The notes below the pieces were generated by a model. The model searched no databases. It was given only the letters and a program-made list of their open reading frames with translations, and was not told where the DNA came from. Source: Candidatus Buchananbacteria bacterium (GTDB lineage: Bacteria > Patescibacteriota > Patescibacteriia > 2-01-FULL-39-33). Taken from it: DNA of 35,537 nucleotides. Within the stretch, counting starts at the first letter, position 1. Every line of letters starts with the position of its first letter. Below are positions 1 through 35,537 of this stretch, in pieces. The position numbers and the translations under genes are program-made. The stretch is from positions 1 to 35,537 of the forward strand of contig JAGONZ010000003.1 in the NCBI GenBank assembly GCA_017992755.1, in the 5' to 3' direction.

Positions 1-1577
1 CCGCCGGGGCTGACCATGAAGTTAAATGGATTACTATACTCATCTGGATTGTAGACCAACACCGAAGAGCGCCCTTGGCGATTTTCCGGCACGGCATCAC
101 TGGCATCGTTATTATTGATAATCACTGCCAAGGAGCTGGTGACATTGTCAGGCTTGAAATTCCAAACAACGTTAGTTGCTTGATTATTGGGCGGTGTGAA
201 ATTAGTACCACGAACCCGCACGGGATCGGCGGCATTGCCGACCGGCTGACCACGTCGTTTGAGCGAATCAGCGTCGGTTGCAGTTGTAGTGTTTTCAACA
301 CTACAAATACCAGGTCGAACAATATCGTTGACCACAAAGTTTTTCGGATCACTCACGAAACCTACTGCTGTTTCAACCGTTGCCTCATGTGATTCGTGAA
401 CAATATCAGGTACCTCGAAAATAATCTGGTTCGGTTGCCAAGTGGCGGTATCGCTACAAATATTATTTGGGAAGTTTACTGAAAACGAACCTAAACTCAC
501 CGTTCCAGGATCTACACCAAAATGCCGGCCAGTAATCGTGATGAAATTTCCGGGTGCGCCATTACCTGGCGTCACGGCATCGATGATGGGAACTTGATTA
601 CACTGCATAGTACAACTGCCGCCACAGTTGCGTCCCGTTTCATCACCGTCCTGCGTCTCATTAAAACAATGTGGCGGATCGATAACAACCTTAATAATCT
701 TTGAATCATATGTCGTTGACAAGCCGCCACTTGGGGTCATCACCGTCTTAAGTTGCCAATTAGTTTTAAGGGCATAAACACCTTTATCGCTCGTATCCCA
801 ATTAACACTCGACCCAAATTTCTCACTAGTTGTTGAATTAGGAGTGAATGCCTGACTGTGGTCGCTAAAACTTCCCTGTTGTGCTGCTAATTGTAATTTT
901 ACATTATCAATCCCACCTTCGCGGTTGTAGGTATAGGCACCCACCGCTAGATCCACGGCGTTAGGAATTCCCACTGGCTCTTCATAAGAAAAGTTCTGCC
1001 CTATAGTGACCGCATCCCAACCTGTAAGTGATGGCGCGCTAAATTTAGTAATCCTAGTCCCCTGTTTGGTATCACCCGGACAAATCCGATCACCAAACCC
1101 ACAACTCCCCCAATGGCCATCAGCATCACACGTGCGCACCCCACCACTACACCCACCACTCGAACAACTCCGAGTCTCTCCGGGCGTACACGTATCGCCA
1201 CCATTTAAAAATTCACTGGTCGTTCTAAAAATCATTGCCACGATTGCAAACGCACTCAAAATAATTACCAAACCAATCAAGCCCTGAATAATAATTCTTT
1301 TAGCGCGCGTAACTTCATCAGCACTACCGCCGGCTTTCATCCAGATCCAGCCGCCGTAGAGCATGACGAGCACTGCAACGACACCCAAGAATCCTAAGAG
1401 CCATTGGACAACCAACACAATCCCCTCGCGGAGCGTCAGGTCAGTGCCTTGTAAGACACCAAAACTACCCTGACTGGTACCGAAATTATCCTGCGCCAAA
1501 GCTGGAACAACCAACACCGCCGAGAGTAGTAATGCGGCGAAGGTGGCAAGGATTAATTGGCGGCGGAAATAATTCAT
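1..1577 (-). CDS. Membrane-anchored surface protein, T4SS-pilin-like N-domain plus IPT/TIG region (3' end off window)
   Basis: Open frame from ATG at 1577 to the window edge: 525 codons, no stop, so the C-terminus is missing. The first ~28 residues are a signal peptide ending ALAQ. A short spacer and two membrane helices follow (about 50-75 and 95-115), separated by a YGGWIWMKAGG turn and a basic stretch. This is the layout of the type IV secretion pilin-like domain common in CPR genomes. Next come a Cys-rich segment (CTPGETRSC, later GDETGRNCGGSC) and an IPT/TIG-like domain around residues 330-420 (ITPG/ITITGRHFG-type start). The start lies 3 bp after the stop of the upstream paralogue at 1581-4640, so they are probably cotranscribed. 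The likely role is a surface or adhesion protein held by the N-terminal helices; this is inference from architecture. No secretion genes adjoin it. Confidence 0.8.
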   Translation of the reverse strand, partial: MNYFRRQLILATFAALLLSAVLVVPALAQDNFGTSQGSFGVLQGTDLTLREGIVLVVQWLLGFLGVVAVLVMLYGGWIWMKAGGSADEVTRAKRIIIQGLIGLVIILSAFAIVAMIFRTTSEFLNGGDTCTPGETRSCSSGGCSGGVRTCDADGHWGSCGFGDRICPGDTKQGTRITKFSAPSLTGWDAVTIGQNFSYEEPVGIPNAVDLAVGAYTYNREGGIDNVKLQLAAQQGSFSDHSQAFTPNSTTSEKFGSSVNWDTSDKGVYALKTNWQLKTVMTPSGGLSTTYDSKIIKVVIDPPHCFNETQDGDETGRNCGGSCTMQCNQVPIIDAVTPGNGAPGNFITITGRHFGVDPGTVSLGSFSVNFPNNICSDTATWQPNQIIFEVPDIVHESHEATVETAVGFVSDPKNFVVNDIVRPGICSVENTTTATDADSLKRRGQPVGNAADPVRVRGTNFTPPNNQATNVVWNFKPDNVTSSLAVIINNNDASDAVPENRQGRSSVLVYNPDEYSNPFNFMVSPG

Positions 1578-1580
1578 ATG

Positions 1581-4500
1581 CTAGGGCGTGCACTTACCAA
1601 AGCAACAGCCAAGACCATTTGGATAATCTTCAGTGACCACCCAACTACCATCTATTGGTGTTTCTGCAGTTGAATGATGGGCAAAGCAAGTCGTCGCACA
1701 TGTAGCGGCTCCGGAAATATCTTCGCAGCGCATTTTAGCGTATGAAGCCGGATTAGGGAGTGTGACTTGAGCTGTCGTACCACCTGATTGAGTTTGGCCA
1801 CTGCCATTAACATCACTCGTGCAGCCAACGGTTGTCCCATCGGTCGCGCTTTGATACTGACAATTATTATTGCCAGCACCATTACCAGCATTTTTCGGTC
1901 CAGCACCGGGCAAAAAACAATTTTGATACACATCCTGCACGCCCGAACCAATAAATGGAGTATAGCTAACATTTGGATCAAGTCGGCTGTGGCGAATTTC
2001 GGCAGTGGTAAAATCAGCAAATGAATCGCGATCGGTATCGGTGCCTTCTTGGGCAATCCAATACCCGACCGGGTTAGCGCTTTTTGTCAGCGTCTCAAAT
2101 GCAACATATCGTTGGCTGCGCTCAAGGATTGTTTCGCCATAGTTCCACCCTGGTTTTAATGTGGAGCTGCGCACCAACCCATTAAATTCAATTACTACTG
2201 GTTGCCGATAATCAACTACTACTTCGTCACCAATTGGCGTAATTCGAGACACTAACGGCGACCGTAATTCAATTTTATCAGAAATCCAAAAGCTCCAATT
2301 GAAGCTATCTCCAATGCCGCCAGTTGCCGGCATTGAAGGTGTATATAAAGGCGTAATTGCATTGAGGATGTAGAAATTCTTTCCTGAATGACCGGTGCCG
2401 GTGCCCGATGCGCCATCGCTAGCACCAAGAATTGTATTAGGGGCGTCAGCGTCCGTGTAATAATCAAAGCTGCCATTGAGTGAATTACCAGCAATATCAA
2501 TAACGCCTTGCGCTACCTGATCAGTGGCAGTGCCTGGGTATTTAATCGTGCGACTCCCAATGGTTTTAGTACAGACGTCGCCGACAGTGCATTGACCACG
2601 CCACGCACTACACCAGGAAGTGTCCGCTCCGCACGTCCGCAATGGCGCCGCGCCGATACCAACTGAATAGTACGTAGCTTTATGGGCGTAATCTTGAGGA
2701 TTGGCTTTGACTAAAGCATTGGTTGGCCAACAAGTAATTTGTTCACCACAAGCATTTTGGCCGCAGGCTTCGGTGCTCCGCAATTCAATCGTTCGGTAGT
2801 TGTTAGAAATCTCTGCAGTATATGAAACGTCTTGAGCTGTACTTAAATTAGTATCGCCATCGATATTGGCGCGCACTTGGAACACTCCTTGGTCAACAAT
2901 CAGCGGACTGACCGCTTCATTGAACGTAATTTGAATAATCGCATTCCGAGCAACGTCCGGTCGGCCAGTAACTGTCTTTTGTTCGCTCGCCGCTACACCA
3001 CCCGCAGCAGTGACCATGATTAAATTAGCCGTACCAGTAGCCGCCGGCACAAACTTCAAGCCATATTCGCTGGCAGGCGTCCCCGTTTCTATCGTTTCGA
3101 CACAGCCAGCACCACACAGTTTAAATAAAGACCCAAAGTCGGTGACCAGGCGATTAGCAATTGCCGCGGCGGTAGCCGCGCCAGTGCTGCCAGTTTGAAT
3201 ATCCGCGCCGATCACATACCTTTTGAGATTGTTAACGCCACGCGCCAACTCCAATTGATCCCCTGTTTGAGCTGGAGTCACGGTTAAGCTCCAACTCGTG
3301 CCGGGCTCTGGTCGGGCAGCGACGCTCATTTGTAAGCCATTACCTAAACTAAACACCGTACCGCCGTTATATGCAGTATCAGTAAACGAACTGCCGTCGC
3401 TATAGGTCGTTTTTGGCTTTAAATCATTGCCCATCACAATCGTCACGTTGCCACCTACACGACCGCCGTACGTGCCATTAATTGTTGCCGCTGGGGCATT
3501 CGGAGTTTGGGCAATAACAGCACTCACCGTGGCCACTTGCTGTGATTTTAACTGCTGATTGTTGCCGTCAGTAATCGTGATCGCCAAGCGGCGAGCTGAC
3601 GCTGGCGTTCCGAGCGCGTAGAGGTCGGCTTCGTTATCAGGGTCAGGGAAGACGCCGCTGACACTCGCCATACTGCGTGGATTTAATAATTCGTTGGTGC
3701 TCAGGATTTCTGGCGGATCTAGATCAACTTCGCCGTTGGTGGTGAAATCCCACGCATATTGGCTACCGCCCCAAGCATTAAACACTGAGGCATTCGTAGC
3801 TTTGGCTAAAATATCTTTTTGCAGCACCACATAAAATTGACGATCGACTTGATCTTGTTGTCCTAAATACTTGTTAGGCGTCAAGACAAATGTTCGATTG
3901 TCATTGGTTTGGCTGACAGTCGTCGCTGTGAACTCATCGGCGGAAAAATTATCAGGTACGTCATCAGTAACACAGCCACGCGCCGTTTCGGTGTCGGTAT
4001 ATAAACAGAGCTGAACGTTCTTAAGCGGCTCGCCGTCGCATTTGTCGTTACCGTTGCGATCATCACAGATCGAGCTCGGCACAACTTGCTCTTTAAAAGT
4101 CACCGCAATCCAAGTATTAATTGGCACTTCCTGCTGGCCCTTCTCTGGATAGGTACTCGCAATTGGTCCGAGACCGATACCCGAGCGCCAGCGATCACTG
4201 GCACAGCCAGGACATGGATTGTCAGGGCCGCCGTTATTGCGACCATAACCGAGCAGGTTGAAAATTAACGTGACAATTCCAAACGACACCAAGATAATTA
4301 CTAGCCCAATTATACCGTTGCGGATAATCTTTTTCGCCTGAATAATCTTTTTATCATCACCCCCGGCAGTCATCCAGACAAAGCCGCCGTACAGGATTAC
4401 CAAAACGACAACGACCGCTAGGAAGCCAAGAAGATACTGAACGACACGGATAATCGCCCCGCGCAAATCAAGGTCAGGTGCTCGGAGAATATCGAAACTG

Positions 4501-4640
4501 CCGCTCGTTACTTGAAAGGCGTCAGTACCAGTGGTCTGCGCTGAAACCACCAACGGCAAAGCCATCGCCGCGATAAACGCGATGATGATGAAATACTTGC
4601 TGATTCTGGATGTGAGCCTGTGCATGGGTTCAGGGTACAT
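1581..4640 (-). CDS. Large surface protein, T4SS-pilin-like N-domain plus Ig-like (Big_5/SbsA-type) repeats
   Basis: About 1019 residues. The signal peptide ends VVSAQ, then two membrane helices (about 62-85 and 108-130) flank a YGGFVWMTAGGDDKK turn and an amphipathic basic linker, matching the N-domain of the next gene. The extracellular part holds at least three SbsA-type Ig-like modules. They start near IASTYPEKGQQEVPIN, GRPDVARNAIIQITF and VSRITPIGDEVVVDY. An acidic DRNGNDKCDGE loop may bind calcium. The C-terminal ~80 residues are Cys-rich (CED, CATTC, CCFGKC), suggesting disulfides outside the cell. ATG at 4640 lies 2 bp after the yqeY stop. GTG at 4643 and ATG at 4625 are alternatives, and the last gives the neatest signal peptide. 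Function is inferred: an anchored adhesin or appendage component. Confidence 0.88.
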   Translation of the reverse strand: MYPEPMHRLTSRISKYFIIIAFIAAMALPLVVSAQTTGTDAFQVTSGSFDILRAPDLDLRGAIIRVVQYLLGFLAVVVVLVILYGGFVWMTAGGDDKKIIQAKKIIRNGIIGLVIILVSFGIVTLIFNLLGYGRNNGGPDNPCPGCASDRWRSGIGLGPIASTYPEKGQQEVPINTWIAVTFKEQVVPSSICDDRNGNDKCDGEPLKNVQLCLYTDTETARGCVTDDVPDNFSADEFTATTVSQTNDNRTFVLTPNKYLGQQDQVDRQFYVVLQKDILAKATNASVFNAWGGSQYAWDFTTNGEVDLDPPEILSTNELLNPRSMASVSGVFPDPDNEADLYALGTPASARRLAITITDGNNQQLKSQQVATVSAVIAQTPNAPAATINGTYGGRVGGNVTIVMGNDLKPKTTYSDGSSFTDTAYNGGTVFSLGNGLQMSVAARPEPGTSWSLTVTPAQTGDQLELARGVNNLKRYVIGADIQTGSTGAATAAAIANRLVTDFGSLFKLCGAGCVETIETGTPASEYGLKFVPAATGTANLIMVTAAGGVAASEQKTVTGRPDVARNAIIQITFNEAVSPLIVDQGVFQVRANIDGDTNLSTAQDVSYTAEISNNYRTIELRSTEACGQNACGEQITCWPTNALVKANPQDYAHKATYYSVGIGAAPLRTCGADTSWCSAWRGQCTVGDVCTKTIGSRTIKYPGTATDQVAQGVIDIAGNSLNGSFDYYTDADAPNTILGASDGASGTGTGHSGKNFYILNAITPLYTPSMPATGGIGDSFNWSFWISDKIELRSPLVSRITPIGDEVVVDYRQPVVIEFNGLVRSSTLKPGWNYGETILERSQRYVAFETLTKSANPVGYWIAQEGTDTDRDSFADFTTAEIRHSRLDPNVSYTPFIGSGVQDVYQNCFLPGAGPKNAGNGAGNNNCQYQSATDGTTVGCTSDVNGSGQTQSGGTTAQVTLPNPASYAKMRCEDISGAATCATTCFAHHSTAETPIDGSWVVTEDYPNGLGCCFGKCTP

Positions 4641-4642
4641 CA

Positions 4643-5092
4643 CTACTTGTTAGCTAATTTGGCTTTGACGATCGCCGACACTTGTTGGCCGTCAGCGCGA
4701 TCTTTGAGTTTGGCCATTGCCGCGCCCATAATCGCTCCGAAACCATTCGCACCAGAGGCAATAGCCTCATCGACGGCCGCGACGATCTCGGCTTCGCTGA
4801 GCGGCTCCGGCAGAAAAGTTTTAATCAACTCTGCCTCTCGCTCTTCTTGCTCTGCCAGCTCTGCCCGATCGTTATCACGATAACTTGTGGCCGACTCGAC
4901 GCGCTTTTTGAGTTCGCTGCGCAACACGGCGATGAGCTCCGGATCGGGTAACGGCTGATCTTTTGCCGCGCCGCTTTCGATCTTGCGGTTAGTGATTGCC
5001 GCCTTGATCATTCGGAGGATGCCGATTGTTGCTAGATCTTTAGCCTTAGCAGCTTCGAGGTAGCGATTATCAATCTGTTCGTTCAGTGACAT
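4643..5092 (-). CDS. yqeY: GatB/YqeY domain protein
   Basis: A 149-residue protein matching the stand-alone YqeY family (about 150 residues), which is related to the tail domain of the GatB amidotransferase subunit and is presumed to act on tRNA-linked amidation. Family traits are the N-terminal helix with SLNEQIDNRYLEAAKAKD, the region around ELKKRVESATSYRDNDR, and the C-terminal block GANGFGAIMGAAMAKLKDRADGQ. It follows rpsU by 57 bp, an arrangement seen in many bacteria, and runs directly into the first surface-protein gene. The biochemical role of YqeY is not settled in the family; I add nothing beyond membership. Confidence 0.92.
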   Translation of the reverse strand: MSLNEQIDNRYLEAAKAKDLATIGILRMIKAAITNRKIESGAAKDQPLPDPELIAVLRSELKKRVESATSYRDNDRAELAEQEEREAELIKTFLPEPLSEAEIVAAVDEAIASGANGFGAIMGAAMAKLKDRADGQQVSAIVKAKLANK

Positions 5093-5114
5093 AAGTACAT
5101 TACTGAATAATTTC

Positions 5115-5138
5115 CTGCTGACGACTGGTCGTCAGCAG
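5115..5138 (-). repeat. Perfect inverted repeat between rpsU and yqeY
   Basis: Two 11-base arms (CTGCTGACGAC and GTCGTCAGCAG) around a 2-base centre form a long stable hairpin in the 57-bp gap. No T-run follows on the minus strand, so it is not a classical terminator. It could be an RNA processing or partial attenuation site that sets the ratio of rpsU to yqeY, or a protein-binding palindrome. Confidence 0.6.
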
Positions 5139-5149
5139 TGAACTGTTCA

Positions 5150-5392
5150 TTAACGACGAGTATCGCGTCGCGTATCTTCTTCTAGTTTGCCGATTTTTTT
5201 GAGGTATTCGCGTTTAGCGGTAATCTCGGTTCGCCGTGAGGCGGCGGCACGTTTGGCGGTTTTGTTTTTTTCGGATGAGTGATAGCGAATTTTTCGCGAC
5301 TGAATCAACCGGCCACTCTGCTGGATCTTTTTACCAAAACGCCGCACGAGCGCTTCAAATGTTTCACCTTTTTTGCGTTTTACTTCTGCCAC
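5150..5392 (-). CDS. rpsU: 30S ribosomal protein bS21
   Basis: 80 residues, slightly longer than the usual ~60-70. It has the bS21 pattern of an N-terminal segment with GETFEALVRRFGKKIQQSG, then a strongly basic helix (SRKIRYHSSEKNKTAKRAAASRR) and a charged tail. The start is GTG at 5392; AAGGA lies upstream but about 15 bases away, a poor spacing. It lies 44 bp after hisS and before yqeY on the same strand. bS21 contacts the 3' end of 16S rRNA near the anti-Shine-Dalgarno region in the 30S subunit, which is relevant given the mixed initiation signals in this window. Confidence 0.93.
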   Translation of the reverse strand: MAEVKRKKGETFEALVRRFGKKIQQSGRLIQSRKIRYHSSEKNKTAKRAAASRRTEITAKREYLKKIGKLEEDTRRDTRR

Positions 5393-5436
5393 TGTAATTT
5401 CACCGTTCCTTTCTATTCTTATGACTTAAATCGTTA

Positions 5437-6876
5437 CTAAGGGGTAATATCTTCCAGTTCATCAAAATGCTTCACTTCATGCTCCAGGGCCAGCGCTTCT
5501 GGCTCGGGTGTAACTTCTACTGGCGCGGCCGCGACGATCTGCCGTTGCTCATGGCGCTCCAAGCGGCGGACCAACTCTGATTCAATCTTATTGAAATCAA
5601 TAGTCTCCTGAATCCCGCCATCCATATCACGCACGAGAATCGTGCCGTCACCAATTTCTTTTTGACCGAGGATCAAGCAAAATTTCACGCCCAGCTTGTT
5701 GGCTAATTCCAACTGCTGCTTGAGCGTGTCCTTGTTGAAAGCCTGGGCCAATTTGAAACCGCGGCTGCGCAAGCGCTCATAAAGTACGAGCGTTTTTTTC
5801 TTGGCGGCATCGCCAAGTTGTGCCACAAAAATATCAGCCTGAGTTTCGTCGGCCACTTTGATATCTTGCTCACGCAGGCGAGCTACAATTCGGTCCATAC
5901 CGAGCGACAACCCACACGCCGGCGTCATTTCGCGACCGCCAAGCATTTCAACTAAGTGATCATATCGACCACCACCGCCGAGCGACGTTTTGCCAGTGGC
6001 ATCATCGATCGCCCAGTATTCAAAAATAGTGCGGGTGTAATAATCTAATCCCCGTACGATAAATGGGTTAAGGTTGTACGGCAAATCAAGCTCATCCAAA
6101 TATTCAATCACTTTCATTAAGTGCTTCTTGGATGATTCGTCCAAATAATCAAGGATTTGAGGGGCGCCTTCACGCAATGCCACACACGCTTCTTCTTTGC
6201 AATCAAGTAAGCGCAATGGGTTTTTGGTCAAGCGAGTTTTACAATTTTCATCAAGCTCTTTGCTGTGCGCTTTGTAATATTTTACGAGCGCTTTTTTGTA
6301 CTCTTCGCGTGATTCGGGATAGCCGAGGCTATTGATCTGAATCGTGGCTTCCAACCCGAGCTCGCGCAAGCAGTTATACCCCATCAAAATCATCTGGGCA
6401 TCCAGGGCTGGGTTATCTTCGCCGATCGCTTCATAGCCAAGTTGATAAAACTGACGATAGCGGCCAGCTTGTGGTCGTTCGTGTCTGAACTGTGGACCAA
6501 CATAGAAAAACTTCACCGGCTGCATTTGATTAAGCATGCCGTGCTGAATATAAGCCCGGACAACACCGGCTGTCATTTCTGGTCGAAGCGCTAATTGATC
6601 ACCACCCTGATCGGCAAACATATACATTTCTTTTTCAACGATGTCGGTTTGTTTACCAACACCGCGGATAAAGAGATCAGCATGTTCGACGATCGGCGTA
6701 TCGATGCGGCCATACCCGTAATCATCAGCAATCTTCTGAGCTACGCGTCGGAGCGCTCGCCAGTGCTGCTGGTCTTGCGGCAAAATATCGCGCATGCCGC
6801 TAACTGTCGCGATGTCGCGCTTGGTTTTCTTAGGTTTCTTTTCAGGCTCGACGGCCTTTGGTGCTTTCATTGCCAT
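5437..6876 (-). CDS. hisS: Histidine--tRNA ligase
   Basis: 479 residues, class II aminoacyl-tRNA synthetase that charges tRNA-His. Visible motifs are motif 1 around IDTPIVEHADLFIRGVG, motif 2 with ALRPEMTAGVVRAYI and FRHERPQAGRYRQFYQLG, the histidine-specific blocks GLDYYTRTIFEYW and LGGGGRYDHLVEMLGG, motif 3 ACGLSLGMDRI, and a C-terminal anticodon-binding domain from about residue 345. There is an N-terminal Lys-rich extension of ~20 residues and an acidic C-terminal tail of ~35 residues beyond the usual family end. The start ATG at 6876 lies 5 bp after the lepB stop. A promoter inside the end of lepB (6888-6917) would give a short leader. Confidence 0.97.
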   Translation of the reverse strand: MAMKAPKAVEPEKKPKKTKRDIATVSGMRDILPQDQQHWRALRRVAQKIADDYGYGRIDTPIVEHADLFIRGVGKQTDIVEKEMYMFADQGGDQLALRPEMTAGVVRAYIQHGMLNQMQPVKFFYVGPQFRHERPQAGRYRQFYQLGYEAIGEDNPALDAQMILMGYNCLRELGLEATIQINSLGYPESREEYKKALVKYYKAHSKELDENCKTRLTKNPLRLLDCKEEACVALREGAPQILDYLDESSKKHLMKVIEYLDELDLPYNLNPFIVRGLDYYTRTIFEYWAIDDATGKTSLGGGGRYDHLVEMLGGREMTPACGLSLGMDRIVARLREQDIKVADETQADIFVAQLGDAAKKKTLVLYERLRSRGFKLAQAFNKDTLKQQLELANKLGVKFCLILGQKEIGDGTILVRDMDGGIQETIDFNKIESELVRRLERHEQRQIVAAAPVEVTPEPEALALEHEVKHFDELEDITP

Positions 6877-6881
6877 ACAGT

Positions 6882-7481
6882 TTAGAAATTATAGTCAGGA
6901 TCGTTAAATACCGTCAGACGCTCAATCGGCCAGCCACGAATCCAGGTGCGGCCGATAATAAAATCTTTATTGACTGGACCAAAACTGCGTGAATCTTTGC
7001 TCTGTTCTCGGTTATCACCAAGCAAGAAATACTGGTTATCGCCAAGTGTCACATCGCCAAACCCGTGAAGCGCCAGCTCAGTCCGACGATCAGCGGGTAA
7101 GTATGTTTCATTAAGCAACTGGGGTTCGCTGCCATTTTTGGAAATATACACCTGATCATCGCGAATCGTCACCCGTTCCCCTGGCAATCCAATAATCCGT
7201 TTAATGAAAAATTGTTTCGGATCCAGTGGGTATTTAAACACGACAATTTCTCCGCGCTCTGGTTCGCGCACTCGATAACTCAACTCATCAATAATCAAGT
7301 ACTCATGATCGTAAAAGTTCGGCTCCATTGATTCACCTTTGACATAGAAAGGTTGAATCAAGAAATAACGAACTGGAACGATAATTGCCAACGAAATTAC
7401 CGCCACTTTAATGACCTCAAACACGAGGCTGCCAAGAGCAGCTCCACGTGAGGGTGTGGATGACTGATAATTTTCGCTCAT
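6882..7481 (-). CDS. lepB: Signal peptidase I
   Basis: 199 residues from ATG 7481. One N-terminal membrane helix (about 18-42) is followed by the S26 peptidase fold. The catalytic Ser51 lies in KGESMEPN, the catalytic Lys94 in FFIKRIIGLPGERV, and the conserved box GDNREQSKDSRSFGPV follows. It cleaves signal peptides of exported proteins on the outer face of the membrane; the two surface proteins downstream in the same run are obvious substrates. An in-frame TTG at 7502 is unlikely as the start because it would lie upstream of the -10 element at 7491-7496. The predicted transcript starts about 3 bases before ATG 7481. Confidence 0.95.
   Translation of the reverse strand: MSENYQSSTPSRGAALGSLVFEVIKVAVISLAIIVPVRYFLIQPFYVKGESMEPNFYDHEYLIIDELSYRVREPERGEIVVFKYPLDPKQFFIKRIIGLPGERVTIRDDQVYISKNGSEPQLLNETYLPADRRTELALHGFGDVTLGDNQYFLLGDNREQSKDSRSFGPVNKDFIIGRTWIRGWPIERLTVFNDPDYNF
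6888..6917 (-). promoter_or_regulatory. Probable internal promoter for hisS
   Basis: On the minus strand CTGACG (6912-6917) is followed after 18 bp by a perfect TATAAT (6888-6893), 11 bases before the hisS ATG. It lies inside the last codons of lepB. The -35 matches consensus at 4 of 6 positions. Confidence 0.5.
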
Positions 7482-7490
7482 ATAGGCTTT

Positions 7491-7519
7491 AAGATAGCAC
7501 AAACAACCCTAATTGGCAA
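7491..7519 (-). promoter_or_regulatory. lepB promoter, near-leaderless
   Basis: TTGCCA (7514-7519), 17 bp, TATCTT (7491-7496) on the minus strand. The expected transcript start near 7484 is about 3 bases before the lepB ATG at 7481, so no Shine-Dalgarno sequence fits in the mRNA. It decides the lepB start. Confidence 0.7.
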
Positions 7520-7548
7520 ATAATTGATTTAAGCTATACCATTTTCTG

Positions 7549-7577
7549 TTGGCAAGTTTCAAGGGATGCGTTATACT
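7549..7577 (+). promoter_or_regulatory. Promoter of the LCP gene, leaderless
   Basis: TTGGCA (7549-7554), 17 bp, TATACT (7572-7577). Six bases separate the -10 element from ATG 7584, so transcription should begin at or beside the A of the start codon. This rules out the in-frame ATG at 7566, which lies within the promoter. Confidence 0.75.
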
Positions 7578-7583
7578 GTGAGA

Positions 7584-9143
7584 ATGAAGTTTGGATTACT
7601 GAAATCGAAATCACTGCGGTCACCAGGAGACCCGATGCAGGTCAATCTCTTACCTGAAGAACACCGGCCGACGCCAGAACCGACGCCTCAGCCACTTGGA
7701 CGACTCCTGCTAGTTTGCGGTGCCAGCCTCGTAATTGTCCTCCTCGTTTGTGGTTCGGCGCTCGTATTGGCAGGTAACCGGCTCGGCGCCCTCAGCGACT
7801 TGCCGTTTATTGGTCGCGTCGGTCAATTAGTTTCCAATAACGACCGCTTACTGAAAGGCGAGCCCGAAGACCGGGTTAATATTGTATTAATTGGGATCGG
7901 CGGCAAAAACCACGAGGGCGGCACCTTGGCGGACACAATTATTGTCGCCAGCTTAAAGCCAAGCACCAAACAAGTCGCCGCTGTTTCAATCCCCCGCGAT
8001 TTGACGGTTCAAACCGCTGACCGTGGCCAAATCAAAATTAATGCCGTGCACGCCTACGCCGAAAAAGAAACTGCGGGCAGTGGTGGTCCAGCGTTAAGTG
8101 CGGCTTTAGAAAAAGTTCTCGGTGTACCTATTCAATATTATGTCACGGTTGACTTTGACGGCTTTGAAAAACTGATCGACGAATTCGGTGGCGTTGACGT
8201 TGACGTTGAACGTGATTTAATTGATTACGAATACCCAATCCGCGGCCGCGAAGATGCGGAGCCAATTTCCAGCCGCTACGAAACACTCAATATTAAAAAG
8301 GGGCAGCAGCATATGGATGGCGCGCTGGCGCTCAAGTACGCCCGTTCGCGTCACGCGCTCGGTGGCGAGGGTTCAGATTTTGCCCGTTCCAAACGCCAAC
8401 AAAAAATTATCGCCGCGCTCAAGTCAAAGATTCTTTCCGGTTCAACATTCTTGAATCCCCGAAAGCTTAACAGTCTCTACGCCGCCTATCGTGAAAACGT
8501 GACTACCAATTTAGAAATTTGGGAGGCCTTGCGATTAGCTGATATCGGTAAAGATATTGACCCATCACAGATCATTAGTCAAAGTCTTACCGATGCTCCA
8601 ACAAGTTTATTGTACGCCACTAATCTGAACGGCGCCTATGTCTTATTGCCTCGCGGCAATAACTTCGACAAGATCAGCGCCCAATGGCGCACCGTATTCA
8701 CGAGCACTTCAACCTTATCAACTCCAACAACTAACCAAGGCGTGCCGTACGTAGCGCCAACAAGTACCACACCAAAACCTGCAGCCACGACAACGCCAGT
8801 TGTAGCAACGACAACGCCACCAAAAGCAGCGACGACGACTACAACCAAGCCAAAAGTTGAACATGCCAATGTCGAAATTTACAATGGTACGTTTATTACC
8901 GGCTGGGCAACGCGCGAAGCTGACGCCTTGCGAAATCTTGGCCTGACGATTCTAAAAACTGGCAACACCCCCACTCGCGACTACACCACAACAATTGTCT
9001 ACGACCAATCAAATGGCAAATATCCTGAAACAACCAAGCTCATGCGCAGTCGCTACGGCTCCGCTCGCAAAGAAAAATCACCAATCGCGAGTACTGCGGA
9101 TTATGTGATAATATTGGGCCAAGCTGCTCAGCAGTCTGAATAA
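7584..9143 (+). CDS. LytR-CpsA-Psr (LCP) family cell-wall protein with LytR_C domain
   Basis: 519 residues. There is a cytoplasmic N-terminus of ~38 residues, one membrane helix (about 39-64), then an extracellular LCP domain. It begins at RVNIVLIGIGGKNHEGG and includes LADTIIVASLKPSTKQVAAVSIPRDL, INAVHAYAE and the basic KYARSRHALGGEGSDFARSKRQQ block. LCP proteins transfer undecaprenyl-linked glycopolymers to peptidoglycan or other surface acceptors; the Arg residues that bind pyrophosphate are present (IPRDL, KYARSRH, DFARSKRQ). A Pro/Thr-rich linker (about 385-425) leads to a C-terminal LytR_C domain starting at VEHANVEIYNG. The start is set at ATG 7584 by the promoter. It diverges from lepB and is followed after 30 bp by a 58-residue gene. 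Confidence 0.93.
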   Translation: MKFGLLKSKSLRSPGDPMQVNLLPEEHRPTPEPTPQPLGRLLLVCGASLVIVLLVCGSALVLAGNRLGALSDLPFIGRVGQLVSNNDRLLKGEPEDRVNIVLIGIGGKNHEGGTLADTIIVASLKPSTKQVAAVSIPRDLTVQTADRGQIKINAVHAYAEKETAGSGGPALSAALEKVLGVPIQYYVTVDFDGFEKLIDEFGGVDVDVERDLIDYEYPIRGREDAEPISSRYETLNIKKGQQHMDGALALKYARSRHALGGEGSDFARSKRQQKIIAALKSKILSGSTFLNPRKLNSLYAAYRENVTTNLEIWEALRLADIGKDIDPSQIISQSLTDAPTSLLYATNLNGAYVLLPRGNNFDKISAQWRTVFTSTSTLSTPTTNQGVPYVAPTSTTPKPAATTTPVVATTTPPKAATTTTTKPKVEHANVEIYNGTFITGWATREADALRNLGLTILKTGNTPTRDYTTTIVYDQSNGKYPETTKLMRSRYGSARKEKSPIASTADYVIILGQAAQQSE

Positions 9144-9173
9144 CAACGTCATCATCACTGGAGGAAAAGCAAC

Positions 9174-9350
9174 ATGGACAATTCGCAAGAACTGCTCACG
9201 GTATTACGAGAGCGACTTGAAAATAATGGCTTTGGAATCGACGTAGTTGAATCTCACATCATCATTACGCATACAGCCACCGGTAAACAATACCAACACT
9301 CAATTGAAGATTTGCTTAAAGGCAAAGAAAACGTGACCCCAATCACTTGA
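9174..9350 (+). CDS. Small conserved-looking protein of unknown function (58 aa)
   Basis: ATG 9174 follows a strong Shine-Dalgarno GGAGG (9160-9164) at 9-base spacing and gives 58 residues ending VTPIT, TGA at 9348. The protein starts MDNSQELLTVLRERLE and contains IDVVESHIIITHTATGKQY, a pattern that suggests an alpha-beta-beta fold; there is no signal peptide or membrane helix. It lies 30 bp after the LCP gene and its stop codon sits inside the terminator hairpin. I do not recognise a family. Confidence 0.75.
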   Translation: MDNSQELLTVLRERLENNGFGIDVVESHIIITHTATGKQYQHSIEDLLKGKENVTPIT

Positions 9351-9366
9351 TCGGGGTCTTTTATTT
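9335..9366 (+). terminator. Rho-independent terminator overlapping the 58-aa gene's stop
   Basis: GACCCC (9335-9340) pairs with GGGGTC (9353-9358); inside, ATCA pairs with TGAT across one A-C mismatch. A TTTTATTT run follows. The TGA stop of the upstream gene (9348-9350) is in the hairpin. Confidence 0.85.
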
Positions 9367-9374
9367 AACCTAAT

Positions 9375-10736
9375 TTAAGGGCGTCTAGCAGCTTCACCGT
9401 GCGTCAGCATGTATAACAGACCGCCCGGCTCATTGATTTTCTGCTGCTGAAAAATTCCCTCGTCATCGACGCCTCGAGTCTCAGGGTCGAGATCATAATT
9501 TTTTAAATTGTTATCAGTAGTACCATCGGCTTTTGACTTCCCAAAGTCAATAATATACATCGACTGGCGGTCATCAGCAATCATCAAATTACGTTCATGC
9601 AAATCGCGATGGTAAAACCCTTGGGCGTGCATATGGCGGATCGCTTCTTGTAATCCAGAGTACAAATCTTCACCCAGAGCTTCCTGATATCCGATATAGT
9701 CCGCACAAATTTCTCGGATGATGCGACTAACTTCGCGTTCATCTTCAGTTTTGCCAAACCGGTCAGTAAATTGGGTTCGGAATAATTTTTCAAGTAAGGT
9801 ATAATTTTTTACATTCCTGAGATAACTCGCGGTATCAATCGTCTCGCCATTTTTAATCGCCTGCAATAGGGATAATTCTGGCTCAACCATCGTTGGTGCG
9901 TGCTCCTGGATAAAAGCCTGGGCTTCAGGCAATAACATATTCCAGCCCGTGACAAAGCTTGTTCCATGGTAGCCGCCATGCCGCACCGCACTGCCCATAA
10001 TTCGCATGATCCTTTTCTTAACTTCGGGCTCATAGCCCGCATAGGAGAAATCTTTGATTTTATGTTCGAGAACCGTCGCAATCACTGAACCAGTATTCTC
10101 ACTACCATCAGCCTGTTCGGTTAGCGCCGCCAAGAGACTTTCTCGCAGTGAGAACGTCGCTAAATCAACACCGTTAACATACTCCATGCTGAGAAATTCA
10201 ACTTCATCACCAACAGCTTGGTCATTGCCAATTTTTCTCTTAAATAATTCCGGGTGACGCAACTTCAGATGGCTGCGACTCACTGACACTAGTTGTGGCA
10301 CCTTAATTTTATCTGCTACCGGCGAGGCCGAGACGATCTCAAACGCCCGCTGCTGCAGAGCAATTTCGTGAGCGGCGGCGCCCTGTTTGAACAGCTTATG
10401 AAATTTAGCAACGAAGGCTTCTCGTAACGCTTCACTGTCCGCCGGATCAAGTTCACCTTCAATCGCCTGCAATAACTCATGAGTTTCCGTGCCGCCAACT
10501 TCAACGATCACCGCTTCTTTGCCTTCGTTAATTTTGTGACCAGTAAACTCAACCAGTGTCTCCCAAATAATGTCTCGCAATAAGTCTAGGCGTTTATCTT
10601 GGCCAATTTCATTTTCAACACATTGCTGTTCAATCTCTTGTACGTCTTCATGATAAACTTCAAGTGCGCGTTTAATATGTTCGGAAGACAGTTTATCAGA
10701 CGTTTCTGAATTATGGGCAACTTCAAAACTCTTCAT
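9375..10736 (-). CDS. Protein kinase-like protein with a large insertion
   Basis: 453 residues. The C-terminal third carries a kinase catalytic loop HRDLHERN (His376, Asp378, Asn383) and the metal-binding IIDFG (Asp397), both intact. A hinge-like SMEYVNGVDL occurs at 183-192, preceded by an alpha-C-like HEIALQQRAFEIV (123-135). No clear glycine-rich loop is visible, and the ATP-anchoring Lys is not certain. About 190 residues separate hinge and catalytic loop, where ordinary kinases have around 45, so the protein has an insertion of roughly 145 residues. There is no membrane helix. It could phosphorylate a protein or a small molecule; HRDLH-type loops occur in both. Its position beside the 110-aa unknown is not informative. 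A -10-like TATATT lies 6 bases before the ATG, but a second possible promoter farther up (TTGATT, 16 bp, TATAAT) would give a longer leader. Confidence 0.75.
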   Translation of the reverse strand: MKSFEVAHNSETSDKLSSEHIKRALEVYHEDVQEIEQQCVENEIGQDKRLDLLRDIIWETLVEFTGHKINEGKEAVIVEVGGTETHELLQAIEGELDPADSEALREAFVAKFHKLFKQGAAAHEIALQQRAFEIVSASPVADKIKVPQLVSVSRSHLKLRHPELFKRKIGNDQAVGDEVEFLSMEYVNGVDLATFSLRESLLAALTEQADGSENTGSVIATVLEHKIKDFSYAGYEPEVKKRIMRIMGSAVRHGGYHGTSFVTGWNMLLPEAQAFIQEHAPTMVEPELSLLQAIKNGETIDTASYLRNVKNYTLLEKLFRTQFTDRFGKTEDEREVSRIIREICADYIGYQEALGEDLYSGLQEAIRHMHAQGFYHRDLHERNLMIADDRQSMYIIDFGKSKADGTTDNNLKNYDLDPETRGVDDEGIFQQQKINEPGGLLYMLTHGEAARRP

Positions 10737-10806
10737 ACGGTGAATATATTCTGTATCAATTAATATTGGGAGTCTATCATATTATAGCGAGCGTTGCTAT
10801 GTAATC

Positions 10807-10837
10807 AAAAGAAAAGCCGCCCATTCTTATAGGCGGC
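10807..10837 (-). terminator. Terminator of the 110-aa gene
   Basis: On the minus strand GCCGCC and GGCGGC arms (10832-10837 and 10816-10821) close a 10-base loop and are followed by TTTTCTTTT. It lies about 20 bp past the gene's stop. Confidence 0.85.
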
Positions 10838-10856
10838 CTATATATCCAATACGATG

Positions 10857-11189
10857 TTACGCGGCTTTCTTCGCAACTTTCTTCTTAGGAAGCCTGGGCT
10901 GCGATTTGCACTTAATCCAGGGGTACGGTTTGCCCCGGCCTTTGCTCACCCAGATGCGAAACTTAAACTCCGAGTCAAGTGACTGTTCAAATGCGTCGAT
11001 GACGTCGCGCGGGCATTCCCAGAGGCCGTGAACTTTTCCATCTTGGCATTGAACAGCAGGTTGGGCATTAGCCTCTGCAATTCCATGAGGCGCCATATGC
11101 TGAGCAACTACGCTGTTACTATATTTGCCCCGCGGCTCAATATACCAACGACATTCACTTACGCGCTCCGTAGCTTTTTTAGATGCCAT
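10857..11189 (-). CDS. Hypothetical basic protein (110 aa)
   Basis: Starts at ATG 11189, chosen because an AAGGAG Shine-Dalgarno lies 8 bases upstream and the promoter at 11239-11268 gives a leader of about 43 bases. The protein has a compact region with Trp and Cys residues (SECRWYIEPRGKYS, HGLWECPRDV, KFRIWVSKGRGKPYPWIKC) and a Lys/Ala-rich tail KKKVAKKAA resembling histone H1-like or nucleic-acid-binding tails. No signal peptide, no membrane segment. I do not recognise a family. It has its own terminator and shares a mirror-image promoter with der. Confidence 0.75.
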   Translation of the reverse strand: MASKKATERVSECRWYIEPRGKYSNSVVAQHMAPHGIAEANAQPAVQCQDGKVHGLWECPRDVIDAFEQSLDSEFKFRIWVSKGRGKPYPWIKCKSQPRLPKKKVAKKAA

Positions 11190-11238
11190 GACTACACTCC
11201 TTGTGTTGGGTCCCCGTACTATTTGCAACTACACCAAG

Positions 11239-11290
11239 AGTCTACCATATTCCGCGAATGGTTGCCAATATTGACTTTTTATGCTACGAT
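11239..11290. promoter_or_regulatory. Mirror-image divergent promoter, der (+) and 110-aa gene (-), shared -35
   Basis: The 7-mer TTGCCAA at 11262-11268 provides TTGCCA for the plus strand (11262-11267) and TTGGCA for the minus strand (11263-11268). Plus: 17 bp to TACGAT (11285-11290), six bases before the der ATG. Minus: 18 bp to an extended TGG-TAGACT (11239-11244), giving a 43-base leader with a Shine-Dalgarno. Two polymerases could not occupy it at once. Confidence 0.75.
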
Positions 11291-11296
11291 ACCACC

Positions 11297-12658
11297 ATGC
11301 CTCAAGCGAACAAAAAACTTGCTCAAGTGGCGATCGTCGGTCGGGCCAACGTTGGTAAGTCCATGTTATTCAATCGATTGATTGAAGAAAACAAAGCGCT
11401 TGTCTCCCCGATCTCCGGCACCACCCGTGATCGCAACATCGACACCGTCACCTGGCGTGACCGTGAATTTACCCTGGTTGATACCGGTGGTCTTGATATT
11501 GACGAATCCAGCGCCACGTTAATTGAGAAAGGAATCGTCACCCAAGCCGAGCAAGCCATTGCTGACAGTGCTTTGATCTTCTTTGTTATTGATGCCAAGA
11601 CCGGCGTCCTGCCAGACGACAAAGATCTCGCTCGCAGCCTCCGCCAGCGCGGCTATGCCGACAAGATTATCTTAGTCGCCAACAAAGCCGACAGTCTCCG
11701 TTGGCACCAGAAGCCCAAAGAAATGTACGGCCTCGCCCTCGGCGAACCGCAGATGATTTCAGCCGCCAGTGGTTCAGGTTGTGGTGACTTACTTGATATC
11801 GTCCTCGAGCGTTTGCCCCGCCGCGTTTCTAAAATTAAAGAAGCTCAAAAATCAATTCGCATCGCCATTGTCGGCAAACCAAACGTCGGTAAGTCGGCGC
11901 TCGTTAACGCGATGCTTGGTGAAGAGCGCGTGATCGTCAGCCCGATTGCTCACACCACTCGTGAATCGCACGACACGCCGTTTCGTTTTAAAGACACGGA
12001 CTTCGTCTTGATCGACACCGCCGGTATCCGCCGCCGCGGCCAACTAACGCCAGGCAGTCTCGAGCGCTTGTCAGTTGATAAATCATTAGCGACAATTGTT
12101 AATGCGGATATTATTTTATTCGTGACTGATGCCAGCTTGCCGCTTGATGCTCAAGATAAAAAGATTACTCAAGCCGTACTCGAAGCTGGTAAGCCAATCA
12201 TTATCATTGGCAATAAATGGGATTTGATTCCTGAAAAAGATACCGCGACCATCAATAAGTTTGAAGAATATTATCGCGGCCAAATGCCGTACCTCTGGTG
12301 GGCACCGCTAATCTTTATTTCCGCCAGCGAACTTCAGCGAACACATAAGGTGCTCGACCTGAGCCTGACGATTCACGCGGCGATGCAACTCGAAGCCACT
12401 CAGGGCCAGCTCGACTTTTTCCTCAAGCGCTCAATCAAGCAACAACCGCCATCACGCGGGAAAGGTCTTAAAAATCCGTTTATATACCAAATTCGCCAAA
12501 TCAAGACCAATCCCCCACGCTTTCAGTTGGTGGTCAACGACCCAAAGATTTTGCATTTTTCCTATTTGCGCTTTATCCAAAATGGCATCCGCGAACATTT
12601 CAAATTGATCGGCTGTCCGATTCAAATGGAAATGATTAAAAAATCTAAACTGAAATGA
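11297..12658 (+). CDS. der: Ribosome biogenesis GTPase Der (EngA)
   Basis: 453 residues with two tandem GTPase domains and a C-terminal KH-like domain. Domain 1 shows GRANVGKS (15-22), DTGG and NKAD. Domain 2 starts near residue 190 with GKPNVGKSALVNAM, then DTAG and NKWD. The KH-like part ends PIQMEMIKKSKLK. Der acts in assembly of the 50S subunit. The start is ATG 11297, not an upstream TTG/ATG in the same frame, because the promoter (11262-11290) ends six bases before it; the mRNA would be leaderless. It overlaps pth by four bases (ATGA), so the two are translationally coupled. Confidence 0.97.
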   Translation: MPQANKKLAQVAIVGRANVGKSMLFNRLIEENKALVSPISGTTRDRNIDTVTWRDREFTLVDTGGLDIDESSATLIEKGIVTQAEQAIADSALIFFVIDAKTGVLPDDKDLARSLRQRGYADKIILVANKADSLRWHQKPKEMYGLALGEPQMISAASGSGCGDLLDIVLERLPRRVSKIKEAQKSIRIAIVGKPNVGKSALVNAMLGEERVIVSPIAHTTRESHDTPFRFKDTDFVLIDTAGIRRRGQLTPGSLERLSVDKSLATIVNADIILFVTDASLPLDAQDKKITQAVLEAGKPIIIIGNKWDLIPEKDTATINKFEEYYRGQMPYLWWAPLIFISASELQRTHKVLDLSLTIHAAMQLEATQGQLDFFLKRSIKQQPPSRGKGLKNPFIYQIRQIKTNPPRFQLVVNDPKILHFSYLRFIQNGIREHFKLIGCPIQMEMIKKSKLK

Positions 12659-13233
12659 TCACTCATTTAGTTATTGGTCTGGGTAATCCTGGGACTGACT
12701 ACAAAAATACTTGGCATAATTTGGGTGCGGAGACTCTTAATGCATTAATTGCAGATATAGATGCCACACCATTAGCCTTCGAGAAAAAGTTTAATGCATT
12801 AATATCACGCGTTAAATTGGGTGAGAATGAACTACTCTTAGCTGCCCCACAAACATTCATGAACCGTTCAGGGGAAAGCGTGTTTAAGTTATTAGGCTTT
12901 TACAAATTATCCGCCAAACAGTTAATTGTTGTTCAAGATGATATTGATCTACCCTTAGGGACACTACGAATTACAAGTGGTTCATCTGCAGGTGGGCACA
13001 ATGGAGTTAAATCAATTATTGAACAGATTGGTTCTCAAGAATTTTTACGCCTTAAACTCGGAGTTGCGACTCCTGGACTGAGTATTTTAGGCGCTACAGA
13101 ATATGTACTACAGCAATATTCAGGTCACCATGAAATAGAAAAGGAAGCTCAGGCGCTAATCAAGAATGCGATCGAATCGCTTAAGGTGATAATTAATGAA
13201 TCCCCTGCGGCAGCGATGAACAAGTTCAATTAA
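12655..13233 (+). CDS. pth: Peptidyl-tRNA hydrolase
   Basis: 192 residues, usual family length. It frees tRNA from peptidyl-tRNA dropped by stalled ribosomes. Signature blocks are the N-terminal LVIGLGNPGTDYKNTWHNLG, containing the catalytic His, then APQTFMNRSGESV, VVQDDIDLPLG, and GGHNGVKSIIEQIG, which together carry the substrate-binding Asn and Asp residues. It overlaps der by four bases. Its coding sequence looks AT-richer with more TTA and ATT codons than der or dprA beside it, which may hint at a different history. A strong terminator follows. Confidence 0.96.
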   Translation: MITHLVIGLGNPGTDYKNTWHNLGAETLNALIADIDATPLAFEKKFNALISRVKLGENELLLAAPQTFMNRSGESVFKLLGFYKLSAKQLIVVQDDIDLPLGTLRITSGSSAGGHNGVKSIIEQIGSQEFLRLKLGVATPGLSILGATEYVLQQYSGHHEIEKEAQALIKNAIESLKVIINESPAAAMNKFN

Positions 13234-13248
13234 TTATCTATTTATTTT

Positions 13249-13284
13249 AAAACCCGTCATACATATGACGGGTTTTATTTTTCT
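13249..13284 (+). terminator. Terminator after pth
   Basis: AAAACCCGTCAT (13249-13260) and ATGACGGGTTTT (13265-13276) form a perfect 12-bp stem with a 4-base loop, followed by TATTTTTC. The A-rich 5' arm means it could work in both directions, but only plus-strand genes approach it. Confidence 0.9.
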
Positions 13285-13347
13285 CTGAAAAACTTTTTAA
13301 CTTTTCTTAAGGCGCTAACTGCTACAGTAGTAATACGCAAAACAAAA

Positions 13348-13471
13348 GTCCGCTCGTTACTGTCTGCTACTGCATAAGCGCTCCAATAAAGGAACGACCA
13401 TACATCGATCAGTGGCTATGCCATCAGGAGGGAGTGACATAGCACCAATTAGCAGACAGAAACGAACGGAC
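13348..13471 (+). ncRNA. Candidate structured RNA closed by a 22-bp imperfect stem
   Basis: In the pth-dprA gap, 13348-13369 is the reverse complement of 13450-13471 at 20 of 22 positions. The enclosed ~80 bases contain a second hairpin: GCTATG (13415-13420) pairs with CATAGC (13438-13443), and TCA with TGA inside it, leaving a GGAGGGAG purine loop that resembles a Shine-Dalgarno sequence. No family (SRP, 6S, RNase P, known riboswitch) is recognised. It could be a small RNA, a dprA leader, or DNA palindromic structure. Strand is assumed from the flanking genes; no convincing promoter was found. Confidence 0.45.
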
Positions 13472-13506
13472 AATAATGAAAAATATTTTAGAGCACTCAA
13501 ACCCGC

Positions 13507-14616
13507 ATGTCAACACCAGCTACTGATCGACCGTACTGGCTCGGCTTCGCGCGCATCGCTGGCGTTGGTCCCGCCACTTGGCACCGCTTACTTGAAGCTT
13601 TCCCAACAATGGCCGCGGCGTGGACTGCCAATTCCACACAATTAACTGCTGCCGGTATTCGCCAGAAAGATGCTCAGGAAATTTGTGACCAGCGCGCCAC
13701 GATTGACTTACACGTTCTTCAATCACAAATGGAAATGGCTGGCATTTCCATGCTGACTCTTAACGATGATGATTACCCGCCACTCTTACGCCAAATCCAT
13801 CACCCGCCAGCCGTCTTGTTTTACCGCGGCTCGCTGTCCGCCCTCGCCGCACCCACACTCGCGGTTGTTGGCACGCGCCGGTATTCAAGTTACGGCAAAC
13901 AAGTCGTTACCGAACTCGTCCAAGGGCTCGCCACCCGTTGCACAATTCTCTCCGGTCTGGCGCTGGGCATTGATGCCCTCGCCCACCGGGCTTGTCTCGA
14001 AGCTGGTGGCATCACCATTAGTGTTCTGGGCTCTGGGATCGAAACCGCGCGCATCTCCCCGACTGCCAACCAATATCTGAGCGAACAGATTCTCGACAGT
14101 GGCGGGGCACTCATAAGTGAGTATCCCGTCGGCACACCACCCGGAAAGTTTACCTTTCCGCTGCGTAACCGAATCATTGCTGGGCTCTCACTGGGAACAT
14201 TAGTAATCGAAGCGCCAGAAAGCTCGGGCGCACTGATCACAGCGCGCTATGCTTTGGAGTTCAACCGCAGTGTATTGGCAGTCCCCGGCAGTATTTTCAG
14301 TGATACGTCTCGCGGTACCAACGAACTCATTCGCTTAGGTGCGATACCCGTAACCAAGACTGATGATGTGATTAATGAGCTGCAATTACAGGACTTAGCA
14401 GTGACCGCGACCACGCCCATTGAGCTCTCCGCTGACGAACAATTCATCTTAAACAAACTGTCACGCGAGCCATTACACATTGACACGATCGCGCAAACAT
14501 GTAATATTACTATAATGTCTCTCTCAAGCACCTTGATGCTCCTTGAAATGAAAGGTGCGATTAAAGACTTGGGTGGTAATACTTACATTCGAATGTTATG
14601 GCAAAAAAACTCGTAA
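13507..14616 (+). CDS. dprA: DNA-processing protein DprA
   Basis: 369 residues. N-terminal helix-hairpin-helix/SAM-like region (WLGFARIAGVGPATWHRLL), a Rossmann-like core with VVGTRRYSSYGKQV, ILSGLALGIDALAHRACLEAGG, VLGSGIE and FPLRNRIIAGLSLGTLVIEAPESSGALITARYA, and a C-terminal winged-helix segment (about 300-365). DprA loads RecA on incoming single-stranded DNA during natural transformation. The last 19 bases overlap topA, a common dprA-topA arrangement. The gene body is GC-richer in third positions than pth. Confidence 0.96.
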   Translation: MSTPATDRPYWLGFARIAGVGPATWHRLLEAFPTMAAAWTANSTQLTAAGIRQKDAQEICDQRATIDLHVLQSQMEMAGISMLTLNDDDYPPLLRQIHHPPAVLFYRGSLSALAAPTLAVVGTRRYSSYGKQVVTELVQGLATRCTILSGLALGIDALAHRACLEAGGITISVLGSGIETARISPTANQYLSEQILDSGGALISEYPVGTPPGKFTFPLRNRIIAGLSLGTLVIEAPESSGALITARYALEFNRSVLAVPGSIFSDTSRGTNELIRLGAIPVTKTDDVINELQLQDLAVTATTPIELSADEQFILNKLSREPLHIDTIAQTCNITIMSLSSTLMLLEMKGAIKDLGGNTYIRMLWQKNS

Positions 14617-16787
14617 TTGTGGAGTCGCCCGCTAAGGCGAAAACCATTTCCAAGTATCTCGACAACGAATACACCGTGCGGGCATCCGTCGGTCACATTC
14701 GCGATTTACCGAAATCAAACAAAAACGCCATCGACATTGAGGCGGGGTTTGTGCCGCATTACGAAGTGGTCAAAGGCAAAGAAAAAATTGTCAGCGAATT
14801 AAAACAATTAGCCAAAGAATCCAGCGGCGTAATTCTCGCAACAGATCCTGATCGTGAAGGTGAAGCCATTGCTTGGCATATTGCTGAAGCACTTGGCTTG
14901 AAGCACCCAAAGCGCATCGCCTTTCATGAAATTACTAAAGCGGCTGTTCAGGAAGCGATCAAACATCCACGCGACATCGACAACGACCTGAAAGAAGCCC
15001 AGGAAGCCCGTCGCGTACTCGATCGCCTATTCGGATACGACCTCTCAGGTTTAATCTGGACCAAGTTACGCTACGGTCTATCTGCTGGTCGCGTCCAATC
15101 ACCTGCATTGCGAATCTTAGTTGAACGTGAACGAGAAATTCGCGCTTTCGTTCCGGAAGCCTATTGGGTACTGATGGCCGACTTGAAAACCAAAAATGGC
15201 GACGTCATTCCTTTTACCTGTTCAGTCGAACCAAAAACTGAAGCTGATGCCACCGCCATTGTTGAAGCAGCCCAAAAAAGCGCTTGGCAAGTTGAAGCGG
15301 TCAAGGAAACTGACGCTGTCCGCCGGCCACGTGCCCCATTTACAACTTCAACCCTCCAGCAAACCGCTTCATCACGGCTCGGTTACTCACCATCAATCAC
15401 GATGCGCCTTGCGCAGAAGCTGTACGAAGCTGGTCACATCACCTACATGCGTACTGACAGCACTAACTTGTCAGCCGTCGCGCTCACCGAAATCGAAGGT
15501 GTTGTTAAGCAAAAGTTTGGTGCTGAGTATTACGCCCATCATGTCTACGCCACCAAAAGTAAAAACGCTCAGGAAGCCCACGAAGCGATCCGACCGACTC
15601 ATGCTGAAACCCTAAGCGCTGGCGCTTCAGCACAAGAAAAGAAACTGTACGAACTGATTTGGATGCGCGCAGTTTCCAGTCAAATGGCTGATGCCAAAAC
15701 TAAAAAGACTACCGTTACCGCTATCGCTGATAATGAGATTGTGCCGCCATTTAAAGTTACTGGCTCACGCGTGACCTTCCCAGGCTGGCTTGCTGCTGAC
15801 ACCCGCGCTCGTGGTGAAGATATTGAATTGCCAAAAGTCGCTGACGGCGATCCATTAACCTTGGAAAAGATTACCAGCGAAGGCAAAGAAACCCAACCAC
15901 CATCACGCTTCTCCGAGGCCGGCTTAGTTAAAGAACTGGAAAAGCGCGGCATCGGCCGACCATCAACATACGCGTCAATTATTTCGACCATTATCGCTCG
16001 CGGCTATGTCGAAAAAGACGGTCGGTCATTGAAACCAACGGACACCGGCGATACCGTCAGCAGTTTCCTGGAAGAACACTTTGGTCATTACATTAGTGAC
16101 TCGTTTACGGCCGACATGGAAGACGAGCTTGATGATATTGCCTCTGGCACGCGTGGCTACGTGAAAACCTTGAAAGAATTTTACGGCCCGTTTACCGAAG
16201 CGGTTAAAAGCAAAAAGAAAATGGAAAAGATCACTAACCTCGGCGACGCTCCAGCGGATACTAAATGTCCTGTCTGTGGCGGTTCCATGATCATCAAGCT
16301 AGCTAAGAACGGCAAGTTCTATAGCTGTGCGAAATTCCCCGAGTGTACTGGCGCTTTAACCCTTGAAGGCAAAGAACTTGAAGGCCCCAAAGAAACTGGC
16401 GAGGCCTGCCCGGAATGTAAAGATGGGAAACTTATCGAGCGCGAAGGCAAATTCGGCAAGTTTGTCGCCTGCAACAACTACCCAAAATGTAAATTCGTCA
16501 AAAAAGATACCTCAGAAGGTGGTGCCGGTGATACCGGCGTTGAATGCCCCCTCTGCCATAAAGGCACAATGCGCGAAAAGCGCGGCCGCTTCGGCGTCTT
16601 CTACGGTTGCGGTAATTATCCTGACTGCAAACACATCATTAAAACCAAACCAACAGGCGCCATTTGCGGCTACGCTCGCGAAACTGGCCCCTGCCCACAC
16701 CTCATGATGGAAGGCACCAAAACTATTCCGGAGCGTTGCAGTGACAAAACGTGTCCTAACCACAATCCTCACAAGTTGCAGAAATAA
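14598..16787 (+). CDS. topA: DNA topoisomerase I
   Basis: 729 residues, type IA enzyme relaxing negative supercoils. The Toprim domain is at the N-terminus (VIVESPAKAKTISKYL; metal site DPDREGEAIAWHI), with the nucleophilic Tyr283 in YMRTDSTNLS and the conserved GIGRPSTYASII block. From residue ~557 there are three C4 zinc ribbons (CPVCGGSM, CPECKDGK, CPLCHKGT, each with a later Cys pair). A final Cys-rich tail around CGYARETGPC and CSDKTCPNH could form a fourth, divergent finger. The start overlaps dprA by 19 bases. Confidence 0.97.
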   Translation: MAKKLVIVESPAKAKTISKYLDNEYTVRASVGHIRDLPKSNKNAIDIEAGFVPHYEVVKGKEKIVSELKQLAKESSGVILATDPDREGEAIAWHIAEALGLKHPKRIAFHEITKAAVQEAIKHPRDIDNDLKEAQEARRVLDRLFGYDLSGLIWTKLRYGLSAGRVQSPALRILVEREREIRAFVPEAYWVLMADLKTKNGDVIPFTCSVEPKTEADATAIVEAAQKSAWQVEAVKETDAVRRPRAPFTTSTLQQTASSRLGYSPSITMRLAQKLYEAGHITYMRTDSTNLSAVALTEIEGVVKQKFGAEYYAHHVYATKSKNAQEAHEAIRPTHAETLSAGASAQEKKLYELIWMRAVSSQMADAKTKKTTVTAIADNEIVPPFKVTGSRVTFPGWLAADTRARGEDIELPKVADGDPLTLEKITSEGKETQPPSRFSEAGLVKELEKRGIGRPSTYASIISTIIARGYVEKDGRSLKPTDTGDTVSSFLEEHFGHYISDSFTADMEDELDDIASGTRGYVKTLKEFYGPFTEAVKSKKKMEKITNLGDAPADTKCPVCGGSMIIKLAKNGKFYSCAKFPECTGALTLEGKELEGPKETGEACPECKDGKLIEREGKFGKFVACNNYPKCKFVKKDTSEGGAGDTGVECPLCHKGTMREKRGRFGVFYGCGNYPDCKHIIKTKPTGAICGYARETGPCPHLMMEGTKTIPERCSDKTCPNHNPHKLQK

Positions 16788-16790
16788 TAT

Positions 16791-16815
16791 GTAGGGGCGG
16801 CACTGGAGCCGCCCG
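16791..16815 (+). repeat. Hairpin repeat, copy 1
   Basis: 25-base unit beginning GTAGGGGCGGC with arms GGCGGC and GCCGCC. It shares 19 of 25 bases with the unit at 16829-16853; two of the differing position pairs keep pairing. It starts 3 bp past the topA stop. Confidence 0.65.
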
Positions 16816-16828
16816 CATAATGTGAATG

Positions 16829-16853
16829 GTAGGGACAGCTCTAGAGCTGTCCG
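16829..16853 (+). repeat. Hairpin repeat, copy 2
   Basis: The same unit as 16791-16815. Bases 16833-16852 are a perfect 20-bp palindrome with arms GGACAGCTCT and AGAGCTGTCC. G to A changes in one arm are matched by C to T changes in the other, compared with copy 1. Confidence 0.65.
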
Positions 16854-16895
16854 AATTAATTGTGCAAAAGAGCATCGTGATATTCCACCTGTAAG

Positions 16896-16916
16896 ATCCC
16901 GAATCAAGTTCGGGAT
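16896..16916 (+). repeat. ATCCCGAA-type dispersed hairpin repeat
   Basis: ATCCCGAA (16896-16903), TCAAG loop, TTCGGGAT (16909-16916), followed by GAC. A related unit with a different core lies inverted at 33736-33755. Together with the two units upstream it fills most of the 179-bp gap between topA and the next gene. Confidence 0.6.
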
Positions 16917-16966
16917 GACGTAAAAAATTCTTAATAACAATAGTTGCGCTCTAAATTACTCTAATT

Positions 16967-17479
16967 ATGAGCAAGATCAACTTTCAGAAGTACCAAGACG
17001 TCATTGCCTATTTGTGTGAAAAGCTTGGCGGTGAAATCCAAGGCAAAAAGAAACTCGCCAAACTGTTGTACTTCGCTGATTTTGATTTCTTTGAAAAGTA
17101 CCAGCGTCCAATTACTGGCGACACCTATCGCGCCTTCCCAATGGGACCTTTGCCGTTAAGTCTCGATGCGGTAACAGCAAAGATGATTGAAGATAAACTC
17201 CTGCTGATCGAACAAGTCGATAAACGTCCGGGCTATCACCCATTAAATGTCTACAAGTGCACCGTCGATTGTGACTACTCGAATCTCGATGCTCATGAGC
17301 GCGCCATGCTCAATCGTGTCATTGCGAAGTACGGCCACCTTAATGGCAAACAATTAGAAGATATCTCGCACATGGAAGCGCCGTATCTCGGCACGGAAGC
17401 CAAGAACGATATTCCATACGAACTCGCGATGTATCGCAGCACTGACTTTAGCGATCTGCAGCCAGTGACTGCACGTTAA
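16967..17479 (+). CDS. Panacea (SocA-like) domain protein
   Basis: 170 residues. The core KLAKLLYFADFDFFEKYQRPITGDTYRAFPMGPLP matches the signature of the Panacea/SocA-like domain (formerly DUF4065), which serves as the antitoxin moiety in several toxin-antitoxin systems and as an adaptor-like domain in phage and bacterial proteins. The family is small, helical and cytoplasmic. Here the gene stands alone: topA upstream is separated by 179 bp of repeats, and a terminator and promoter separate the RelA/SpoT gene downstream. No small toxin-like gene adjoins it. Its role here is therefore open; an orphan antitoxin or a regulatory adaptor are both possible. Confidence 0.8.
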   Translation: MSKINFQKYQDVIAYLCEKLGGEIQGKKKLAKLLYFADFDFFEKYQRPITGDTYRAFPMGPLPLSLDAVTAKMIEDKLLLIEQVDKRPGYHPLNVYKCTVDCDYSNLDAHERAMLNRVIAKYGHLNGKQLEDISHMEAPYLGTEAKNDIPYELAMYRSTDFSDLQPVTAR

Positions 17480-17499
17480 GATTTTGAAAAGCCCAAATA

Positions 17500-17528
17500 A
17501 AGCCCCGACGGTCGGGGCTTTTGTTTTT
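17500..17528 (+). terminator. Terminator after the Panacea gene
   Basis: AGCCCCGA (17501-17508) and TCGGGGCT (17512-17519) around a CGG loop, then TTTGTTTTT. It separates this gene from rsh. Confidence 0.9.
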
Positions 17529-17549
17529 GAACAAGAAAATGTCCAACGT

Positions 17550-17578
17550 TTGTATTTTAACTAAGGAACAGCTATGAT
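17550..17578 (+). promoter_or_regulatory. rsh promoter, near-leaderless
   Basis: TTGTAT (17550-17555), 17 bp, TATGAT (17573-17578). The expected start near 17585 leaves about five bases before ATG 17590. Confidence 0.65.
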
Positions 17579-17589
17579 AAAACATCAGT

Positions 17590-19080
17590 ATGACATCACA
17601 TCCTAAAACCTTTGCGGAATTAAAAACCGTCCTCGAACATCAGTATCCTGGTGAAGATTTGTCATTAGTAGCTCTTGCGTATGAATTTGCTGCAGACGCG
17701 CACACCGGACAAGTCCGTGCTTCCGGCGAACCGTATATTGAGCATCCATTAGCAGTGGCAGCAAAATTAGCCGACATGAAGCTTGACCTTGATACCGTCA
17801 TTGCTGGCTTACTTCATGACGTGCCGGAAGACACTTCAAAAACGCTTGAGGAAATTCGCACCAATTTTGGTGACGACGTCGCTTCACTGGTCGAAGGCAT
17901 TACCAAGCTCGGCCAGATTAAATATCGAGGCATGGAGCGCTATGTCGAAAACTTGCGCAAAATGTTCGTGGCGATGAGCCGTGATATTCGCGTCATTTTT
18001 ATTAAATTCGCCGACCGGATTCACAATCTACAAACACTTAGCGCCTTGCGACCGGAAAAACAAAAACGGATTGCGATGGAGTCATTAGAAATCTACGCCC
18101 CAATTGCTGGTCGACTTGGTATGTCACGCATCAAAGGCGAACTCGAAGATCTCGCCTTTCCTTATGTGTACCCCGAAGATTACCAATGGCTCACGAGTAT
18201 TTTACCTGAACAGTACGCCACTAAAGAGCGTCAGTTAAGCAAAGCCCAAGCCGAAATTACCAAACTATTAGCTGAACACAATTTGTCTTCAGAAACAGTG
18301 ATCATCCACGGGCGGACAAAGCACATTTATAGTTTGTATAAAAAATTGCTGCGACCGCAGATTAATCGAGATATTTCTAAGATTTATGATCTCGTCGCTT
18401 TGCGCATCGTGGCGCCAACCGTTGCTGATTGTTATAGCGTACTGGGAATTATTCATAGCTGCTACCGACCAATTCCGGGACGAATCAAAGATTATATTTC
18501 GCAACCAAAACCAAACGGCTATCAATCGTTGCACACCACTGTTATTACTGATGACGGAATTATTGAAGTTCAGATTCGCACGCCGGAGATGCATCGTGAT
18601 GCTGAGTATGGCGTGGCGGCGCACTGGCAATACAAAGAACAACGTCAAACGGAAGCCCAGAAATTGAAATGGATTGAGGACTTGGTCGCTTGGCAACAAA
18701 CGGCCACCGACAACGAACAATTCATGCAAGGAATTAAACTTGATCTGTTTCAAAACCGAATTTTTGTGTTCACCCCTAAAGGCGACGTCATTGATTTACC
18801 AGAAGACGCCACACCAGTTGATTTCGCGTATCACGTTCACACCGGCCTCGGCGACCAGTGCAGCGGCGCCCGCGTTAATGACCAATTAGTAAGTTTAGAC
18901 ACGTTATTGAAGAGTGGTGATGTGATTGAAGTACTGGTCGATCGTCAGCGCAAACTACCAAACATTGATTGGCTCAAATCCGTGAAGACTTCAATGGCGC
19001 GTTCGAAGATTAAAGAAGCTCATAAGAAAAGTAAAAAGACTGCCCTTGAGCGATTGAAAGGGATGATTCGGAAGAGTTAA
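17590..19080 (+). CDS. RelA/SpoT family (p)ppGpp synthetase/hydrolase lacking the distal C-terminal domains
   Basis: 496 residues. The HD hydrolase domain is intact (His38, His52, HDVPED at 76-81, and KFADRIHNLQTL). The synthetase domain is also intact (RIKDYISQPKPNGYQSLHT and VEVQIRT equivalent IEVQIRTPEMHRDAEYGVAAHWQYK). A TGS domain follows from about residue 395 (RIFVFTPKGDVIDLPEDATPVDFAYHVH). The protein then ends with a basic helix instead of the helical, zinc-finger and ACT domains of ~730-residue RelA/SpoT proteins. It should make and degrade the alarmone. Without the distal part, ribosome-dependent activation and amino-acid sensing through ACT are doubtful. It has its own promoter. 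Confidence 0.94.
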   Translation: MTSHPKTFAELKTVLEHQYPGEDLSLVALAYEFAADAHTGQVRASGEPYIEHPLAVAAKLADMKLDLDTVIAGLLHDVPEDTSKTLEEIRTNFGDDVASLVEGITKLGQIKYRGMERYVENLRKMFVAMSRDIRVIFIKFADRIHNLQTLSALRPEKQKRIAMESLEIYAPIAGRLGMSRIKGELEDLAFPYVYPEDYQWLTSILPEQYATKERQLSKAQAEITKLLAEHNLSSETVIIHGRTKHIYSLYKKLLRPQINRDISKIYDLVALRIVAPTVADCYSVLGIIHSCYRPIPGRIKDYISQPKPNGYQSLHTTVITDDGIIEVQIRTPEMHRDAEYGVAAHWQYKEQRQTEAQKLKWIEDLVAWQQTATDNEQFMQGIKLDLFQNRIFVFTPKGDVIDLPEDATPVDFAYHVHTGLGDQCSGARVNDQLVSLDTLLKSGDVIEVLVDRQRKLPNIDWLKSVKTSMARSKIKEAHKKSKKTALERLKGMIRKS

Positions 19081-19096
19081 TCCTTATGCATAGATA

Positions 19097-19125
19097 TTGA
19101 CATCTTCTTATACAAATGATATAAA
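19097..19125 (+). promoter_or_regulatory. Strong promoter of the radical SAM gene
   Basis: A perfect TTGACA (19097-19102), 17 bp, TATAAA (19120-19125). Unlike most promoters in this window it gives a long leader of about 80 bases (start near 19132, ATG 19215). Confidence 0.75.
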
Positions 19126-19130
19126 AAGTC

Positions 19131-19163
19131 GTTGTTAAGAAAACAACCCTTACCATGGGTAAG
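19131..19163 (+). promoter_or_regulatory. Two tandem hairpins in the 5' leader of the radical SAM gene
   Basis: GTTGTT (19131-19136) pairs with AACAAC (19142-19147) right at the predicted transcript start; CTTACC (19149-19154) pairs with GGTAAG (19158-19163) around ATG. They may protect the 5' end or regulate expression; they do not resemble a known riboswitch. An AAGGAG Shine-Dalgarno follows before ATG 19215. Confidence 0.45.
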
Positions 19164-19214
19164 TGTCCTTGTTCTCTCAAAACCTAGCAAAACAAACTGA
19201 AAAGGAGCCCTTCG

Positions 19215-21122
19215 ATGAAACAGGCATTGCGACTTGGCTTGGTTATCCTGACCCTGGCAGCGACCATTCGGGCCGAGGTCGTCACCTCCCCTGCCTACAA
19301 AGCATGGGATCCGACTTTGGTCACCTATGACGCTGAACGTGGCGTCTATGTTGACCATTACAAAATACCGAACGACAACTGGATTGCCGCTGGAGCTGCA
19401 TTTGCACCGCCAGGATTTACTCAGAAAATCATTAAACACCACGACGAGCCGCGAGACATTCCGGCGAAACACTCTCTGAACCTTTCGCTCCGCACTGACC
19501 TGTGGCGCGAGAACAAAGAAGTCGCCCTGGCCGGAATAGTGTTCACGGCTAAGCCGAAGCAGAAGTCCCGCTTCGTGCTCATCAACGTCGAGCAAGCAAT
19601 CAACGAGATCGTGAATGACGATACCACCCGGTATCGCACCTGGCCTCACCTCGGCCTACTCTTCGTCGGCACCGCTGCCGCCGAAGAAGGATATGAGGTG
19701 GTCCTCTGGGATGAACTCGTGCAGGGCTATACCCCACTCGAACAACTCATCAAACCAGGCGACATCGTTGGTCTCTCATTGGTGGTCACTGGTATCGAAC
19801 GCGGAGCGAGATTGGCCGAACAAGCCAAGCGACTCGGCGCACGGTACGTGATCGCCGGCAACGACTCGGCAATGTTTCGAGCCAACCAGCTCCTCTCACT
19901 GCCTGGAAAACCGATTGACGCTGTGTTCACATCCAATAGCCTGAACGCGGTTCGTGAGTTCTTCTACCAAATCACGCAGCAGCCACTTGCGGGCCTTTCA
20001 ATTCCTGGCGTGCAACTCTCGCCAGGAGCAGTTCAACTTTCAAATGAGCGCTCGCAGCTCATTATTGAACTGGCACAACTTGCCCGAGAACGCAAAGCGG
20101 ATCCTGAACGGTTTGAGCGTGACGCCTTCCTGGTGCCGCGCTTCGATCTCTTCCCCGCCTCGTACAGGGAAACCGTCTGGCAGAACTATCGCCAGACCTA
20201 CGGCCACAAATTCGAGAATCCAGCGGCAGTCAAAAACGCTACCGGTCTACTGGCACAAGGCTGTACTCGCACTCGCGGTAAAGACGTGTGTCTCTATTGC
20301 AGTGACGCACGTGTTGGCGATATACGTATCCCCAAGTACCGGTATCTGGCAGATACCGTTGAAATGTATCATGCGGAAGGCATCAACACCTTCTACAACG
20401 TGACCGACAGCGTCTACGAAATGGCGCCGGCAGTAGCCCAAGTCTTGAAGGGGCGCGTGGAACCATTCACCGCGCTCACCATCTACGGCCGAGCCCAAGG
20501 AGTAGCACAGCATCCACAGCTCCTTGATGACTGGCTATCACTCACTACCGAGCGCCTAACCATCAATATGGGGCAAGACTCGGGTGACGAACAGATTCTC
20601 TCCGGAAGCATTGGCAAGTCGTCAGCAACCACTGGATCACGAGTTGATGAGAATCGGTTAGCAGTCGAGTACATCAAGCGAAGCGGCGCCAACCTTCACG
20701 GTTCGTTCATCTTCGGCTCACCCGGCGAAACCCGAGAGACGTGTGAACGAACTCTGGAGTACGCCATATGGGTCGCCCAGACCCTGGGTCGACAGTGCGA
20801 AACATTGGAAAGCGATGTCTTCTGGCTCAACTTCGGTTCACCAGCTGCTCAAGTCTTCCATGACTACGAGTATGCAACAGAGCTCGCAGGCATCGCCGGC
20901 AAGACCATCTCAGTCACCGACTGGCAGCACGATTTTTGGGAACAGCGAAACCAACTCGCTGTGCCGATGGAGACCGAGAAAGCCTGGTACCAACACTTCA
21001 CACACATCACCTACGAAGAGGCTCGTGAGTACGTCGCCAAAATCGACGGACTGATGAGCACGGTCCCAGGAAGCATCGCTGCTCGCGGATTCAATCCGGG
21101 AGCAAAAGACAAGTTCGTGTAG
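19215..21122 (+). CDS. Radical SAM protein with B12-binding-like domain and C-x8-C-x2-C motif
   Basis: 635 residues; an AAGGAG Shine-Dalgarno 8 bases upstream supports ATG 19215. Residues ~118-250 look like a B12-binding fold (RFVLINVEQAINEIV, WPHLGLLFVGTAAAEEGYEVVLWDE, GDIVGLSLVVTGIERGARL), although the DxHxxG cobalt-ligand motif is not evident. The radical SAM part starts at GLLAQGC (Cys350), with Cys359 and Cys362: spacing C-x8-C-x2-C in place of the common C-x3-C-x2-C. Later blocks fit the barrel (LTINMGQDSGDEQILSG, GANLHGSFIFGSPGETRETCERT). The first ~20 residues form a hydrophobic stretch ending IRA, like a signal peptide, which is odd for an oxygen-sensitive enzyme. Third positions are visibly richer in C/G than in neighbouring genes, suggesting transfer. 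Substrate unknown. Confidence 0.8.
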   Translation: MKQALRLGLVILTLAATIRAEVVTSPAYKAWDPTLVTYDAERGVYVDHYKIPNDNWIAAGAAFAPPGFTQKIIKHHDEPRDIPAKHSLNLSLRTDLWRENKEVALAGIVFTAKPKQKSRFVLINVEQAINEIVNDDTTRYRTWPHLGLLFVGTAAAEEGYEVVLWDELVQGYTPLEQLIKPGDIVGLSLVVTGIERGARLAEQAKRLGARYVIAGNDSAMFRANQLLSLPGKPIDAVFTSNSLNAVREFFYQITQQPLAGLSIPGVQLSPGAVQLSNERSQLIIELAQLARERKADPERFERDAFLVPRFDLFPASYRETVWQNYRQTYGHKFENPAAVKNATGLLAQGCTRTRGKDVCLYCSDARVGDIRIPKYRYLADTVEMYHAEGINTFYNVTDSVYEMAPAVAQVLKGRVEPFTALTIYGRAQGVAQHPQLLDDWLSLTTERLTINMGQDSGDEQILSGSIGKSSATTGSRVDENRLAVEYIKRSGANLHGSFIFGSPGETRETCERTLEYAIWVAQTLGRQCETLESDVFWLNFGSPAAQVFHDYEYATELAGIAGKTISVTDWQHDFWEQRNQLAVPMETEKAWYQHFTHITYEEAREYVAKIDGLMSTVPGSIAARGFNPGAKDKFV

Positions 21123-21149
21123 CATCGCAATACAAAACGGTCGTAAAAC

Positions 21150-21175
21150 AAAAAGCGCCTGACCAGCGCTTTTTT
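21150..21175. terminator. Bidirectional terminator between radical SAM gene and parB
   Basis: AAAAAGCGC and GCGCTTTTTT arms (stem 21154-21158 with 21166-21170, extended by A/T pairs) around a CTGACCA loop. It serves both convergent genes. Confidence 0.85.
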
Positions 21176-21189
21176 ACTTTCCAAAATTA

Positions 21190-22083
21190 CTACGTCAATC
21201 GCTCAACCAATCCCGCCAACTCTTCCGCCGAAAAATATTTAATAATTACTTGCCCGCCCGCACCAGCTTTTTTAATCTCAACTTTAGTTCCAAGTGCCGC
21301 GGCTAATTCTTCTTCCATCGCCCGCTTCTCAGGATCAACCGCCACCTTGCGCAAATGTTTTTGGACGACGATTTCTTTGCCGGCTTTCTCTGTGTCGCGG
21401 ACATTCAATTTCAACTTTTTAATTTGCTGCAACATCACTCGCTGATCATCATGCGGCAAACCAGCGAGGACACGAGCGTGACCTTCCGAGATTTCACCGC
21501 CTTCAATCGCTTCTTGAACTTCTGGTGCCGCGGTTAACAACCGCACCGTATTAGCAATCGCCGGACGACTTTTACCAACTCGCTTCGATAATGATTCTTG
21601 GGTCAGATTAAATTCATCCATTAATCGTTGGTATGCCTTGGCCACTTCAAGAGCATTTAAATCTTGGCGCTGCAAATTTTCAATCAAGGCCACCTCGAGC
21701 TTTTTTTGTTCGGAAAATTCACGGACCACGGCCGGCACGGTTTTGAGACCAAGGGATTGTGCACTGCGCCAACGGCGTTCGCCAGCGATCAATTGATATT
21801 TGCCGTCATCAAGACGAGTCACGATCAGTGGTTGGATAATTCCGTGTTCGCGAATTGACTCGATTAAATCTTTCAATTGCTCTTCATCAAAGCGATGCCG
21901 GGGCTGGTGGGCGGTCGGCACAATCGAATCAACTGGCAGCTGACTAATTTCTTCGCCTCCAGTAGAGTTTATTTTTGGTGATGACTGACGTTCAGTATTT
22001 GAATCGCCTCCAAATGAGGTGTCAGCTTTTTTAGTTGGAATCAGAGAACTCAATCCCCGACCAAGACCAGATGGTTTTTGCAT
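21190..22083 (-). CDS. parB: Chromosome partitioning protein ParB
   Basis: 297 residues. N-terminal GLGRGLSSLIPTKK tag typical of ParB (contact with ParA), then the CTP-binding ParB/Srx-like domain (IVPTAHQPRHRFDEEQLKDLIESIREHGIIQPLIV, AGERRWRSAQSLG), a helix-turn-helix (LTQESLSKRVGKSRPAIANTVRLL) and a C-terminal dimer segment. With ParA it segregates the replicated chromosome. The -10 element lies 6 bases before the ATG, so besides readthrough from parA it should have its own leaderless transcript. No canonical parS site was found in the window. Confidence 0.96.
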   Translation of the reverse strand: MQKPSGLGRGLSSLIPTKKADTSFGGDSNTERQSSPKINSTGGEEISQLPVDSIVPTAHQPRHRFDEEQLKDLIESIREHGIIQPLIVTRLDDGKYQLIAGERRWRSAQSLGLKTVPAVVREFSEQKKLEVALIENLQRQDLNALEVAKAYQRLMDEFNLTQESLSKRVGKSRPAIANTVRLLTAAPEVQEAIEGGEISEGHARVLAGLPHDDQRVMLQQIKKLKLNVRDTEKAGKEIVVQKHLRKVAVDPEKRAMEEELAAALGTKVEIKKAGAGGQVIIKYFSAEELAGLVERLT

Positions 22084-22089
22084 ATATAT

Positions 22090-22118
22090 AGTATACTCGC
22101 CTTACGACGTGTGGTAAA
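22090..22118 (-). promoter_or_regulatory. parB promoter, leaderless, inside the end of parA
   Basis: TTTACC (22113-22118), 17 bp, TATACT (22090-22095), then six bases to ATG 22083. The -35 has 4 of 6 consensus bases. Confidence 0.6.
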
Positions 22119-22863
22119 CAAATTCGCGCGCTAACCGTTCGTACGCGCGCGCACCTTTTGAGCGCGGATCATAACTTAAGATTGTTTGGCCGTGCGATGG
22201 GGCTTCGGATAATTTAATATTCCGCGGAATTACTGAACGGAAAATTTTGTCTGGGAAATACCGGTACAATTCGTGCAAGACATCATTGGCCAACTTAAAC
22301 CGACTGTCATACATCGTCAGCACCGCGCCGAGAACATCAAGTTCAGGCTTGAGATGTTCGCGAATTAAGCCGATCGTGCCGAGCAATTGCCCGAGTCCTT
22401 CAAGTGAAAAATATTCAGCTTGAACCGGAATTAAAATTTGATCAGCGGCCACTAATCCGTTGATCGTTAACAATCCAAGTGATGGTGGGCAATCGATAAT
22501 AATGTAATCGTATTCGCGTTTCGGTGCAAGCAAGTTATCGTAGAGCCGAAATTCGCGCCGGTCAAGATTTACTAATTCGACATTGGCACCAGCCAGCGCC
22601 ATCGTCGATGGTGCTAAATGATACCGATCATGCTGAGTTTCCACGGTCACATCCTTGAATGAATGCGGTCCAGTTAAGACTTCGTAGACGCCCGCTTCGA
22701 GGTCGCGAGAAATCCCCAAGCCGGAAGTCGCATTGCTTTGTGGATCAAGATCGACGAGCAAAACTGATTTGCCCAGCTTACTGACATAAGCGGCAAGATT
22801 AATTGAGGTGGTGGTTTTACCAACCCCGCCTTTCTGATTAACTACAGCAATAATGCGTCCCAT
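22102..22863 (-). CDS. parA: Chromosome partitioning ATPase ParA
   Basis: 253 residues from ATG 22863. Deviant Walker A KGGVGKTT (Lys11, Lys16), the switch DLDPQSNATSGLG, and YIIIDCPPSLG. It binds DNA without sequence specificity in its ATP form and, with ParB, moves origins apart. An in-frame start farther up (22902) would lie upstream of the promoter and is rejected. Gene order parA-parB with a 19-bp gap is usual. Confidence 0.96.
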   Translation of the reverse strand: MGRIIAVVNQKGGVGKTTTSINLAAYVSKLGKSVLLVDLDPQSNATSGLGISRDLEAGVYEVLTGPHSFKDVTVETQHDRYHLAPSTMALAGANVELVNLDRREFRLYDNLLAPKREYDYIIIDCPPSLGLLTINGLVAADQILIPVQAEYFSLEGLGQLLGTIGLIREHLKPELDVLGAVLTMYDSRFKLANDVLHELYRYFPDKIFRSVIPRNIKLSEAPSHGQTILSYDPRSKGARAYERLAREFVYHTS

Positions 22864-22873
22864 AATGACAGTA

Positions 22874-22902
22874 ATTATACCAAATTCTGTCAATGCCGAC
22901 AA
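22874..22902 (-). promoter_or_regulatory. parA promoter, near-leaderless
   Basis: TTGTCG (22897-22902), 17 bp, perfect extended -10 TGG-TATAAT (22874-22879), then 10 bases to ATG 22863. Confidence 0.7.
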
Positions 22903-22903
22903 T

Positions 22904-22929
22904 CAAAAAAACAGCCTGCAACCGGCTGT
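22904..22929 (-). terminator. Terminator of the tRNA-fMet/tRNA-Met unit
   Basis: On the minus strand ACAGCC (22924-22929) pairs with GGCTGT (22911-22916), followed by TTTTTTT. It lies 18 bp after the second tRNA and next to the parA promoter. Confidence 0.85.
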
Positions 22930-22946
22930 CTTTTTGGATGATCTTG

Positions 22947-23018
22947 TAGCAGGGGCGGGATTTGAACCCACGACCAACGGCTTATGAGTCCGCTGCTCTA
23001 CCACTGAGCTACCCTGCC
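22947..23018 (-). tRNA. tRNA with CAT anticodon (elongator Met, or Ile2 after lysidine modification)
   Basis: 72 bases. Acceptor GGCAGGG pairs with CCCTGCT (G1-U72 wobble), D arm GCTC/GAGC, anticodon loop CTCATAA, T arm GTGGG-TTCAAAT-CCCGC, discriminator A; CCA is not encoded. The anticodon stem GCGGA/GCCGT leaves an A-G mismatch next to the loop. I cannot decide between Met and Ile(CAT) from the sequence alone. It is cotranscribed behind tRNA-fMet. Confidence 0.85.
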
Positions 23019-23051
23019 ACGACTCCAAACAATTTAAGTTTGAATTTCTTG

Positions 23052-23125
23052 TTGCGGGGGTGGGATTTGAACCCACGACCTTTAGGTTATGAGCCTAACG
23101 AGCTACCAGGCTGCTCTACCCCGCG
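23052..23125 (-). tRNA. Initiator tRNA-fMet (CAT)
   Basis: 74 bases. The unpaired C1-A72 at the acceptor end, the mark of bacterial initiators, is present: CGCGGGG against CCCCGCA. The anticodon stem is TTAGG/CCTAA around CTCATAA, so only two of the three conserved G-C pairs below the loop exist; the third is A29-U41. T arm GTGGG-TTCAAAT-CCCAC. CCA is not encoded. The promoter is at 23140-23168. Confidence 0.93.
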
Positions 23126-23139
23126 TTATACGTAGTGAC

Positions 23140-23190
23140 ACTATAGCACGGATTACTGATCGTGGCAAGATGCACGGGTCATGATACAAT
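23140..23190. promoter_or_regulatory. Mirror-image divergent promoter, tRNA-fMet (-) and hydroxyacid dehydrogenase (+), shared -35
   Basis: GTGGCAA at 23162-23168 gives TTGCCA on the minus strand (23163-23168) and GTGGCA on the plus strand (23162-23167). Minus: 17 bp to TATAGT (23140-23145), start about 8 bases before the tRNA. Plus: 17 bp to TACAAT (23185-23190), 8 bases before ATG 23199. Confidence 0.7.
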
Positions 23191-23198
23191 ACGTACAT

Positions 23199-24206
23199 AT
23201 GAAGCAAAAAACGATTCTCTGTTGCGATATCGATTCCACAGAACAAGTCTATCTTGAGCCATTCTTAAAACGTTTAAAACTCGAAGCGTCTTTCTGTCGC
23301 CAACCACTAAGCTCAAAAATTGCGCGTCAACATTCAGCTACAGAAATCCTCGTATGCTTTATTAATTCTCAGGTAACTGCTGAGATTTTACAGCAATTGC
23401 CAAACCTGAAATTAATCACGACGATGTCGACTGGTTATGATCATATTGATCTCGAATATTGTCGTACCCACAATATTAGCGTCACTAACGTTCCAACGTA
23501 CGGCGTCGCCACCGTTGCCGAACACACTTTTGCATTATTACTAGCATTAACTCGTAAAGTACCGCAATCAGTAATTAATACTCGCGCTGGCAGCTTTTCG
23601 TTGAATGGTTTGGAAGGCATCGATCTTGAAGGCAAAACATTGGGTATTATTGGCTTTGGAAAAATCGGCCAACATGTCGCGCGCATTGCTTATGGTTTTG
23701 GATTACGAGTAATTGCCTATGACATGTATAAAGATAAAGTCACTGCCCGTAAGCTTAGTACCGACTATGTATCACTGAAATCATTATTGAAGCAATCGGA
23801 TATTATTAGCTTGCATGCGCCACTTACTAACACCAACCATCATCTACTCAACCAGCGCACGTTCAAACTTATAAAGCCAACTGCCTATCTTATTAATACT
23901 GCTCGCGGGGAATTAATTGATTCATCAGCCTTGCTTAAAGCCATGCAAGAAAACCGACTTGCCGGTGCAGGACTTGATGTCCTGGAAGATGAATGCGTAA
24001 TTCAAGAGGAACCCGAACTCTTAAAGTTGAAATCATGCCCAATCCCCTCCCTGCAAGCCGTCAAACAATTACTTAAGCACCCCAAGGTAATCGTTACCCC
24101 TCATAATGCATTTAACACGCGCGAAGCTAACGAGCGCATCTTGCAAACTACAATTGAGAATATTAAGAACTTCTTGAAGAACAATCCAATAAATATTGTA
24201 AGCTAA
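23199..24206 (+). CDS. D-2-hydroxyacid dehydrogenase (D-lactate dehydrogenase-like)
   Basis: 335 residues, NAD-dependent reduction of a 2-keto acid. The Rossmann motif GIIGFGKIGQHVARI is followed by the three catalytic residues in INTARGELID (Arg), LDVLEDE (Glu) and VTPHNAFNT (His). The N-terminal substrate domain includes TTMSTGYDHIDLEYC and NVPTYGVATVAEH, family landmarks. Substrate cannot be fixed from sequence; lactate production in a fermentative cell is a reasonable guess. ATG 23199 is preferred over the in-frame ATG 23181, which lies next to the -10 element. It ends at a bidirectional terminator. Confidence 0.92.
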   Translation: MKQKTILCCDIDSTEQVYLEPFLKRLKLEASFCRQPLSSKIARQHSATEILVCFINSQVTAEILQQLPNLKLITTMSTGYDHIDLEYCRTHNISVTNVPTYGVATVAEHTFALLLALTRKVPQSVINTRAGSFSLNGLEGIDLEGKTLGIIGFGKIGQHVARIAYGFGLRVIAYDMYKDKVTARKLSTDYVSLKSLLKQSDIISLHAPLTNTNHHLLNQRTFKLIKPTAYLINTARGELIDSSALLKAMQENRLAGAGLDVLEDECVIQEEPELLKLKSCPIPSLQAVKQLLKHPKVIVTPHNAFNTREANERILQTTIENIKNFLKNNPINIVS

Positions 24207-24243
24207 CCCTAGTGATTCTCGTTGGATTATTCTGAAAATGAAA

Positions 24244-24264
24244 GCCGCCCTCAGGGAGGGCGGC
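24244..24264. terminator. Bidirectional terminator overlapping the nucleotidyltransferase stop
   Basis: GCCGCCCTC and GAGGGCGGC arms (24244-24252 and 24256-24264) around a 3-base loop. On the minus strand TTTCATTTTC follows, and the TGA of the nucleotidyltransferase gene (24251-24253) is inside the hairpin. On the plus side it closes the dehydrogenase gene. Confidence 0.75.
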
Positions 24265-25075
24265 TGACCGCTAATAAGTTTTGTTGGGCGAACGTGACTG
24301 CATCCGGAATTACTTGTTCGATGCGCTTGAGCATCGTCTTATACGCCGCTTCACTTGGGTGCTCGAGTTGCCGTTCGAGTTCGGCGGAATATTCCGCATC
24401 AAGCGACTGCAAGCGCTCAAAGAGCTCGGCCAGATCGCGATTCACAATCTCCGCATATTGTGACACCACCCTCGGCTTGGAGTCATCTGTGGACTCTCGT
24501 CTAAGTTGCAACATTCGACGCGCAATGTGAATTGGCGACTCGAGGAGTTTCTGCAGGTACTTAAAGTACTCATGATCGGACATCTGTGCCAGATGATACT
24601 GACGCCGCTCAAGGTCGGCGGCTTTGCGACACAAGTAGTTGAGAATATCTTCCCGAGCATTAAGCACGTGCGGCGACAGCAACTCACAGGGATGTTGTTT
24701 AACAACACATGTAGATTTGTCGGCTAAGCTTAGATGATTAGTCAATGCCAACCCGATATCATGTGCTGAGGCAGCTGCCAGTTGGTCAGAAATTGATATC
24801 ACTTCCAACGGCACATGGACTTGAGCCGCTTGCTCATAAAACAGCCTGAACAGCTTATGGGCAGCTACTGCCTGAGAGGCGTCATGGATTACTACGAAAT
24901 CAACATCGCTGCGCCGCGTATGCCGGCCGTACATAACGGAACCCAGGATCACTCCAGCGCGAATCGATTCATTGTTTTCGGCCAATGTTTTAATGAAACG
25001 CGCCAGTCCACTAATAGCTTCAATCGTCGGCACCTGCCGTGCTTCAATTTCATTGAAGGAAAATACCCTACCCAT
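24251..25075 (-). CDS. Nucleotidyltransferase-domain protein
   Basis: 274 residues. ATG 25075 is preceded by a near-perfect Shine-Dalgarno AAGGAGGT. The Pol beta-type core reads GVILGSVMYGRHTRRSDVDFVVI: Gly45-Ser46 and Asp57/Asp59, with a possible third acid in VPLEVISI. The C-terminal half is helical, with several Arg/Glu-rich helices, as in the aminoglycoside-adenylyltransferase-like families. It lies 33 bp behind tRNA-Leu and no promoter is visible between them, so they are probably cotranscribed. The substrate is unknown: small molecule, protein or RNA. A longer frame running back through the tRNA is spurious. Confidence 0.82.
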   Translation of the reverse strand: MGRVFSFNEIEARQVPTIEAISGLARFIKTLAENNESIRAGVILGSVMYGRHTRRSDVDFVVIHDASQAVAAHKLFRLFYEQAAQVHVPLEVISISDQLAAASAHDIGLALTNHLSLADKSTCVVKQHPCELLSPHVLNAREDILNYLCRKAADLERRQYHLAQMSDHEYFKYLQKLLESPIHIARRMLQLRRESTDDSKPRVVSQYAEIVNRDLAELFERLQSLDAEYSAELERQLEHPSEAAYKTMLKRIEQVIPDAVTFAQQNLLAVSRPP

Positions 25076-25107
25076 ATCCGACCTCCTTCCAGTTGATAAT
25101 GAACCAT

Positions 25108-25192
25108 TGGTGCCCAAGGAGAGACTCGAACTCTCACACCTTGCGGTACACGATTTTGAGTCGTGCGTGTCTACCAGTTCCACCACTCGGGC
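25108..25192 (-). tRNA. tRNA-Leu (CAA)
   Basis: 85 bases including an encoded CCA. Acceptor GCCCGAG/CTTGGGC, anticodon stem CACGA/TCGTG with loop CTCAAAA (anticodon CAA, reads TTG), long variable arm with GCAA loop, T arm GAGAG-TTCGAGT-CTCTC. This is the only one of the four tRNAs here with CCA in the DNA. Confidence 0.95.
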
Positions 25193-25205
25193 ATATCGTC
25201 CCTCT

Positions 25206-25256
25206 ACTTTAAGACAAAAAACGGCCATTGTCAACACCGAATGCCCGTGGTAAACT
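25206..25256. promoter_or_regulatory. Mirror-image divergent promoter, tRNA-Leu (-) and membrane protein (+), shared -35
   Basis: TTGTCAA at 25228-25234 gives perfect TTGACA on the minus strand (25229-25234) and TTGTCA on the plus strand (25228-25233). Minus: 17 bp to TAAAGT (25206-25211), start about 7 bases before the tRNA. Plus: 17 bp to extended TGG-TAAACT (25251-25256), leader about 22 bases. Confidence 0.75.
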
Positions 25257-25284
25257 GTACTTAGTTTCATTATTTACTACTTGT

Positions 25285-25782
25285 ATGTTTATCACTGTTC
25301 ACGCCACCGCCGCGACGCTCATCGGCAAATATGTTCCAAATCCGTATGTCGCTTTTATCTGCGGTGTGGCCTCGCACTTCTTGCTCGACTTACCGCCGCA
25401 TGGCGATACTCAACTTGGTAAAAAGTTTTTCGGCCTCAAGCTCACTGGCGACAAGGCTCGGGAAGATCTCCGTCCCCTCGCCTTACTTGGCACCCTAGAT
25501 ACGTTCGCCTTGGCGTTACTGCTGATGTACTTGTTCCGTACGTTCGATTTCGTAAACACTGACAGTGTAGTCGCCGCGATCATTGGTGGCATTTTGCCTG
25601 ACGTCATCATGGTGACCTACAAGCTCACGAAATTTAAGCCGTTGTACTTCATTGAAAAGTATCATCAACGCAATCATTTTATTTTGCAGAAGCGCATCGG
25701 TGGTGACGTGCCGTTTAAGTGGGGCATGCTCATCCAATTGATTACCTTTAGTTTTTTATTTTGGTTGATTCATACTTACTAA
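25285..25782 (+). CDS. Small integral membrane protein, possibly YdjM/DUF457-like
   Basis: 165 residues from ATG 25285; the longer frame from 25228 would begin inside the -35 element. It starts MFITVHATAATLIGKYVPNP and has VASHFLLDLPPHGD, a His/Asp-bearing pair of motifs (VHATAA, SHFLLDLPPHGD) like those of YdjM/DUF457-type metal-dependent membrane hydrolase relatives. Three to four hydrophobic segments are visible (about 20-38, 75-95, 98-115, 145-163). A second conserved-looking stretch is GGILPDVIMVTYK. Function unknown. A bidirectional terminator follows. Confidence 0.75.
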   Translation: MFITVHATAATLIGKYVPNPYVAFICGVASHFLLDLPPHGDTQLGKKFFGLKLTGDKAREDLRPLALLGTLDTFALALLLMYLFRTFDFVNTDSVVAAIIGGILPDVIMVTYKLTKFKPLYFIEKYHQRNHFILQKRIGGDVPFKWGMLIQLITFSFLFWLIHTY

Positions 25783-25795
25783 ACTAATCCAGAAT

Positions 25796-25828
25796 AAAAC
25801 ACCTCCCAATTACGGGAGGTGTTTTAAA
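25796..25828. terminator. Bidirectional terminator
   Basis: AAAACACCTCCC and GGGAGGTGTTTT arms around a 6-base loop (25796-25825), serving the membrane protein gene (+) and the glycosyltransferase gene (-). Confidence 0.9.
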
Positions 25829-25841
25829 TTGAATGATCTAA

Positions 25842-27122
25842 TTAAGACTTCTGTCCAACTTCTCGATATACCTGCAATGTTTCACGCGCTGTTGTTTCCC
25901 AATTAAACTCGGAGACGTACGTCTTGGCATGAGTCACGAGACTTTCACGCAAACCGCTGTCAGTGATGATTTGGGTCAAAGCGTTTTCAAGTTCAGTTTG
26001 CTTGCTTGGGTCAATCAGGATGCCGCCGTCTTTGCCAACGATCTCCGGCAACGCGCCGGCATTGGTGGTGATCACAGGCACGCCAAGACTCATCGCTTCA
26101 GCCACGGGCAGACCAAACCCCTCGTAAAAACTTGGGTAGACAAAGCAGGCCGCGGCACCCATCAATGCCCACTTATCAGCGGCCGAGACGTACCCAATAT
26201 ATTTAATTGGTTGACTCGAGCGACGGTCATGATAGCTGCGACGTTCCGTGCCGCGCTGATCCATTGGACGCAAGTCATGACCGCTCCGACGCTCAGTCCC
26301 GGAGCGACGAACAGCCCGGCCTAAAATACTGGCATTCGCATCAGCAATCGCTTCGTAGATTGGTTTATCGTGCCAACCACGGGGACCAACCAGAATTAAT
26401 TGGTATTCTTTGAGCGGTGAATTATTAGTAATCCGAATATTGCGAAACGCTTTGACCAGCATCGTCAGATTTTTGCGCGGCTCCAAGGTGCCGACAAACA
26501 AAATATACTTGCCAGGAATCCCGTACCGTTCGCGGACTTTGGCCACACGTTCAGTTTGGTCAGGATCGACATGCGCTGTATCAACGCCCTGATAAATAAC
26601 TTCGATCTTTGATTCAGGAATACCAAACTCTTCGACGATGTCACTCTTAGTATTTTTAGAAATTGCGATGATTTTCTTAGCGCCAATCAATGACCGTGGC
26701 ACTAGCACTTTGGTTGAAAATGCTTGGTTCAGCAATGCCTTCGGGAAAAACTTTGGGTACTTATAAATCGCTAAGTCATGGACTGTGACCACTGTCGGTT
26801 TTGAATATGGCAATGGATACACATTAGCCGGCGAATGAAACACATCAAGCTTCGCTTTATTTAACAACGCCGCGATCAACATTTGCGAATACGCTACCGG
26901 CAAATATTTTTTGTATTGGTAAAAGGGAAACGTGCAAATCTCGACATTTGGCTGTTTAAACTCTTCACCCGCGGTAAATAAATTATCAAAAAACAACACG
27001 TACTGGTTTTGAGTATCGAGCTTTAAAAGATTTTTAACTAAATAATATGTGTAGTGACCGACGCCAGCTTCTTCGCCCTTGCCAGGGTTCAGAATAGTGC
27101 GGCAATCAATTCCGATGCGCAT
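25842..27122 (-). CDS. GT4-type glycosyltransferase with an Arg-rich insertion
   Basis: 426 residues, GT-B fold. N-domain begins RIGIDCRTILNPGKG with GVGHYTYYLVKNLL. The C-domain shows ILFVGTLEPRKNL and the donor-binding EGFGLPVAEAMSLGVPVITTNAGALPEIVG with its E-x7-E pair. It probably adds a sugar from a nucleotide donor to a lipid or surface glycan. Between residues ~268 and 300, just before the IKYIGYVS strand, sits an Arg-rich insert in which GTERRS-x-HD-x-R occurs twice. ATG 27122 is preferred to TTG 27128. The gene lies 32 bp behind the M16 peptidase gene on the same strand. Confidence 0.9.
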   Translation of the reverse strand: MRIGIDCRTILNPGKGEEAGVGHYTYYLVKNLLKLDTQNQYVLFFDNLFTAGEEFKQPNVEICTFPFYQYKKYLPVAYSQMLIAALLNKAKLDVFHSPANVYPLPYSKPTVVTVHDLAIYKYPKFFPKALLNQAFSTKVLVPRSLIGAKKIIAISKNTKSDIVEEFGIPESKIEVIYQGVDTAHVDPDQTERVAKVRERYGIPGKYILFVGTLEPRKNLTMLVKAFRNIRITNNSPLKEYQLILVGPRGWHDKPIYEAIADANASILGRAVRRSGTERRSGHDLRPMDQRGTERRSYHDRRSSQPIKYIGYVSAADKWALMGAAACFVYPSFYEGFGLPVAEAMSLGVPVITTNAGALPEIVGKDGGILIDPSKQTELENALTQIITDSGLRESLVTHAKTYVSEFNWETTARETLQVYREVGQKS

Positions 27123-27154
27123 AAACAATAATTTATGAATAAGCGCTATTGAGT

Positions 27155-28414
27155 TTATTGTATACCCTTTTTAAAGCGGGCGCTATCTTCGTAAGGCCCA
27201 ATCACCGCCAGGCTTAAGCGGTCCCGACGAATCAACTCAGACGCCACGCGTTTGATGTCATCGTTCGTAACCGCCATCATTTTTTTGACCACATCGTCAG
27301 GAGTCTTAATCTTTTGGTTAAATAACTCCTGGTTAATATACCATTGAATCAGTGACGCTGAATCTTCAAGATTTAAAGCCATTGAACCAGCGATAAATTC
27401 TTTGGCACGACTCAGTTCATCGCGCGTCACGCCGAGCTTCATTTTTTCCAACTCAGCCAGAATTAATTTTAAAGCTTGATCAATCCGCAACTTATCAAGT
27501 CCGGCCTGGATCACCAATGAGCCGGTATCTTCATAAGAGCCAACACTTGAACGTACCGAGTAGGCCAAGCCATGACGTTCCCGCACCCGCACAAACAGGC
27601 GCGAGCTCATGTTGCCTCCTAAAATCACCGACAGCAAACGCAACGCGTAGCGACGCGGATGGTCAAAGCGATAAGCAGGCAAGCCGAGCGCGAGTTGACT
27701 TTGCTCTGTCTCTTTAAACTGGACTGCAATCCGTGGCTGGCGTTGAGTCTGGGTAAACTTGGTAATGTTACTTTGGGTGGTACTTTTTGGAAATCGAAAT
27801 GAGCGCTCAATCGCTTTTACATGCCGGTCCTCAAACGCCCCGCCAACACCAATTACAATATTAGCGCCGCGATAATGACGGGCATGATACCCTGCTAAAT
27901 CTGCCCGAGTTAAGCCACGAACCGTTTCGCGGGTGCCGGCAATGTTTCGGCCAAGCGTGCTACCAGCAAACATTTGCTCTTCAAGTAGATCGTCAACGTG
28001 CATCGATGGGTTGTCTTCATACATGTTAATCTCTTCAACGATCACGCCTTTTTCGCGTTCAATTTCGGTGGCGTCGAATTTTGAATTGAGCAGCATATCG
28101 CTCAACACATCAATGGCCATATCAAGATGGCGCGCATCTGTCTTGACGTAATAGCCGGTATAATCCTTGCCGGTAAACGCATTGTACTCAGCGCCAACAC
28201 CATCGAGTTCTTTTGATAACGCCAATACGTTTGGACGTTTCTTAGTGCCTTTAAACATCAAATGCTCAACAAAATGGGCGGCGCCATTAAGGCGCGCCGT
28301 CTCCTGGCGCGAACCAACTTTAACCATCACAAACAGCGACGCCGTCTGAGTGTCAGTTCGAGGCGCCGTGATTAAACGAGAGTTGTTGGGTAAAACAGTG
28401 CGGGTGAAGTTCAT
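27155..28414 (-). CDS. M16 family zinc peptidase
   Basis: 419 residues. The inverted zinc motif HFVEH (His47, Glu50, His51) and the downstream ligand Glu in KGVIVEEINMYED (about 127) are present, as is the C-terminal half with RYALRLLSVILGGNMSSRLFVRVRERHGLAYSV typical of the processing-peptidase group (YmxG/PqqL-like). It probably degrades or processes peptides in the cytoplasm; no signal peptide is seen. Its ATG overlaps the glyS stop by four bases (ATGA). Confidence 0.93.
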   Translation of the reverse strand: MNFTRTVLPNNSRLITAPRTDTQTASLFVMVKVGSRQETARLNGAAHFVEHLMFKGTKKRPNVLALSKELDGVGAEYNAFTGKDYTGYYVKTDARHLDMAIDVLSDMLLNSKFDATEIEREKGVIVEEINMYEDNPSMHVDDLLEEQMFAGSTLGRNIAGTRETVRGLTRADLAGYHARHYRGANIVIGVGGAFEDRHVKAIERSFRFPKSTTQSNITKFTQTQRQPRIAVQFKETEQSQLALGLPAYRFDHPRRYALRLLSVILGGNMSSRLFVRVRERHGLAYSVRSSVGSYEDTGSLVIQAGLDKLRIDQALKLILAELEKMKLGVTRDELSRAKEFIAGSMALNLEDSASLIQWYINQELFNQKIKTPDDVVKKMMAVTNDDIKRVASELIRRDRLSLAVIGPYEDSARFKKGIQ

Positions 28415-29820
28415 GATTTGAACTTAGTTTCAAAGTAAGTTTCGAGTTCGGCGATCGCAATGCGTTCTTGAGTCATGGTGTCGCGGTCACGCACGGTGAC
28501 GGCGTTATCTTCTAGTGTTTCGAAATCAACGGTAACACAATACGGTGTACCGATTTCGTCTTGGCGGCGGTAGCGCTTGCCGACATTGCCATTATCATCA
28601 AACTCGCATTGCCAGCGAATTTTAAGTGCGTCATACAACTCACGCGCTTTAGCTACCAAGTCCGGCTTGTTTTTAAGCAATGGAAAAATAGCAATTTTAA
28701 TTGGTGACAAACGAGGATCAAGTTTGAGTACGGTACGCGTTTCGTCACCCTCAAGATCTTCAACGGTATACGCGCTATCAATAAACATTAAAAATAGTCG
28801 CCCCAAACCAGCCGAGGTTTCAAGAATGTGTGGCATATAGCGTTCACCGGTGCGCTCATCGTTATATGAAAGATCCTTGCCGGAAAACTTACTGTGCTGA
28901 CTCAAATCCCAGTCACCGCGCGCATGAAAACCTTCAATCTCTTTAAAGCCCCCAAGCGATTTAAAATCATATTCAATATCAAAAGCCTTCGATGCGTAAT
29001 GAGCCAGCTTTTCATGCTCAAACCAACGAAGCTTATCAGCCACAATCCCATAATCCAAATACCACTGCCAGCGCGTTTCTTGCCATTCTTTATATTTCTC
29101 CTCGGTCATCGACGGATGATGGAAATACTGCATCTCCATCTGTTCAAATTCCCGAGTACGGAAAATAAATTGGCGCGCCACAATTTCGTTGCGAAATGCC
29201 TTACCAATTTGCGCCATGCCAAACGGCACTTTCATTCGCGTTGAATTAAGTGTGTTCTGATATTCGAGATAAATACCGCCGCAGGTCTCCGGGCGCAAAT
29301 ACACAACCGTATCTTCGGTCAGCGCATCTGTTGGTGAACCTAGATTCGATTTTACCATTAAAGAAAAAACTTTGGCTTCAGTAAAATCTTTAGAACCGCA
29401 ATTTGCGCATTTTAATTTACCATCACCTTTCAACTTATCGAGTTCAGTATTAATAAATTCTAATGAGGCCTTATCAGCATTGATCCCAAAGTCTTCCAAA
29501 ACATGATCTGCGCGATAGCGATTTTTACACTGGAGACAATCAATTTGCGGATCATTAAATCCCCCAACGTGGCCTGAAGCTACCCATGCCTGCGGATGCA
29601 TAAAAATCGCACTGTCGAGTCCGACAACATCGTCGCGCAACTGGACCATCTGCCGCCACCACGCGTCACAGATATTCTTTTTTAAAAGCGCCCCATAATG
29701 ACCATAGTCATAAATTGCTGCGAAGCCGCCATAGATTTCCGACGAAGGAAATACAAATCCGCGTCGCTTACACAGCGAGACGATTTCAGTTATTAATTCC
29801 TGCTTTTTTTCAGTAGCCAT
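28411..29820 (-). CDS. glyS: Glycine--tRNA ligase (homodimeric type)
   Basis: 469 residues, class II single-chain GlyRS of the eukaryote/Gram-positive type rather than the alpha2-beta2 form. Landmarks are RRGFVFPSSEIYGGFAAIYDYGHYG, a zinc-knuckle pair CLQCKNRY/CANCGSKDF, motif 2 FRNEIVARQFIFRTREFEQMEMQYF and motif 3 ETSAGLGRLFLMFI, then an anticodon-binding domain. Two ATGs compete at 29826 and 29820. The promoter (29830-29858) predicts transcription from about 29823, which leaves only the second ATG in the mRNA. Confidence 0.95.
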   Translation of the reverse strand: MATEKKQELITEIVSLCKRRGFVFPSSEIYGGFAAIYDYGHYGALLKKNICDAWWRQMVQLRDDVVGLDSAIFMHPQAWVASGHVGGFNDPQIDCLQCKNRYRADHVLEDFGINADKASLEFINTELDKLKGDGKLKCANCGSKDFTEAKVFSLMVKSNLGSPTDALTEDTVVYLRPETCGGIYLEYQNTLNSTRMKVPFGMAQIGKAFRNEIVARQFIFRTREFEQMEMQYFHHPSMTEEKYKEWQETRWQWYLDYGIVADKLRWFEHEKLAHYASKAFDIEYDFKSLGGFKEIEGFHARGDWDLSQHSKFSGKDLSYNDERTGERYMPHILETSAGLGRLFLMFIDSAYTVEDLEGDETRTVLKLDPRLSPIKIAIFPLLKNKPDLVAKARELYDALKIRWQCEFDDNGNVGKRYRRQDEIGTPYCVTVDFETLEDNAVTVRDRDTMTQERIAIAELETYFETKFKS

Positions 29821-29829
29821 AACCATTAA

Positions 29830-29858
29830 ATTTTATCGCAAATATAGCAAAAGGTCAA
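29830..29858 (-). promoter_or_regulatory. glyS promoter, near-leaderless
   Basis: TTGACC (29853-29858), 17 bp, TAAAAT (29830-29835). The expected start near 29823 falls between the two candidate ATGs and selects the downstream one at 29820. Confidence 0.7.
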
Positions 29859-29876
29859 TCGGTTTAACTTTAGTAT

Positions 29877-29908
29877 ATCAAAAAATCTCCCTCACGTGAG
29901 GGAGATTT
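29877..29908 (-). terminator. Terminator after the 184-aa anchored protein gene
   Basis: Perfect palindrome at 29883-29908 (arms AAATCTCCCTCAC and GTGAGGGAGATTT), followed on the minus strand by a run of T (29877-29882 are mostly A on the plus strand). Confidence 0.85.
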
Positions 29909-29923
29909 CTCGAGTAGTTGAAA

Positions 29924-30478
29924 TTACTGCGCGGCCGGTGCTGCTGGTGGCGTTTGCCCTGCTGGTACCGTACCAGCGGCTTGGCCCTGTGGCTGGTTCT
30001 GTTGATCCTTCACATACTGATTGATCGCCTGGACCACCCGTGAGTCATTGCGCAAGGCTTCGGTGAGCAAGACGTGATCCCGATTGATCGTCATCTTGTC
30101 GGTTGGCCCATGCAACTCGTTGCCGAGCTTGATCAAGGTCAACTCTTGCTGTTGCTGATCGCCGCTTGCCGCTTGGCCTTCGGCCGTGCGCTGCAATGGC
30201 TTAGTGACCACTTGCAAGTAGTAAATGTCCCGGAGGATAAGTCGGTCGCCTTTTTGGCTAGCGACTTTGCCGAAATACACCTGGCCATTACTTAGAAATA
30301 CTGCCTGCCAATCGCTGGAAGTTTCGTCAGCGCCAAATGGCAAAGGGAGTTGAGTGTACCGGTCAAGCAAATAACCGCCCACTAACACAGCTAACACAAC
30401 AACAATCACCCCGATGATGATCTTGTTAGTTTTGGCGCTCGTAGACGGCGCGCCGGCATCAGAGAAAGTTCGAGCCAT
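29924..30478 (-). CDS. Membrane-anchored protein of unknown function (184 aa)
   Basis: A short N-terminus, one membrane helix (about 19-41, IIIGVIVVVLAVLVGGYLL), then an extracytoplasmic region with WQAVFLSNGQVYFGKVASQKGDRLILRDIYYLQV, a small beta-rich unit reminiscent of Sm-like or SH3-like barrels. The tail is rich in Gln, Pro and Ala (QGQAAG, PAGQTPPAAPAAQ) and likely disordered. Similar proteins are common in CPR genomes but uncharacterised, as far as I know. It lies 57 bp behind the PerM-like permease gene and ends at a terminator. A possible own promoter (ATGACG, 18 bp, TATACT at 30523-30552) is weak. Confidence 0.8.
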   Translation of the reverse strand: MARTFSDAGAPSTSAKTNKIIIGVIVVVLAVLVGGYLLDRYTQLPLPFGADETSSDWQAVFLSNGQVYFGKVASQKGDRLILRDIYYLQVVTKPLQRTAEGQAASGDQQQQELTLIKLGNELHGPTDKMTINRDHVLLTEALRNDSRVVQAINQYVKDQQNQPQGQAAGTVPAGQTPPAAPAAQ

Positions 30479-30535
30479 ACAATGTGAATTACCAATTAAT
30501 AAATTAAAATTAGATCCCTATTAGTATACCACAAA

Positions 30536-31585
30536 TTATTCTTGGTCGTCATCACGATTGAGTGCAAACAAATCGCCGATCGCCACACTCGCGGCAGTAG
30601 CGACTGGCACCGCCATAATAATACCCATAATCCCCGCCACCTTCGCGCCGATCAACATCGCGATGATCACGATAATTGGATTGAGTCCGACCGCGCGTTG
30701 CATAACCTTCGGCACGATCACATAATTTTCCAACTGCTGAATAATGACATACAAGCCGAGCACCAGCAACGCGGTCAAAGGCGATTGCGTCAAGCCAATA
30801 AACAGCGCTGGAATCAATCCGATAAATGGCCCCAGATACGGAATCAGTTCGGTCACACCGGCAAATAAAGCCAGGACAAGAGCATACTTAACCCCAAGAA
30901 TCGTCAGCCCTGCATAACTCACGAGAAAGATAATCAGTGACAATAATAATTGCCCGCGCAACCAGCGACCGATTTTGTCTTGCATCCGGTTGATCAAGTG
31001 TGTCGCATACGGTTGATGAGCTACTGGCACTAAGGCTCTCAATACCCGCTTCATGTTGTGTTCGTCGACCGTCATATAGAACGTGATCACCAAGATCATG
31101 AAGAATGACACAATACCACCAAAGAATGATGACACCGTCGTGAAGACACCGCCGCCGGCAAGCGTGTTAGTTTGCCAGGTCGTTACTGATGCTTGCAATT
31201 GCTGAACCCAGGCGTGCTCGGCTGAAAAACTTTGAAAGGCGCTCCAACTCGACATCAGGCGCTCCGAATACTGAGGAAAGTCATTCGATAACTGCTGCAC
31301 CTCGCTGATAATCGGTGGTATAATCAAGTACACCGCACCAGCCAACGCTGCCAGTACCACCAGATAAATTAACAAAATTGCCAAAGCTCGCGGCAAGCGG
31401 TATTTCTGCAACAGATCAACCCACGGATCAAACGCTGATGACAGGATCAACGCCACAAACACGATCAACACCACATCACGCACGAAGAACAAGAAAAAGA
31501 TCGCGCCCACAATCAACAGGACTTTAAACAGGGTCATGGTCGAAATATCGATCGTCAATTTGCCCGAAGGCGCTGGAGCCGCCAT
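30536..31585 (-). CDS. AI-2E/PerM family transporter
   Basis: 349 residues from ATG 31585. Many membrane helices: two near the N-terminus (about 18-55), one around 65-90, then a soluble segment with SERLMSSWSAFQSFSAEHAW and a C-terminal bundle with GVTELIPYLGPFIGLIPALFIGL, the family hallmark. Family members export quorum signals or act as Na+/H+ exchangers; the substrate here is unknown. The longer frame from TTG 31645 is rejected because that TTG is the first half of the -35 element. It diverges from smpB. Confidence 0.92.
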   Translation of the reverse strand: MAAPAPSGKLTIDISTMTLFKVLLIVGAIFFLFFVRDVVLIVFVALILSSAFDPWVDLLQKYRLPRALAILLIYLVVLAALAGAVYLIIPPIISEVQQLSNDFPQYSERLMSSWSAFQSFSAEHAWVQQLQASVTTWQTNTLAGGGVFTTVSSFFGGIVSFFMILVITFYMTVDEHNMKRVLRALVPVAHQPYATHLINRMQDKIGRWLRGQLLLSLIIFLVSYAGLTILGVKYALVLALFAGVTELIPYLGPFIGLIPALFIGLTQSPLTALLVLGLYVIIQQLENYVIVPKVMQRAVGLNPIIVIIAMLIGAKVAGIMGIIMAVPVATAASVAIGDLFALNRDDDQE

Positions 31586-31615
31586 AGATACTTGTCTATG
31601 AGTAAGATTACCTGT

Positions 31616-31645
31616 AGTATACTGACCACTGCTTACTCCTGTCAA
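31616..31645 (-). promoter_or_regulatory. Promoter of the AI-2E/PerM gene
   Basis: A perfect TTGACA (31640-31645), 18 bp, TATACT (31616-31621); leader about 24 bases to ATG 31585. Confidence 0.75.
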
Positions 31646-31668
31646 CGTGTAGCACGCGCATAAACCCT

Positions 31669-32118
31669 ATGGAACTCGCCCACAATAAACACGGATTATT
31701 TAACTATGACATCCTCGAACGACTCGAGGCTGGCTTAGTCTTGAGCGGCGCCGAAGTTAAGGCTGCCAAAGGCGGCCGACTGAGCCTCAAGGGCAGTTAT
31801 GTCACTGTTGACCATAATAATGAGGCCTGGCTCGTTAACAGCTATATCCCCCGCTATCAACCGGCTGGAGACACCCAAAAAGGGTACGATCCGTACCGCC
31901 GGCGGAAATTATTGCTCCATAAGCGGGAACTTGACCAACTCCGGGGTGGACGGCAGCAAACAGGATTGACAATTATCCCTACTTCTGTATATACTAAGAG
32001 AAGACTAATCAAAGTCTCGATTGCCCTGGCTCGTGGCCGAAGTGCCACTGATAAGCGAATGCTGATCAAAGAGCGAGAGGTTAATCGTACGGTTCGCCGC
32101 ACCTTACGTCAAAAGTAG
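31669..32118 (+). CDS. smpB: SsrA-binding protein SmpB
   Basis: 149 residues, usual length. The oligonucleotide-binding barrel begins HNKHGLFNYDILERLEAGLVLSGAEVKAAKGGRLSLKGSYV, and the basic C-terminal tail (KREVNRTVRRTLRQK-like, RSATDKRMLIKERE) enters the mRNA channel in trans-translation. It binds tmRNA; the tmRNA gene starts 28 bp downstream on the same strand, so both parts of the rescue system are adjacent. Confidence 0.96.
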   Translation: MELAHNKHGLFNYDILERLEAGLVLSGAEVKAAKGGRLSLKGSYVTVDHNNEAWLVNSYIPRYQPAGDTQKGYDPYRRRKLLLHKRELDQLRGGRQQTGLTIIPTSVYTKRRLIKVSIALARGRSATDKRMLIKEREVNRTVRRTLRQK

Positions 32119-32145
32119 ACGTCGGGGCGCGAATGCGCAGTATTT

Positions 32146-32533
32146 GGGGATGTTTTGTTTCGATAGCAATATCGCCCTGACCTGCAGCAAGCCGAGGCGG
32201 CCACGATCCTCGTACTCTCTCCGTGGCAACCCATAAGTGTAAGCAACTTTACCGCAAAACTTCGAACTGCCTTTGGCAGCTTCGCCTTTGCACCAGCAGT
32301 CGCCTAACGGCCACTGCCATCACCCGCGGCAATACCTAGTAGTCGCATCGGTGGTGTCATATCACTAGGTCTGACCGTCGTTCCGCTCGAGGCGACGTCA
32401 TCAGGCTTTTCGAGCACCTCACTGCAGTGTTTTGCTTTTTTTAAGCTGCAGCTGAGTACTTAAAAAAGTAAAGCTTGTATACCTGCTGTCGGAGCCGTTG
32501 TTAGACAGGAGTTCATTGCTCCTCATCTCCACC
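32146..32533 (+). ncRNA. ssrA: Transfer-messenger RNA (tmRNA)
   Basis: 388 bases filling the gap between smpB and infC. The 5' end GGGGATG pairs with CATCTCC (32524-32530) to form the tRNA-like acceptor stem, followed by discriminator A and CC. The T arm is AGGAG-TTCATTG-CTCCT. After the 5' part, TTTCGATAGC matches the conserved start region. A tag frame ends GCACCAGCAGTCGCC-TAA (TAA at 32305-32307), encoding a hydrophobic end FAPAVA. It appears to start around AGC AAC at 32242, giving about 21 residues. Several inverted segments downstream fit pseudoknots. It rescues stalled ribosomes with SmpB. Confidence 0.93.
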
Positions 32534-32559
32534 TGATAGTTTAAATTCATAAGCACCGA

Positions 32560-33114
32560 ATGCGCCGATCATATCGCGGCAATGCCGCCCCGAAAGCTCT
32601 CGAAAAAGAATTCCTCAGCAACGAAAAAATTACCGCCCCGGAACTCATGGTAATTGATGAGCACGGTACGATGCTTGGTAAGCTGACACGCCAAGCCGCG
32701 CTTGAAGAAGCCCGGAAGCGCGAATATGATCTAGTTGAAGTATCGCCAAAAGCGGTACCGCCCGTGGCTCGGATTATGGATTACGGCAGCTATCGTTATC
32801 AAAAAGCCAAGTCAGAACGGAAGGCGAAGGCAAAAGCGAAGACGATTGAGGTTAAGACCGTCAAAGTCTCTAGCCGCATCAGTGATCATGACATCGAAGT
32901 TCGAGTGGCTCGCGCTGTTGAGTTTCTCAGCGAAGGCGATAAGGTCAAAATCGAACTCCAGTTGCGTGGCCGCGAGCATCAGCATCCAGAGCTCGCCCGC
33001 AAGTTGATCACCGATATGGTCGCCACAATTACCACCCGCATCAACAAACCACTTAAGACTGAACAAGCGCTTAGCCAGCAAGGCAGCCGGTTCTCGACAG
33101 TGATCAGTAGTTAA
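32560..33114 (+). CDS. infC: Translation initiation factor IF-3
   Basis: 184 residues. N-domain (NEKITAPELMVIDEHGTMLGKLTRQAALEEARKREYDLVEVSPKAVPPVARIMDYGSYRYQ), basic linker rich in Lys, and C-domain (VSSRISDHDIEVRVARAVEFLSEGDKVKIELQLRGRE). IF-3 keeps the subunits apart and checks start codon and initiator tRNA. It heads the classical infC-rpmI-rplT cluster. No Shine-Dalgarno is obvious before ATG 32560. The start is ATG, not the AUU used for autoregulation in some enterobacteria. Confidence 0.96.
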   Translation: MRRSYRGNAAPKALEKEFLSNEKITAPELMVIDEHGTMLGKLTRQAALEEARKREYDLVEVSPKAVPPVARIMDYGSYRYQKAKSERKAKAKAKTIEVKTVKVSSRISDHDIEVRVARAVEFLSEGDKVKIELQLRGREHQHPELARKLITDMVATITTRINKPLKTEQALSQQGSRFSTVISS

Positions 33115-33144
33115 AAATAAAACTAGGAGATAAAGCCCAATAGT

Positions 33145-33345
33145 ATGCCAAAGATGAAAACTCGAAAATCCATGGCCAAGCGCTTCCGCGTTACCAAGAG
33201 TAAGAAGGTAATCAAGCGCACCCCCGGCCAAGGTCATTTCAATGCCCGCGAAACTGGTAACACCAAACGTAACAAGCGCCGCGACAGCGAGATGGGCAAC
33301 AAAGCCGACCGCGCGACGATTAGACGCTTTGTCCCAGCCAGCTAA
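33145..33345 (+). CDS. rpmI: 50S ribosomal protein bL35
   Basis: 66 residues, very basic, with the N-terminal PKMKTRKSMAKRFRVTKSKKV and GHFNARETGNTKRNKRR typical of bL35. It lies 30 bp after infC; TAGGAG upstream is about 15 bases from the ATG, farther than usual. Confidence 0.95.
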   Translation: MPKMKTRKSMAKRFRVTKSKKVIKRTPGQGHFNARETGNTKRNKRRDSEMGNKADRATIRRFVPAS

Positions 33346-33370
33346 GATTTATTAATCCGAATTCAAGTAT

Positions 33371-33718
33371 ATGCCACGAGTCAAGCGCGGCGTGATTCAC
33401 ACTAAGAATCGCCGCAACATCCTCAAAAAAGCCAAGGGCTACCGTTGGGGTCGCAAGAACCGCATCAAGTTAGCCAAAACTGCTATCATGAAAGCTGGTG
33501 CGTACGCTTTCCGCGATCGCCGCACTAAAAAGCGTGTCATCCGCCGCACCTGGCAGGTGAAGCTTAACGCCGCTGTCCGCGAACACGACATGAGCTACAG
33601 CCAGTTCATCGCCGGCCTCGTGAAAGCCAACATCAGCCTCGACCGCAAGGTCCTCGCCGAGTTAGCTGAAAAGCAGCCAGCGGTGTTTGCTAAGATTGTT
33701 GAGAAAGTAAAAGCTTAA
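33371..33718 (+). CDS. rplT: 50S ribosomal protein bL20
   Basis: 115 residues, full length. N-terminal PRVKRGVIHTKNRRNILKKAKGYRWGRKN extension that threads through 23S rRNA and globular part with YAFRDRRTKKRVIRRTW. bL20 is needed early in 50S assembly and represses its own operon in several bacteria. No Shine-Dalgarno precedes ATG 33371. Confidence 0.96.
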   Translation: MPRVKRGVIHTKNRRNILKKAKGYRWGRKNRIKLAKTAIMKAGAYAFRDRRTKKRVIRRTWQVKLNAAVREHDMSYSQFIAGLVKANISLDRKVLAELAEKQPAVFAKIVEKVKA

Positions 33719-33735
33719 AAATTGACGCTTGCGTC

Positions 33736-33755
33736 ATCCCCGCGAAAGCGGGGAT
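33736..33755 (-). repeat. ATCCCCGC-type dispersed hairpin repeat
   Basis: ATCCCCGC, GAAA loop, GCGGGGAT: a perfect 8-bp stem between rplT and tRNA-Asp, preceded by a small GACGC/GCGTC hairpin. Read on the minus strand it has the same frame (GATCCC...GGGATGAC) as the unit at 16895-16919. Confidence 0.6.
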
Positions 33756-33759
33756 CCCT

Positions 33760-33833
33760 GGACCGGTAGCTCAGTTGGTTAGAGCGCTGCCCTGTCACGG
33801 CAGAGGTCGCGGGTTCGAGTCCCGTCCGGTCCG
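33760..33833 (+). tRNA. tRNA-Asp (GTC)
   Basis: 74 bases. Acceptor GGACCGG/CCGGTCC, D arm GCTC/GAGC, anticodon stem CTGCC/GGCAG around CTGTCAC (GTC), T arm CGCGGG-TTCGAGT-CCCG, discriminator G. CCA is not encoded. It lies 41 bp after rplT and may be cotranscribed with it. Confidence 0.96.
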
Positions 33834-33839
33834 CCTTCG

Positions 33840-33880
33840 CCCGCCATAGCTCGCAAGAGCGAAGGCGGGCTTTTGTTTTG
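33840..33880 (+). terminator. Terminator after tRNA-Asp
   Basis: GCCCGCC and GGCGGGC arms enclose a second small hairpin GCTC-GCAA-GAGC, followed by TTTTGTTTT. Confidence 0.85.
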
Positions 33881-33887
33881 GTATAAT
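33879..33887 (+). promoter_or_regulatory. Extended -10 promoter of the methyltransferase gene, leaderless
   Basis: TGG-TATAAT (33879-33887) with no recognisable -35; the six bases AAACCC separate it from ATG 33894. It overlaps the tail of the upstream terminator. Confidence 0.65.
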
Positions 33888-33893
33888 AAACCC

Positions 33894-34712
33894 ATGAAAG
33901 AAACTGAGATCAACAATTTATATCGTCGCGATGTCCATGAGCAATGGGCTGAAGCTAAGACTATGGAGCACTCGTCAGGTATTTGGGGCCGTGAGCCGAT
34001 GCTTGAGTGCCTCCAAGAAACTATTCAACCTGGGGAAATAGTCATCGACTTAGGATCAGGTGCTGGCTACCCTTCGGCAAAGATTGCCGAAATGGTTGGT
34101 GAATCAGGAAAAGTAATTGGTGTCGAACGCAGCCAAGCAATGCTTGGATTGGAAGCAGGTCAGGATCCATTGTCTAATAGATATGCAGACATTCCAAACT
34201 TAGAATTCATCAATGCCGATATTACTAAGCTGCCCTTAGAAAGCCACATCGCGGACAAGATTGTATCTTTCATGGTTTTACATAACCTAACTATCGAACA
34301 GGTTCAAGACACCTTAAAAGAAACTGCGCGCACGCTCAAGTCAGATGGGAAAGCTGTCTTTCTCAGCATGCACCCGCGCGCCCTTGAAAAACGTTGGGAT
34401 CTCGATTTTATTCAGTACAACCATCAGGACTTAGACCAATACGAAGCGGCTGAAGATAAGGAAGGAATTGAGGTTCACGGTTTAGTTAAAAATGTTGGCG
34501 GCGGTGAAAAGGAAGTTCTAATGATTAGCCATACCCGCGAGAATATGGAGGTGGCGATTAAAGAAGCGGGGCTGCAGATCATTCTCGAAAAGGACTTATG
34601 GATTGATGAGGATACAGCTAAAGAAAAATTCGGTGATGAATCTGTCAAAAGATTACCCGAAACACCCACATTTTGGATGGTGGTTTTAGAGTCAGCGACA
34701 GAAAATACATAA
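33894..34712 (+). CDS. Class I SAM-dependent methyltransferase
   Basis: 272 residues from ATG 33894; the in-frame start at 33873 would lie upstream of the promoter. Motif I VIDLGSGAGYPSAKIAEMVG, the acidic end of beta 2 VIGVE, and NADITKLPLESHIADKIVSFMVLHNLT (motifs II-IV) fit the UbiE/Methyltransf_11-like group. The C-terminal third (ENMEVAIKEAGLQII, FWMVVLES) completes the fold. Substrate unknown. A single gene between two terminators. Confidence 0.87.
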   Translation: MKETEINNLYRRDVHEQWAEAKTMEHSSGIWGREPMLECLQETIQPGEIVIDLGSGAGYPSAKIAEMVGESGKVIGVERSQAMLGLEAGQDPLSNRYADIPNLEFINADITKLPLESHIADKIVSFMVLHNLTIEQVQDTLKETARTLKSDGKAVFLSMHPRALEKRWDLDFIQYNHQDLDQYEAAEDKEGIEVHGLVKNVGGGEKEVLMISHTRENMEVAIKEAGLQIILEKDLWIDEDTAKEKFGDESVKRLPETPTFWMVVLESATENT

Positions 34713-34735
34713 TTCGAACTCGTAACTTCAAAAAG

Positions 34736-34758
34736 TCACTCTTGCGAGTGATCTTTTT
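34736..34758 (+). terminator. Terminator of the methyltransferase gene
   Basis: TCACTC (34736-34741), TTGC loop, GAGTGA (34746-34751), then TCTTTTTT. Confidence 0.85.
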
Positions 34759-34763
34759 TGTAA

Positions 34764-34795
34764 AAGAAAAACCTGCCGCACGAGTGCGCGGCAGG
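34764..34795 (-). terminator. Terminator of the site-2 protease gene
   Basis: On the minus strand CCTGCCGC and GCGGCAGG arms (34788-34795 and 34772-34779) with an 8-base loop, then TTTTTCTTTT. Confidence 0.85.
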
Positions 34796-34801
34796 CAGTA
34801 C

Positions 34802-35537
34802 TTAAAATAGGCTCATGATGTCGGATCCAAGCGCCAAGACTATAAAGGTAAGCGCGCCCAAAACGAGAACCAACTCGAGTGGCGTGCCGTATCGCTGCAT
34901 GAGTATTGGCTGCTTGCGCTTGAGCAAAGACAAAAGGATATTGCCGCCATCAAGCGGCGGCAATGGCAAAGCATTAACAACCAGCAGATTGATCGACATG
35001 ATAAAAGCGAAATCAACTCCCCTCCGATACGATTCGATGCTGGCAATTTCGCTACCGATAGTTATCGGACCGCCCAATGCTTTCCAGAATGGTACGCGCA
35101 CGCACACATAGACCAGAAACGCCAAAGCGAGCATGCCGATTGTTATCACCACCCAATTGGCAAACGTAGGGAATTTCCACATCGCAACTCCGATGCCTAT
35201 ACAGAGCAGAATTACGAGCGGCATTGCAAGCATTATTTCAGTCATCATGTGCGGCTCGTAGTAGCAGGCCAAGGGAGTATATACCAGCGCCAAGATTCCT
35301 GCATAAACGAAATTAGCGGCGATGCCGGCGGCGAAAATATGCTCAAGCCGCTGAGGAGTTACGGACTCCTCCAGCGAGCTTTCGGGCTTAACAAAAGCCC
35401 CCAAGGGAATCAAGCGCACTGTCAGCAACGTCTGACCAAATACCTTCGGCCATTTGAACGATGCCAGTTTCGGCCCTAGACCCAAGAGACAGATTTCTTT
35501 GATCGCCACGCCGTACTGACGCATCATGAATGCATGC
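34802..35537 (-). CDS. Site-2 protease family (M50) metallopeptidase, 5' end off window
   Basis: The frame is open to the window edge, so the true start lies outside. The visible protein begins at HAFMMRQYGV, which fits the residues after HE-x-x in the zinc motif of M50 proteases. It continues EICLLGLGPKLASFKWPKVFG and IPLGAFVKP (the usual GxGP...IPLGG motifs). The second catalytic motif VNALPLPPLDGGNILL (about 195-210 in the visible part) supplies the Asp zinc ligand. Several hydrophobic segments lie between. No PDZ domain is visible between the motifs, unlike RseP. Such proteases cut membrane-embedded regulators. ATG 35527 is internal, not the start. Confidence 0.88.
   Translation of the reverse strand, partial: HAFMMRQYGVAIKEICLLGLGPKLASFKWPKVFGQTLLTVRLIPLGAFVKPESSLEESVTPQRLEHIFAAGIAANFVYAGILALVYTPLACYYEPHMMTEIMLAMPLVILLCIGIGVAMWKFPTFANWVVITIGMLALAFLVYVCVRVPFWKALGGPITIGSEIASIESYRRGVDFAFIMSINLLVVNALPLPPLDGGNILLSLLKRKQPILMQRYGTPLELVLVLGALTFIVLALGSDIMSLF

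Follow-up and report, generated by a model that had tools for sequence, protein, structure and literature searches.

The window analysed here is a stretch of 35,537 nucleotides from a Candidatus Buchananbacteria genome and comprises an entire contig (G000:C26). Two adjacent genes on the minus strand at its left end, called A and B below, encode large proteins that we refer to as the giants (Table 1). By hydropathy, the hydrophobic segments of both are confined to the N-terminus and consist of a signal-peptide-like segment and two helices, which supports the surface location proposed in an earlier note on this DNA. With regard to the start of gene A, the GTG at 4643 gives 1020 residues, and the length of about 1019 residues in that note is correct for the ATG at the next codon. 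The frame of gene B is cut by the contig end, so that at least 525 residues are encoded in the window. The stop codon of yqeY overlaps the start of gene A and only 3 nt separate the stop of A from the start of B; thus these genes look translationally coupled. The lepB-hisS-yqeY flank that had been read from the sequence was borne out by profile matches. The remaining annotated part of the window consists mostly of housekeeping genes, with a tmRNA gene at 32146-32534 and four tRNA genes elsewhere.

Table 1. Positions in the window of the two pilin-fusion genes, their domains and the conserved flanking genes.
Feature	Position	Strand	Evidence or content
Gene A, pilin-fusion protein, 1020 aa	1581..4643	-	Signal peptide, pilin hairpin, Ig-like/other beta domains, Cys-rich tail
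Gene B, giant pilin-fusion protein, first 525 aa	3..1577	-	Open to contig end
Pilin domain of A, residues 51-140	4224..4493	-	TM1, YGGFVWMTAGG loop, AKK, TM2
First Ig-like (Big_5) domain of A, about residues 158-304	3732..4172	-	PF13205 8.7e-9; beta strands in model
Pilin domain of B, residues 40-129	1191..1460	-	PF18895; similarity to A
TIG domain of B, residues 330-414	336..590	-	PF01833 8e-9
yqeY, directly upstream of A, conserved flank	4643..5092	-	PF09424 2e-36; synteny
hisS, conserved flank	5437..6876	-	Synteny
lepB signal peptidase, conserved flank	6882..7502	-	PF10502 2e-45; synteny

In the whole-protein scan, A matched the T4SS_pilin family (PF18895) at 9.8e-7, above the curated cut-off, and its pilin domain alone matched at 3e-8. 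B matched the same family at 7.2e-5, below the cut-off, in the whole-protein scan and with 27.5 bits, above the cut-off, in the genome search. The NCBIfam model for Mbov_0395 pilin-like proteins was matched by both below its cut-off (A, 1.4e-6; B, 1.5e-5). The N-terminal domains of A and B are 48% identical over 122 residues (E 9e-31), and all 50 hairpin-domain members tested from relatives matched PF18895; TrbC/VirB2 (PF04956) matched 14 of these 50 at 1e-3 or better, and the B of the window only at 0.07. The shared pilin-family domain claimed in the earlier note is therefore confirmed by the PF18895 matches and the A-B identity, and a lack of profile similarity to the pilin family, which the note had named as the result that would speak against it, was not what we found. 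Its description of a fusion to different ectodomains also holds, as A carries a Cys-rich tail besides Big_5 and B a Cys-rich collar besides TIG. On the other hand, VirB2/T4SS_pilin proteins are small stand-alone proteins encoded near virB4, whereas A has 1020 residues, B has at least 525, and the giants are encoded on C26 next to a housekeeping flank and virB4 on C34. A and B are classed as PF18895 pilin-domain proteins and not as VirB2 pilins, from which they differ in size and gene context.

PF18895 proteins were present in all 57 genomes searched (the source genome and relatives), and many matches in relatives were frames of about 600-1100 residues immediately followed by frames of about 2800-4700 residues. 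The gene order common to relatives is lepB-hisS-(small gene)-yqeY-A-B-TSP3 gene-D-ybeY, where the TSP3 gene encodes a protein of about 260 residues with bacterial TSP3 repeats and D one of about 350 residues; in the source genome these two genes would lie beyond the window's end. In some lineages yqeY is absent from the locus, eight genomes have B without A at the same locus (L103-L109, L117), and one genome has two giants (L110). Downstream sequence of 450 nt or more was available for 98 A loci. B followed A in 96 of them with a median gap of 20.5 nt, a count of loci and not of independent events since the locus set includes some genomes twice. The pairing of A and B is far beyond chance, since it is found again and again in members of the class. 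Comparison of fused and stand-alone copies in relatives, which the earlier note had suggested as a check, revealed the fused pair class-wide and stand-alone pilins at other loci. An apparent absence of A from L094 was rejected as an artefact of ORF choice; A is present in the synteny data.

A profile of residues 1-330 of A found 406 encoding stretches in a species-level genome collection, and the best 80 of the 406 were mainly labelled Buchanan-, Falkow-, Uhr- or Magasanikbacteria or unnamed Parcubacteria/Patescibacteria. The group formed by these four names corresponds to the class ABY1. Across 88 genomes sampled evenly from the phylum, the full architecture of A was found in all 6 members of the class and in none of the 82 other Patescibacteria, and long fused pilin frames outside the class were few and of a different kind. 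Frames of 1243-1677 residues with pilin-domain matches outside the class (G107:C6, G119:C8, G059:C30 and G072:C1) are perhaps independent fusions.

The pilin domain is constant among relatives, while the ectodomains vary and contain Laminin_G_3, TIG, Big_5, Big_7, DUF4215, CBM_4_9 and TSP_3 modules and cysteine-rich acidic repeats. A-type proteins of relatives have 345-1131 residues and B-type proteins mostly 1480-4729; complete unmasked B proteins lie within the latter range and have 53-230 cysteines, except for a 594-residue frame in L133, and the B of L105, which is partly N, was left out of the B length statistics. A B frame of 14,266 residues in G125 (L218-L220, G125:C1) was rejected as spurious, produced by 40 kb of bases masked as N. 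Hydropathy detected no C-terminal membrane segment or anchor in 26 of 26 complete B proteins, which thus lack this trait of LPXTG-type sorting signals. In the AlphaFold model of A (mean pLDDT 72), a flexible linker joins the hairpin to a series of beta domains, some of them Ig-like, after which come a disordered region and the Cys-rich tail. Foldseek with the whole model gave only generic cadherin or Ig-like matches, and a PDB sequence search with the whole-A profile gave no matches.

The two genes 3' of B encode proteins with one membrane segment each, most of them with TSP3-like repeats, and probably belong to one surface operon with the giants. Such a conserved gene pair lies at L080:17285-19170, with equivalents at other loci. 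The reading of A and B as adhesin fusions is supported by the lectin-like LamG, TIG, Ig and carbohydrate-binding modules on B. A role as surface adhesins of whatever kind is considerably more likely than the assembly with free pilins discussed below. Since the giants are very large, cysteine-rich, class-wide and nearly always present, and TSP3-repeat membrane proteins are encoded downstream, they might instead be wall or S-layer-like structural proteins that, with these partners, hold the envelope or attach a sheath. We consider this very improbable, because the LamG, carbohydrate-binding and TIG modules vary among relatives, which fits binding better than a uniform lattice, and no S-layer domain was found.

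Eight PF18895 matches were found in the source genome, namely the two giants and six stand-alone pilins, five in an array on C25 (L009 8412-10796) and one on C14. C34 of the same genome encodes PrgI, an N-terminal part of VirB4, the VirB4 ATPase and a VirB6-like protein of 1111 residues with many hydrophobic segments, named by hydropathy and position and not by profile. VirB4 (NF045971) was detected in 54 of the 57 genomes. The earlier note had concluded that no secretion ATPase accompanies the giants and that the system may be self-contained; the former is right for the immediate neighbourhood and wrong genome-wide, and the VirB4, PrgI and VirB6-like proteins on C34, like the VirB4 of the relatives, leave the latter unsupported. 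Of the three genomes without a VirB4 match, G044 is only 79% complete. In the other two, G027 (estimated to be 98% complete) and G038 (100%), which are draft assemblies, neither VirB4 nor PrgI was detected at the sensitivity used, and both keep giants (L090, L097) and pilin genes. Real loss or a missing contig could each explain this. These two genomes count against a strict dependence of the giants on the T4SS and keep the idea of a self-contained system from being closed. In G012, seven stand-alone pilins form an array headed by a gene (L116, 5355-7337) for a 660-residue, 44-cysteine protein in which a pilin-like domain begins at about residue 197.

Conservation of the hairpin was compared in an alignment of sequences from the class, 99 of them from A, 97 from B and 110 from stand-alone pilins. 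The column entropy averaged 1.62 bits for A, 1.60 for B and 2.20 for stand-alone pilins, a comparison that is imperfectly fair because the stand-alone set includes diverse paralogs. In the giants, conservation reaches 97-100% at the glycines of the loop, at the alanine that follows it and at the glycine in helix 2. Better conservation of the loop than in working pilins is not expected of a mere anchor, and the domain looks from these alignments like more than an ordinary two-helix anchor, the alternative that the earlier note had named as contrary to its reading and that the tracking of own-genome pilins (see below) also speaks against. With regard to structure, AlphaFold predicted helices at 10-42 and 47-86 of the hairpin of A (pLDDT 84). 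Foldseek returned no conjugative pilin among the 50 best hits, only coincidental helical hairpins, a bare hairpin being uninformative in such a search, and a PDB sequence search with the hairpin found no solved relative. The hairpin may have been recruited once from a pilin and serve only to hold the adhesins in the membrane, without any assembly with pilins or the T4SS. This would agree with the unremarkable predicted structure, the distance of the locus from virB4 and the retention of giants in G027 and G038; nevertheless, we regard it as unlikely, though still to be taken seriously, because the putative cytoplasmic loop and packing glycines are better conserved than in stand-alone pilins and because the domains track the pilins of their own genome.

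This tracking was evident from hairpin identities. Mean identity was 65% between A and B of the same locus, 51% between A proteins of different genomes and 38% between fused and free hairpins, and 52 of 89 A genes had their closest match among 97 B hairpins in their own neighbour. Over 17 genomes, the best-matching free pilin from the own genome was 57.7% identical to the giants against 47.0% for permuted pairings, and the maximum of 20,000 permutations was 52.9% (p about 5e-5). The effect persisted with a reduced alphabet and also at polar positions only. Moreover, A and B mostly point to one and the same array member, which in the source genome is a 133-residue pilin (L009 9291-9692). Among free pilins, identity was 0.39 within arrays versus 0.35 across genomes. 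A tree of 306 hairpins placed fused and free ones largely apart with some intermixing (15 changes versus 89 when shuffled), the hairpin being too short for firm deep branching.

Recent gene conversion between giants and free pilins found no support as the general cause of this matching, as identity at synonymous sites was near background (210 of 582, 193 expected), a result that cannot separate old domain copying from joint selection. On the other hand, A and B of the same locus showed an excess of synonymous-site identity (826 of 1809, 623 expected). In L129 (A at 1482-4403, B downstream), the two pilin domains are 95% identical and 27 of 27 fourfold sites are identical, a clear case of recent DNA-level homogenisation between tandem genes. 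The matching with own-genome free pilins may thus be due either to repeated domain copying or to joint selection, and both would imply a shared constraint on fused and free hairpins, which fits their co-assembly. The hairpins of A and B could also form a ring or patch of their own, as homo- or hetero-oligomers, and cluster the adhesins without free pilins or the T4SS. This possibility, which is close to the idea of the earlier note, draws on the unusual likeness of A and B hairpins at the same locus, the homogenisation in some loci and the giants of the two genomes without detectable VirB4. It seems improbable to us because the similarity reaches stand-alone pilins at other loci, PF18895 proteins occur in every class-sample genome checked, and B stands alone at the locus in eight genomes.

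The reading that we prefer, and to which we give about an even chance, treats A and B as fusions of a pilin to an adhesin. They would assemble together with the free pilins of the class, and the resulting T4SS-type pilus or ring would serve to attach the cell to its host. Sec would export A and B, and the signal peptide would then be removed. From hydropathy, the hairpin is predicted to remain in the membrane so that its GG/W/K-rich loop faces the cytoplasm and the long C-terminal part is exposed on the cell exterior. The hairpin would join the stand-alone VirB2-like pilins in a pilus or membrane ring, probably assisted by the T4SS core (VirB4, PrgI and the VirB6-like protein). The giants may present their Ig, TIG and LamG modules for host-cell binding, and would perhaps sit at the tip or base of the structure or act as minor subunits. 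Several points count against this co-assembly: the locus of the giants is away from virB4, old domain copying could also give the own-genome similarity, Foldseek returned no conjugative pilin for the hairpin, and an ectodomain of 3000-5000 residues might not fit easily into a pilus. As a whole, the interpretation of the earlier note is partly supported. The more comprehensive picture of a class-wide T4SS-derived pilus or ring, in which some pilins are covalently fused to giant lectin-like adhesins and fused and free domains are kept matched in each genome, is put forward tentatively, as its chance falls somewhat below even.

Patescibacteria are thought to lead a life attached to other cells, and the members of this class are tiny and probably host-attached. 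The synteny-locked, class-wide pair of pilin-domain giants is a concrete candidate for a host-contact device that ties adhesion to a secretion machine, and it reduces the question of attachment to tests on named genes. The occurrence, in nearly all sampled members of the class, of giants that join a pilin domain to putative sugar-binding modules suggests a previously undescribed attachment device. If our reading is true, host attachment and the secretion pilus would be one structure. A survey of T4SS in Patescibacteria in 2025 reported arrays of 2-11 genes for VirB2-like pilins and detected no PrgB-like adhesins, and pilin-adhesin fusions are absent from the part of its account considered here (PMC12102498). 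In Southlakia, a cultured member of Patescibacteria, the T4SS and the pilin array are essential (PMC10633639). Another paper discussed a possible pilus (PMC12857230), and T4SS-pilin and Ig-fold proteins were reported to be highly expressed in other Patescibacteria, as separate items (PMC10936435). No description of giant pilin-fusion proteins was found in the open-access literature searched.

The giants share with the VirB2-like pilins of Patescibacteria the two-helix domain, the loop motif, the signal peptide and paralogs in the same genome. However, those pilins are small stand-alone proteins (108-242 residues in the set sampled), whereas the giants carry extracellular modules after the domain and occupy a separate conserved locus. 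VirB5, the tip protein of the Gram-negative T4SS, resembles the giants in the proposed role as a receptor-binding component of a pilus but is a separate protein that is not fused to a pilin. FimH-type two-domain tip adhesins of chaperone-usher pili are analogous to the giants in combining a pilin domain with a binding part, although their fold and assembly pathway are unrelated and they are far smaller. Finally, the PrgB/LPXTG adhesins of Gram-positive conjugation are likewise large adhesins serving a monoderm T4SS; a C-terminal LPXTG signal fixes them to the wall, whereas the giants would be anchored by an N-terminal pilin hairpin.
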